A DNA stretch of 36,747 nucleotides from a virus. The first letter of the stretch is position 1. Every line of letters begins with the position of its first letter. Made by a program: the position numbers and the translations under genes. Under the pieces are notes generated by a model. The model was not told the origin of the DNA, did no database searches, and saw only the letters and a program-made list of their open reading frames with translations. Positions 1-36,747 of this stretch are shown here, in pieces. Location of the stretch: IMG/VR virus record IMGVR_UViG_3300027996_000089, positions 1 to 36,747 of that record. The stretch is one strand, 5' to 3'.

Positions 1-126
1 TAAACCAATGTTTTAACTTTTTTTTCTTTTTTGCTTTGTTTTTTTTTCCTTTTACCTAAGTTTAAAAACTTCATTAATTAAGTATTTTTCAAGCTCCAGA
101 TGGAGTTTCTGTGTTAATTTTTCCAG
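1..126. repeat. Terminal direct repeat, left copy
   Basis: These 126 bases are repeated exactly at 36616-36741; the sequences differ only in the last six bases of the window. The repeat falls inside coding sequence (the end of one tail gene and the start of the next), so it marks an assembly overlap of a circular or circularly permuted genome rather than a separate element. The unique unit is about 36,615 bp. Confidence 0.95.
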
Positions 127-519
127 CGATTCTTTTGTTAATCCGATTATTTGGTTTCCGTATCTGTCCTCCAGATTATCTTGGTCTTTTATAGGATCAG
201 CAATTATTTCAATGTCCCCAGCTCCGATAACCCTTGCAACAAACGAATCGTAAAACTCGCCTGTCTGGAATAATGTTACTCGGTCATACGGCAGCGATTC
301 GGGTATTTTAAAGAACTGAATTGTATAATTTGAATATTCCCCTCCGATTTCATCTAAACGCCTTTCTGTGGCATCTATTCCCCTATCGTATAGCTGTTCT
401 CTGGTATTCAATTTAATAATAAACTCCAAAATTTCCCTGTCGTTTCCGATTCGAAACATCACATCCCGAAAATTCATTTTGGATTTAATCGCCTCCAGAT
501 ATTTTAATAATTCATCCAC
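52..519 (-). CDS. Tail-region structural protein (possible tail completion or first tail-assembly protein)
   Basis: 155 residues, no membrane segment. The middle has a TLFQTGEFYDSF stretch followed by a beta-rich part and an IIGLTKESLEKL segment, a pattern I associate loosely with minor virion or tail-completion (gp10-like) proteins of Bacteroidota phages. It lies between the probable tail tube and the tape measure, the place of the lambda G chaperone, so an assembly role is also possible. It starts just after a terminator (533-560). On the closed circle its last 23 bases overlap the start of the next gene, which is read in the +1 frame. The exact role is inferred from position. Confidence 0.6.
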   Translation of the reverse strand: MDELLKYLEAIKSKMNFRDVMFRIGNDREILEFIIKLNTREQLYDRGIDATERRLDEIGGEYSNYTIQFFKIPESLPYDRVTLFQTGEFYDSFVARVIGAGDIEIIADPIKDQDNLEDRYGNQIIGLTKESLEKLTQKLHLELEKYLINEVFKLR

Positions 520-532
520 AGAATAAAAATAA

Positions 533-560
533 GCAAAAAAAAAGGAGCTTTTTAGCTCCT
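533..560 (-). terminator. Rho-independent terminator after the accessory pair 582-1048
   Basis: On the minus strand a 7-bp stem AGGAGCT/AGCTCCT with a four-base loop (543-560) is followed by a run of nine T. It would stop transcription from the accessory promoter near 1080 before it enters the tail gene at 519. Confidence 0.85.
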
Positions 561-581
561 GTCTATATTACCCCAAAATGT

Positions 582-791
582 TTAGTTTAATTCAAATCTA
601 AATTTAGGACAGTCTTTATCTATTTGAGCCAATTTATCTGCTACGTCATTAAATGATTTTACCAATCTATAATAGTCGCTACTAATAGTTAACATCAGTT
701 TATGCCCACAATCATACGCTTTGTAGTTTTGTATTTTTACATACAAATTTTTGTATTCTCTTTTGAGAATTTTTTTAGAAGTTACAATCAT
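582..791 (-). CDS. Small hypothetical protein
   Basis: 69 residues, lysine-rich, with two cysteines and no membrane segment; not recognised. Its ATG overlaps the stop of the gene before it as ATGA (788-791), which implies translational coupling. It is the second gene of a two-gene unit with its own promoter (about 1078-1105) and its own terminator (533-560), set between virion genes; such units are usually accessory morons. Function unknown. Confidence 0.7.
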   Translation of the reverse strand: MIVTSKKILKREYKNLYVKIQNYKAYDCGHKLMLTISSDYYRLVKSFNDVADKLAQIDKDCPKFRFELN

Positions 792-1048
792 ATTTCTTCG
801 TTTATATCTGTGATGTTACAATTCCATTTGCTGAATAATCTATTCATATTCTTTTCGCAAGATTTCCAAGTTTTAGATGAATGATTAATAACACCATTAA
901 ACCAAGTAATAAATTCTAATCTTCCCCAACATTCTCTTAATTCTATTGTACCGCCTCGAAAATCATCTGAACAGTTTTCAATACAAAAATTCTCATTGTC
1001 AAAGTGAATGATTTTCCCTTCTTGTAGTTCCTTTTTTAAATTTTCCAT
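788..1048 (-). CDS. Small hypothetical protein, first gene of an accessory pair
   Basis: 86 residues starting at the ATG at 1048. A longer reading to 1129 exists, but it would run through the promoter and the CACAGAAAAA leader at 1055-1085, so I prefer the shorter form. Charged, with several cysteines (FCIENCSDD, RECWGRL, KSCEK, KWNC) that might bind metal or form disulfides. Not recognised. ATGA overlap with the following gene. Confidence 0.65.
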   Translation of the reverse strand: MENLKKELQEGKIIHFDNENFCIENCSDDFRGGTIELRECWGRLEFITWFNGVINHSSKTWKSCEKNMNRLFSKWNCNITDINEEI

Positions 1049-1077
1049 TTTGTTTAGTTTTTCTGTGTTTGTTGATA

Positions 1078-1105
1078 CAATAATACAGCTTTTATTTGTA
1101 ATACC
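1078..1105 (-). promoter_or_regulatory. Bacteroidetes-type promoter, extended family, copy A
   Basis: Minus strand: -7 box TATTATTG (1078-1085, one mismatch to TAnnTTTG), an 18-base spacer containing TACAAATAAAA, then GG preceded by CTT, giving a TTG -33 box. GGAAAATG lies just upstream. The downstream leader is CAAACACAGAAAAA. The same layout recurs at 7070, 7996, 18689 and 24568. Confidence 0.65.
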
Positions 1106-1127
1106 AAGCATTTTCCAAAAAAAAATC

Positions 1128-1163
1128 AAAAAAAAATGACAGCCCTATTTCCAGAGCTGCCAT
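1128..1163 (-). terminator. Rho-independent terminator after the tail-tube genes
   Basis: Minus strand: 11-bp stem (1136-1146 with 1153-1163, two G-U pairs) around the loop GGAAAT, followed by T residues. It ends the tail-tube transcription unit before the accessory pair 582-1048. Confidence 0.85.
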
Positions 1164-1187
1164 TTCATTATTGAATACATACCTTTT

Positions 1188-1361
1188 TTAATCTTTGGGC
1201 TTGGATTTTTTAGGCGATTTTTTACTGTTATTAATTTGTTTAAACGCATCTTCCCATTTTGGCAAATGTCTAAACTGTTTTTTAAATTCAGTTTTGCTTA
1301 AACCTTTGAGAATCGTTACGTTATAATAACTGTTTCCGACTTTTATCCAATTATCATCCAT
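1188..1361 (-). CDS. Small protein following the tail tube
   Basis: 57 residues read directly from the sequence. The ATG overlaps the tail-tube stop by one base (TAATG), so it is coupled to that gene. The C-terminus is very basic (SKKSPKKSKPKD) and the middle has RHLPKWEDAF. In siphophages a small gene after the tube often encodes an assembly chaperone; that would fit, but nothing in the sequence proves it. A terminator follows at 1128-1163. Confidence 0.7.
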   Translation of the reverse strand: MDDNWIKVGNSYYNVTILKGLSKTEFKKQFRHLPKWEDAFKQINNSKKSPKKSKPKD

Positions 1362-2308
1362 TATGGCAATGTTATGTCGTTAGTTCCATCAGCCATTGCA
1401 GAGAAATCGAAACCATCTTTTAGAGCTTTAACTCGTATTTCGTTTCCTGTTGCTGCTGCTGTCCAAGTTAGCGTATAAACTCCAGCTGAACTCTCTGTTG
1501 ATCCTGTTAAAGCAACATCCAAACCAGTCGTTACATTATAAACAAACGACGTAGCTCCCGAATCCGATGAAACAAAATCGGCTGGAACTAAGCCCTCAAC
1601 AGCTGCTCCAAATAAAGTTGTTGTAATCGTTGCCGTTGCACCATCGAAAGTTCCTAAGATCGAACTATAAACAGCATCCGCATCAAATAAACCCTCTAAA
1701 TCGTCAGCATCGAAATCCAATCCATCAGACTGAATAAGTCTAAGATTTTGATCTCTCTGGCTCTGTTTCCATTGCCAAGAAATTTCGAGCATTTGAACTT
1801 CGGCATCCGTTGCTTTTACAAGTCGTGCGTGATAAGTTTCGTTGTCGATTAAAATTGGATAAGCGTAAAGCGGATCTGAATCGTCGCTGTAATACATAAA
1901 GTTTCCTCCAGCATCCATAACGAAAGCTCCAAATTCAGCACAGCCGTAAGATTTGTAAGCTCCTAATTCTTGAAAAGATCCCAAAGGAATCATTCCGACG
2001 TTTCTCCGAACACCATCACGAACAGTTATAATTTTTCCAGAATTAAATTCCTGTGTGATTGGATCCTCTCGGACATCCTCCACATTTTCGAATTCAGCCG
2101 TTGGATAATATCTGTCCTTCGGATTCGCAGCGTTAATTTTCAACTGCAAATTTAAGTTGGTAATGTCTGTTTTCAGTATTTTATTTACTGATCCATCAGC
2201 AGCAAAACGAGGAACAAATATAAATTTCTTTGCTACCTGTCCGACAGATGGGCAATCTGGAGTTCCTAAGTTCGCCAGAGTATTATTACAAGTACAATCA
2301 ATAGCCAT
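1361..2308 (-). CDS. Probable major tail (tube) protein with C-terminal Ig-like domain
   Basis: 315 residues. The first 210 or so are mixed alpha/beta; the last 100 are Thr/Ser/Ala/Gly-rich beta sequence (GATATITTTLFG, VYTLTWTAAATG) ending in a segment that resembles Ig-like (BIG) domains often added to tail-tube subunits. The N-terminus has a CxC pair (DCTCNN) and a third Cys near residue 19. It has its own promoter (-7 at 2346-2353) and a terminator after its partner gene, as expected for a high-copy virion protein. Its place between neck and tape measure supports the tube call. No enzymatic motif. Confidence 0.65.
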   Translation of the reverse strand: MAIDCTCNNTLANLGTPDCPSVGQVAKKFIFVPRFAADGSVNKILKTDITNLNLQLKINAANPKDRYYPTAEFENVEDVREDPITQEFNSGKIITVRDGVRRNVGMIPLGSFQELGAYKSYGCAEFGAFVMDAGGNFMYYSDDSDPLYAYPILIDNETYHARLVKATDAEVQMLEISWQWKQSQRDQNLRLIQSDGLDFDADDLEGLFDADAVYSSILGTFDGATATITTTLFGAAVEGLVPADFVSSDSGATSFVYNVTTGLDVALTGSTESSAGVYTLTWTAAATGNEIRVKALKDGFDFSAMADGTNDITLP

Positions 2309-2345
2309 TTTTTAATCTTTTTAATTTATTTTTTGGTATGCGTTT

Positions 2346-2366
2346 CAAATATACGAAAACTTTTCG
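2346..2366 (-). promoter_or_regulatory. Tail-tube promoter with palindrome
   Basis: A -7 box TATATTTG (minus strand, 2346-2353) lies 38 bases before the tail-tube ATG. Directly upstream, at 2354-2366, is a 13-base palindrome CGAAAACTTTTCG between the expected -33 and -7 positions. No good -33 TTTG is visible, so the palindrome may be an activator or repressor site. It abuts the stop codon of the gene before. Confidence 0.6.
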
Positions 2367-2367
2367 T

Positions 2368-2676
2368 TTACTCGTTTGGTTGTTCTGTCGGATTCTGCAA
2401 AGTGATTTCATCCATCGCTGTCGTAGTTATCGAATCAAAACTAAATAATTCCGCAATCATTACCGAAGTACAATCGATACTCGGACTCCATTGACAAGTT
2501 CGCTGTGCGTTGGCTGGTTTGTTGGTTTGTGCATCCTCCAGAAATTGATAAAATATGATTTCTGCAAAGCACTCCGAAAGTTTGTAATCGTTTCCAGCCT
2601 TGACTATAATAAAATAATCCAAGTTATGATCCTGTGGAGTTTTTAAGCCTGTATTTTCTTTATAATAAATCGTCAT
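2368..2676 (-). CDS. Hypothetical head-tail joining or tail protein
   Basis: 102 residues, acidic, no membrane segment; contains YYKENTGLKTPQDHNLDYF near the start and ends PTEQPNE. It is six bases downstream of the large neck protein and upstream of the tail-tube promoter, so it probably belongs to the connector or tail-terminator set. Family not recognised. Confidence 0.55.
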   Translation of the reverse strand: MTIYYKENTGLKTPQDHNLDYFIIVKAGNDYKLSECFAEIIFYQFLEDAQTNKPANAQRTCQWSPSIDCTSVMIAELFSFDSITTTAMDEITLQNPTEQPNE

Positions 2677-2682
2677 AATTTT

Positions 2683-4395
2683 TTATGTAAAATGATTTCT
2701 GACCGTAAAAGCTGGTGCTACTAATGTTTTTGGATTCCTGTTTAAATTAATCGATAACGATGCAATAACCCCAGCGAAATAAGTGTAACATTCTGATGTG
2801 GTTTGTGCGTTGGTTGTTGCAGAATTATACTCGAGAGCATTTCTTTGGTTGTACGGATACCATTCTAATCCAGTTCTTCGAGAGCCACCACCTAACGGAT
2901 CAACATCACAACAAACCACGCTAAACATTTCATAAATTGTAGGTATTCTCCAATCTGAAAAAGTCGCAAAAGTTTGACTTTCTGCATCACTTAATAAAGT
3001 AGCCCAGTTTCCGCTAATTTTTGTACGCCTCCACCCCAAACCTGTCAAATGGTCAATTATATAATCACTTGCGAAAGCAGATGGATCGGTTGCCGAGCCA
3101 CTATCAAACGGATCTGTATAATAGTAACCATTTTCATCCGTGAACCTTGCAAGATTTCCGAAACTATTGTTTTCGGTCAAAGTGAAAAACGAGTTTGTAA
3201 CGCTAAAATCTAATCTCGCAATAAATTCGGGATCGATTTTCGTATAGTCGTAAGTTCCGTTAGCTTTCTGCCACGCTTCGTCATAATTTGCAAACGAAGT
3301 TCGCCAACCCGAATACACAGGTCTGTTATACAAAATTCCGCTTACACTCCCTCCAGCCGTGCAAACAAAATCTTTATTTGATGGAACGGCAATTAAAGTT
3401 CCATCCGAATCCGTTATAGTTATATCTGGAGCCGTATATGTCGAGCCTCCAGCAATCGCCTGTACAAAACTGGAATCCGAATTTTTATAAATTCCATCGG
3501 TTGCTGGTGTACAAATAAAATCTTTATTCGCTGGTGTTGGAATTATCGTTCCATCGGAGTCCGTAATCGAAACGTCTGGAGCTGTAAACGTATCGCCTCC
3601 AGCTATTAACCTAATAAACGAACTATCTGAATTTTGATAAGTTCCATCGGCTGTTGGTAATGGAGGAACATTCGATGGTGTTAATCTGGCATATTTATTT
3701 AGGCAATTTTTCTTTATAGGTAAAGCAATTTCCAGATTTAAACCAGATAAATTTTCATCCAGAATGTATCTTGTATGTCCTTTATCCTGTACGAATGTTC
3801 CCCAGTTAAAATGTTTTATATAACTATAATCGTCAAATCTGGAAATGTATGGGTGCTTTTTAATAATTGAAATAAATCTGTCGGCTTCATCCTCCATTTT
3901 ATCGATAACATTATCATAATGTTCCTCAATAGTCCAATCGATTTTATTTGTCGTGTCCAGAAACGACATCGTTAATCGAGCCGTATTGCCGACAACGGAA
4001 ACAGGATCTTTGTCGAAATCTTGTCTTATAATTTCCCAAAGAACAATCGCTGGATAACGAGCTTTGTCCGTTGGAACGTTATCTGTATCGATTTCTTTAT
4101 TTACAGTCTGTGGCGTTCCGTGATAATAATAAGGTGCAGCCGTTCGCCAAGTCGTTTCGCCTGTTGGAAATGTGGCTTTTACTTTAAAAGTTCCAGCGAT
4201 TTTATCTAAGTCGTAAACCAGATAATTTTCTGTTCCTAAAATAATATAATCGCCATTTTCGATTACCGTAACATTTGATGTAATTGTAATCGAGCCATCG
4301 CCATTATCAACCTCTGAAATAATGGTTTCTGTCGTTCTCATAGCATCGACAAAAATGCCAACGAGATCAACTATATTTTGGGACATTGATGCCAT
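2683..4395 (-). CDS. Large neck / tail-completion protein with repeats and DUF1566-like domain
   Basis: 570 residues in three parts. Residues 1-240 look like a joining protein, with a helical HYDNVIDKMEDEADRF segment. Residues 250-349 are two 50-residue beta repeats, each with NSDSSF, AGG, TAPD, TDSDGT and NKDF. Residues 440-570 match the DUF1566 (Lcl_C) pattern: HLTGLGWRRT, then FSDWRIPTIYEM, then a cysteine-containing segment ending in an AFTVRNHFT tail. DUF1566 domains are known from surface and lectin-like proteins, so this part is probably exposed and may bind host glycans. Overlaps the gene before by one base. Roles of parts one and three are inferred. Confidence 0.6.
   Translation of the reverse strand: MASMSQNIVDLVGIFVDAMRTTETIISEVDNGDGSITITSNVTVIENGDYIILGTENYLVYDLDKIAGTFKVKATFPTGETTWRTAAPYYYHGTPQTVNKEIDTDNVPTDKARYPAIVLWEIIRQDFDKDPVSVVGNTARLTMSFLDTTNKIDWTIEEHYDNVIDKMEDEADRFISIIKKHPYISRFDDYSYIKHFNWGTFVQDKGHTRYILDENLSGLNLEIALPIKKNCLNKYARLTPSNVPPLPTADGTYQNSDSSFIRLIAGGDTFTAPDVSITDSDGTIIPTPANKDFICTPATDGIYKNSDSSFVQAIAGGSTYTAPDITITDSDGTLIAVPSNKDFVCTAGGSVSGILYNRPVYSGWRTSFANYDEAWQKANGTYDYTKIDPEFIARLDFSVTNSFFTLTENNSFGNLARFTDENGYYYTDPFDSGSATDPSAFASDYIIDHLTGLGWRRTKISGNWATLLSDAESQTFATFSDWRIPTIYEMFSVVCCDVDPLGGGSRRTGLEWYPYNQRNALEYNSATTNAQTTSECYTYFAGVIASLSINLNRNPKTLVAPAFTVRNHFT
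3349..3648 (-). repeat. Two tandem 150-bp coding repeats
   Basis: Bases 3499-3648 and 3349-3498 encode residues 250-299 and 300-349 of the neck protein. Both share DGxYxNSDSSF, IAGG, TAPDxxITDSDGT and NKDFxCT at the same spacing, so the array arose by tandem duplication of a beta-rich module. Confidence 0.85.
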
Positions 4396-5102
4396 TAGAA
4401 CGTTTTATATAATACAAAATTTGCTGAATAAATATCATCGCCAGTATTCAAAACATTCCATTCGACAGTAATGTCCAGAGTATTTGTAACGGTTGTATTT
4501 ATTGCCGTAACGTCTTGAAATATATAACCAAAAACCTGTCTATTTCCATTTTTTGTATAACAAAAATTTCCATTCGTGCAGATGGTTCCTGTCGAGCCGA
4601 TGGCAGCAATCGTAAAATCTAATTCACATTCCCAGCCTTGATTCGTTGCTGTGTCTAAATCGAAAACTCCTGTAGTTGCTAAAACTGTTGTTCCTGTTTT
4701 GATTTTCAAAATTAGTTCGGATCTTCCCCCTCCACCAGTCGCATTAATTAAGCCTCCGATTTTTCCGTGAAAAGAATCGCCAACGACAAACGCATCGGCT
4801 GGTACGGATAACGTTCCAATTCCTGTTCCGACTATTGATTGTTCTGGAGCTGTGTTGATGGTTGCCGATTGTACTGTCTGTGCATATAATCCGTAAAGCG
4901 ATGTTGTCTGTAAAGCATCCAATTTTGTTTTATCGGCTGCCGACATCGAACCAGCTGCCGAAGTCGTTGCTGGAGTTATGGCAACATCTGGAGTCGTTCC
5001 TCCTGTTGACGTAATCGGAGCCGTTGCCGTTACATCAGTTACAGCCGAACTTCCAGCCGTTGGCTCCTGTGTTGATAATACCGATTTTGAATTCTCTGCC
5101 AT
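4395..5102 (-). CDS. Fibre-like virion protein (neck or head ornament)
   Basis: 235 residues. The N-terminus is low-complexity Thr/Ala/Ser/Pro with the phage-fibre motif GTTPDVAITPATTSAAGSMS followed by AADKTKLDAL, a linker commonly seen in tail and head fibres. Residues 70-235 are beta-rich with glycine runs and end in FVLYKTF, consistent with a jelly-roll or TNF-like trimer head. One-base overlaps with both neighbours. Lying among connector genes, it may form a neck or head fibre rather than a tail-tip fibre. Confidence 0.6.
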   Translation of the reverse strand: MAENSKSVLSTQEPTAGSSAVTDVTATAPITSTGGTTPDVAITPATTSAAGSMSAADKTKLDALQTTSLYGLYAQTVQSATINTAPEQSIVGTGIGTLSVPADAFVVGDSFHGKIGGLINATGGGGRSELILKIKTGTTVLATTGVFDLDTATNQGWECELDFTIAAIGSTGTICTNGNFCYTKNGNRQVFGYIFQDVTAINTTVTNTLDITVEWNVLNTGDDIYSANFVLYKTF

Positions 5103-5455
5103 TATTTAAACGATAATGAAATTATAACTGTTCCTGTTGCTGCCTGTGATAATCCATCAATTTTTAATCCTAAAGTTCTAAGATAATAAACGTCTGTTAT
5201 TAAAGCCAAATCGTCGTTTCCTGTCGTGTTATCGATTTCCAGAATGTCCGTTTTTATTTTAATCGGTGTCCAAGATTCCCCATCGTTAGACTGAACGGCT
5301 GTAAATGTAATTCCTGTTTCATTCAGCGAAACGAGATCCAGACCAATTCCAACTTTAAATCCTGTATAAGCTCCCAGATCCAAAGTCGTATCGCCTCCAG
5401 AAACGTCATACGTTATCTGGTTTGAAATTATTATGTCATCCACAGGAGTTACCAT
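5102..5455 (-). CDS. Small beta-rich virion protein
   Basis: 117 residues, almost wholly predicted beta, with GGDTTLDLGAYTGFKVGIG and FTAVQSNDGESWTPI segments that look like a beta-sandwich decoration or fibre-attachment module. No Cys, no membrane segment. It is coupled by one base to the fibre-like gene after it and starts three bases after the connector gene ends. Probably a minor structural protein; family not known to me. Confidence 0.55.
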   Translation of the reverse strand: MVTPVDDIIISNQITYDVSGGDTTLDLGAYTGFKVGIGLDLVSLNETGITFTAVQSNDGESWTPIKIKTDILEIDNTTGNDDLALITDVYYLRTLGLKIDGLSQAATGTVIISLSFK

Positions 5456-5458
5456 TTT

Positions 5459-6190
5459 TTACAAAAATCCATCCATTACAGACCATTTATAAACTTCGTT
5501 CTGGAGCTTTGGAAATGGCTCCCAAGATATATTGCCATCGTTGGCGAAAGTTAATCCACCTAAAGCCACGAAATTAAATGTGGAGCCGACATAATCAACA
5601 GCCGAAACCGTGTATTCCGTTCCGTTAATTGTTACAATATCGGATAACGTGATGAAATCAATATTTCTGGACAATGCGACTTGGTAATTGGTTGCCGTTG
5701 GCTCTGTGATTGTTGTATAAATCTCTGTTCTTTTTTCGTAATAAAGGAGCATTTTCGTAGCCTCTTGATATAGCTGGACTCCTTTATTGTATCGTTGTTC
5801 CGTAACGACATTAGCTTGAATCTGTGTAGCCTGTAGGCTATTTTCAGCGTTCGCAAATTGGATTCCGACTGTTGTCGCTTTTGCGTTGAGATTTCTGACG
5901 TATTCAAAATAAGTAAAATATCTTAAAAATTGTTTTATTCCTGTGTAATTATTATCGTATTCGGAATCATTTTCCCAAGTAAAGCCGTTTAGAAATTTGA
6001 TCCATTTTTGAGTCTGTGGAACCTCCGAAACTAAGTCAGCAATAAACAGGTTATATTCAGTATCGCCAAGTAAATTCCGTAAGACTCGTTCCTGTGTCTG
6101 GTCAATGTAATATTGTAAATCTGCTGTTTCTTTTGAATTCTGGCTGATTTTTAAATCGCCTAAAAAATCCGTTGTTGCAATAAATGACAT
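5459..6190 (-). CDS. Head-tail connector (adaptor) protein, DUF6712-like
   Basis: 243 residues. The N-terminal 150 residues are helical with YYIDQTQERVLRNLLGDTEY, FLRYFTYFEYVRN and YNKGVQLYQEA segments, typical of gp6-like adaptors that sit under the portal and resembling the DUF6712 family of Bacteroidota phages. The C-terminal part is beta-rich (IVTINGTEYTVSAVDY). It has its own -7 box just upstream (6195-6202) after a terminator, so the joining genes form a new transcription unit after the accessory block. Confidence 0.65.
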   Translation of the reverse strand: MSFIATTDFLGDLKISQNSKETADLQYYIDQTQERVLRNLLGDTEYNLFIADLVSEVPQTQKWIKFLNGFTWENDSEYDNNYTGIKQFLRYFTYFEYVRNLNAKATTVGIQFANAENSLQATQIQANVVTEQRYNKGVQLYQEATKMLLYYEKRTEIYTTITEPTATNYQVALSRNIDFITLSDIVTINGTEYTVSAVDYVGSTFNFVALGGLTFANDGNISWEPFPKLQNEVYKWSVMDGFL

Positions 6191-6194
6191 AAGG

Positions 6195-6202
6195 CAAAGA
6201 TA
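6195..6202 (-). promoter_or_regulatory. -7 promoter box TATCTTTG before the connector gene
   Basis: A perfect match to TAnnTTTG on the minus strand ends four bases from the ATG at 6190, so the transcript would be nearly leaderless. The T run and hairpin of a terminator lie directly upstream, leaving no clear -33 box. Confidence 0.5.
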
Positions 6203-6204
6203 AC

Positions 6205-6227
6205 AAAAAAAGGAGGCTTTCGCCTCC
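6205..6227 (-). terminator. Rho-independent terminator, GGAGGC-GAAA-GCCTCC
   Basis: Minus strand: 6-bp GC-rich stem with a GAAA tetraloop (6212-6227) followed by seven T (6205-6211). It closes the accessory block 6235-8169. The same hairpin without a T run recurs at 6858-6873. Confidence 0.9.
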
Positions 6228-6234
6228 AGTATTT

Positions 6235-6408
6235 TTACATTCTCGGTTTCTTAATATTCAGCAGATCGATTAAAACCTTTCCGACTTTTTCGCTGTCTGG
6301 CTCGTTGATTATGGATCCGATGCCATTTCGGATGTCCATCACATAGCTCTCAAATTCGTTTATCTTTGATTTAAGAGCTTTTATTTCTCTTTCCTTGTAA
6401 CCTTCCAT
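6235..6408 (-). CDS. Small hypothetical coiled-coil protein
   Basis: 57 residues from an ATG at 6408, six bases after the previous stop. The N-terminal half is a charged helix (KEREIKALKSKINEFESYV) and the rest ends NIKKPRM. A terminator follows the stop within eight bases. Not recognised. It is the last gene of the accessory block between capsid and connector. Confidence 0.65.
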   Translation of the reverse strand: MEGYKEREIKALKSKINEFESYVMDIRNGIGSIINEPDSEKVGKVLIDLLNIKKPRM

Positions 6409-6414
6409 CGCTGT

Positions 6415-6840
6415 TTATTTTAAGTCCTCCAGATGCTGCTGATAATATTCCTGTTCGTCTAAATTTTCGTAGAGCCATTCAATAGCTTTCTGTTCCCAGT
6501 CGATAAGAATTTTGTCAGATAGGATTGTCGGATCAATTACTGTGTCGTTTTCTAATTTATCTAAATGGATAATTCGCCAGTCCCAGACTTCGCAATCGTT
6601 TAGCTGTTCTATTGTTGCATCGTATCGAGCAGAAAATTTATAGATTTCAATAATGTATGTGAATCCGTTATGCTCTGTATCGAAACAGTGATCTGCATAT
6701 TCATTGTCAAATTCCGTGCTGTTGATGTCATAAATTAAAGCCCTGTTGACTTTTGGCTGTGGCTTGTTAAAATCGATTCCAGCGATTTCTGATTTCATAA
6801 TCTCTGCGAGATCTTCGAATAGTGTAATTTTTTTTGTCAT
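6415..6840 (-). CDS. Hypothetical acidic protein
   Basis: 141 residues, strongly acidic and rich in Tyr, Trp and Glu (NEYADHCFDTEHNGFTY, DCEVWDWRIIHLDKLEND, ENLDEQEYYQQHLEDLK). No membrane segment. The net negative charge and small size would suit a DNA-mimic inhibitor, but that is speculation. The leader carries ACACAGAAACA just before the ATG, with a GAAA-loop hairpin upstream (6858-6873). Confidence 0.65.
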   Translation of the reverse strand: MTKKITLFEDLAEIMKSEIAGIDFNKPQPKVNRALIYDINSTEFDNEYADHCFDTEHNGFTYIIEIYKFSARYDATIEQLNDCEVWDWRIIHLDKLENDTVIDPTILSDKILIDWEQKAIEWLYENLDEQEYYQQHLEDLK

Positions 6841-6857
6841 TGTTTCTGTGTGTTGTA

Positions 6858-6873
6858 GGAGGCTTTCGCCTCC
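6858..6873 (-). other. Hairpin in the 5' leader of the 6415-6840 gene
   Basis: Perfect inverted repeat GGAGGC-GAAA-GCCTCC, identical to the terminator hairpin at 6212-6227 but followed on the minus strand by TACAACACACAGAAACAATG instead of T residues. It may be a leaderside stability or regulatory hairpin, or a terminator that lost its T tract. Confidence 0.7.
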
Positions 6874-6905
6874 CTGTTAAATTTATCCCAGATAAATCGT
6901 TTCGG

Positions 6906-7040
6906 TTAAAAATTCATTTTTTTTATTTTTTGACTATATGCATAATATAAATTTTGGTATTCGTTTGTAGTTATACTGCCGTTTTTTAATGCTTTCGTCA
7001 ATTCCAATCTTTCTTTTATTAATTTATTTAACTTTTCCAT
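6906..7040 (-). CDS. Small hypothetical protein
   Basis: 44 residues, Lys-rich helix followed by a Tyr-rich segment (NEYQNLYYAYSQKIKK). The form (basic helix, short linker, NGSITTNEYQNL) is like the short C-terminal oligomerisation (SHOCT-like) helices seen in small proteins, but that is only a resemblance. It is the first gene after promoter copy B (7070-7097), with the leader AAACACAGAAAAACATAACAAA before its ATG. Confidence 0.6.
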   Translation of the reverse strand: MEKLNKLIKERLELTKALKNGSITTNEYQNLYYAYSQKIKKMNF

Positions 7041-7069
7041 TTTGTTATGTTTTTCTGTGTTTGATGAAT

Positions 7070-7097
7070 CGAATATAGGGCTTATTTTTGTATTACC
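7070..7097 (-). promoter_or_regulatory. Extended-family promoter, copy B
   Basis: Minus strand: -7 TATATTCG (7070-7077), 18-base spacer with TACAAAAATAA, then GG preceded by ATT (TTG -33 box). CTGGAAAAC lies 10 or so bases further upstream. Leader ATTCATCAAACACAGAAAAA is nearly shared with copy C. Confidence 0.7.
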
Positions 7098-7139
7098 AAT
7101 ACGTTTTCCAGAAAAAAGTTTAATTTTTTTTTCTTACAG

Positions 7140-7337
7140 CTAATTTAAATCGAACTGCTCCAGCTCAAAAGCTCGACAATTAATCCAGTTATCGGAGTCC
7201 AAACTCCATTCCGTTTCGTAGCCGTTAGCAAAATATAATTCCAGACTGTGGCTTTTTTTCTGGAGTTCATCACGCAGAAAAAAGTAAACGATTGAACGCA
7301 TCAACATCGGATCTGGACAGATTTCTTTTCGACTCAT
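7140..7337 (-). CDS. Small hypothetical protein
   Basis: 65 residues starting ATG at 7337. The sequence has CPDPMLMRSIVYFFLRDELQ and a Trp-containing acidic C-terminal half (YETEWSLDSDNWINC). No membrane segment or known motif. It follows a weak A/T-stem terminator (7350-7377) and is set apart from the next gene by promoter copy B, so it may be expressed alone. Confidence 0.55.
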   Translation of the reverse strand: MSRKEICPDPMLMRSIVYFFLRDELQKKSHSLELYFANGYETEWSLDSDNWINCRAFELEQFDLN

Positions 7338-7349
7338 AGCCCTAAAATA

Positions 7350-7377
7350 AAAAAAGGAAACTATTTGAGCCTCCTTT
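7350..7377. terminator. Weak bidirectional terminator
   Basis: An 8-bp stem AAAAAGGA/TCCTTTTT with a loop of about 12 bases, T-rich on the 3' side in both directions. It lies between the small membrane protein gene 7397-7510 and the gene starting at 7337. Confidence 0.45.
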
Positions 7378-7396
7378 TTAAATCTGTTTTAAGCGA

Positions 7397-7510
7397 TTAA
7401 ATACCGAATAGTAGATATAGACCTATTGCCAAACCTATAAGTCCGACAACGAGCCTTAAAAACGATTCTGTTCCATCCTCGCCATCGCTGTAATAATCTG
7501 GTTTTTTCAT
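7397..7510 (-). CDS. Small single-pass membrane protein
   Basis: 37 residues: a polar acidic N-terminus (KKPDYYSDGEDGTES) and one hydrophobic helix rich in Gly, Leu and Val (residues 18-37) ending at the membrane. The start is one base after the stop of 7512-7766, so it is coupled to it. Not recognised. It could change host envelope properties, but there is no direct evidence. Confidence 0.6.
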   Translation of the reverse strand: MKKPDYYSDGEDGTESFLRLVVGLIGLAIGLYLLFGI

Positions 7511-7511
7511 C

Positions 7512-7766
7512 TTAGTTAAAAAATTCGTTAATTACATCAGCTCCAGATGAATCATCATCGCCACAACCCTCGCAAATTCCTACATTAAAACGATATAGTC
7601 TGCCAGATACATCGCAATATTGTTTAAATTGGATCATCGATGTTTGTCCACATTCGCAAAAACAGGATGAATTTTTTAATTCGCTGTCGTTGATTTTCGT
7701 GTCCAATCTGGATTCGATTAGTTCCTTTGCTTTTGCTCTTGTTTTTACTGTGTTATAAATTGCCAT
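7512..7766 (-). CDS. Small cysteine-rich, zinc-ribbon-like protein
   Basis: 84 residues. Cysteines are arranged CFCECG, then YCDVSG, then ICEGCGDD, a spacing that would suit a zinc-binding ribbon. The N-terminus is a basic helix (VKTRAKAKELIESRL) and the end is acidic. The leader before the ATG is AAAAACACAGAAAAA. Possibly nucleic-acid- or protein-binding. Second gene of the transcript from promoter copy C. Confidence 0.6.
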   Translation of the reverse strand: MAIYNTVKTRAKAKELIESRLDTKINDSELKNSSCFCECGQTSMIQFKQYCDVSGRLYRFNVGICEGCGDDDSSGADVINEFFN

Positions 7767-7779
7767 TTTTTCTGTGTTT

Positions 7780-7968
7780 TTAATTGTTGTGTTTTACTAA
7801 TTCCAATTCTAATTCTCTGGCAACATAGTTAATATGTTTTTGAGTTGTCATACTCCACCATCCTAATTCAATTAGTTTTCCAGATTCGATTGTTGCTACG
7901 TGAGTTGTATAGCTCCAGACCTTGTTTCCCTCAATTCTTAAATTTTGTTTGTACTTTGATAAATTCAT
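7780..7968 (-). CDS. Small hypothetical protein
   Basis: 62 residues from the ATG at 7968. An upstream in-frame ATG at 7998 sits on the -7 box of promoter copy C, so it would be upstream of the transcript start; the chosen ATG follows the AAACACAGAAA leader. The protein is beta-rich at the N-terminus (IEGNKVWSYTTHVATIESG) with a helical C-terminus. No family recognised. Confidence 0.65.
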   Translation of the reverse strand: MNLSKYKQNLRIEGNKVWSYTTHVATIESGKLIELGWWSMTTQKHINYVARELELELVKHNN

Positions 7969-7995
7969 TTTCTGTGTTTTTTGTGTTTGATGAAT

Positions 7996-8023
7996 CAAAT
8001 ATACTTATTATTTTTGTATTTCC
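7996..8023 (-). promoter_or_regulatory. Extended-family promoter, copy C
   Basis: Minus strand: -7 TATATTTG (7996-8003), 18-base spacer with TACAAAAATAAT, then GG preceded by ATA. It overlaps the stop codon of the gene upstream (8023-8025). Unlike copies A, B, D and E it lacks the upstream GGAAA element. Confidence 0.7.
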
Positions 8024-8169
8024 TATTTTTTTTCTTTTAACTGATCTTCGTGGTAAATCTTTCCAAAGTATTTTTTGGCTTTCCTCCGTGCTGATTCAAT
8101 ATCTGGATGGTAATGATAATCAATCATTTTTCCGTTTCCAAGATCCGTTGTAATTACTACTATATACAT
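8023..8169 (-). CDS. Small basic hypothetical protein
   Basis: 48 residues. A beta strand (MYIVVITTDLGNGKMIDYHY) is followed by a basic helix (SARRKAKKYFGKIY) and a lysine-rich tail. First gene of the accessory block after the capsid terminator; a near-consensus -7 box TATATTTC is seven bases upstream of... the start region (8173-8180). No family recognised. Confidence 0.6.
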   Translation of the reverse strand: MYIVVITTDLGNGKMIDYHYHPDIESARRKAKKYFGKIYHEDQLKEKK

Positions 8170-8172
8170 AAC

Positions 8173-8180
8173 CGAAATAT
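8173..8180 (-). promoter_or_regulatory. Near-consensus -7 box TATATTTC
   Basis: One mismatch to TAnnTTTG, just after the capsid terminator and three bases before the ATG at 8169. The upstream position is occupied by the terminator hairpin and no -33 box is clear. Confidence 0.4.
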
Positions 8181-8187
8181 AAGACAT

Positions 8188-8220
8188 AAAAAAGCCTCCA
8201 GAGTTAACCAGAGGCTTTTT
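8188..8220. terminator. Bidirectional terminator after the major capsid gene
   Basis: 10-bp stem AAAAAGCCTC/GAGGCTTTTT (8189-8198 with 8211-8220) with a 12-base loop, T-rich in both directions. It ends the head operon and isolates the accessory genes downstream. Confidence 0.85.
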
Positions 8221-8251
8221 AAACCTATTTGAATTCCTAATTTATTATGAA

Positions 8252-9523
8252 TTAAGGAGTTTCCAAAACAGCAGCATCCGTTGCGATTGTTCCAGTAACA
8301 AAAGCCGTTGTGTCGTTACCTTTGATACGTTGTAAACCTCTCCACTCCGCAAGGATGGTTCTAAGGTTTTGAACAAAATCATCGCCAGACATTCCAACAT
8401 CGATGCTTAAAGCACCTTTATCGAATACTGTTGATTTAGTGAAATCGCCAACCAAATAAGTTCCAGCTGTGATTCCAGTATTTTGAACGATTCGAACACC
8501 ATCCAACGAAAGACCTCCAGCAACATCAACTAAACGGTCAATGTATCTTTTGTCTGTCGTGCTAACTTTGATTAATTTCAAAGCCGTTACATCAGATGGA
8601 TGTAAAACAATGTTGTTCGCCTCGTGATTTGCGATCATAATTTGATTCATCGCAACAGTTAATACATCCACTAAGTTAGCGTTGTCAACCGTTCCAGCAA
8701 AAGTTCCACCAGCGAAAGCCGTAGCCTGTCCAATAATACCTTGCAAGTTTGGAGCCGTTCCGTTTCCACCAAGTACCTGTGAATCTACATCCAAAAGTAA
8801 AAGTTGAATAAGCTCGTTATTAATTTCACTTGCCATAAAATCGATATCGTCAAGCATTTCCGTAGAAACTTTGATGAATACCGTTCTTTTAACAACTGAT
8901 TCAGAAACAACAACCAAATCAAAATCTGCTTGATTTTTCGCAGCTCCTTCGTCTGTTCCACCAGCTCCACCATCTGGATTCGCCTGTTCAACCCAACTAA
9001 TTACGTTAGATACAGCCGTTCCACGATTAACGAGATCCAAAATAAATGGATTACGTCGTGCGATATTGTTAATTCCAGCCTCTCTTTGTTCAACAGGAAC
9101 GTTTCCACCAGATACATTTGTACTGATTAACATAGTTCCAGCAGCTTTGAAACTGAATCCAGAAGTTGATGCCGTTGATTTATCTTCAGCTTTCAAATTC
9201 GATAATTTTTCAGCGTTATGGCTTAGAGCCTCTTTTACGCCATCGTACATATTTTTTGCACGTTCTTCCTTTTCAACAGCTGAAAGTCTTTTAATCGCCA
9301 ATCCTTGAGTTTCAAGTACTGCGTTTAATTGTTTCATTTGCTGATCTCTCGATTCGCTTAATTCTGTTCTTAAAGACTCGATGTCCTCTTTTGATGCTTT
9401 TGCCTCAATTAAAGCGTTCATTTCATTCGCTTTGTGAGTATTAAGCTCCGTGTAATAACCAGCCAAACCTTCAGCATCCATTTTGGATAGTTCGTCAGCC
9501 GATTTAATCATAAATTCTGCCAT
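8252..9523 (-). CDS. Major capsid protein, HK97 fold
   Basis: 423 residues. Residues 1-110 form a charged coiled-coil delta (scaffold) domain with KASKEDIESLRTELSESR. The mature part begins near residue 115 and shows the usual HK97 order: an N-arm with ISTNVSGGNVPVEQREAG, an E-loop-like region, then the P-domain segment FIKVSTEMLDDIDFMASEIN and the AIMNQI/NNIVLHPSDVTALK A-domain. The end (QRIKGNDTTAFVTGTIATDA) is typical. Six bases after the protease gene; a strong terminator follows. Removal of the delta domain by the upstream protease is expected from the family. Confidence 0.93.
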   Translation of the reverse strand: MAEFMIKSADELSKMDAEGLAGYYTELNTHKANEMNALIEAKASKEDIESLRTELSESRDQQMKQLNAVLETQGLAIKRLSAVEKEERAKNMYDGVKEALSHNAEKLSNLKAEDKSTASTSGFSFKAAGTMLISTNVSGGNVPVEQREAGINNIARRNPFILDLVNRGTAVSNVISWVEQANPDGGAGGTDEGAAKNQADFDLVVVSESVVKRTVFIKVSTEMLDDIDFMASEINNELIQLLLLDVDSQVLGGNGTAPNLQGIIGQATAFAGGTFAGTVDNANLVDVLTVAMNQIMIANHEANNIVLHPSDVTALKLIKVSTTDKRYIDRLVDVAGGLSLDGVRIVQNTGITAGTYLVGDFTKSTVFDKGALSIDVGMSGDDFVQNLRTILAEWRGLQRIKGNDTTAFVTGTIATDAAVLETP

Positions 9524-9528
9524 TTTTT

Positions 9529-10347
9529 CTATGGTTTTAGTAATAATGTTTTGAGTAAAAATAATCGCCCAGATTCGTCTTTCGTCGGCTCGACTGTCAG
9601 AGTATCTTTTACAGATGGCTCTGTCGTTACAAGTGAATTATAACATTCTTGGACATAAGCTAATTCGGTGTCCAGCATTGAAAATACCGAATCCGAATAA
9701 GTTCCGCTGCAAATCTCTTTCCGAATTAAATTCATCCGTTCATTGATTTCTGCTAACATTGTTTTTTTCTGTGATAAACTTTTAATAACTCCGAAACTTG
9801 GCGTTTCGCTGTTGGCTCCAAAAGTTACAAAAGAACCCTCCCAAAGTTTGACCTCTGAAATTTGATAATAACCAGCCATCGATTCGACGAAATCTTTGCC
9901 TTGTGCGGTCATTGGAATATCCGCTGATTTAGATTCCTCCAGTTCGATCCATTTCGTCTTGTCTGCGATGTATTGAAAGCCAATAGAATGTTCTCTAATA
10001 ATTCCAGAGTCGTACATTTTTAACGCATCCTGTCCATCCGTATGGCTCCCCATTTTAGATTCAAAATAAAGCCCTTTATCATCCTCTTTTAATACTTCGA
10101 TATTTCCAACTGGTCTGCGAACATCGTGAAACGCTAAATGTGAAATTTTCCGATTGCCTGTTGTATTGGCTCCACGTTCTTGTATGGATTTGGTAAAAGC
10201 TCCCTTTTCAATCAAATCGCCATCGGCATCGATATTGCCTGTTGCCGAAAAATATCCAGCTACAATTCCAGACTTGGTATCAACGTCTTTAATGACAAGA
10301 GATCCAGCCATATTACGATAATTGTGAGTTTTACTTTTTTCAGCCAT
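9529..10347 (-). CDS. Prohead protease, HK97 (U35) family
   Basis: 272 residues. Residues 15-140 match the serine protease fold: GIVAGYFSATGNIDADGD at the start, HLAFHD with candidate catalytic His74, and REHSIGF with candidate Ser121. These agree with His65 and Ser117 of HK97 gp4. The C-terminal 90 residues are helical. It cleaves the capsid delta domain during head maturation. It lies between portal and capsid, as usual, and has its own -7 box four bases upstream. Confidence 0.92.
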   Translation of the reverse strand: MAEKSKTHNYRNMAGSLVIKDVDTKSGIVAGYFSATGNIDADGDLIEKGAFTKSIQERGANTTGNRKISHLAFHDVRRPVGNIEVLKEDDKGLYFESKMGSHTDGQDALKMYDSGIIREHSIGFQYIADKTKWIELEESKSADIPMTAQGKDFVESMAGYYQISEVKLWEGSFVTFGANSETPSFGVIKSLSQKKTMLAEINERMNLIRKEICSGTYSDSVFSMLDTELAYVQECYNSLVTTEPSVKDTLTVEPTKDESGRLFLLKTLLLKP

Positions 10348-10351
10348 AATA

Positions 10352-10359
10352 CAAAGATA
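10352..10359 (-). promoter_or_regulatory. -7 promoter box TATCTTTG before the protease gene
   Basis: Perfect match to TAnnTTTG, ending four bases before the ATG at 10347; the transcript would be nearly leaderless. It is not followed upstream by a clear -33 TTTG. Confidence 0.5.
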
Positions 10360-10360
10360 A

Positions 10361-11644
10361 TTAAATTTGCGTATTTTGATTCCCTGTTAAATCGATTTGC
10401 TGTTGGCTTGTTGGAATAAATACCTCATTCATTTCCTCCGTTTCGATTTCTGGCAACCCCATTTCACGCCTCGCATCGTTTCCAGTTATGATTCCAGACA
10501 GTCGTAATTTCGATAATCTGTCGGCTTTAATTCCTAAATCGTCTTGCAATACTTCGATATTACTAACGTCATAATTCAGCTTTAAATTTCTGCCCTCAAA
10601 TTCTGAAATCCCAGACATAAACCACATATTTAATCCACGTTTTGTTTTTTCAAGTTCTGGAATAACGGCATCTGTCCAAAATGATTTTTCAGCCTCTTTT
10701 CGATTTGAATAAGTTTTGTTTTCTGGATCGTTAAAAAGTGAGCTGTCCACGTGAAAAGAATTACATAATGAACGCAAAGCAATAACTCCCTGTTCCAAAA
10801 GTTGCAAATCCTGTGGACTTAATCCCAGCTGAATAAATCGGAGCTTTTTATTCGAAACTCTAATTCTGCCAAATTTCGTGGAGCCTCCCATTTCGCTGTT
10901 CGCCTGTGCCTGTAATTCCGTTGCCTCGTCTGGTCGCATTGGTCTTTCAGATTCATCCGACAGGATGCCCGAAATTCCTTTGTTAGCCAATACGTTTGCC
11001 GATGCTGTCCAGCGTTCATCTGATGTTTTCCAGACCTTTATCGCTGCCGATAATGGACTTAATCCGTATAGTGAACTCGTTTGATAACCAGCTGGATTGA
11101 TATATTTTAAATGTAAAACTTCATCAGCGTTAAATTTTATAAGATTTTCATCCCATTGCATTCGATAACCAGCAATCGGATTAACGTCGTTTCCTGTTAC
11201 GATAATAACGTATTGAGCCTGTAAGTTATTAAGCTCTGCAAAGTAGTTTAAACCCTCTGGTTTCAAGCCATAAATATAACTATCGCCTGTCGTTAGTCGA
11301 TACGTTAAATGTCCCTCCAAAAACTCCGACCAAGTTTCCAAACGATTCGGACAATTCAAAATTTCGTTGGCTCTGGAATTATAAACTCTTTCAGTTGTTC
11401 CATCTTCAAAAATTTCCTCGACGTACCAATTAACGGATGCAGCTGCTCTGGAAATTTTACTTACAATCGAATAAACATCGTTTGTCTGTGAATATCCTTT
11501 TTTGATTAAATCAACTTTGTTTTCTGGATCTAAAACCAACTGGTTAAAGCCTATATATTTTAAAATTGAGGTAAAATATTTGTTGTTATCCAATCCTGTA
11601 AATGGTATTGAAACACGACTTAGGAGCTTTTGCATCAGATTCAT
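10361..11644 (-). CDS. Portal protein, HK97 type
   Basis: 427 residues, the usual length. Recognisable features: ANEILNCPNR-like segment near residue 95 (RANEILNCPNRLETWSEF), the LTTGDSYIYGL strand, a YQTSSLYGLSPLSAAIKVW clip/wing region, and the C-terminal helix with LRLSGIITGNDARREMGLPE, very characteristic of phage portals. It forms the dodecameric portal through which DNA is packaged. It lies 25 bases after the large terminase gene with its own -7 box (11649-11656). Confidence 0.93.
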   Translation of the reverse strand: MNLMQKLLSRVSIPFTGLDNNKYFTSILKYIGFNQLVLDPENKVDLIKKGYSQTNDVYSIVSKISRAAASVNWYVEEIFEDGTTERVYNSRANEILNCPNRLETWSEFLEGHLTYRLTTGDSYIYGLKPEGLNYFAELNNLQAQYVIIVTGNDVNPIAGYRMQWDENLIKFNADEVLHLKYINPAGYQTSSLYGLSPLSAAIKVWKTSDERWTASANVLANKGISGILSDESERPMRPDEATELQAQANSEMGGSTKFGRIRVSNKKLRFIQLGLSPQDLQLLEQGVIALRSLCNSFHVDSSLFNDPENKTYSNRKEAEKSFWTDAVIPELEKTKRGLNMWFMSGISEFEGRNLKLNYDVSNIEVLQDDLGIKADRLSKLRLSGIITGNDARREMGLPEIETEEMNEVFIPTSQQQIDLTGNQNTQI

Positions 11645-11648
11645 TTTC

Positions 11649-11656
11649 CAAATATA
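11649..11656 (-). promoter_or_regulatory. -7 promoter box TATATTTG before the portal gene
   Basis: Perfect TAnnTTTG on the minus strand, four bases before the ATG at 11644. The -33 region is weak (TATT at the expected distance). Confidence 0.5.
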
Positions 11657-11669
11657 ACGATTTTACGAG

Positions 11670-13085
11670 TCATAAAATAAAGGCTTGTGTACTTCTTTGT
11701 AATTCCTCTGCAACGCCTGTGGTTGTATCTGGTGCATCATCGTGTGCGTTCTTTCCTGTTCTTCCGTATTTAGTCATAGCATCGAAATACTCTGGAAATT
11801 TTGTCTGCCAATATTCTGGAAAATAAACAGCGTTTTGTACTGTGGATGCCTCTGTAATTATTCTCGTTACCTTGTTTTTCGATTGATAATAAGGAACAAT
11901 ATGCGTTTTAATATTGCCCATTTCAGATAAAAGTCTTTCGACATTTCTGCCAAAGCTCCGACCTCCAGCATTTGATTCGATTACAGCCTCGTTCACTTCA
12001 AATTTATCGTATTGCTTTGCGACAAGTTCCTCCGTTATTTCTATTGGCTCCTGTGTATAGATTACATCCAATATAAAAGCCCTTTGATTAGATTCCATAT
12101 AAACAATGGAACATAAATAATCCTGTCCTGTATCGGCTGTATCGCAATATGATTTTATCATTCCCCTTTCGGATTCATCTGGCAGATTTTTATACGTCTG
12201 GAATCTCTTGTATAATAATCCCTCCTGTGGCTTTGGATCCTGTTGGTAAAGATTAGCGAAAACAACAGGACTTTTGCGTTTTACTTTCATCAGCTTTTCT
12301 TTACTGTGCCGATTTTCCCAGAGAGCCTCTCCATTTTTTCGAGGATCTTTTTTCGTTGGTCTGCCAATTTTAATGGCTGGAAAGCTGACAATTTCCCATT
12401 CGTCGGATTCATCTGCCAACAACCTCCCAGCCAAATCGAGTTCGTGCCAACGTGTGAAAACGACTAAAATCTGGCTGTCGTTATGCAAACGAGTTTCGGC
12501 AACGGATGTGTACCAATCCCAGACCGAAGATCGGACTGTCGGACTCCACGCCTCCTTTGAATCTTTGTAAATATCGTCTATAATTAATTTGTCGATTTGT
12601 CTGGATGTTAATGCTCCACCTACTCCAATGGAAACCAGAGAGCCTCTAAAATCTGGAATTTCAAACTCTGTGCTGTTTTTCAAATATCCATTTCGTAAAT
12701 TTTCGGACAGTTTTAAATCTGGAAATAAATTTTGATATGTCCTTTCCTCCATTATTCGTTGAATGTCCTTTCCGAATTTACTCGCAACAGTTTGATTATA
12801 GGATATTACACCAAGTTTTTGGTTTGGATTTCTGCCAAGTGTCCAAGCTGGATAACGTCTTGTTGATAACTCCGATTTTCCGTGTTGTGGAGGAACGAAT
12901 ATCATTAACTTTTTTATCTCTTTATTTTCAAAAGCCTCGATATGTTCACATACAGATTTATGGAACCATTCCACCTCGTAATCGGATTTTGTGTAGGTTG
13001 TGAAATCTAAAAAAGAATCGATTGCGTAACGTCTTTCCATCTCCTCCAGCAATCGCAATTCCTCAAAGTCGTTTTTAGTTGTCAC
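11670..13085 (-). CDS. terL: Terminase large subunit
   Basis: 471 residues. ATPase: Walker A-like VPPQHGKSE (64-72) and Walker B LIIDD (167-171). Nuclease: DTADTGQDY with Asp315/Asp318, VIESNAGG with Glu370, and HDDAPD (448-453), the expected RNase H-like acidic set. It drives DNA packaging and cuts the concatemer. The start is a GTG at 13085 that overlaps the small subunit by 11 bases; the next Met is at residue 16, after sequence that already looks coding. Confidence 0.95.
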   Translation of the reverse strand: MTTKNDFEELRLLEEMERRYAIDSFLDFTTYTKSDYEVEWFHKSVCEHIEAFENKEIKKLMIFVPPQHGKSELSTRRYPAWTLGRNPNQKLGVISYNQTVASKFGKDIQRIMEERTYQNLFPDLKLSENLRNGYLKNSTEFEIPDFRGSLVSIGVGGALTSRQIDKLIIDDIYKDSKEAWSPTVRSSVWDWYTSVAETRLHNDSQILVVFTRWHELDLAGRLLADESDEWEIVSFPAIKIGRPTKKDPRKNGEALWENRHSKEKLMKVKRKSPVVFANLYQQDPKPQEGLLYKRFQTYKNLPDESERGMIKSYCDTADTGQDYLCSIVYMESNQRAFILDVIYTQEPIEITEELVAKQYDKFEVNEAVIESNAGGRSFGRNVERLLSEMGNIKTHIVPYYQSKNKVTRIITEASTVQNAVYFPEYWQTKFPEYFDAMTKYGRTGKNAHDDAPDTTTGVAEELQRSTQAFIL

Positions 13086-13473
13086 GTTTAGACCTTAATT
13101 CGTTTAATCGATTTTTGATTTCATCGTCTGACATTTCAGCAAATGGATCTTTCTGGCTGTTGACATTTTCGATGCGTTCAATATAGCCTCGTTCTTTACC
13201 TTTTGTTTTCAGAAAAAAAATGGTTGCCGAACAATTACCATCTTGTATTAAACTATGCAATTTAGATTCTGCAAAATCCAGAGCAATATTATCGATGTCG
13301 TTTACTTCCTTTTGGAATTCTAAATCGTTGTTGTACCACGTATAATAACTCTGTCGAGATATACCAGAGTTTTTACAGGCTGTCGTTATGACTCCTAAAC
13401 TTTTCTGCAAAGATTGTATAAAATCCGCTTTCGCTTTTACAGTTCTGCTCTGCTCCTTTTTTATAGTGTCCAT
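13075..13473 (-). CDS. terS: Terminase small subunit
   Basis: 132 residues from the ATG at 13473; an upstream TTG at 13494 is in frame but less likely. The N-terminal half has a helix-turn-helix (GVITTACKNSGISRQSYY) followed by TWYNNDLEFQKEV, typical for DNA-recognising small terminases. The C-terminus is helical and charged with FAEMSDDEIKNRL. It recognises the packaging site and recruits the large subunit encoded next. Confidence 0.88.
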   Translation of the reverse strand: MDTIKKEQSRTVKAKADFIQSLQKSLGVITTACKNSGISRQSYYTWYNNDLEFQKEVNDIDNIALDFAESKLHSLIQDGNCSATIFFLKTKGKERGYIERIENVNSQKDPFAEMSDDEIKNRLNELRSKRDN

Positions 13474-13513
13474 TTTTGTAAATATTTGTAACAATAAAGT
13501 TACGAAATCATTT

Positions 13514-13909
13514 TTATTTAAAATTAAACGAATAAGTAACTCTTTTACTTGAAGAACCTAATCCGTTGTCTTTAGCTCTGGTTTTATCTCCGTAGTATTT
13601 TCCCATATTTTTAGATAACGTGTTTTTAACTCTGCCTTTTCTTTTTAAGATCCAATTTTCATTTTTAGCTAATGCGTGAATTAAAGCTGGAGTTGTGGTT
13701 GTCAAATTAACATTCCAATTATTTTTTTTATAATATTTTGATATTTCATTTATAAAATTTACTCCAATTCCAATACCTTGATAATCTGGCAATACGACTA
13801 ATCTGTGAATTCTTTTCCAACCTTTTCTCATTGGAAACTGTATAACTCCTGTATGACAAACAATTTCACCATTTAATACACCAATCCATTGTTCAGAAGC
13901 TTGATGCAA
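13514..13909 (-). CDS. GNAT acyltransferase domain, C-terminal part of a frameshifted ABC-GNAT protein
   Basis: The GNAT motif A is RLVVLPDYQGIGIG, the acyl-CoA pyrophosphate loop, preceded by IVCHTGVIQFP (strands 2-4) and followed by SKYYKKNNWNVNLTTT. The last residues SSSKRVTYSFNF are also typical of phage members. The only start at this point is a TTG at 13909 in mid-domain, yet the same frame is open upstream to 14038 and reads YQRPKFKIEIYKTGKQY, then WKPFKKYHYLNESL, which joins seamlessly to the domain. It is therefore the C-terminal half of the ABC ATPase gene upstream, displaced by a -1 shift. Mom-type DNA-modifying enzymes also use a GNAT-like fold; the acceptor here is unknown. Confidence 0.8.
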   Translation of the reverse strand: MHQASEQWIGVLNGEIVCHTGVIQFPMRKGWKRIHRLVVLPDYQGIGIGVNFINEISKYYKKNNWNVNLTTTTPALIHALAKNENWILKRKGRVKNTLSKNMGKYYGDKTRAKDNGLGSSSKRVTYSFNFK

Positions 13910-13917
13910 AGACTCAT

Positions 13918-14616
13918 TTAAATAATGATATTTTTTAAATGGTTTCCAAATTTCTTTTCGATATTGCTTTCCAGTTTTATATATTTCGATTTTAAATTTT
14001 GGTCTTTGATATTTTTTTGGACAAAAAAAAACTGTTGTTTATCAGTATCATAAATCCAATCTGGCTCCAACCATTCAGTTATGTCCTTATGACAAGTTAC
14101 GGCAATAAATTTTTTATTCAGTTTTTTAACAGCTTTTGAAATCGCATAACTGCCAGTTTTTGCGACCTCTCTGTTTACTACGCTGGTAAATTCATCAAAA
14201 ACTATTATTTCGCTTTCTTTTAATATTGAATTCGCTAAATCGACTCTCATTTTTTCGCCATTACTAAGAACGTTGTACGGCTTTAACCAACTTGGAGGCG
14301 ATGCGAATCCAACGCTTGTGAAAGCCTTTGTGATTTCTTTTACGCTTTTTTCTTTTGGCATATCGTCAATGACCGCCTCCGCTTTATATTTATTTTCTAT
14401 GAAATGATTTTCAAATAAATGATTTGCAATCGTGCTTTTGCCTGTCCCAGATCCACCAACGATTAAACCAATATTCCAATTTTTACCATCCAAATCAATG
14501 TTTCCTTTGAAATGTTCTACTACTTTTTCAATATCTAAATCGAAAGCATTCAAAACGTGAGAAACCCTAAAAGTTTCTTTAGGTTTGCTCTTTTTTATAA
14601 TGTCAAAACTCGGCAT
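13918..14616 (-). CDS. ABC-type ATPase domain, N-terminal part of an ABC-GNAT protein
   Basis: 232 residues in the zero frame. Walker A GGSGTGKST (54-62), ABC signature-like LSNGEK (117-122), Walker B IIVFDEF (137-143) and H-loop CHKD (175-178). There is no membrane segment, so it is a soluble ABC ATPase like those acting on DNA. About 35 residues after position 195 (QQFFFVQKNIKDQNLK on) look unlike a normal domain end, whereas the -1 frame from 14038 on continues into a GNAT domain. The ATG overlaps the ParB-like gene by 22 bases. Confidence 0.85.
   Translation of the reverse strand: MPSFDIIKKSKPKETFRVSHVLNAFDLDIEKVVEHFKGNIDLDGKNWNIGLIVGGSGTGKSTIANHLFENHFIENKYKAEAVIDDMPKEKSVKEITKAFTSVGFASPPSWLKPYNVLSNGEKMRVDLANSILKESEIIVFDEFTSVVNREVAKTGSYAISKAVKKLNKKFIAVTCHKDITEWLEPDWIYDTDKQQFFFVQKNIKDQNLKSKYIKLESNIEKKFGNHLKNIII
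14012..14031 (-). other. Candidate -1 frameshift site between ABC and GNAT frames
   Basis: On the minus strand a run of nine T (14023-14031) is followed by GTCC and seven A (14012-14018). Zero-frame codons are CAG TTT TTT TTT GTC CAA AAA AAT. Two heptamers are in the correct phase for -1 slippage: T TTT TTT and A AAA AAT. The -1 frame is closed by three stops just upstream (last at 14039-14041), so the shift must occur here or within the next 100 bases. A homopolymer sequencing error is the main alternative. Confidence 0.65.
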
Positions 14617-15128
14617 TCATATCCTTTTTTAGTTAGTTCTTCAAATGTTTTTTCTTGCTCTGTTTCATTATCGCAAGTAATAATAATTTCATAAACATCC
14701 TTAATTTGATCTGACAAATCAACATCATTTTTTTCGACCTCAAAATGTTTCACATCCAATCCCCAATCATCCAACGGCTCTGCATCCCATTCATTAGCAA
14801 TCAAATCCCAATCCCATTCGCCAAATCCAACGTTATCCTTAATTATAAATTCCCTTTGCTGTTCTTCTGTTAAATCGGATGCCTTTATTACAGGAATTTC
14901 AGACAGTCCAGCCTCTTTACAGGCTTTTAAACGCATATTACCACCCAGAACTATCATTTCACTATTAACTACAATAGGTCTGATTTCCAACATTTTCGGA
15001 AAGTCTTTAATCGATTGAACTAATTTTCTAAATTTATCGTCTTTTAATACTCTCGGATTGTCTGGATTGTTTTGAATTTCGTCAATGTTGATTAATTCCG
15101 TTTTAATTATGCTTTCCTTTTTTGCCAC
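14595..15128 (-). CDS. ParB-like N-terminal domain protein
   Basis: 177 residues. Residues 8-75 match the ParB/Srx fold: INIDEIQNNPDNPR, LEIRPIVVNSEMIVLGGN and MRLKA (box with GGNMRLKA at 62-69). No helix-turn-helix partition domain follows; the C-terminal part has NDVDLSDQIKDVYEIIITCD, a shape common in phage ParB-domain proteins. The start is GTG at 15128, overlapping the previous gene by 26 bases. It is not a plasmid partition system (no ParA). It directly precedes the ABC-GNAT gene, with which this family is often paired in phages; it may target or modify DNA. CTP or nucleotide binding is possible by family. Confidence 0.8.
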   Translation of the reverse strand: MAKKESIIKTELINIDEIQNNPDNPRVLKDDKFRKLVQSIKDFPKMLEIRPIVVNSEMIVLGGNMRLKACKEAGLSEIPVIKASDLTEEQQREFIIKDNVGFGEWDWDLIANEWDAEPLDDWGLDVKHFEVEKNDVDLSDQIKDVYEIIITCDNETEQEKTFEELTKKGYECRVLTL

Positions 15129-15276
15129 TTGTAAAGTTTTCGTTGATGTCGATTATTTTCTGGAGGCTGTCGATTTCTTCCTGTATTAAATCGGATTTTA
15201 CTTTATTGAATTGCCATTGGTAAAGCTGTTTCCAGCTAAAAAGATTCTGGAGCCTTTTATGGTTATCGTTTGGCAT
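15103..15276 (-). CDS. Small hypothetical helical protein
   Basis: 57 residues from the ATG at 15276, which overlaps the stop of the small membrane protein 15263-15415 by 14 bases. A TTG-started longer form (to 15315) is less likely. Helical and charged with QNLFSWKQLYQWQFNK and IQEEIDSLQKIIDINEN. No family recognised. Confidence 0.6.
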   Translation of the reverse strand: MPNDNHKRLQNLFSWKQLYQWQFNKVKSDLIQEEIDSLQKIIDINENFTSGKKGKHN

Positions 15277-15415
15277 TGTATTCCTGTAACCTATCGGAGC
15301 TGATCCATAAATCAATAATTAACGATAAAGCCATATAAAGCCCTCCCAGAGTCCAGCTCCACCAAGTACATAAATCCCAGCTTATAACAAAGCCTAAAGC
15401 GATTATAGTTCTCAT
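15263..15415 (-). CDS. Small membrane protein
   Basis: 50 residues found by reading the gap: the ATG overlaps the previous stop as ATGA (15412-15415). Residues 3-38 are hydrophobic with Trp and Leu-rich segments (IIALGFVISWDLCTWWSW, LGGLYMALSLIIDLWI), likely two short membrane helices; the tail is charged. It sits in the replication region. Function unknown. Confidence 0.65.
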   Translation of the reverse strand: MRTIIALGFVISWDLCTWWSWTLGGLYMALSLIIDLWISSDRLQEYNAKR

Positions 15416-15621
15416 AATGGATTCTTTTCTGGTCTTTCGAAGATCTGGAGCTTTAATTCTCCTTTACCGATTGCATCCAGCGGAAACGATGAAATTTCGA
15501 TTGATTGTTTACCCTCTTTTTCGAATGATGTGCCGATTTTCAGCCATCGAGTTTTTTCTTCTCCTGTGTTTGTTTTGTAATTTTTCGGATAACAAACGTC
15601 TTTTATTATGTAATCACTCAT
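15412..15621 (-). CDS. Small beta-rich hypothetical protein
   Basis: 69 residues with alternating beta strands and KTRWLKIGTSFEKEGKQSIE, SSFPLDAIGKGELKLQIFER. The pattern (WxKIG, then GKGxLxLxxFER) resembles short phage or plasmid proteins thought to have a beta-barrel; it may bind nucleic acid. It overlaps the previous gene by eight bases and the next by four. Confidence 0.6.
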   Translation of the reverse strand: MSDYIIKDVCYPKNYKTNTGEEKTRWLKIGTSFEKEGKQSIEISSFPLDAIGKGELKLQIFERPEKNPL

Positions 15622-16303
15622 TTCTGTTTTTTATTTCATTTTTAATTCTGTTAATTAATTCGCTGTATGGATTGTATTCCGTTCCATCCAGTCCGAAAGT
15701 TACTGATTTTTTACAGTTATGCAATAAGCTGTTTAAATCGGTTTTGCTCATAGTCGGCAGCAGATCCGTAAATTCTTTAATGTCCTCCTTTAGAGAATTT
15801 CTTTTTATTCCATCGGATTTTATTTCCTCCTGTGGAATTTTTTTATCGTTGGATGCTAATTCTTTTCGGATTTTATTTAGCCATTCTTTTGCAATTTCAT
15901 CTGTTACAGGATTTCCATCCGATAACGAAAGCTGTTTTGGATTCTGTTTTTTTCGAATGTTATATTTCCGTTTTTCCTCCGCATAAAATTTTAATATTTT
16001 TCCGACAAATATCGTGTCCAAAACTCCGTATGGCTCAACAGTTTCCCAATATTTTCCAGAGCTGTTTAATTCAAAAGCCTTTACCAGATTTTTAATTGTG
16101 AAATTTTTAAAGTGATCTTTTACAAATTTCGAAACAATATTAATTTCCAATGGCTCTGGCTTAAGTCCGACCAACATACAGCTGAATGTGATTGCCTTTT
16201 GGATTTCAGCCTCGTGGACTTTTCTAATCGTTGTTATTCCATCCCAGTTCGGAGCTAATCGATTTTGCCCAGTCTGAGAAATTTGTTTTTCCTGTTTTTT
16301 CAT
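15614..16303 (-). CDS. Replication protein, possible helicase loader
   Basis: 229 residues, no P-loop. Residues 25-120 are mixed helix (KFVKDHFKNFTIKNLVKAFE, YWETVEPYGVLDTIFVGKIL) and the C-terminus is a charged helix (NRIKNEIKNRNE). Its position directly after the initiator recalls lambda P after O, so a helicase-loading role is reasonable but not shown. Its first 80 bases overlap the end of the initiator gene in another frame; both readings look genuine. Met43 (16177) is an alternative start. The start is preceded by CACAGGAAACAA. Confidence 0.5.
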   Translation of the reverse strand: MKKQEKQISQTGQNRLAPNWDGITTIRKVHEAEIQKAITFSCMLVGLKPEPLEINIVSKFVKDHFKNFTIKNLVKAFELNSSGKYWETVEPYGVLDTIFVGKILKFYAEEKRKYNIRKKQNPKQLSLSDGNPVTDEIAKEWLNKIRKELASNDKKIPQEEIKSDGIKRNSLKEDIKEFTDLLPTMSKTDLNSLLHNCKKSVTFGLDGTEYNPYSELINRIKNEIKNRNE

Positions 16304-17003
16304 TTGTTTCCTGTGGTTTTGTGTTCAGCCATTTGTCGATAATATCGTCATTTCTGGTAAAATATTCTGGAGTAAGATATTTAAATTTGCTGTCAATGTG
16401 AAATTTATCGGAATGTGCGTTCTCGATTGCCATTAAAATTTCATCCAGAGAATAGATCTTTAAACGTTCTTTTAGCTTTTTAGAGTGGATTTTTCTAAAG
16501 TTCCGATGGTATCTGTCATTTAAAAATTTTAAGAGCTTAGAAGTCGATTTTTCATCAACTCCAGAGGTATTAATATTCTTATTAATACTATTATATTCTA
16601 TTATACTATTATGTGTATCATTTTTGATATGCCCCTGTATCATTTTTGATGTGCCTCCCTGTTTCTTTTTTGATATGCCCCTTTCAATAGTGATATTTTT
16701 ATAATTCTCTAAACGAATAATTCTGGATGTTCCCTTTTCGTTTCTTAAAACTTCAATGTCCATATAATTCCTGTCGGATAGCTTTTTTAATGCCCTCTGA
16801 ACAGTTATAATCGTGCAATCGAGTTTCTGTGCCAGATATTTATTTGTTGCCCAGCAATAGCCTCTTTCGTGAGTTAAATTCGATACAATAGCATAAATTA
16901 TTTTATCCCTATCGTTTAGCTTGTTATCAAATAAAATCGTCGCTGGAATTACAGCCATCCAGTTTCCGTGTGGCTGCTCTTGGTTTTCTGTGTCAATCTG
17001 CAT
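16224..17003 (-). CDS. Replication initiator with winged-helix and Phg_2220_C-like domain
   Basis: 259 residues from the ATG at 17003 (a TTG at 17012 is also in frame). The N-terminal 100 residues form a winged-helix DNA-binding domain (LNDRDKIIYAIVSNLTHERG, ATNKYLAQKLDCTIITVQRA). A Lys/Gly/Asn-rich linker contains three short peptide repeats (GISKKKQ, GTSKMIQ, GHIKNDT) coded by DNA iterons. Residues 155-235 match a conserved phage replisome C-terminal domain: FLNDRYHRNFR, SLDEILMAIENAHSD, YLTPEYFTRNDDIIDKWLN. The protein probably binds the iterons in its own gene, as lambda O does. It overlaps the previous gene by 11 bases and the next by 80. Confidence 0.75.
   Translation of the reverse strand: MQIDTENQEQPHGNWMAVIPATILFDNKLNDRDKIIYAIVSNLTHERGYCWATNKYLAQKLDCTIITVQRALKKLSDRNYMDIEVLRNEKGTSRIIRLENYKNITIERGISKKKQGGTSKMIQGHIKNDTHNSIIEYNSINKNINTSGVDEKSTSKLLKFLNDRYHRNFRKIHSKKLKERLKIYSLDEILMAIENAHSDKFHIDSKFKYLTPEYFTRNDDIIDKWLNTKPQETNEKTGKTNFSDWAKSISSELGWNNND
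16566..16681. other. Probable replication origin: three iterons and an AT-rich tract
   Basis: Three near-identical 22-base direct repeats run tgtatcatttttgatatgcc (first at 16614-16635, second at 16636-16657, third at 16660-16681 with two changes in the first half). Each contains the dyad ATCA-TTTT-TGAT. Immediately beside them, 16566-16613 is almost pure A/T. Iterons plus AT-rich unwinding tract inside the initiator gene is the arrangement of lambda ori. Confidence 0.75.
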
Positions 17004-17232
17004 AAACCTCAAATCTATAAGATAAAACCGATATTACAGCTTTTATTCGATCTATTTCTGCATCAATTTTTTTTTCGTCGATAAAGTTCTGGAGCTTAAC
17101 TCCGTTGAATACAATTCCTGTTTGAGCCATCATTCTAAAACAGTCTTTTTTTCCTGTGTCCCTAAATTCGATTAAATTGTCCAGATATTGGATCCAATAC
17201 TCCAGACTTAAATGTTCTTTTGTGTTTTGCAT
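16993..17232 (-). CDS. Hypothetical protein upstream of the initiator
   Basis: 79 residues, charged helical (SLEYWIQYLDNLIEFRDTGK, FIDEKKIDAEIDRIKAV). No known family. Its stop overlaps the initiator ATG by 11 bases and its own ATG carries the AAAAAAACACAGAAA leader. It heads the replication transcript. Confidence 0.6.
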   Translation of the reverse strand: MQNTKEHLSLEYWIQYLDNLIEFRDTGKKDCFRMMAQTGIVFNGVKLQNFIDEKKIDAEIDRIKAVISVLSYRFEVYAD

Positions 17233-17321
17233 TTTCTGTGTTTTTTTATTTTTTTAGCCACATTAAAACGTGGCTTAACAGTCTTTAAAAACCATTGAAA
17301 CGGTTTTTATATTTGTGTTAA
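17233..17321. other. Intergenic region with two hairpins
   Basis: Two inverted repeats lie here: AAAAACC/GGTTTTT (17287-17293 with 17302-17308) and AGCCAC/GTGGCT (17256-17261 with 17270-17275). The first ends in T5 on both strands and could be a weak terminator for the gene at 17322-17543. The second is followed on the minus strand by A residues and so is not a terminator in the gene direction; it could be a regulatory hairpin before the replication operon. No -7 box is evident. Confidence 0.5.
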
Positions 17322-17543
17322 CTACAAGACGGTTAGTCTATAAGTCATTACATCCCATTCATTTTTACCATCACTTGTAACTGTTGTATAAAGTCTTTTA
17401 GGTGTTTGCCTAACTACTGTTACTTCACTACTATTTGCAAGGTCTTTGTCTAATCCTACAAGTTGTCCAGTAGTTAACAATGTATATAATCTATTGCTTT
17501 TTTCTGGCACACTTGTAATTGTTATTCCTCTTTCTTTTTCCAT
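17322..17543 (-). CDS. Small hypothetical protein
   Basis: 73 residues, beta-rich and Thr/Val-rich, starting MEKERGITITSVPEK and ending VMTYRLTVL. No membrane segment, no Cys. It is set apart from both neighbours by more than 50 bases and is followed by a hairpin, so it may be expressed alone. No family recognised. Confidence 0.55.
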   Translation of the reverse strand: MEKERGITITSVPEKSNRLYTLLTTGQLVGLDKDLANSSEVTVVRQTPKRLYTTVTSDGKNEWDVMTYRLTVL

Positions 17544-17597
17544 TTTGTATTTATTAAATTAGTTATTAAATTACGCAACATATCATATACTTTTAAG

Positions 17598-17849
17598 TTA
17601 CCATCCAGATTCGTTGGTTACGCAGAAGTGATCTCCAACGTGATTGTCCATCCAGACATTCTGGTCAAAGCAAAATTGCTTTTTATTTCCAGAACAATCG
17701 CTGATTATTTCCAGCCAATAACAGGAGCCTGTTATTCCATCGTTGGCAATTATTCCACAGTTGCATTGTGCTGGAGGCGTTTCGATTGGATCTTCCTTCT
17801 TGCATCCTAAAAACAGGATTGCAAGTATTAAAAATTTTATCTGTTTCAT
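17598..17849 (-). CDS. Phage-encoded lipoprotein, possible surface-exposed
   Basis: 83 residues. A signal peptide ends in the lipobox LFLGC (Cys16 lipidated). The residues after the Cys are KKEDPIE, which fits the Bacteroidota lipoprotein export signal of Lys followed by acidic residues, implying surface exposure on the outer membrane. Six other Cys (29, 31, 43, 52, 60, 76) suggest disulfides. Small phage lipoproteins often mediate superinfection exclusion by blocking a receptor, so that is my best inference. It begins three bases after the previous stop. Confidence 0.7.
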   Translation of the reverse strand: MKQIKFLILAILFLGCKKEDPIETPPAQCNCGIIANDGITGSCYWLEIISDCSGNKKQFCFDQNVWMDNHVGDHFCVTNESGW

Positions 17850-17852
17850 AGT

Positions 17853-18146
17853 TTAATTATTTCGCATTTCTGCTCTGGTTTCCTGTTCCTCGATTCCTTT
17901 TCGGATCATATAGTTTTTGCCTCGTAATTCTGGCTCGTTCTCTTGGAGTTTGGCTCTACTTCTTCGAATAGTTTCTGGATTAGCAAATTTGCCGTTGTAA
18001 AATTCTTTGAGGAAATCGCCTGTAATATTTTTTTTGCGTTTTTCCCAGTCCCAGAATCGAGCTATTAATTTTTTGTCGCAATCCCTTGTTTTTGGAAATC
18101 GAATTAGTATCTCTTTTACTACATCCTTATTTTTCAGAATCTTCAT
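17853..18146 (-). CDS. Hypothetical phage protein with a C-terminal RAKLQE motif
   Basis: 97 residues, basic. The C-terminal half (NPETIRRSRAKLQENEPELRG) is a motif I recall from many phage proteins of unknown function near replication genes. The N-terminus is helical. It might be a small DNA-binding regulator, since the motif is strongly basic. It overlaps the gene before by 20 bases. Confidence 0.6.
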   Translation of the reverse strand: MKILKNKDVVKEILIRFPKTRDCDKKLIARFWDWEKRKKNITGDFLKEFYNGKFANPETIRRSRAKLQENEPELRGKNYMIRKGIEEQETRAEMRNN

Positions 18147-18459
18147 TTTCGTTCATTTTATTAAGATAATCGCTGTACATTATAAACTCTTGGTATGAAT
18201 CGATTTTTTCGTTCTTCATATTCTCCAGAGTTTCCAGAATTTCAGCTAAAAATTTCTGTAAAATCTCGTTGTGATCTGGTCTGGAATAGTTATCCCATTG
18301 TTTTAAAATTCCTTTTAGCGTTCCAATAGGTCTGCTTAATTTTAAATCCCTGTGCTGTATGTGAGAATGAACTTTGGATATTTTATCAAAATATAAATTG
18401 GAAAGTCCCCAATAAACCTCGCTTTTTTCCTTGTAATAATTTTTTAAATCGTCTGACAT
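18127..18459 (-). CDS. Hypothetical coiled-coil protein
   Basis: 110 residues, charged with long helices (NYYKEKSEVYWGLSNLYF, YLNKMNENEDSEK). No known motif. The leader before the ATG is AAAAAACACAGAAA. Second gene of a unit that starts at promoter copy D. Confidence 0.55.
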   Translation of the reverse strand: MSDDLKNYYKEKSEVYWGLSNLYFDKISKVHSHIQHRDLKLSRPIGTLKGILKQWDNYSRPDHNEILQKFLAEILETLENMKNEKIDSYQEFIMYSDYLNKMNENEDSEK

Positions 18460-18471
18460 TTTCTGTGTTTT

Positions 18472-18666
18472 TTATTTATTTAATTTGATATCTAATTTTT
18501 GGAATATTCGTTCTCTATCGATTGCCCTTTCATTTTTACAATTTGGGTTTTCAGTTTCCCAAACGATTATCATTTCTTGTATAATTAACATTTCTGTTTT
18601 TGTCAATCTTGAAGTGATTATTTGTCTTGAATTGTCGTGTTCTGATATGTAAGAATATCTTGTCAT
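18472..18666 (-). CDS. Small hypothetical protein
   Basis: 64 residues; it has a TRLTKTEMLIIQEMI helix and a Glu/Arg-rich end. Not recognised. It is the first gene downstream of promoter copy D (18689-18716), with the leader GCACAGAAAA right before the ATG. Confidence 0.55.
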   Translation of the reverse strand: MTRYSYISEHDNSRQIITSRLTKTEMLIIQEMIIVWETENPNCKNERAIDRERIFQKLDIKLNK

Positions 18667-18688
18667 TTTTCTGTGCTTTGATTCATTA

Positions 18689-18716
18689 CAAATATATACA
18701 TTATTTTTGTAATTCC
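18689..18716 (-). promoter_or_regulatory. Extended-family promoter, copy D
   Basis: Minus strand: -7 TATATTTG (18689-18696), 18-base spacer with TACAAAAATAAT, then GG preceded by ATA. Upstream lie TTTTGGAAATAA and a T run. The leader includes GAATCAAAGCACAGAAAA. Confidence 0.7.
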
Positions 18717-18739
18717 TATTATTTCCAAAAAAAAAATAA

Positions 18740-19504
18740 TTAAGTCAATTCTGCAATCCGTTTTCTGACTAATTCCGAAAGCTCTGGACTCGTGTCGATT
18801 TCGTTGTTTAAAGCAAAATCAATTAATTCATCGTGATCCGTTATAGACTGGATTTGTTTTTTTAAATCAGCATCAGACAGGATAATTTTCGCCTCTACAT
18901 TTTCTGTTGGAATAGGTTTTGCGATTCCATCTTTTACATTCCAATCGTATTCGGACTGGATGCCAGAAATTCCGAAAGCCTTTTTTAATGCGTGAGCCTC
19001 TGCAACCTTTTTTATCATTTCAGCTGGATGCGATTTCCAAGCCGAATATCGTTTGTTATATGTATCAAATTCAGCCCATTCGATAGTCGGCTCTCCACCT
19101 TTTCGAAATATCATCGCATAAGCTCCGATAATGGTTCCCCTCTCGGACTGTTTAGCTGTGATTTTATGCGTTATTTCTGCGTTTGGAATGTCCAGCTCCC
19201 AAAGGTCATTTTCTCTGACCTCGCAAGATCTAATTCCGTTAAAGGCTGGATTCTTTTGAGCTTTGGAAAGAAAGCCATCACGACCAGCGAAAATTAATAA
19301 GTTTCCTTTGCCATCCTTATAACACCAAACCTCCTTGTTAAATGGATTCAGTTCCATCGTCTGGCAGACGTTGAGGAAATAAGCCAATTCGGATGCTGTC
19401 GTTCCTTTTGCGACGTTCTGCTGGATTACAGCCACTTGATTTTTTTCGTAGCCTGTCAGCTCGGCAACCTTTGAATAAAGCTGCAATTTGTTTTCTGTGT
19501 TCAT
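18740..19504 (-). CDS. bet: Recombination protein Bet (RecT superfamily)
   Basis: 254 residues. Residues 10-190 match Bet/RecT: TTASELAYFLNVCQTMELNP, FNKEVWCYKDGKGNLLIFAG, RDGFLSKAQKNP and AMIFRKGG, ending in the AHALKKAFGISGIQSE helix. It anneals single strands and works with the RecE-like exonuclease encoded at 23472-24305. The leader AAAAACACATA stands before the ATG. Confidence 0.9.
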   Translation of the reverse strand: MNTENKLQLYSKVAELTGYEKNQVAVIQQNVAKGTTASELAYFLNVCQTMELNPFNKEVWCYKDGKGNLLIFAGRDGFLSKAQKNPAFNGIRSCEVRENDLWELDIPNAEITHKITAKQSERGTIIGAYAMIFRKGGEPTIEWAEFDTYNKRYSAWKSHPAEMIKKVAEAHALKKAFGISGIQSEYDWNVKDGIAKPIPTENVEAKIILSDADLKKQIQSITDHDELIDFALNNEIDTSPELSELVRKRIAELT

Positions 19505-19514
19505 TATGTGTTTT

Positions 19515-19763
19515 TTATTTAATTATTACGTCTTGTTTTAATAATATTTCGCCATCGTCAAAAGTTCTGACAGTTACGATTTCCTCGTCTGTATAATGCG
19601 ATTTTCTTGGTTCTAACACTAATTGAGCTTGGTATTCGATGCCGTTTACTACTACCTCAGCCCAGCCCTCTATAATATTAAATTTATTGTTTATCCTTGT
19701 ACCCTCGACTTTATCACAAAGGTCAGCTATTGCATCTGCAAAATTTATGTTTAATGCGTTCAT
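19515..19763 (-). CDS. Hypothetical protein upstream of bet
   Basis: 82 residues, acidic, mostly beta with a helical N-terminus (FADAIADLCDKVEGT). Not recognised. It lies between the Bet gene and a third small gene in one operon. Perhaps a recombination or nuclease accessory. Confidence 0.5.
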   Translation of the reverse strand: MNALNINFADAIADLCDKVEGTRINNKFNIIEGWAEVVVNGIEYQAQLVLEPRKSHYTDEEIVTVRTFDDGEILLKQDVIIK

Positions 19764-19767
19764 TATT

Positions 19768-19968
19768 TTATCGTTTATAGGTTTTACGTTTTATCTGGAA
19801 TTTTTCAATTATTACATCGTCATTTTCAAAAGGAATTTTTTTCCTCGACAGATATGTATTAATCGTTTCCATCTTTGGCATCCCTTTATTCTCACAAATC
19901 GCTGTAAGCGTTGCATAAGCCTCTCGGATACGTTTTTTCTTCCACGTTACTATTAGAATGTGTTTCAT
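19768..19968 (-). CDS. Small basic hypothetical protein
   Basis: 66 residues, very basic (VTWKKKRIREAY, SRKKIPFENDD, FQIKRKTYKR). A first beta strand MKHILIVTW and a helix follow. It could bind DNA or RNA. It heads a transcript from promoter F (19989-20019), the best match in the window, with the leader AACACAGTAAAA. Confidence 0.55.
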   Translation of the reverse strand: MKHILIVTWKKKRIREAYATLTAICENKGMPKMETINTYLSRKKIPFENDDVIIEKFQIKRKTYKR

Positions 19969-19988
19969 TTTTACTGTGTTAAGTTGTA

Positions 19989-20019
19989 CAAATATACTAA
20001 TTATTTTTGATTATTCAAA
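19989..20019 (-). promoter_or_regulatory. Promoter F: full TTTG-N19-TATATTTG
   Basis: Minus strand: -33 TTTG (20016-20019), exactly 19 bases, then -7 TATATTTG (19989-19996). This is a perfect Bacteroidetes consensus. The spacer contains ATCAAAAATAATT, like copies A-E. It drives the bet operon. Confidence 0.8.
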
Positions 20020-20101
20020 TCTGGTTTGCCTCCATAAAAAACCCAATAATACAAAGGAGGAAAATTACAATTATTGCAAGATCGTCTGGCTCAATTTTCA
20101 T
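20015..20101 (-). CDS. Very small membrane peptide
   Basis: 28 residues: an acidic head (MKIEPDD) and one hydrophobic helix with Ile, Leu, Phe (LAIIVIFLLCIIGFFME). The ATG overlaps the remnant stop of an old ninB end (TAATG at 20099-20103). The stop overlaps the -33 box of promoter F. Function unknown; single-pass membrane peptides may act as regulators or inhibitors. Confidence 0.5.
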   Translation of the reverse strand: MKIEPDDLAIIVIFLLCIIGFFMEANQI

Positions 20102-20111
20102 TATGTTAAAT

Positions 20112-20137
20112 TTTCGGGCAATTTACAGCCCAGATTT
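20112..20137. repeat. Cassette junction repeat, downstream copy (ninB 3'-end remnant)
   Basis: 26 bases identical to 21215-21240 in the ninB 3' end. In the ninB frame this copy reads NLGCKLPENLT and then a stop whose TAA overlaps the ATG of the 28-residue gene. It contains the inverted repeat GGGC-8 bases-GCCC. Confidence 0.85.
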
Positions 20138-20964
20138 TACTTTAAATACATTCCGTAATCGTTTATTTCATTTTTTAATTGTATTCCCTTTTTTAGTTTT
20201 AATTTGTTCTTTTTAAAAGCATTAAAGTTTATTGAATGATGCCATCTATTGTAACGTCTAATTGTTTTTACGCAATCTGGATGCTTTTTCTCTAATGACT
20301 TAGCAAATTCTAATCTCTCGTCTTTTGTATTATATATAGTATCTGTGTTTCCTCCCTTCATTATCATTGTGCTTACCTTATCCTGTAAAAAAGCATTGAA
20401 TAATATTGTACAATATCCCATTTTTAAAGTTCTTAATGCTAAATCTGAATCTTCGTTATATTTCCCCTCCCATTTTATATTTAAACTGTTTTTTATTAAA
20501 ATACAGCTGTAAATTCGGGTATTATGCGTAAATGGTCTTTTTTGCCTATTATACGCCATAAACGATGAATATTGAAATCCAGACAACATTACATTTTCAT
20601 AACGATCAACGAAATCTTCTGCACATTTAAAAATAGTTCCATCCATAACCTTGTACTTTATATCATTATTATAACGTCTAAAACACCTTATATTATCGTC
20701 TAAAATCCAATGATATTTTTCGTTTTTTTCTTTTGAAAGATTCCAAACAAAATTCCTAACAGGAACACCACCTTTATTACGTTCGCTGAAATTTTCTGGT
20801 GTTTTTATTATTTTTTTTGGATCTATTACTTTTGCGTAGTTATTATATTCGGATGGTTCAACGACTATTTGAAATGGAACATTTATTTCCTCCAGAGCTT
20901 TTACAGTTAATCTTGAATCCCATCTGCCCTTGCTTATTATATAAATACTATTTTTCGGATTCAT
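20137..20964 (-). CDS. Glycosyltransferase, TET-associated (TAGT)-type
   Basis: 275 residues. The N-terminus has YIISKGRWDSRLT (residues 8-20) then QIVVEPSEYNNY. The nucleotide-sugar site is WILDDNI (86-92) after a conserved VRN (70-71), with EDSDLALR (171-178) further on. SKGR, VEPxEY and DDNI are the pattern I associate with TET-associated glycosyltransferases, linked by Iyer and colleagues to hypermodified phage DNA. There is no membrane segment or signal, so it acts in the cytoplasm, possibly on DNA bases. It overlaps the small gene upstream by 17 bases; both lie between two copies of the ninB end. TET itself is not seen here, so the acceptor is unknown. Confidence 0.7.
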   Translation of the reverse strand: MNPKNSIYIISKGRWDSRLTVKALEEINVPFQIVVEPSEYNNYAKVIDPKKIIKTPENFSERNKGGVPVRNFVWNLSKEKNEKYHWILDDNIRCFRRYNNDIKYKVMDGTIFKCAEDFVDRYENVMLSGFQYSSFMAYNRQKRPFTHNTRIYSCILIKNSLNIKWEGKYNEDSDLALRTLKMGYCTILFNAFLQDKVSTMIMKGGNTDTIYNTKDERLEFAKSLEKKHPDCVKTIRRYNRWHHSINFNAFKKNKLKLKKGIQLKNEINDYGMYLK

Positions 20965-21202
20965 CGCTATAATATTTTAAATTAGAAACTGCGCATCTAT
21001 TTAATTTTGGAAACCAGTAATTTTCTTGATTAAATTTAATTTCTTGTCCAAAAAGTTCGCTAAATTTTTTTATGTCATCCCTTGTTTTAAAATTTAATTT
21101 TATAGTCAATACTGGTGTTTCTGGATTCATAATAAATTCTGGCATTTCTTTCCATTCGTTTTCCCAAAAATTTTCTTCTTCAAATAAGTTAATCTGTGTC
21201 AT
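20948..21202 (-). CDS. Small partner of the glycosyltransferase (MPEF-type)
   Basis: 84 residues with the pattern W..MPEFIMNPETPVLTIKL, then FSELFGQEIKF and YWFPK. Similar short proteins occur in phages next to modification genes, so I treat it as an accessory subunit or substrate-binding partner, without a known activity. The overlap with the glycosyltransferase gene (17 bases) implies coupled expression. It starts two bases before the ninB stop. Confidence 0.6.
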   Translation of the reverse strand: MTQINLFEEENFWENEWKEMPEFIMNPETPVLTIKLNFKTRDDIKKFSELFGQEIKFNQENYWFPKLNRCAVSNLKYYSDESEK

Positions 21203-21203
21203 A

Positions 21204-21608
21204 TTATAATAGTGTTTCGGGCAATTTACAGCCCAGATTTATTATGCAATATCGCTTTACTTTATCTATATAATCCGAAAACTCTGGAACCTTTAATTTC
21301 GTTGTAGTCTTTATGTATTCGAAAATCTCTCCAGTCTGTTCATCCTGTTTGCTCCTTTTCAGAAACTTGTATTTGAAAATCTCGTGTAGCTCGTCTTTCT
21401 CATAGCCCGTGTAATCCGAAACAATCGCCAGAATTTTCCAGTACAATCGATTCTGTTCAATGGTTCGCTTTCCTGTGTATTTTGAAATCGAAAAATAATA
21501 GCTGCCCTCTGGAAGATCTTTTAACAGCTTTTCGAAATCCTGTCTGTCTTTCCAGATTATGTTATTTCTGGCATCCTTTTTAAAAACTCCGATATATTCG
21601 TTTTTCAT
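21204..21608 (-). CDS. ninB: NinB-like recombination protein
   Basis: 134 residues, the usual length. Motifs: GKRTIEQNRLYWKILAIV and TGYEKDELHEIFKYKFL, then KTTTKLKVPEFSDYIDKVKR and the end NLGCKLPE. NinB (lambda Orf) is a single-strand DNA-binding mediator that aids Red-type annealing. The gene is two bases after the MmcB-like nuclease. Its 3' end is duplicated 1.1 kb downstream, past the glycosyltransferase cassette. Confidence 0.85.
   Translation of the reverse strand: MKNEYIGVFKKDARNNIIWKDRQDFEKLLKDLPEGSYYFSISKYTGKRTIEQNRLYWKILAIVSDYTGYEKDELHEIFKYKFLKRSKQDEQTGEIFEYIKTTTKLKVPEFSDYIDKVKRYCIINLGCKLPETLL
21215..21240. repeat. Cassette junction repeat, upstream copy (3' end of ninB)
   Basis: 26 bases inside the ninB coding end, identical to 20112-20137. 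Between the two copies lie the MPEF-type gene and the glycosyltransferase gene. Confidence 0.85.
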
Positions 21609-21609
21609 T

Positions 21610-22029
21610 TTATCGGAGTTTAGTTATATAAATCCTCTCTGCGACCTTTTTAAGCTCTTTAAAGGTCATTAAATCATTATGGAGCTGTGGAGCTTTCTTT
21701 TTAATATAAGTTGTCTTAGACGTTACGTAAACAAGCCCAGCATATTCGGGAACCTCGTCTGGCTCAATCAATCCGACAGGACAGGCAAAATAAAAATAAT
21801 TAGCTCCTTTGCCATTTGACGTTTTATAATGTTTTTCCTCCTTTTTGAAATCAGCAAAAAAATCGGCTCTGCTCCGCTTTATTTCGTATTCAGTTGTTCT
21901 GTCGTTATAGCTTACTGTAAGCAAATCGCACTCCCAGTTATCATACAAATAAATGTTTTTTGAAATTAAAACCTGTGCGTTCATTTCAGCGTTCATTATT
22001 AAACGCTTTTCAATCGTGTGTATGTTCAT
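21610..22029 (-). CDS. MmcB-like / PD-(D/E)XK nuclease family protein
   Basis: 139 residues. The core shows CDLLTVSYNDRTTEYEIKRS with candidate catalytic Asp and E-x-K (YEIKR), then RADFFADFKKEEKHYK and YFYFACPVGLI. This matches the phage MmcB-like restriction-endonuclease fold. It is probably a DNA repair or Holliday-type nuclease that acts with NinB and Bet. The leader AAACACAGAAAAATG supports the start. Confidence 0.65.
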   Translation of the reverse strand: MNIHTIEKRLIMNAEMNAQVLISKNIYLYDNWECDLLTVSYNDRTTEYEIKRSRADFFADFKKEEKHYKTSNGKGANYFYFACPVGLIEPDEVPEYAGLVYVTSKTTYIKKKAPQLHNDLMTFKELKKVAERIYITKLR

Positions 22030-22050
22030 TTTTCTGTGTTTAAAATTTAA

Positions 22051-22659
22051 TTATGCCTGTTTATAATCGCTTTGTTTTATCAACGTGTACGTGAACCATT
22101 CGCCCCATTGAGTTTGAGCCTGTTTATACAAATTAATGCAAAATTTATAGTCGTTTGGATCTTGCGTTACTTGGCATCCAGCGGAGTTCCTGTCCACGTT
22201 TTCAATTTCTTGGTATGCACTTGCTCGATGTAAATTTATTCCGTGCATCCCAACGTCAACAGGCGAATTTTCATAATCGTAAATAAAGTCCTTATTGTTA
22301 TCACGATAAACAGCAACAGGCTGTCGTTGACATAAAGCCAAATATTTTCCACGATGTAAGTCCAATTTATACGTGCTGCGATATTGGTCTGGAACGAGAA
22401 TCGCACAGCCTTTTTTATTCATCGGATTTATTAGGAATCCAGATCCAGCCAAAGTCGTAATTTGAGTTTGAAAAATATTCCAATAGCCCTCGTATCGCCA
22501 GAAGATTACCAATAAATCGTTGAACTTATTTACAACAGGATTATCGGATCTAATTCCAACGATATTTAAATTAAATGGCTTACTGTCATTTTTAAAAACA
22601 ACGTGATCCAAGTCCTCCAAAGATTTGATTAAACTCGGAATGTTAATGTCTAATTTCAT
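22051..22659 (-). CDS. YkuD-like (L,D-transpeptidase-related) protein
   Basis: 202 residues. The C-terminal half has MHGINLH (His139, His144), then about 15 residues, then NSAGCQV (Ser159, Cys162), resembling the HG...SxGC catalytic motif of YkuD domains. No signal peptide is seen. Such genes in phages may act as cell-wall hydrolases or transpeptidases. It lies in the early region, away from the lysis genes. The leader duplicates the one before the methyltransferase. Confidence 0.5.
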   Translation of the reverse strand: MKLDINIPSLIKSLEDLDHVVFKNDSKPFNLNIVGIRSDNPVVNKFNDLLVIFWRYEGYWNIFQTQITTLAGSGFLINPMNKKGCAILVPDQYRSTYKLDLHRGKYLALCQRQPVAVYRDNNKDFIYDYENSPVDVGMHGINLHRASAYQEIENVDRNSAGCQVTQDPNDYKFCINLYKQAQTQWGEWFTYTLIKQSDYKQA

Positions 22660-22678
22660 AATTATATTAGTTTATTAA
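22654..22678. repeat. Cassette junction repeat, downstream copy (exonuclease 3'-end remnant)
   Basis: 25 bases that match 23464-23488 with one change. Read in the exonuclease frame both copies encode NKLI and a stop; the single difference (CTA here, CTT there) is silent. It lies between the methyltransferase stop and the ATG at 22659. Confidence 0.8.
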
Positions 22679-23469
22679 AAATTCAAATAGTTGAAAATAT
22701 TAGTTTGTACATATTTTTTTGGTTTTATACTGTCCAGATCTTTTGTCCATTGTTTTGCCATCGCCTCCGCAATTCCTTTAAATGTTTTGCTGCGTAAAGT
22801 ACTGCGTTCAGCTGGAGTTTTAGCATCTTGTAGAGCTTTATAATACCACATTGGCATTTTCTTTTTAACTCCTTTTTTGCTAATAAATTCAAAAAACTCC
22901 CCTTTTTCTACTATGTCCGTTGGCTCCAGTTTAGGTAAGTTTTTTAGCCAAAGACAAGTTGATTTCTGTGCTTTATCCCCAAATTGATAAGGCTGTACTA
23001 TTTGATCTGGTTTTCTGTATTTCGTGGACATTATTCCAATAGGATTTTCAACAGCAATTTTATCAATCGGTGCATTGATCATTTCCATAAAAAAATCAAT
23101 TCCTTGTTGCTGTCTGCCATCTGCAATTTTTTGCTTAAAATGTCTGGCTCCACTTGTTGCCAAATGTGTGCAAGGAGGAAACGAAATCATCAAATCCCAC
23201 TCCCAGCCGACTTGTCTTATTCTGTGTTCTTTAAATTCAAATTCTTGAATGTCTGCCGAAACGTCAAGTTTTAAATCAAAATTATCATTAATCGTAACTT
23301 CATTTGAATCGAACCATCCGTTCATTATTTCGATTACATCGTCTTGAAAATGCCATTCTGGATGTCCTCCAGAACAGGGCAATAAATCACAGCTAAAAGC
23401 CTCGTGTCCTAATTTTCTAAGCTCATTTGTAACGGCTTGGCTTTCTTCACAGCTTACTAATATTTTCAT
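22675..23469 (-). CDS. DNA cytosine-type methyltransferase (phage type)
   Basis: 264 residues. SAM-site region VSCEESQAVTNELRKLGHEA near the N-terminus; motif IV-like SFPPCTHLATSGARH with PPC at 98-100; AVENPIG (130-136), the counterpart of the ENV motif. These agree with the phage C5-cytosine-related methyltransferases annotated widely. No separate target-recognition domain is obvious beyond the C-terminal 100 residues. No cognate endonuclease is present, so it probably protects phage DNA from host restriction. It lies between two copies of the exonuclease end. Confidence 0.75.
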   Translation of the reverse strand: MKILVSCEESQAVTNELRKLGHEAFSCDLLPCSGGHPEWHFQDDVIEIMNGWFDSNEVTINDNFDLKLDVSADIQEFEFKEHRIRQVGWEWDLMISFPPCTHLATSGARHFKQKIADGRQQQGIDFFMEMINAPIDKIAVENPIGIMSTKYRKPDQIVQPYQFGDKAQKSTCLWLKNLPKLEPTDIVEKGEFFEFISKKGVKKKMPMWYYKALQDAKTPAERSTLRSKTFKGIAEAMAKQWTKDLDSIKPKKYVQTNIFNYLNF

Positions 23470-23488
23470 AATTATATAAGTTTATTAA
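23464..23488. repeat. Cassette junction repeat, upstream copy (3' end of the exonuclease gene)
   Basis: 25 bases at the end of the RecE-like gene and the start of the methyltransferase gene, repeated with one silent change at 22654-22678. Confidence 0.8.
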
Positions 23489-24305
23489 TATACCAATCTG
23501 GTAAATCCAAAATCTGGTTTGGCTCTTGGAAATATTCGTAACCAGCTCCCCAACTTTTTTCCTCTAAACATTCTTTGAACTTGTCGCAAAGATTGTCGTA
23601 AACTCGTTTCCCAGCCTCCAGAACTGTGTCCGATAGTCTGAATACGTTGCAAGAGTAAGGAGCCTTATTCTCTACTACTATGTGATATGCCAATGGCTGT
23701 TCGAAATTCTGCCGTTGGTATGCCAGATAATACATAGCAATCTGTAAATCGTATTTTAAATTTATAAGCTGTTTTGTGTATGTGTCCAGACTTGCATCCG
23801 ATGTCGTTTTTAAATCAAAGATGAATTTTTTTCCCTGTTCAAACTGTCCAGCTCCATCCAGATAACCGATAAATGGCAATCCTTTATGATTCCATTCAAT
23901 TCGCTTTTGAGTTTCTGTCGTGGCATTTAAAATGGTTGCAGCCTCTTGATTATTCCAAACCTGTTCGACCATAATTTGGGCTGTATTAAATTGGACTTCT
24001 GAAACGATGGTTAAATTTTGCTCCGATGCCTTTTCCTGTGCCTCTGCAAAAGCCTCTTTTCCAGCTTTCGATCTTCTGTCGATTTTTGGAATTACTAAAT
24101 ATGTTTTTTCGAAATCGTCTGGAGTCAATAATAAACAATCAACAAGTGAACCCAAAACCATACTGTCCGATGGCTCAAATTTTTGGTTTAAATATTGGAT
24201 GTAATGAATCGGACTTCTGGCAAATTGCTTTAGTGATGAATAGCTTAATTTTCGCTTTTCCAGATTCGGTTTCTGGATCTCAAATCTTTGTAAATAATTT
24301 TTCAT
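23472..24305 (-). CDS. RecE-like exodeoxyribonuclease (PD-(D/E)XK)
   Basis: 277 residues. N-terminal LSYSSLKQFARSPIHYI then GSLVDCLLLTP. Nuclease core: GYLDGAG with Asp150, FDLKTT with Asp164 and Lys166, and YDLQIAMYY with Gln188 and Tyr192 (motif QxxxY). It trims 5' strands to feed the Bet annealing protein. The leader AAACACAGAAAAATG supports the start. Confidence 0.87.
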   Translation of the reverse strand: MKNYLQRFEIQKPNLEKRKLSYSSLKQFARSPIHYIQYLNQKFEPSDSMVLGSLVDCLLLTPDDFEKTYLVIPKIDRRSKAGKEAFAEAQEKASEQNLTIVSEVQFNTAQIMVEQVWNNQEAATILNATTETQKRIEWNHKGLPFIGYLDGAGQFEQGKKFIFDLKTTSDASLDTYTKQLINLKYDLQIAMYYLAYQRQNFEQPLAYHIVVENKAPYSCNVFRLSDTVLEAGKRVYDNLCDKFKECLEEKSWGAGYEYFQEPNQILDLPDWYINKLI

Positions 24306-24315
24306 TTTTCTGTGT

Positions 24316-24540
24316 TTATTTTAATTCTATTTTAATGCTCCAAAATGGAATATCCGTGATGTTTTTTATTAATCCATTTTCTAACATTTGCTGTCTTATT
24401 CTTCGCCTCCATTCATTTTTAAATCCGCTTGTCCCTAAGTTATTTAATTCCCTTTCAAAACTTATTTGTTGAAATTCATTAAGTTCAACTTGCTTTTCTG
24501 GATATTTAAGTTTGTCGATTGTTATAATTATAGTTGTCAT
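24316..24540 (-). CDS. Small hypothetical protein upstream of the exonuclease
   Basis: 74 residues from the ATG at 24540; an ATG at 24570 is in frame but lies on the -7 box of promoter E, so I reject it. The N-terminus is beta (TTIIITIDKLKYP) followed by a helical stretch. Not recognised. First gene of the recombination transcript from promoter copy E. Confidence 0.6.
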   Translation of the reverse strand: MTTIIITIDKLKYPEKQVELNEFQQISFERELNNLGTSGFKNEWRRRIRQQMLENGLIKNITDIPFWSIKIELK

Positions 24541-24567
24541 TTTCTGTGTTTTTCTGTGTTTGTGATA

Positions 24568-24595
24568 CAAATATAAAACTTATTTCGGTAAATCC
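24568..24595 (-). promoter_or_regulatory. Extended-family promoter, copy E
   Basis: Minus strand: -7 TATATTTG (24568-24575), 18-base spacer with TACCGAAATAA, then GG preceded by ATA. GGAAACA lies upstream. Two tandem ACACAGAAA units follow in the leader. It drives the recombination genes. Confidence 0.7.
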
Positions 24596-24621
24596 TATTG
24601 TTTCCAGAAAAAAAAGCAAAA

Positions 24622-24654
24622 AAAAATCCCGACCATTGACAAGTCGAGATTTTT
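24622..24654. terminator. Bidirectional terminator between lysis and early regions
   Basis: 12-bp stem (24622-24633 with 24643-24654, one G-U or mismatch) with a nine-base loop; the minus strand continues with T9. It separates the late transcript from promoter copy E. Confidence 0.85.
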
Positions 24655-24676
24655 AACACAGAAAATTGAGCTTAGA

Positions 24677-24952
24677 TCAGCTCAAAATTTTTGCTCGTTT
24701 CAGCTTTACGAGGCTTTCAGCGTTCGCCTTTCCAACGGAAAATTGATCGCCTTTACTAATTTTTTGTTTTGGCAAATCCATCGTAAATTCAATAATTACG
24801 TGGTCTGTCCTTTTTAATCCATCAACAACCCTTTTAGGAGTCGTTATTGCTTTTCGCTTAGTCTTTATTGGCTCCGACTTTTTAGCTGGTTTGGATTCGG
24901 CTGGTTTGCTTACAGCCTCTTTAGGTTTTGAAATCGTTTTTTTCTTAGCCAT
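24677..24952 (-). CDS. Small protein with Lys/Pro/Ala-rich N-terminus
   Basis: 91 residues from the ATG at 24952, just four bases after the -7 box TACATTTG; the ATG at 24958 lies within it. The first 40 residues are a low-complexity basic tail (SKPKEAVSKP, AKKSEP) followed by a compact beta domain (HVIIEFTMDLPKQKISKGD, LVKLKRAKIL). The tail would suit DNA or RNA contact. Not recognised. It is the last gene before the early promoter. Confidence 0.6.
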   Translation of the reverse strand: MAKKKTISKPKEAVSKPAESKPAKKSEPIKTKRKAITTPKRVVDGLKRTDHVIIEFTMDLPKQKISKGDQFSVGKANAESLVKLKRAKILS

Positions 24953-24955
24953 ATA

Positions 24956-24963
24956 CAAATGTA
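24956..24963 (-). promoter_or_regulatory. -7 promoter box TACATTTG
   Basis: Perfect TAnnTTTG with TTTT at 19 bases upstream in place of TTTG. It lies just after the last lysis gene and gives the 24677-24952 gene its own nearly leaderless transcript. Confidence 0.55.
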
Positions 24964-24969
24964 ATCATT

Positions 24970-25374
24970 TTATCGTAATAGTAAAATCGTTAATAACGCA
25001 GCTCCAGAAACGCAAAGCCCTAAACGATAAACATTCTTTGCCAATTTTAATTTGGTTATTTCGCCTAAATGTAAATTAATCGTCTGTTCCTGTGTAGCAA
25101 TTTGATCCACAAAAATCGTGGATTTTATTTCATTTCCAGAAATAATTTTATCCTTTTCAGAAACGATGGAATCCAGATAAACATTTTTTTGGGAACAGAT
25201 TTCCAGTAAACTGTCCTTTAATTCCATTCTAATCAATCCGTTTACAATGGCTGTATATTTTGATTTGTCAATACAAATGGTGTCTTTTAAGGATTGCTGA
25301 CAGGATGCTGTCTTGTGTTGCGATGTCAGTATTAACAGTAACAGCGATGGAATCATAAAAATTTTTAACGTCAT
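24970..25374 (-). CDS. Spanin-like protein with signal sequence and C-terminal membrane helix
   Basis: 134 residues from the ATG at 25374 (a TTG at 25380 is also in frame). A hydrophobic N-terminus (IPSLLLLILTS) is followed by TASC, a weak lipobox. The middle is a coiled coil (NVYLDSIVSEKDKIISG, NLHLGEITKLKLAK). The C-terminus is a hydrophobic helix (LGLCVSGAALLTILLLR). Lipidated N-terminus plus C-terminal membrane anchor is the topology of unimolecular spanins, which fuse inner and outer membranes in lysis. It overlaps the upstream spanin-like gene by 107 bases in another frame. Confidence 0.6.
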   Translation of the reverse strand: MTLKIFMIPSLLLLILTSQHKTASCQQSLKDTICIDKSKYTAIVNGLIRMELKDSLLEICSQKNVYLDSIVSEKDKIISGNEIKSTIFVDQIATQEQTINLHLGEITKLKLAKNVYRLGLCVSGAALLTILLLR

Positions 25375-25591
25375 ATTCAATCGAATTTAATTCATCAACT
25401 TTTACGGAAAGCTCATTAATTTGTTTTTGAGCCTCTTTCTCTTTCTGTTCAATAGCTTTTATCGTTTGGCTGTATTCGTTTAATTTACGAGCCTTAAAAT
25501 AAGCCTGTGAGCCGAAATAAACATTTAACCCGATGCTGACAACGAACAAAAAATTTAAAATGTGATGTAATTTTATTTCCTGTAATCCCAT
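25268..25591 (-). CDS. i-spanin-like (Rz-type) protein
   Basis: 107 residues from the ATG at 25591. One N-terminal membrane helix (ILNFLFVVSIGLNVYFG) and a coiled coil (IEQKEKEAQKQINELSVKVD), the topology of Rz i-spanins. The start lies 19 bases inside the endolysin end, and its own 3' end overlaps the next gene in another frame, as Rz and Rz1 do. Confidence 0.6.
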   Translation of the reverse strand: MGLQEIKLHHILNFLFVVSIGLNVYFGSQAYFKARKLNEYSQTIKAIEQKEKEAQKQINELSVKVDELNSIEYDVKNFYDSIAVTVNTDIATQDSILSAILKRHHLY

Positions 25592-25965
25592 CTGGCAGCT
25601 GTTCCACGAATATCGTAATGGCAAAAGGTGTTATAAATTCCGATTCCACCCTGTTTCATTTTGCCCTGTTCAATCAGTTCCATTATAACATCAGCCACTT
25701 GGAATGGCTGGAGTCCACCGATTACGATGTCCCCAGCATTTCCAAGCAAATGTTGACTTTTTTTTGCTCCATTGACTAAAGCATTATATTCTGGCGATCT
25801 GTACCCAGAATTCACTTTAATTGGAACGTCTAAAAAATCCCTTAAAACTTGCAAATTTTCAGCAAGTTCCGTTATATTTTCAAACACATCGACAGGCATT
25901 ATAGAGCCATCCCGACAGTCGAATTCAGACTGGTTAAAATTCTTAGTTAACCTTTTGTTTCCCAT
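25573..25965 (-). CDS. Endolysin, peptidase M15 (D-Ala-D-Ala carboxypeptidase-like)
   Basis: 130 residues. Zinc and catalytic pattern of M15_3: SGYRSPEYN, then KKSQHLLGNAGD with His72 and Asp79, then FCHYDIR with His116. It cleaves peptidoglycan peptides at the end of infection. No signal peptide, so release depends on the holin encoded just upstream, with which it overlaps by 23 bases. Confidence 0.88.
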   Translation of the reverse strand: MGNKRLTKNFNQSEFDCRDGSIMPVDVFENITELAENLQVLRDFLDVPIKVNSGYRSPEYNALVNGAKKSQHLLGNAGDIVIGGLQPFQVADVIMELIEQGKMKQGGIGIYNTFCHYDIRGTAARWDYRK

Positions 25966-26146
25966 CTGTTTTTTTTAATCCGATTAGTGAGTCTTTTGTT
26001 CTTAAAAATAATAATCCAAGAGCTGCCAATTCTCCAGCCTCCATCGAGCTAAAATCTTTCGACATATACATATAAACGGCTCCAGCCATTAAAATCAGTC
26101 CAACAATAGTAGTAACAATTCCTGTTTTAAATAATCTTTCAATCAT
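25943..26146 (-). CDS. Putative holin
   Basis: 67 residues. One clear membrane helix (residues 8-29, GIVTTIVGLILMAGAVYMYM) and a weaker second hydrophobic stretch (AGELAALGLLFL), then a basic tail. It lies directly upstream of the endolysin and overlaps the membrane-coil gene by four bases. The class is assigned by size, topology and position, not homology. Confidence 0.6.
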   Translation of the reverse strand: MIERLFKTGIVTTIVGLILMAGAVYMYMSKDFSSMEAGELAALGLLFLRTKDSLIGLKKTDGKQKVN

Positions 26147-26577
26147 TTTTTTAAATTTTTGATTTCGGACAAAATTTGTGCAAATCCTGTTTCCACTTTT
26201 TTATCTAAATCGTTAAACATTTTGGTAACTTCTTTCATTTCTGCCTGTGTATGTTTTACATAAGAATCAAAATCGCCTTTGAATTTGTCAATCCGACTGT
26301 GAATTATTAAATCCTGTTTTTCCATATCGGATTTTATTTCTTTAAAAGTCGCTTTTTTACTTGCTGAATAACCGAGCTGTTTTTCCTTTAAATCGTGAAC
26401 GTCTTTTTTACAATCGGTTTTCATTTGCTCCAGAGAATGGCTCATTTTTTCGGATTTTATTTTATCCCTAAGAACGTAAGATCCGATTGCAACAGCTCCA
26501 GTCATTATGTAAATTACATCCTTTAAATTGAATGTAGCATCTGCCATCGCATCGATTTGAAGTAATATAAAGCCCAT
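26143..26577 (-). CDS. Membrane-anchored coiled-coil protein of the lysis region
   Basis: 144 residues. A hydrophobic segment near residues 20-37 (VIYIMTGAVAIGSYVL) and a long lysine/glutamate coiled coil. It is a holin-associated or spanin-like candidate. Met11 (26547, MADATFN) is an alternative start; the first ATG is two bases after the previous stop. Upstream of the holin, four-base overlap. Confidence 0.55.
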   Translation of the reverse strand: MGFILLQIDAMADATFNLKDVIYIMTGAVAIGSYVLRDKIKSEKMSHSLEQMKTDCKKDVHDLKEKQLGYSASKKATFKEIKSDMEKQDLIIHSRIDKFKGDFDSYVKHTQAEMKEVTKMFNDLDKKVETGFAQILSEIKNLKK

Positions 26578-26579
26578 TT

Positions 26580-27140
26580 TTAAACAAGTACAATTCGATA
26601 TTTAGTCCAGATAATTAAAGATGAATCGCCAGTAGTTGGCTGCGTTCCTCCTGTTGCCTGTAATCCGATATTTAAATCCTGTTTAACGCCTTTTGTTCTG
26701 TCTTTGATTAAATCAGCTCCACCTATATAAAGTTGATTGCTCGTCGCATCGAGTAAAGCCTCCGATGTTCTTATTCCATCAGCAGCAGCAAAAACAGATC
26801 CGTTTGTGTACCCGATTTCGACGTTTATATTTCCCTCGTATTTGTTTCCGCTATAAACTAATTGAATTAAAAAACCCTCTGGAATAACATATTTGTTGTC
26901 CGTTGCAAAACTTTCAGTCGTTAATAAAATTGGAACAGTTCCCAGCTGTAAAATTTTAGCGGATTCGATAATTGTTTTCGTTGTTGCTCCAAAAACGGAT
27001 TTTAATACTGTCCCCTCGATTGCTCTGGATTCCCATTGTGTCGGCAACGGCTGATCTTTTACAGAGATCAACATTCTGTCCTCGTCAGCGAATGAAGTTC
27101 TGGTTTCTAAATCGGTTATGCTTGAAATTTTAATAGCCAT
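26580..27140 (-). CDS. Tail-distal structural protein
   Basis: 186 residues. N-terminal helix (AIKISSITDLETRTSFADED) with a beta-rich remainder (LLTTESFATDNKYVIPEGF, NINVEIGYTNGSVF). Last gene of the tail module before lysis, a usual place for a fibre tip or receptor-binding protein. No recognised domain. Confidence 0.5.
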   Translation of the reverse strand: MAIKISSITDLETRTSFADEDRMLISVKDQPLPTQWESRAIEGTVLKSVFGATTKTIIESAKILQLGTVPILLTTESFATDNKYVIPEGFLIQLVYSGNKYEGNINVEIGYTNGSVFAAADGIRTSEALLDATSNQLYIGGADLIKDRTKGVKQDLNIGLQATGGTQPTTGDSSLIIWTKYRIVLV

Positions 27141-27143
27141 TAT

Positions 27144-28061
27144 TTAAAAGTTTCGTTTTCTTATATTTTGTGTTCGGTCTGCAAAAGTTATCACGTGAAA
27201 TCGCCCTCTAAAATACGACAATTCTTCAGTATTTTCAAATTCCTCAATCGTTACAGGCAGATCCAAATACGTTTCTGTATTGCAACGATTATAGTCTGTA
27301 ATTAAAATATCGTTTGCCAACATTTTATTGGAAACCAAATAATCGCTGGTTTTTCCTGTCAAAAATTGAGTTTCCAGAGTATATAAATATTTAATGGAAT
27401 CCTGTATTTGAGTTACTTTCCGAGCCGTTGTAAAATAAGTATCTTTTGTTAGCTCTGGTCTTTTCTGCCAGAATATCCCTTTGATTCTTATTTCTTGATA
27501 CCAATTTAATCCTGTGTAATCGAACTCCGAACTTTCAATATTGCCGTTTTGATATGTGGAAATCCTTACCGTTCCATCGACTGTTTCCTCGTCGTAAACC
27601 ATCAGCGTATAAATCTGCGAAAATACATCAACAGAGCTGCCGTAAATAGTTAATTCAGCTTTCACATAATAGTCCCCGACTCCAAAAGCCGAAAGCACAT
27701 TTTTCCACTCGATTAAATATCCTGTGTAAAATAATTGATCGCCTGTCCCTAAGCTCCCCAAAGCGTAATAAGTTCCATAAGCTCCAGTATTTAATGTTGC
27801 AACCTCTGTGCCGTTCTTAAATAGCTTTAAAACAGCCGTATCGCCAACATCCAGAACCCTAAATAAAAATTCTCTTTTATCGTTCCTTTTCGGATCTGTC
27901 GAGCTGGTATCTGCAAAAACGCTTAAAGTCTGCAAACAATCTTCACAATGGCAATCGCATAAAGCCTCTGTTCCAACAGTCGATTTGGCTGTTCCACAAA
28001 TGTGAGCCGACATTACATTTAATGTTTCTGGATTGCCGTTTGTTAGTCTTTCTGTTATCAT
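27144..28061 (-). CDS. Tail-tip structural protein with N-terminal cysteine cluster
   Basis: 305 residues. The N-terminus carries Cys22 and CDCHCEDC (Cys35, 37, 39, 42), a likely metal-binding cluster. The remainder is beta-rich with FLFRVLDVGDTAVLKLF and a helical tail (EEFENTEELSYF). ATGA overlap with the large gene upstream. Probable baseplate or fibre component; not recognised. Confidence 0.55.
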   Translation of the reverse strand: MITERLTNGNPETLNVMSAHICGTAKSTVGTEALCDCHCEDCLQTLSVFADTSSTDPKRNDKREFLFRVLDVGDTAVLKLFKNGTEVATLNTGAYGTYYALGSLGTGDQLFYTGYLIEWKNVLSAFGVGDYYVKAELTIYGSSVDVFSQIYTLMVYDEETVDGTVRISTYQNGNIESSEFDYTGLNWYQEIRIKGIFWQKRPELTKDTYFTTARKVTQIQDSIKYLYTLETQFLTGKTSDYLVSNKMLANDILITDYNRCNTETYLDLPVTIEEFENTEELSYFRGRFHVITFADRTQNIRKRNF

Positions 28062-30523
28062 TCTGTTTCGATTGCGATGTCTGGATTTCCAGTTAATACT
28101 TCCAATCCAATCGGATCGTTTGGAGGCTGTTCATCGATTAGTATTTTTCCACCATCTTTATCGTCAGCCCATAGCCGAGCCGTTGCACAATAATCCGATC
28201 CAGCCGTTAGCTGTGTGTAATCAACTTGACATTCCAAATCAATGTAAGTCGCAGCAACAGTAATTTTTGTATGCGTTTCGCCTGTTAATGGAATTAATGG
28301 ATTTCCTGTTTCCGAATCTCTAAAGCTGGAAAGCTCGTGAATCGAGAAAATATTTCCGTTTCCAACATCAAATCGAATTACTCCAGATATGGTTGTCGGA
28401 TCTAAAGTTAAAACCGAAGAATCGCATCTTGTAAATCTGGCTCTTATAATGGTGTTTTGATCTGTTAAATAATTGCCGTTTAATGGATTACCAGCTGCAT
28501 CGTAAGTGTTAATAGTAGAGCAATAAATTTGTGGCTCCTCCGTGTCATTTATGCCGTAATTCTGAACGTTTCCATCTGGCGAAATCCATCTGTATTTTGT
28601 AACATTCGTATCGCTTTGCAGATTAGTTTCGAATACTGTTACAATCGCATAACCATTTTTTAAGGAATAACGATTGCTGTTCATATTGAAACCGTTATTG
28701 TCCTGTGTCGGATCGTAAAAAATTGCGTTCACTTCTGGATTGTTTATCCAATCTTCCCAGCGTAATTTGAAACCGACCTTAATATCGTATCGAGTTTCCG
28801 AAAGGAAAAATCCTAATGTTGTCCATTTCACAAAATTAAATTGATCGCCTGTCGCTAATCGGAAACCTCTTTCCGTGTCGATTTCTATATTTTGGACAAC
28901 GTAATCCGTTCCGACCTCTGGAACGAATACAGAATTTCCAGCCACATCAAAATCGTATCTGTCCAGCTCAAATAAATCGCCAGTCGTTTCGTTGTAAGCT
29001 GCCAGAATAAAACTTGCATCTTGAACAACAGGCAAATTTTTATCGCCTACAAAATTGTTATAGCTCTTTACATAAAAATTTTCGATGTTCCATAAATAGC
29101 CATCCTCCAACCATCCTGTAAAATTCGTATAGCCTCCAGCCGTGTAATCAATCGGATGTGGAAAAAATTGCTGTGAACGTGGAGCAATAAAGCCCAAATC
29201 TGGAACGTCTGCATCGTAATCATAATTGCCGACTTTAGCCAATACGTTAACACGGTCATCGTTTGAATTTGTCAGCGTTCCATCGCCAACATCAACCCAA
29301 ATCGCAAAATATCTTGTATCGTTTAATTTAGTTTGCTGTGCTGCATTAAAAACAGTCTGGAAATCGACAACCAGTTGAGAATTGGACAGCCTTGTTACAA
29401 GTAAATTTTGGATAACTGTCGAGCCAACAGCTCCAGCTCCATAAGTCGTTAATTTAGAATCATAAATATAATTCGTTTCGTAATCTTCGGAATTATCAAT
29501 ATTAATTGAGTCTGGCAAATAAGAAACACCAACGACAACAGGATCCGAAACTCCAAAACTGTTCGTTAAGCTCGACATTCTTATTTGAACGTTTGTAGTT
29601 CCAGAAACTAAAAGCCCATCCAGAGAACCAGCCGAAACGTCTGTAAAGACTGGAGCCGATGCCGTGTAATTATTAGTAAAGCCGTTGTAAGCCTCGTTGA
29701 AAAATCCGACTGTTCCAAGCCTATCGTCTAAAACGACATTTTTATTCGTGTTTGGATTAGAAACAACATCCCGAAAACTGACATCCAAAACATATTTTAA
29801 ACTATTGGCTCCAGCGAATAGTAATGGATTTGTTCCTGTTTGTAGATTAGTCAAATAACCATCGACATAGTAAGGCAAAATTATAAACTCGTGGCTTATT
29901 TCGAAATATTGTGTGTTGCCATCTGGAGAAAGACCTAAAAATTTTGATTCGACAGATCCATTTAACCAAGCCTTATTCGTTGCTATTCCGTTTGGATTTA
30001 ATACGACAGGAGTTCCAGCAGCCGTTACGATTCCATCTGCGAAAAATTCCTGTGTCGTTCCATCAATTTTCGAATTAAAATTAGTAACCTCGTTATTCTC
30101 GATTAGATTATACTGAAAAATACAGCCCTCCATTGGCGTTCTGCCGTACAATGTTCCAGAAGTATAAACGGCTGTTCCTGTTATCCAGTTACTGTCTGCA
30201 ATTATGGTAATGGAATCGACAAAGATAATCGTTCTGGATATGACTGTTCCAGATAAAGTTACATAAACAATCGTGTCCCCAATAGCCCATCCATCAGCAA
30301 GGAAATCGCCAGAGCCTCTTGTAATGGATGCTCCAGAAACCGTTAACGGATTTGAAGTCGTTGCCGTTGTCCACCAAGCCACATCGATTGTCGTTACGGC
30401 TTTGACCTTTTCGCCAACATTTCCAGCCAAATAATCTGTGTAATCTGTCAGATTAGAGCCGAAAGTTTCGCCATTTCTGATTTGTGAATAAAATTTTTGT
30501 TCTAAAATTCGGACTCGTAACAT
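28058..30523 (-). CDS. Large tail-tip / fibre protein
   Basis: 821 residues, rich in Thr, Asn, Asp, Gly and aromatic residues, almost wholly beta. Segments such as DGIVTAAGTPVVLNPNG, TLTVDPTTISGVIRF-like strands and PQIYCSTINTYDAAGN suggest a stack of beta-sandwich modules. It is the largest tail gene after the tape measure and a good candidate for receptor or polysaccharide contact. No catalytic motif seen. Ten bases separate it from the small helical gene upstream. Confidence 0.6.
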   Translation of the reverse strand: MLRVRILEQKFYSQIRNGETFGSNLTDYTDYLAGNVGEKVKAVTTIDVAWWTTATTSNPLTVSGASITRGSGDFLADGWAIGDTIVYVTLSGTVISRTIIFVDSITIIADSNWITGTAVYTSGTLYGRTPMEGCIFQYNLIENNEVTNFNSKIDGTTQEFFADGIVTAAGTPVVLNPNGIATNKAWLNGSVESKFLGLSPDGNTQYFEISHEFIILPYYVDGYLTNLQTGTNPLLFAGANSLKYVLDVSFRDVVSNPNTNKNVVLDDRLGTVGFFNEAYNGFTNNYTASAPVFTDVSAGSLDGLLVSGTTNVQIRMSSLTNSFGVSDPVVVGVSYLPDSINIDNSEDYETNYIYDSKLTTYGAGAVGSTVIQNLLVTRLSNSQLVVDFQTVFNAAQQTKLNDTRYFAIWVDVGDGTLTNSNDDRVNVLAKVGNYDYDADVPDLGFIAPRSQQFFPHPIDYTAGGYTNFTGWLEDGYLWNIENFYVKSYNNFVGDKNLPVVQDASFILAAYNETTGDLFELDRYDFDVAGNSVFVPEVGTDYVVQNIEIDTERGFRLATGDQFNFVKWTTLGFFLSETRYDIKVGFKLRWEDWINNPEVNAIFYDPTQDNNGFNMNSNRYSLKNGYAIVTVFETNLQSDTNVTKYRWISPDGNVQNYGINDTEEPQIYCSTINTYDAAGNPLNGNYLTDQNTIIRARFTRCDSSVLTLDPTTISGVIRFDVGNGNIFSIHELSSFRDSETGNPLIPLTGETHTKITVAATYIDLECQVDYTQLTAGSDYCATARLWADDKDGGKILIDEQPPNDPIGLEVLTGNPDIAIETE

Positions 30524-30532
30524 TTTGTAAAT

Positions 30533-30757
30533 TTAACCAATTTCGGATTTGATTTCATCCATTATTGAAATTAACCCTTTAGTATCTTGATTTTTAACGT
30601 GCATTTTTATCGCCTCGTTTCTCTCTTTCCAGATTGCCTGTTGCTCTGGACTCATATCTTTTAAAGATTTTTCCAACTCGGAAATTTGGCTTTTATAAAT
30701 ATTATTGTATTTAACAATATCCTTTTTTATCTGGTCTGCGAAATTTTTAAACTGCAT
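30533..30757 (-). CDS. Small helical tail protein
   Basis: 74 residues, all-helical, charged (DQIKKDIVKYNNIYKSQ, EKSLKDMSPEQQAIWKERNE). It overlaps the end of the 30747-32516 gene by 11 bases. It may be a tail-tip assembly partner. Not recognised. Confidence 0.55.
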   Translation of the reverse strand: MQFKNFADQIKKDIVKYNNIYKSQISELEKSLKDMSPEQQAIWKERNEAIKMHVKNQDTKGLISIMDEIKSEIG

Positions 30758-32516
30758 TGGTTCCTCCTTCGTGCGTATATTCTGTTAAATTATTTGTATA
30801 TGGCTTTCGAACCCAGCCATCGATAACGGCAAAATCGGAGTCGAATGTCCAAGCTAATTTTTCTATTTTTGCCACTTGTCCGTTGGCTGTCGTGCAATAT
30901 GAATTGTTAATAACTTGCAAGAAATCAGCAAATCCAAACGGAATTTTAATGTCCTTAAATAGCCTCTTTTGTCCTCGTTGACTATTGGCAACAAATGAAC
31001 GATTCGAAATGTAATTAGTCCATAAATATTTTGCCGATAAAATGTCCCTGTGATTCGTTGGAATCGTATAATTAAAAGAGCCTCCAGCGTTCATTATTAC
31101 AACCTTTGCCACGTTTATATTATCGCCTGTAACCTTTAGTAATCCGACTCGGCTGGATATTCTGCCAGATAGATTCGAAGATCCTCCCAGCCCATTTATA
31201 ACACCATCCACAACCGAAGTAACTCCAATCAATCCAAGTTCTAATTCGCTGTAATTATTTTTTCGATTTGGTAAAGCTAAAGGAATTCTGGACTCGCCAA
31301 ATCCAGAAATTAAAACTTTCTTTTTATCGTTTATAACTGTCGGCTGTGTTACGACTTCGAAATTCGTTCCAATAAAATTTATAATTGTCCATTCGTCGGA
31401 TAAATCCGTATCGAAAGAAACAATGTATCTGCCATCCAGATCTTTTGTATTATATAATTTCACTTCGTTTTCAACGTCTGGTAGTTGATAAGTTGATAAG
31501 CTCAACCAGAACGAATCGTTTATTAATGGCTCTTGGTGTACTGTATTTCCGATAACTGTTAATTGAGCCGAAAACATCCGATTAACCAGCTCCAGCATTT
31601 CAGATAATGTATAGCCAAAATCAACGCTGTCTGGAATCCCAAGAGCCGTTGTTGATGGACTTAATAAAAACAGTCTGCCCTCGTCATTTTTGGATGGCAA
31701 ATAATACTGATTATCTAATTCAGTTATGGATGTCGAATAATTATAACCCAAATAATTTAAAGCCTTTTCGATTAGCGTTTTAATCTTTGCTCCCCTCCAG
31801 ACTCTAACAGGAGGAAATATTAACTCGATTATATCAATCATTAAATTCGTGATGTAAACAATCAATAAGGCTGTGTAAATAATATTTAAAACCAATACGG
31901 CAATCGCATAAACTATTGAGCCTGTCGGATTTGGAGGAATATCCGTTAAATGTGCCGTAACATTTGCGATGTCCTTTCCGATTTCTTTTACAGAATCGAT
32001 TAACTGTTTTACCATTAAAAAAGTCGTAATGGTTAACAGCCCTAATTCAGCAGCCGTTTGATTCGCTGGTTTTTCTCTTAAATATGGAATGTCGATAAAA
32101 TCGCTTTGCGTTATGGCTCCGATGTTATATAAATACCTGTAAGTTAATCCATTAGCTCTGTCAGATAATGCGTTTAGTCCTTCATTCTTTTTTATTCTGC
32201 ATTTTACGTGAACAGGATCCAATTCCGTAAACTCATTTAAATCCAAAAACCCTTCAAAAGCGTTGTAAGTAGTTGAATTTTCCAGCTGCATTGTAAACGG
32301 CAAACCCTCAAAAATTCCAACGGATGTTCCTGTAATTCCTCCCAGAATATAATCACGAATAATTTTAGCGTTTTCATTTACGAAAATAAATTCCTCTGTC
32401 GAAATATTCGCCTGTCCTCCGTTATCGTCAAACGTTGCCAGAATCGAAATGGCTCCCCAGTCTTTCGGAGGAATAGTTACAGATCCGTTTATTTTAAATA
32501 TCGGTTTCGCACTCAT
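30747..32516 (-). CDS. Tail-tip protein with central hydrophobic hairpin
   Basis: 589 residues. Beta-rich ends frame an unusual central segment (residues 201-233, IVYAIAVLVLNIIYTALLIV then ITNLMIDIIELIF) that could span a membrane twice. The N-terminal part (residues 1-110) looks like a distal-tail or baseplate domain. ATGA overlap with the tape measure gene upstream. It may insert in the host envelope during DNA delivery; inferred. Confidence 0.6.
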   Translation of the reverse strand: MSAKPIFKINGSVTIPPKDWGAISILATFDDNGGQANISTEEFIFVNENAKIIRDYILGGITGTSVGIFEGLPFTMQLENSTTYNAFEGFLDLNEFTELDPVHVKCRIKKNEGLNALSDRANGLTYRYLYNIGAITQSDFIDIPYLREKPANQTAAELGLLTITTFLMVKQLIDSVKEIGKDIANVTAHLTDIPPNPTGSIVYAIAVLVLNIIYTALLIVYITNLMIDIIELIFPPVRVWRGAKIKTLIEKALNYLGYNYSTSITELDNQYYLPSKNDEGRLFLLSPSTTALGIPDSVDFGYTLSEMLELVNRMFSAQLTVIGNTVHQEPLINDSFWLSLSTYQLPDVENEVKLYNTKDLDGRYIVSFDTDLSDEWTIINFIGTNFEVVTQPTVINDKKKVLISGFGESRIPLALPNRKNNYSELELGLIGVTSVVDGVINGLGGSSNLSGRISSRVGLLKVTGDNINVAKVVIMNAGGSFNYTIPTNHRDILSAKYLWTNYISNRSFVANSQRGQKRLFKDIKIPFGFADFLQVINNSYCTTANGQVAKIEKLAWTFDSDFAVIDGWVRKPYTNNLTEYTHEGGTNAV

Positions 32517-35500
32517 TTTTTAGTAGTAAATAAAGCTCCATTTCTGTAATGTTTCCTGTCGATTTTATCCAATGTTCGAACTTTCTGGACAACAGCATCC
32601 GACATTTCATCGTAATTCCATTCTGTCGTTGGCATATTTTTAATGGCTCTGGTTATGGCTTTTGTCGATTGCTCTAATTTATCGAATTTTTGCAAAACAG
32701 CTTGATTCGTTGTCCAGCTATTATTCATTAATTCGGCTGCTCTGTTTGAAATCTGGCTGTGGACTATTGGTCGCATATCAGTAGAATTATAATTTTCTGC
32801 CATTCTACCCAAATCCGAGTTCGAAATTCCACCAAGTTTTTTATTGGTTTCTGGATCAACAATCCTTTCGGCTTTATCGACTCTGACAATGTAACCATCC
32901 TTTCCAGCGATTTGAGGCTGTCCAAGTGATTCGCCAACGTTTTCGGTTCCTTCGTAAAATGTCGGCAAAGTTTTGATAAATGCAGCAAGTCCAGATAAAT
33001 CCTTTATTGTATCTCGCAAAGGTGTTTTGGAACCCTGTTCGACCTTTGAACTGTAAGCCTTAAATCCAGATATAGCAGCATCAATTATCTGTTGCCTCCT
33101 TTGAGCTTTTTGTTTCTTTAATTGTAGCTCCTGTTCCCTTTGTTCCTCCGCTGCCAGAGAACGTTCAGCATCAATATTGCCTTGCTCGGCTAATCTTTTT
33201 AGTTCCTCCTGTCGTTTCTTAGCTGCGTTCACTTCTTCATCCATCAAAGCGATTCGTTCCTGTGTTCTCATTCTGGATTTTTCCTGTAAGACATCCAAAA
33301 TTGTATTTAGACTTTCGGCAAGTTCTTTTTGTCTTTCTAATTCCTTTACTGCGTTATCCTTTTGATTTGCTGCGACCTTGTCAGCTCCTTTTATTTGAGC
33401 CTCGATAACTTCATCGTTTGAGTCGTTTATAGCTTGATTTTTTTCCTTTTCAAGCTTTTTTAAATCGCCAACAAGTTTCAAAGCGATTAACTCCCTTTCC
33501 TCTGCTGTTTTTCCAGCCTCTAACATTTCAGCCTCCGCAATAATTTTTAAAGAATCTTCACGTAATTGAAATTCCTTGTCGATTAGTCTTTCCATAGCAT
33601 CGACATTTACTTCCTCGTTTGCTAATCCCTTTTTTATCTGTATTTGCTTTTCAGCCTCGACTAAATCATTCGCAGCGATTTCCTGTTGTTTCCGTTCCTC
33701 TTGGTTAATTTCCTCGATTAAATCCCTTTGCTTTTCAGCAGCTTTGACCATATCAGCCAATCGTTTCGCCTTTGCTCTGTCCCTTGCAGCCTTTTCTTTA
33801 TCCGTTAGTGTTTTTGTAAACTGTTTTTCTGAAACTATATTTAAACCAATTTCTCTACGTCTTTTTATTAAATTAGCGATTTCGGTTTGGTAGATTTCTA
33901 TTGATGCCTCCCTACCTTTTATCGCATCTTGATCGGCTAAAAGTCCACGTTCTTTTTGTTTAATTAAAAAATCCTGTTGTTTTGAATCAGCCTCGTTTAA
34001 AATAATTTTGAATTTTCCAACTTTTGTTCCGATTTTTGCAGATTCATCGACAGCATCAATCGATTTTTTCTCTGCATCAATTTTATCTTTTAAAAGTTTT
34101 ATTTCAGCATCGACTAATTTTTTTTGATCGTCGAAACTTTTGTTTCTAATTTTTCGCAATTCCTTTTCGGATGCTCCCTTTTCTTTTGCAGCCTTTATCG
34201 TTTCGTCTGTTTCTAAACGTAGCATTTCGATAGATGCCTCCAGCTGTTCGTTTCGTTCTGTGATTACATTATTGGCTGCCTCGATTTGTTTATTTAAAAG
34301 CTCCTGTGCTTTGGCTCCAGAATCAGCAGCTGTTCCAAAATCCCAAAGTAAGGCAATAGCCGTAGTCAGCCCAGAAATTAAAAGTCCTATTGGATTACTC
34401 TTTATTGTAGTATTAAATATTTTTAATAATGACGTTGCCGATTTTATTCCTCGATTCATCGCAACGACTGTGATCCGATAGGCAATCATTACAGCCTTTC
34501 CAACTTTCATCGCCAGATTAACGGCTAACATCGTCGCTTTAAATATTACAAAATATTTAACAGATCGAATAATAACAGTTAAAATCGTTTCGAGATTATC
34601 TGTCAAAAACTTAATAGCACTTTTTAATTTAAAAACTGTTCCAGCACTTTCCGAAGTTCCAAGAATCATTCCTTGCCATTTGGAATTTAAAAGATCCAGC
34701 TGTCCGTTAACTGTGTCCAGCTGTTTCGCTGCCATTTCATCCAGTTCATCTTTTACGTCTGTTATTCCATCTTTAAGATCAACCAACGTATCGGTGTTAT
34801 CCATAAAAGTTTTAAAGGCTGCGACAGACCTAACATCCGTTATCTCCAATGCCTTCGCTAAATTGACTCCCTCTCCTTCTAACTTATTTAAACCAGCTAC
34901 CAATTCTGGTAAACTTTTAACTGGTCTGCCGAGTTCCTTTGCCAAATCTCCATTGGCATCAGCAAGTTTTAACAGGATGTTTCTGGTTGACGTTGCAGCC
35001 GTACTTGCATCGAATCCAGAGTTTGCCAAAGTTCCGAGTAAAGCCGTAGATTCCTCAATACTAAAGCCTAAAGCCTTCGAAACAGGAGCCACTTTCGACA
35101 TCGCTGTTTCCAGAAATTCCATATTCAAACCAGATTTGGTTGTTGCCACTCCTAAAACCGAAGTAACTCTTTCCATTTCCGTAGCCTCCAGACCAAAAGC
35201 CCTCATTGTGGAACCAGCCAATTTCGCAGCTGCAGACAGGTCTGATCCTGTTGCCGATGCTAAATTTAAAATGCTTTCTGTGGACTGTATAATTTGAGGC
35301 GTTGTAAAACCTAATTTCGCTAACTCTGTTTGTAATCCAGCGACTTCTGTGGCTGTAAATCTGGTTGATTCGCCAAGTTCTAAAGCGTTATTTTTTAACG
35401 AATCTAATTCCCTTCCTGTGGCTTGACTGATGGCTCCTAAATTTGCTATGGCAGAATCGAAATCCGTTATTACTCCGATTGTGGAACGCATTAAACGAGC

Positions 35501-36145
35501 AAAACCAGCGATTCCTAATCCTACTCCAAAAGCTCCAGCTAAGTTCCTTAATCGGTTTCCTAAGCCCTTCAAAGCCTTTCCATAATTTCCAACACTACGT
35601 TGAAACTGACCGACAGAGGCATCAACATTTTTTAATTTTGCATCCAGCTGTTGAATGTTTCTCAATAATCTTTTGCCCTCTGCCGTATTCTGTTTTTCCT
35701 GTACGGCTAAATTTTTGTAAGCTCTACGTAATCGATTGAGCTTTGCAGATAAATTCGTATAGGCTCCCAGCTCTTTCGTCGTTTCTCTGGCTCTCTCTTT
35801 TTTGGCTCTGTTTTCCTCCTGTATTAATAGTTTAATTCTTGCCGAATCTTGGCTTTCCTTACTACGTGCCTGTGCTAATCTATTTTCTAAACGGACTCTT
35901 TCCTTTTCGACAGTAACCAGATTTTTTTCGGCTGCCGTTACCTGTGTGATTGCGTTGGCTTGTTTTTTAATGTCCTCTGCATTAGTCATTGATTTGTTTC
36001 CTTTCAATGCCTGTTGACTAACTTTTAAGACCTCCAGAAGTTCTGTTTTTAAGGCTTTGACCACCTCAATCATTTTCGTTATTTCAGCCGTTGTTCCTGT
36101 AAATAATTTCGGATCAAAAACATCCTCTTTTTTAATTCTTGCCAT
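32513..36145 (-). CDS. Tail tape measure protein, TP901 family
   Basis: 1210 residues. Residues 225-420 hold the TP901-type core: STRFTATEVAGLQTELAKLG, STMRAFGLEATEMERV and LGTLANSGFDASTAA. Before it lies a coiled coil with AEKNLVTVEKERVRLENR; after it, hydrophobic helices (VKYFVIFKATMLAVNLA) and a long charged coil. At about 0.15 nm per residue the tail would be near 180 nm. Fourteen-base overlap with the gene upstream. Confidence 0.95.
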   Translation of the reverse strand: MARIKKEDVFDPKLFTGTTAEITKMIEVVKALKTELLEVLKVSQQALKGNKSMTNAEDIKKQANAITQVTAAEKNLVTVEKERVRLENRLAQARSKESQDSARIKLLIQEENRAKKERARETTKELGAYTNLSAKLNRLRRAYKNLAVQEKQNTAEGKRLLRNIQQLDAKLKNVDASVGQFQRSVGNYGKALKGLGNRLRNLAGAFGVGLGIAGFARLMRSTIGVITDFDSAIANLGAISQATGRELDSLKNNALELGESTRFTATEVAGLQTELAKLGFTTPQIIQSTESILNLASATGSDLSAAAKLAGSTMRAFGLEATEMERVTSVLGVATTKSGLNMEFLETAMSKVAPVSKALGFSIEESTALLGTLANSGFDASTAATSTRNILLKLADANGDLAKELGRPVKSLPELVAGLNKLEGEGVNLAKALEITDVRSVAAFKTFMDNTDTLVDLKDGITDVKDELDEMAAKQLDTVNGQLDLLNSKWQGMILGTSESAGTVFKLKSAIKFLTDNLETILTVIIRSVKYFVIFKATMLAVNLAMKVGKAVMIAYRITVVAMNRGIKSATSLLKIFNTTIKSNPIGLLISGLTTAIALLWDFGTAADSGAKAQELLNKQIEAANNVITERNEQLEASIEMLRLETDETIKAAKEKGASEKELRKIRNKSFDDQKKLVDAEIKLLKDKIDAEKKSIDAVDESAKIGTKVGKFKIILNEADSKQQDFLIKQKERGLLADQDAIKGREASIEIYQTEIANLIKRRREIGLNIVSEKQFTKTLTDKEKAARDRAKAKRLADMVKAAEKQRDLIEEINQEERKQQEIAANDLVEAEKQIQIKKGLANEEVNVDAMERLIDKEFQLREDSLKIIAEAEMLEAGKTAEERELIALKLVGDLKKLEKEKNQAINDSNDEVIEAQIKGADKVAANQKDNAVKELERQKELAESLNTILDVLQEKSRMRTQERIALMDEEVNAAKKRQEELKRLAEQGNIDAERSLAAEEQREQELQLKKQKAQRRQQIIDAAISGFKAYSSKVEQGSKTPLRDTIKDLSGLAAFIKTLPTFYEGTENVGESLGQPQIAGKDGYIVRVDKAERIVDPETNKKLGGISNSDLGRMAENYNSTDMRPIVHSQISNRAAELMNNSWTTNQAVLQKFDKLEQSTKAITRAIKNMPTTEWNYDEMSDAVVQKVRTLDKIDRKHYRNGALFTTKK

Positions 36146-36689
36146 CGTTCATTTTTTTATTTACTCGCTGTGCCTCCTCCTCGTACATTTGTAAATAAGT
36201 ATAAAATCTCTTTGTCGAAATCTGTTTGGGATCAATACTGATCGCCATCCATTTTTCAATATATCCGACCTGTCTGTCAAAATCAGCATCCGCATTTTTA
36301 TTAATCTGCATATCAGCTAACTGTTTTCTGGCAATCGTTATTTTTGTTGCCAAATGTTTTTTCTCTTTCAATAGCATTTCACAGGTCAGCAACGCTATTT
36401 TTTTTTCGATTTTTAAAACCCTTTTAAATTTATCAGTCAATCCGAAAAGAGTCATATATTCATCGTATAATTTTTCCCAGCCGTAAACCAGATCCGATTC
36501 GTGATATGGCAGAGTGTCGATATTTTGCGGAGTCGCATTTACCAGAATAAATCGAAAATCTTTCGTGTCGTAAACTTTATTCCAGCTATACAAAGGTAAT
36601 TCATCTAAGGAATTATAAACCAATGTTTTAACTTTTTTTTCTTTTTTGCTTTGTTTTTTTTTCCTTTTACCTAAGTTTAAAAACTTCAT
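36132..36689 (-). CDS. Probable tail assembly chaperone or tape-measure partner
   Basis: 185 residues, helical, with a very basic start (LGKRKKKQSKKEKK) and many charged heptads (KRVLKIEKKIALLTCEML). It is directly upstream of the tape measure, the usual place for the GT chaperone. The ATG at 36689 lies within the terminal repeat; on the circle it is 23 bases before the end of 52-519 and in the +1 frame. A +1 shift at CTTAGG could also join the two frames. Confidence 0.6.
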   Translation of the reverse strand: MKFLNLGKRKKKQSKKEKKVKTLVYNSLDELPLYSWNKVYDTKDFRFILVNATPQNIDTLPYHESDLVYGWEKLYDEYMTLFGLTDKFKRVLKIEKKIALLTCEMLLKEKKHLATKITIARKQLADMQINKNADADFDRQVGYIEKWMAISIDPKQISTKRFYTYLQMYEEEAQRVNKKMNDGKN

Positions 36690-36741
36690 TAATTAAGTAT
36701 TTTTCAAGCTCCAGATGGAGTTTCTGTGTTAATTTTTCCAG
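36616..36741. repeat. Terminal direct repeat, right copy
   Basis: Exact copy of bases 1-126. After it, the last six bases (36742-36747) do not match bases 127-132, which looks like a ragged contig end. Joining the copies puts the gene at 52-519 directly upstream of the gene starting at 36689, with a 23-base overlap. Confidence 0.95.
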
Positions 36742-36747
36742 ACTTTC

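Follow-up and report, generated by a model that had tools for sequence, protein, structure and literature searches.

How phages gain genes between tightly packed neighbours is disputed, with recombination at short homologies set against random joining followed by selection. The closest described cases come from the parts of Pope et al. (2011; PMC3029335) that deal with the mycobacteriophages Island3 and LRRHood. In Island3, gene 68 lies behind gene 67 and the two genes share a 60-bp end; Brujita is without the added gene and has one copy of this sequence, and gain or loss through recombination at the repeat was proposed. In LRRHood, genes 43-46 occupy a 1.35-kb segment with 29-bp direct repeats that correspond to the extreme 3′ end of a gene, and relatives such as Cali have a single copy. 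The same article cites the work of Clark et al. (2001) on lambdoid phages, where short conserved sequences at gene boundaries were proposed as exchange points. The moron of Hendrix and colleagues is, in the account given in PMC6316719, an extra gene between undisturbed residents and, in its classical form, a complete transcription unit.

Here we describe a locus of the Island3/LRRHood kind in IMG/VR virus record IMGVR_UViG_3300027996_000089, a stretch of 36,747 nt that we call the window. A 126-bp exact direct repeat near both ends of the window (1-126 and 36616-36741) fits an assembly that is complete and either circular or circularly permuted. The region of interest is read from the minus strand in the order ninB, an 84-aa gene, a 275-aa glycosyltransferase, the second copy of a short repeat, genes of 28, 66 and 82 aa, and recT (Table 1). 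The initial annotation had reported a 26-base exact direct repeat, TTTCGGGCAATTTACAGCCCAGATTT, at the ninB 3′ end and again behind the glycosyltransferase. Both positions proved exact, these are the only two matches to the 26-mer in the 36.7-kb record even when 3 mismatches are allowed, and a repeat of this type appeared in none of 100 dinucleotide shuffles of the record. The upstream copy is ninB coding sequence. The first base of the downstream copy is the last base of the glycosyltransferase stop codon and, on the minus strand, this copy continues AAT CTG GGC TGT AAA TTG CCC GAA AAT TTA ACA TAA TG, which translates, as had been claimed, to NLGCKLPENLT followed by a stop codon, TAA, that overlaps the start ATG of the 28-aa open reading frame. 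One base separates ninB from the 84-aa gene. We consider it very likely that the repeat is an insertion scar, formed when a two-gene cassette was gained at the ninB end by imprecise recombination; the space behind the glycosyltransferase would then be the scar itself.

Table 1. Positions in the window of the ninB locus and of a second, similar locus
Feature	Position	Strand	Remarks
26-nt repeat, upstream copy	21215..21240	-	inside ninB 3′ end, just before the start of the 84-aa gene
26-nt repeat, downstream copy	20112..20137	-	exact match; apparent remnant of an older ninB end
Rest of the apparent older ninB end, ATTTAACATAATG	20099..20111	-	last residues; stop TAA overlaps next ATG
ninB/orf recombination mediator, resident	21204..21608	-	PHROG 72 NinB/Orf, E 5.5e-20
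84-aa accessory protein, first gene of the putative cassette	20948..21202	-	homologues adjoin TAGT in L017-L024
TAGT-family glycosyltransferase, 275 aa, second gene of the putative cassette	20137..20964	-	PF20691 E 1.3e-36; PHROG 842 E 1.7e-41
28-aa resident gene 3′ of the putative insertion	20015..20101	-	homologue 68-71% aa identical in both close relatives, same place
Second scar, upstream copy	23461..23488	-	exonuclease VIII-like gene 3′ end and methyltransferase start
DNA methyltransferase, 264 aa, putative cassette	22675..23469	-	PHROG 757 E 3e-64; between the second-scar copies
Second scar, downstream copy	22651..22678	-	window scar 22-28 nt

The two closest relatives, G1 (IMG/VR 3300037808_000672) and G2 (IMG/VR 3300024517_000057), are, like all the genomes compared, metagenome contigs. 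Much of the window aligns collinearly with both of them, mostly at 74-88% DNA identity (about 80%), and the two are about 92-98% identical to each other; the NinB protein of the window is 96% identical in amino acids to that of G1 and to that of G2. Neither relative has the pair at the ninB site, and each has a single copy of the repeat, at the ninB 3′ end, with T where both window copies have C. In both, ninB ends NLGCKLPENLT-TAA with TAATG, as does the downstream copy of the window. This end, GAAAATTTAACATAATG, occurs once in each relative and once in the window, at the downstream copy, and the bases that complete the ending there (20099..20111) match the ninB end of both relatives identically. 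The ninB gene of the window itself ends in GAAACACTATTATAATATG, unlike GAAAATTTAACATAATG, so that its last four residues are ETLL and those of the relatives ENLT. Since the relatives' ninB end is the sequence at the downstream copy, this copy is, on sequence comparison, the carrier of an older ninB end common to the relatives.

The single copy and the ENLT end in G1 and G2 support the proposal of the initial annotation that a cassette had entered at the ninB end and left the older tail behind; the contrary finding that it had named, both copies in a relative without the pair, was seen in neither. It had also expected ninB in such relatives to run straight into the 28-aa gene. The single copy and the ENLT-stop-ATG ending were as predicted, but ninB is never joined directly to that gene: the left flank and ENLT-stop-ATG continue as in the relatives, which have another insert before the 28-aa gene. 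A bare ninB-28-aa junction, which would be expected to read GAAAATTTAACATAATGAAAATTGAGCC, was not found in any relative. The insert in G1 and G2 begins with a 61-aa gene directly behind ninB. A cytosine methyltransferase follows in G2, and the ends of the G1 contig differ, one with and one without it, which may reflect two forms in one sample. L006 1-190 and L003 6405-7232 are two ends of one contig and show two versions of the ninB-28-aa interval, one with a cytosine methyltransferase and one without. No tail duplication was found at this insert (the 61-aa gene, and in G2 a 221-aa methyltransferase).

In two distant relatives, whose ninB is 43% identical, a homologue of the 66-aa gene lies directly behind ninB; the pair is absent from the ninB site in all four genomes compared, two of them distant. 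An exact search of IMG/VR with a 17-mer from the repeat core carrying the window's C gave no match, and the 16-mer TGTAAATTGCCCGAAA matched both close relatives and, beyond them, three contigs in which no homologue of the region's genes could be detected. No donor sharing the boundary sequence was found with these 17-mer and 16-mer searches of IMG/VR. A search of the annotated phage collection gave only weak matches to the methyltransferase region and no close relative, and a ninB search of GTDB genomes gave one distant locus at 38% identity.

The locus thus has two direct copies flanking the added genes and, in relatives without these genes, one copy at the resident 3′ end. As described for Island3, the addition lies behind a resident gene whose 3′ end is repeated after it, and a relative has a single copy. 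The window differs in belonging to another phage group, in having two added genes and a repeat of 26 nt, and in the further scars of the genome and its relatives; moreover, the Island3 repeat, as it is described, encodes the C-terminus of the added gene, whereas that of the window starts at the added gene's stop codon. LRRHood shares the repeat-flanked segment at a gene 3′ end and the single copy in relatives, but its cargo is a repressor region, with one such segment described in that account, and the cargo here is a DNA-modification pair. Short sequences at gene boundaries are involved here as in the lambdoid proposal, as that work is cited, but the repeat is each target's own gene end and no donor with the same boundary was found. 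Like a moron, the pair is added between resident genes without disturbing them. Where the classical moron of that account is a complete transcription unit, the pair is separated from ninB by one base, so that no promoter fits between them, though one may lie inside ninB. Relative to the few open-access papers searched (wider precedent may exist), the trio of window, G1 and G2 extends the Island3/LRRHood kind by recurrence within a single group and by scars of two lengths for the same cassette.

The glycosyltransferase scored 126.9 bits against PF20691, for which the curated cut-off is 27.5, and thus belongs to the TAGT family; it stops a few residues short of the compared homologues, with its stop codon at the junction. 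The 84-aa protein matched no Pfam family at cut-off and no PHROG. In eight other phage contigs a homologue of it neighbours TAGT, so that the pair travels jointly in unrelated phages; the homologues of L018, L019 and L021 are fused to a ParB-like N-terminal part (assigned by eye), and that of L023 is fused to TAGT. Because the two are adjacent in eight contigs and fused in L023, the 84-aa gene and TAGT very probably form one functional unit that moves together. The other TAGT contigs show no donor, as ninB is not detectable in them, and no repeat copy was seen by eye around the 84-aa gene and TAGT there. The 84-aa protein has the look of a small domain associated with TAGT glycosyltransferases, next to them in many phages and fused to ParB-like proteins in three contigs and to TAGT in one.

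No sign of a TET/TAGT cytosine hypermodification pathway was seen: the Tet_JBP model of the required TET/JBP oxygenase matched neither the window nor G1, G2 and three other TAGT contigs, although these contigs may be incomplete. Thymidylate synthase-type models had no match in the window, and the three other TAGT contigs were likewise without matches to the TET/JBP and thymidylate synthase-type models. Elsewhere in the window, at 13514-15128, a GNAT acetyltransferase, an ABC-type ATPase and a ParB-like protein lie side by side, and the first two correspond to a single protein in PHROG 11143; this is possibly another DNA-modification module.

The window, G1 and G2 show further instances of the arrangement at ninB, in which an added gene is followed by a repeat of the tail of the gene upstream. 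A DNA methyltransferase in the window lies behind the exonuclease VIII-like gene and is followed by a copy of the last codons of that gene (22-28 nt; the 28-nt copies in Table 1 are 93% identical). G1 has a homologous methyltransferase in the same place with a longer copy, 49 nt at 94% identity or 65 nt at 85%, and the part of G2 that spans this site has no methyltransferase homologue and no second copy. Further scars are one of 15 nt in G1 (12186/12813), present as one copy in G2, and one of 12 nt in G2 behind the 66-aa gene (34535/34770), where the copy at 34770 continues TATAAACGATAAATTATGAG, the junction of the 66-aa gene and recT as found in G1. Scars of 9-10 nt also occur in the trio and overlap common leader sequence; several of the shorter scars overlap an A-rich leader that recurs in these genomes. 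Not every insertion leaves a scar, because the G2 methyltransferase near the 28-aa gene has none. The suggestion that other cassettes might carry the same end therefore held for the architecture and failed for the sequence itself, since TGTAAATTGCCCGAAA was matched beyond the close relatives only in contigs without homologous genes.

We scanned about 1 Mb of fetched phage loci for two kinds of duplication, in which either the tail of a gene is copied in front of a later one (tail type) or its head is copied after an earlier one (head type); pairs of distant genes served as background, and the ninB scar is left out of the counts. At a score of 15 or more in the window, G1 and G2, there were 4 tail-type matches against 0.33 expected and 0 of the head type against 0.61. 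Over all scanned loci the tail type gave 8 against 2.15 expected and the head type 3 against 4.13. The threshold is one of four, the gene caller is simple and crude, the numbers are small and the p-values rough, so the scan supports a polarity of tail over head, short of proof. An initial tail-duplication scan recovered the ninB scar and two later scans do not list it, one of them because the 28-aa gene is below its length limit. Some matches are low-complexity or promoter-like repeats and not scars (e.g. L044 8194), and the head-type matches in L024 look like internal repeats. An unrelated contig that bears ninB, L051, has an imperfect 40-nt tail duplication around one gene (8189-8228/8870-8909), possibly another scar of the ninB kind.

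In the sequence of events that we favour, the ancestor would have had ninB followed by the 28-aa gene, with stop and start sharing an A (TAATG), and a two-gene DNA-glycosylation cassette would have joined at the ninB end through imprecise recombination. At the left junction ninB would have stayed complete, or been supplied as such, with new final codons, and the right junction would have fallen back inside the ninB tail, so that about 26 nt of ninB came to be present twice and the old stop/start junction survived behind the cassette. Imprecise joining may lose, keep or repeat target sequence; where a gene tail contains the start region of the next gene, a loss would harm a gene and a repeat would do no such harm. 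Selection would then keep such a product: ninB remains complete, the left copy is closely followed by the start of the first new gene, and the right copy preserves the leader that belongs to the 28-aa gene. The phage encodes an exonuclease VIII-like protein as well as RecT and NinB/Orf, both identified by profile matches. Rad52-like recombinases and orf are reported to play a part in the formation of mosaics among lambdoid phages (PMC3945230), and for both reasons this recombination set would be the most likely agent, acting perhaps by annealing at very short matches or by a switch of template.

The direction of the change could be the reverse. Recombination between the copies could have removed the pair from an ancestor that had it between the repeats; ninB would then be left ending in ENLT, with the junction seen in the relatives, and the account of Island3 and Brujita could not exclude the same alternative (PMC3029335). 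We regard loss as unlikely: an earlier insertion would still be needed to make the scar, and the pair is missing at the site in all four genomes, including the two distant ones in which the next resident gene lies directly behind ninB. Integrases typically insert DNA at the 3′ end of a gene and regenerate that gene, and the 26-mer could accordingly be an attachment site or a target-site duplication made by a dedicated recombinase. Such an element is very improbable here, because the repeats are unrelated in sequence from one site to the next and range in length from 9 to 65 nt, scars of two lengths accompany the methyltransferase cassette at a single target gene, and no tyrosine integrase, serine resolvase or HNH model matched in the window or the two relatives; neither an encoded recombinase nor a duplication of fixed length was thus found.

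A paired functional element is extremely unlikely, although a small hairpin (UGGGC, an 8-nt loop, GCCCG) that might regulate translation or transcription around the cassette is predicted in the window with a 5-bp stem and z about -2. The single copy in the relative tested is ninB coding sequence and folds like shuffled sequence (z -0.6), and the analogous scars have unrelated sequences. We also think it extremely unlikely that two strain variants were joined in assembly at a shared short word. The contig does come from a metagenome collection, and the contigs of the relatives end inside the variable region, but a false join is possible only if the shared word already stands behind the glycosyltransferase, and would not easily create a second copy, and the genes on both sides read intact.

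Gain of the cassette by imprecise recombination, if correct, means that scars keep the older junction beside the new one, so that the direction and precision of an insertion can be read from sequence. The presence of several scars in one small group, with two lengths at one target, favours imprecise joining filtered by selection. Such scars record how compact genomes add genes without breaking old ones, and offer a countable signature for larger sets. It is possible, though we would lean against it at present, that gene gain in compact phage genomes commonly has a polar side effect, in which the upstream tail is duplicated along with the leader of the following gene. If true, the scars of a single genome could reveal which genes were recently added and the order in which they arrived.
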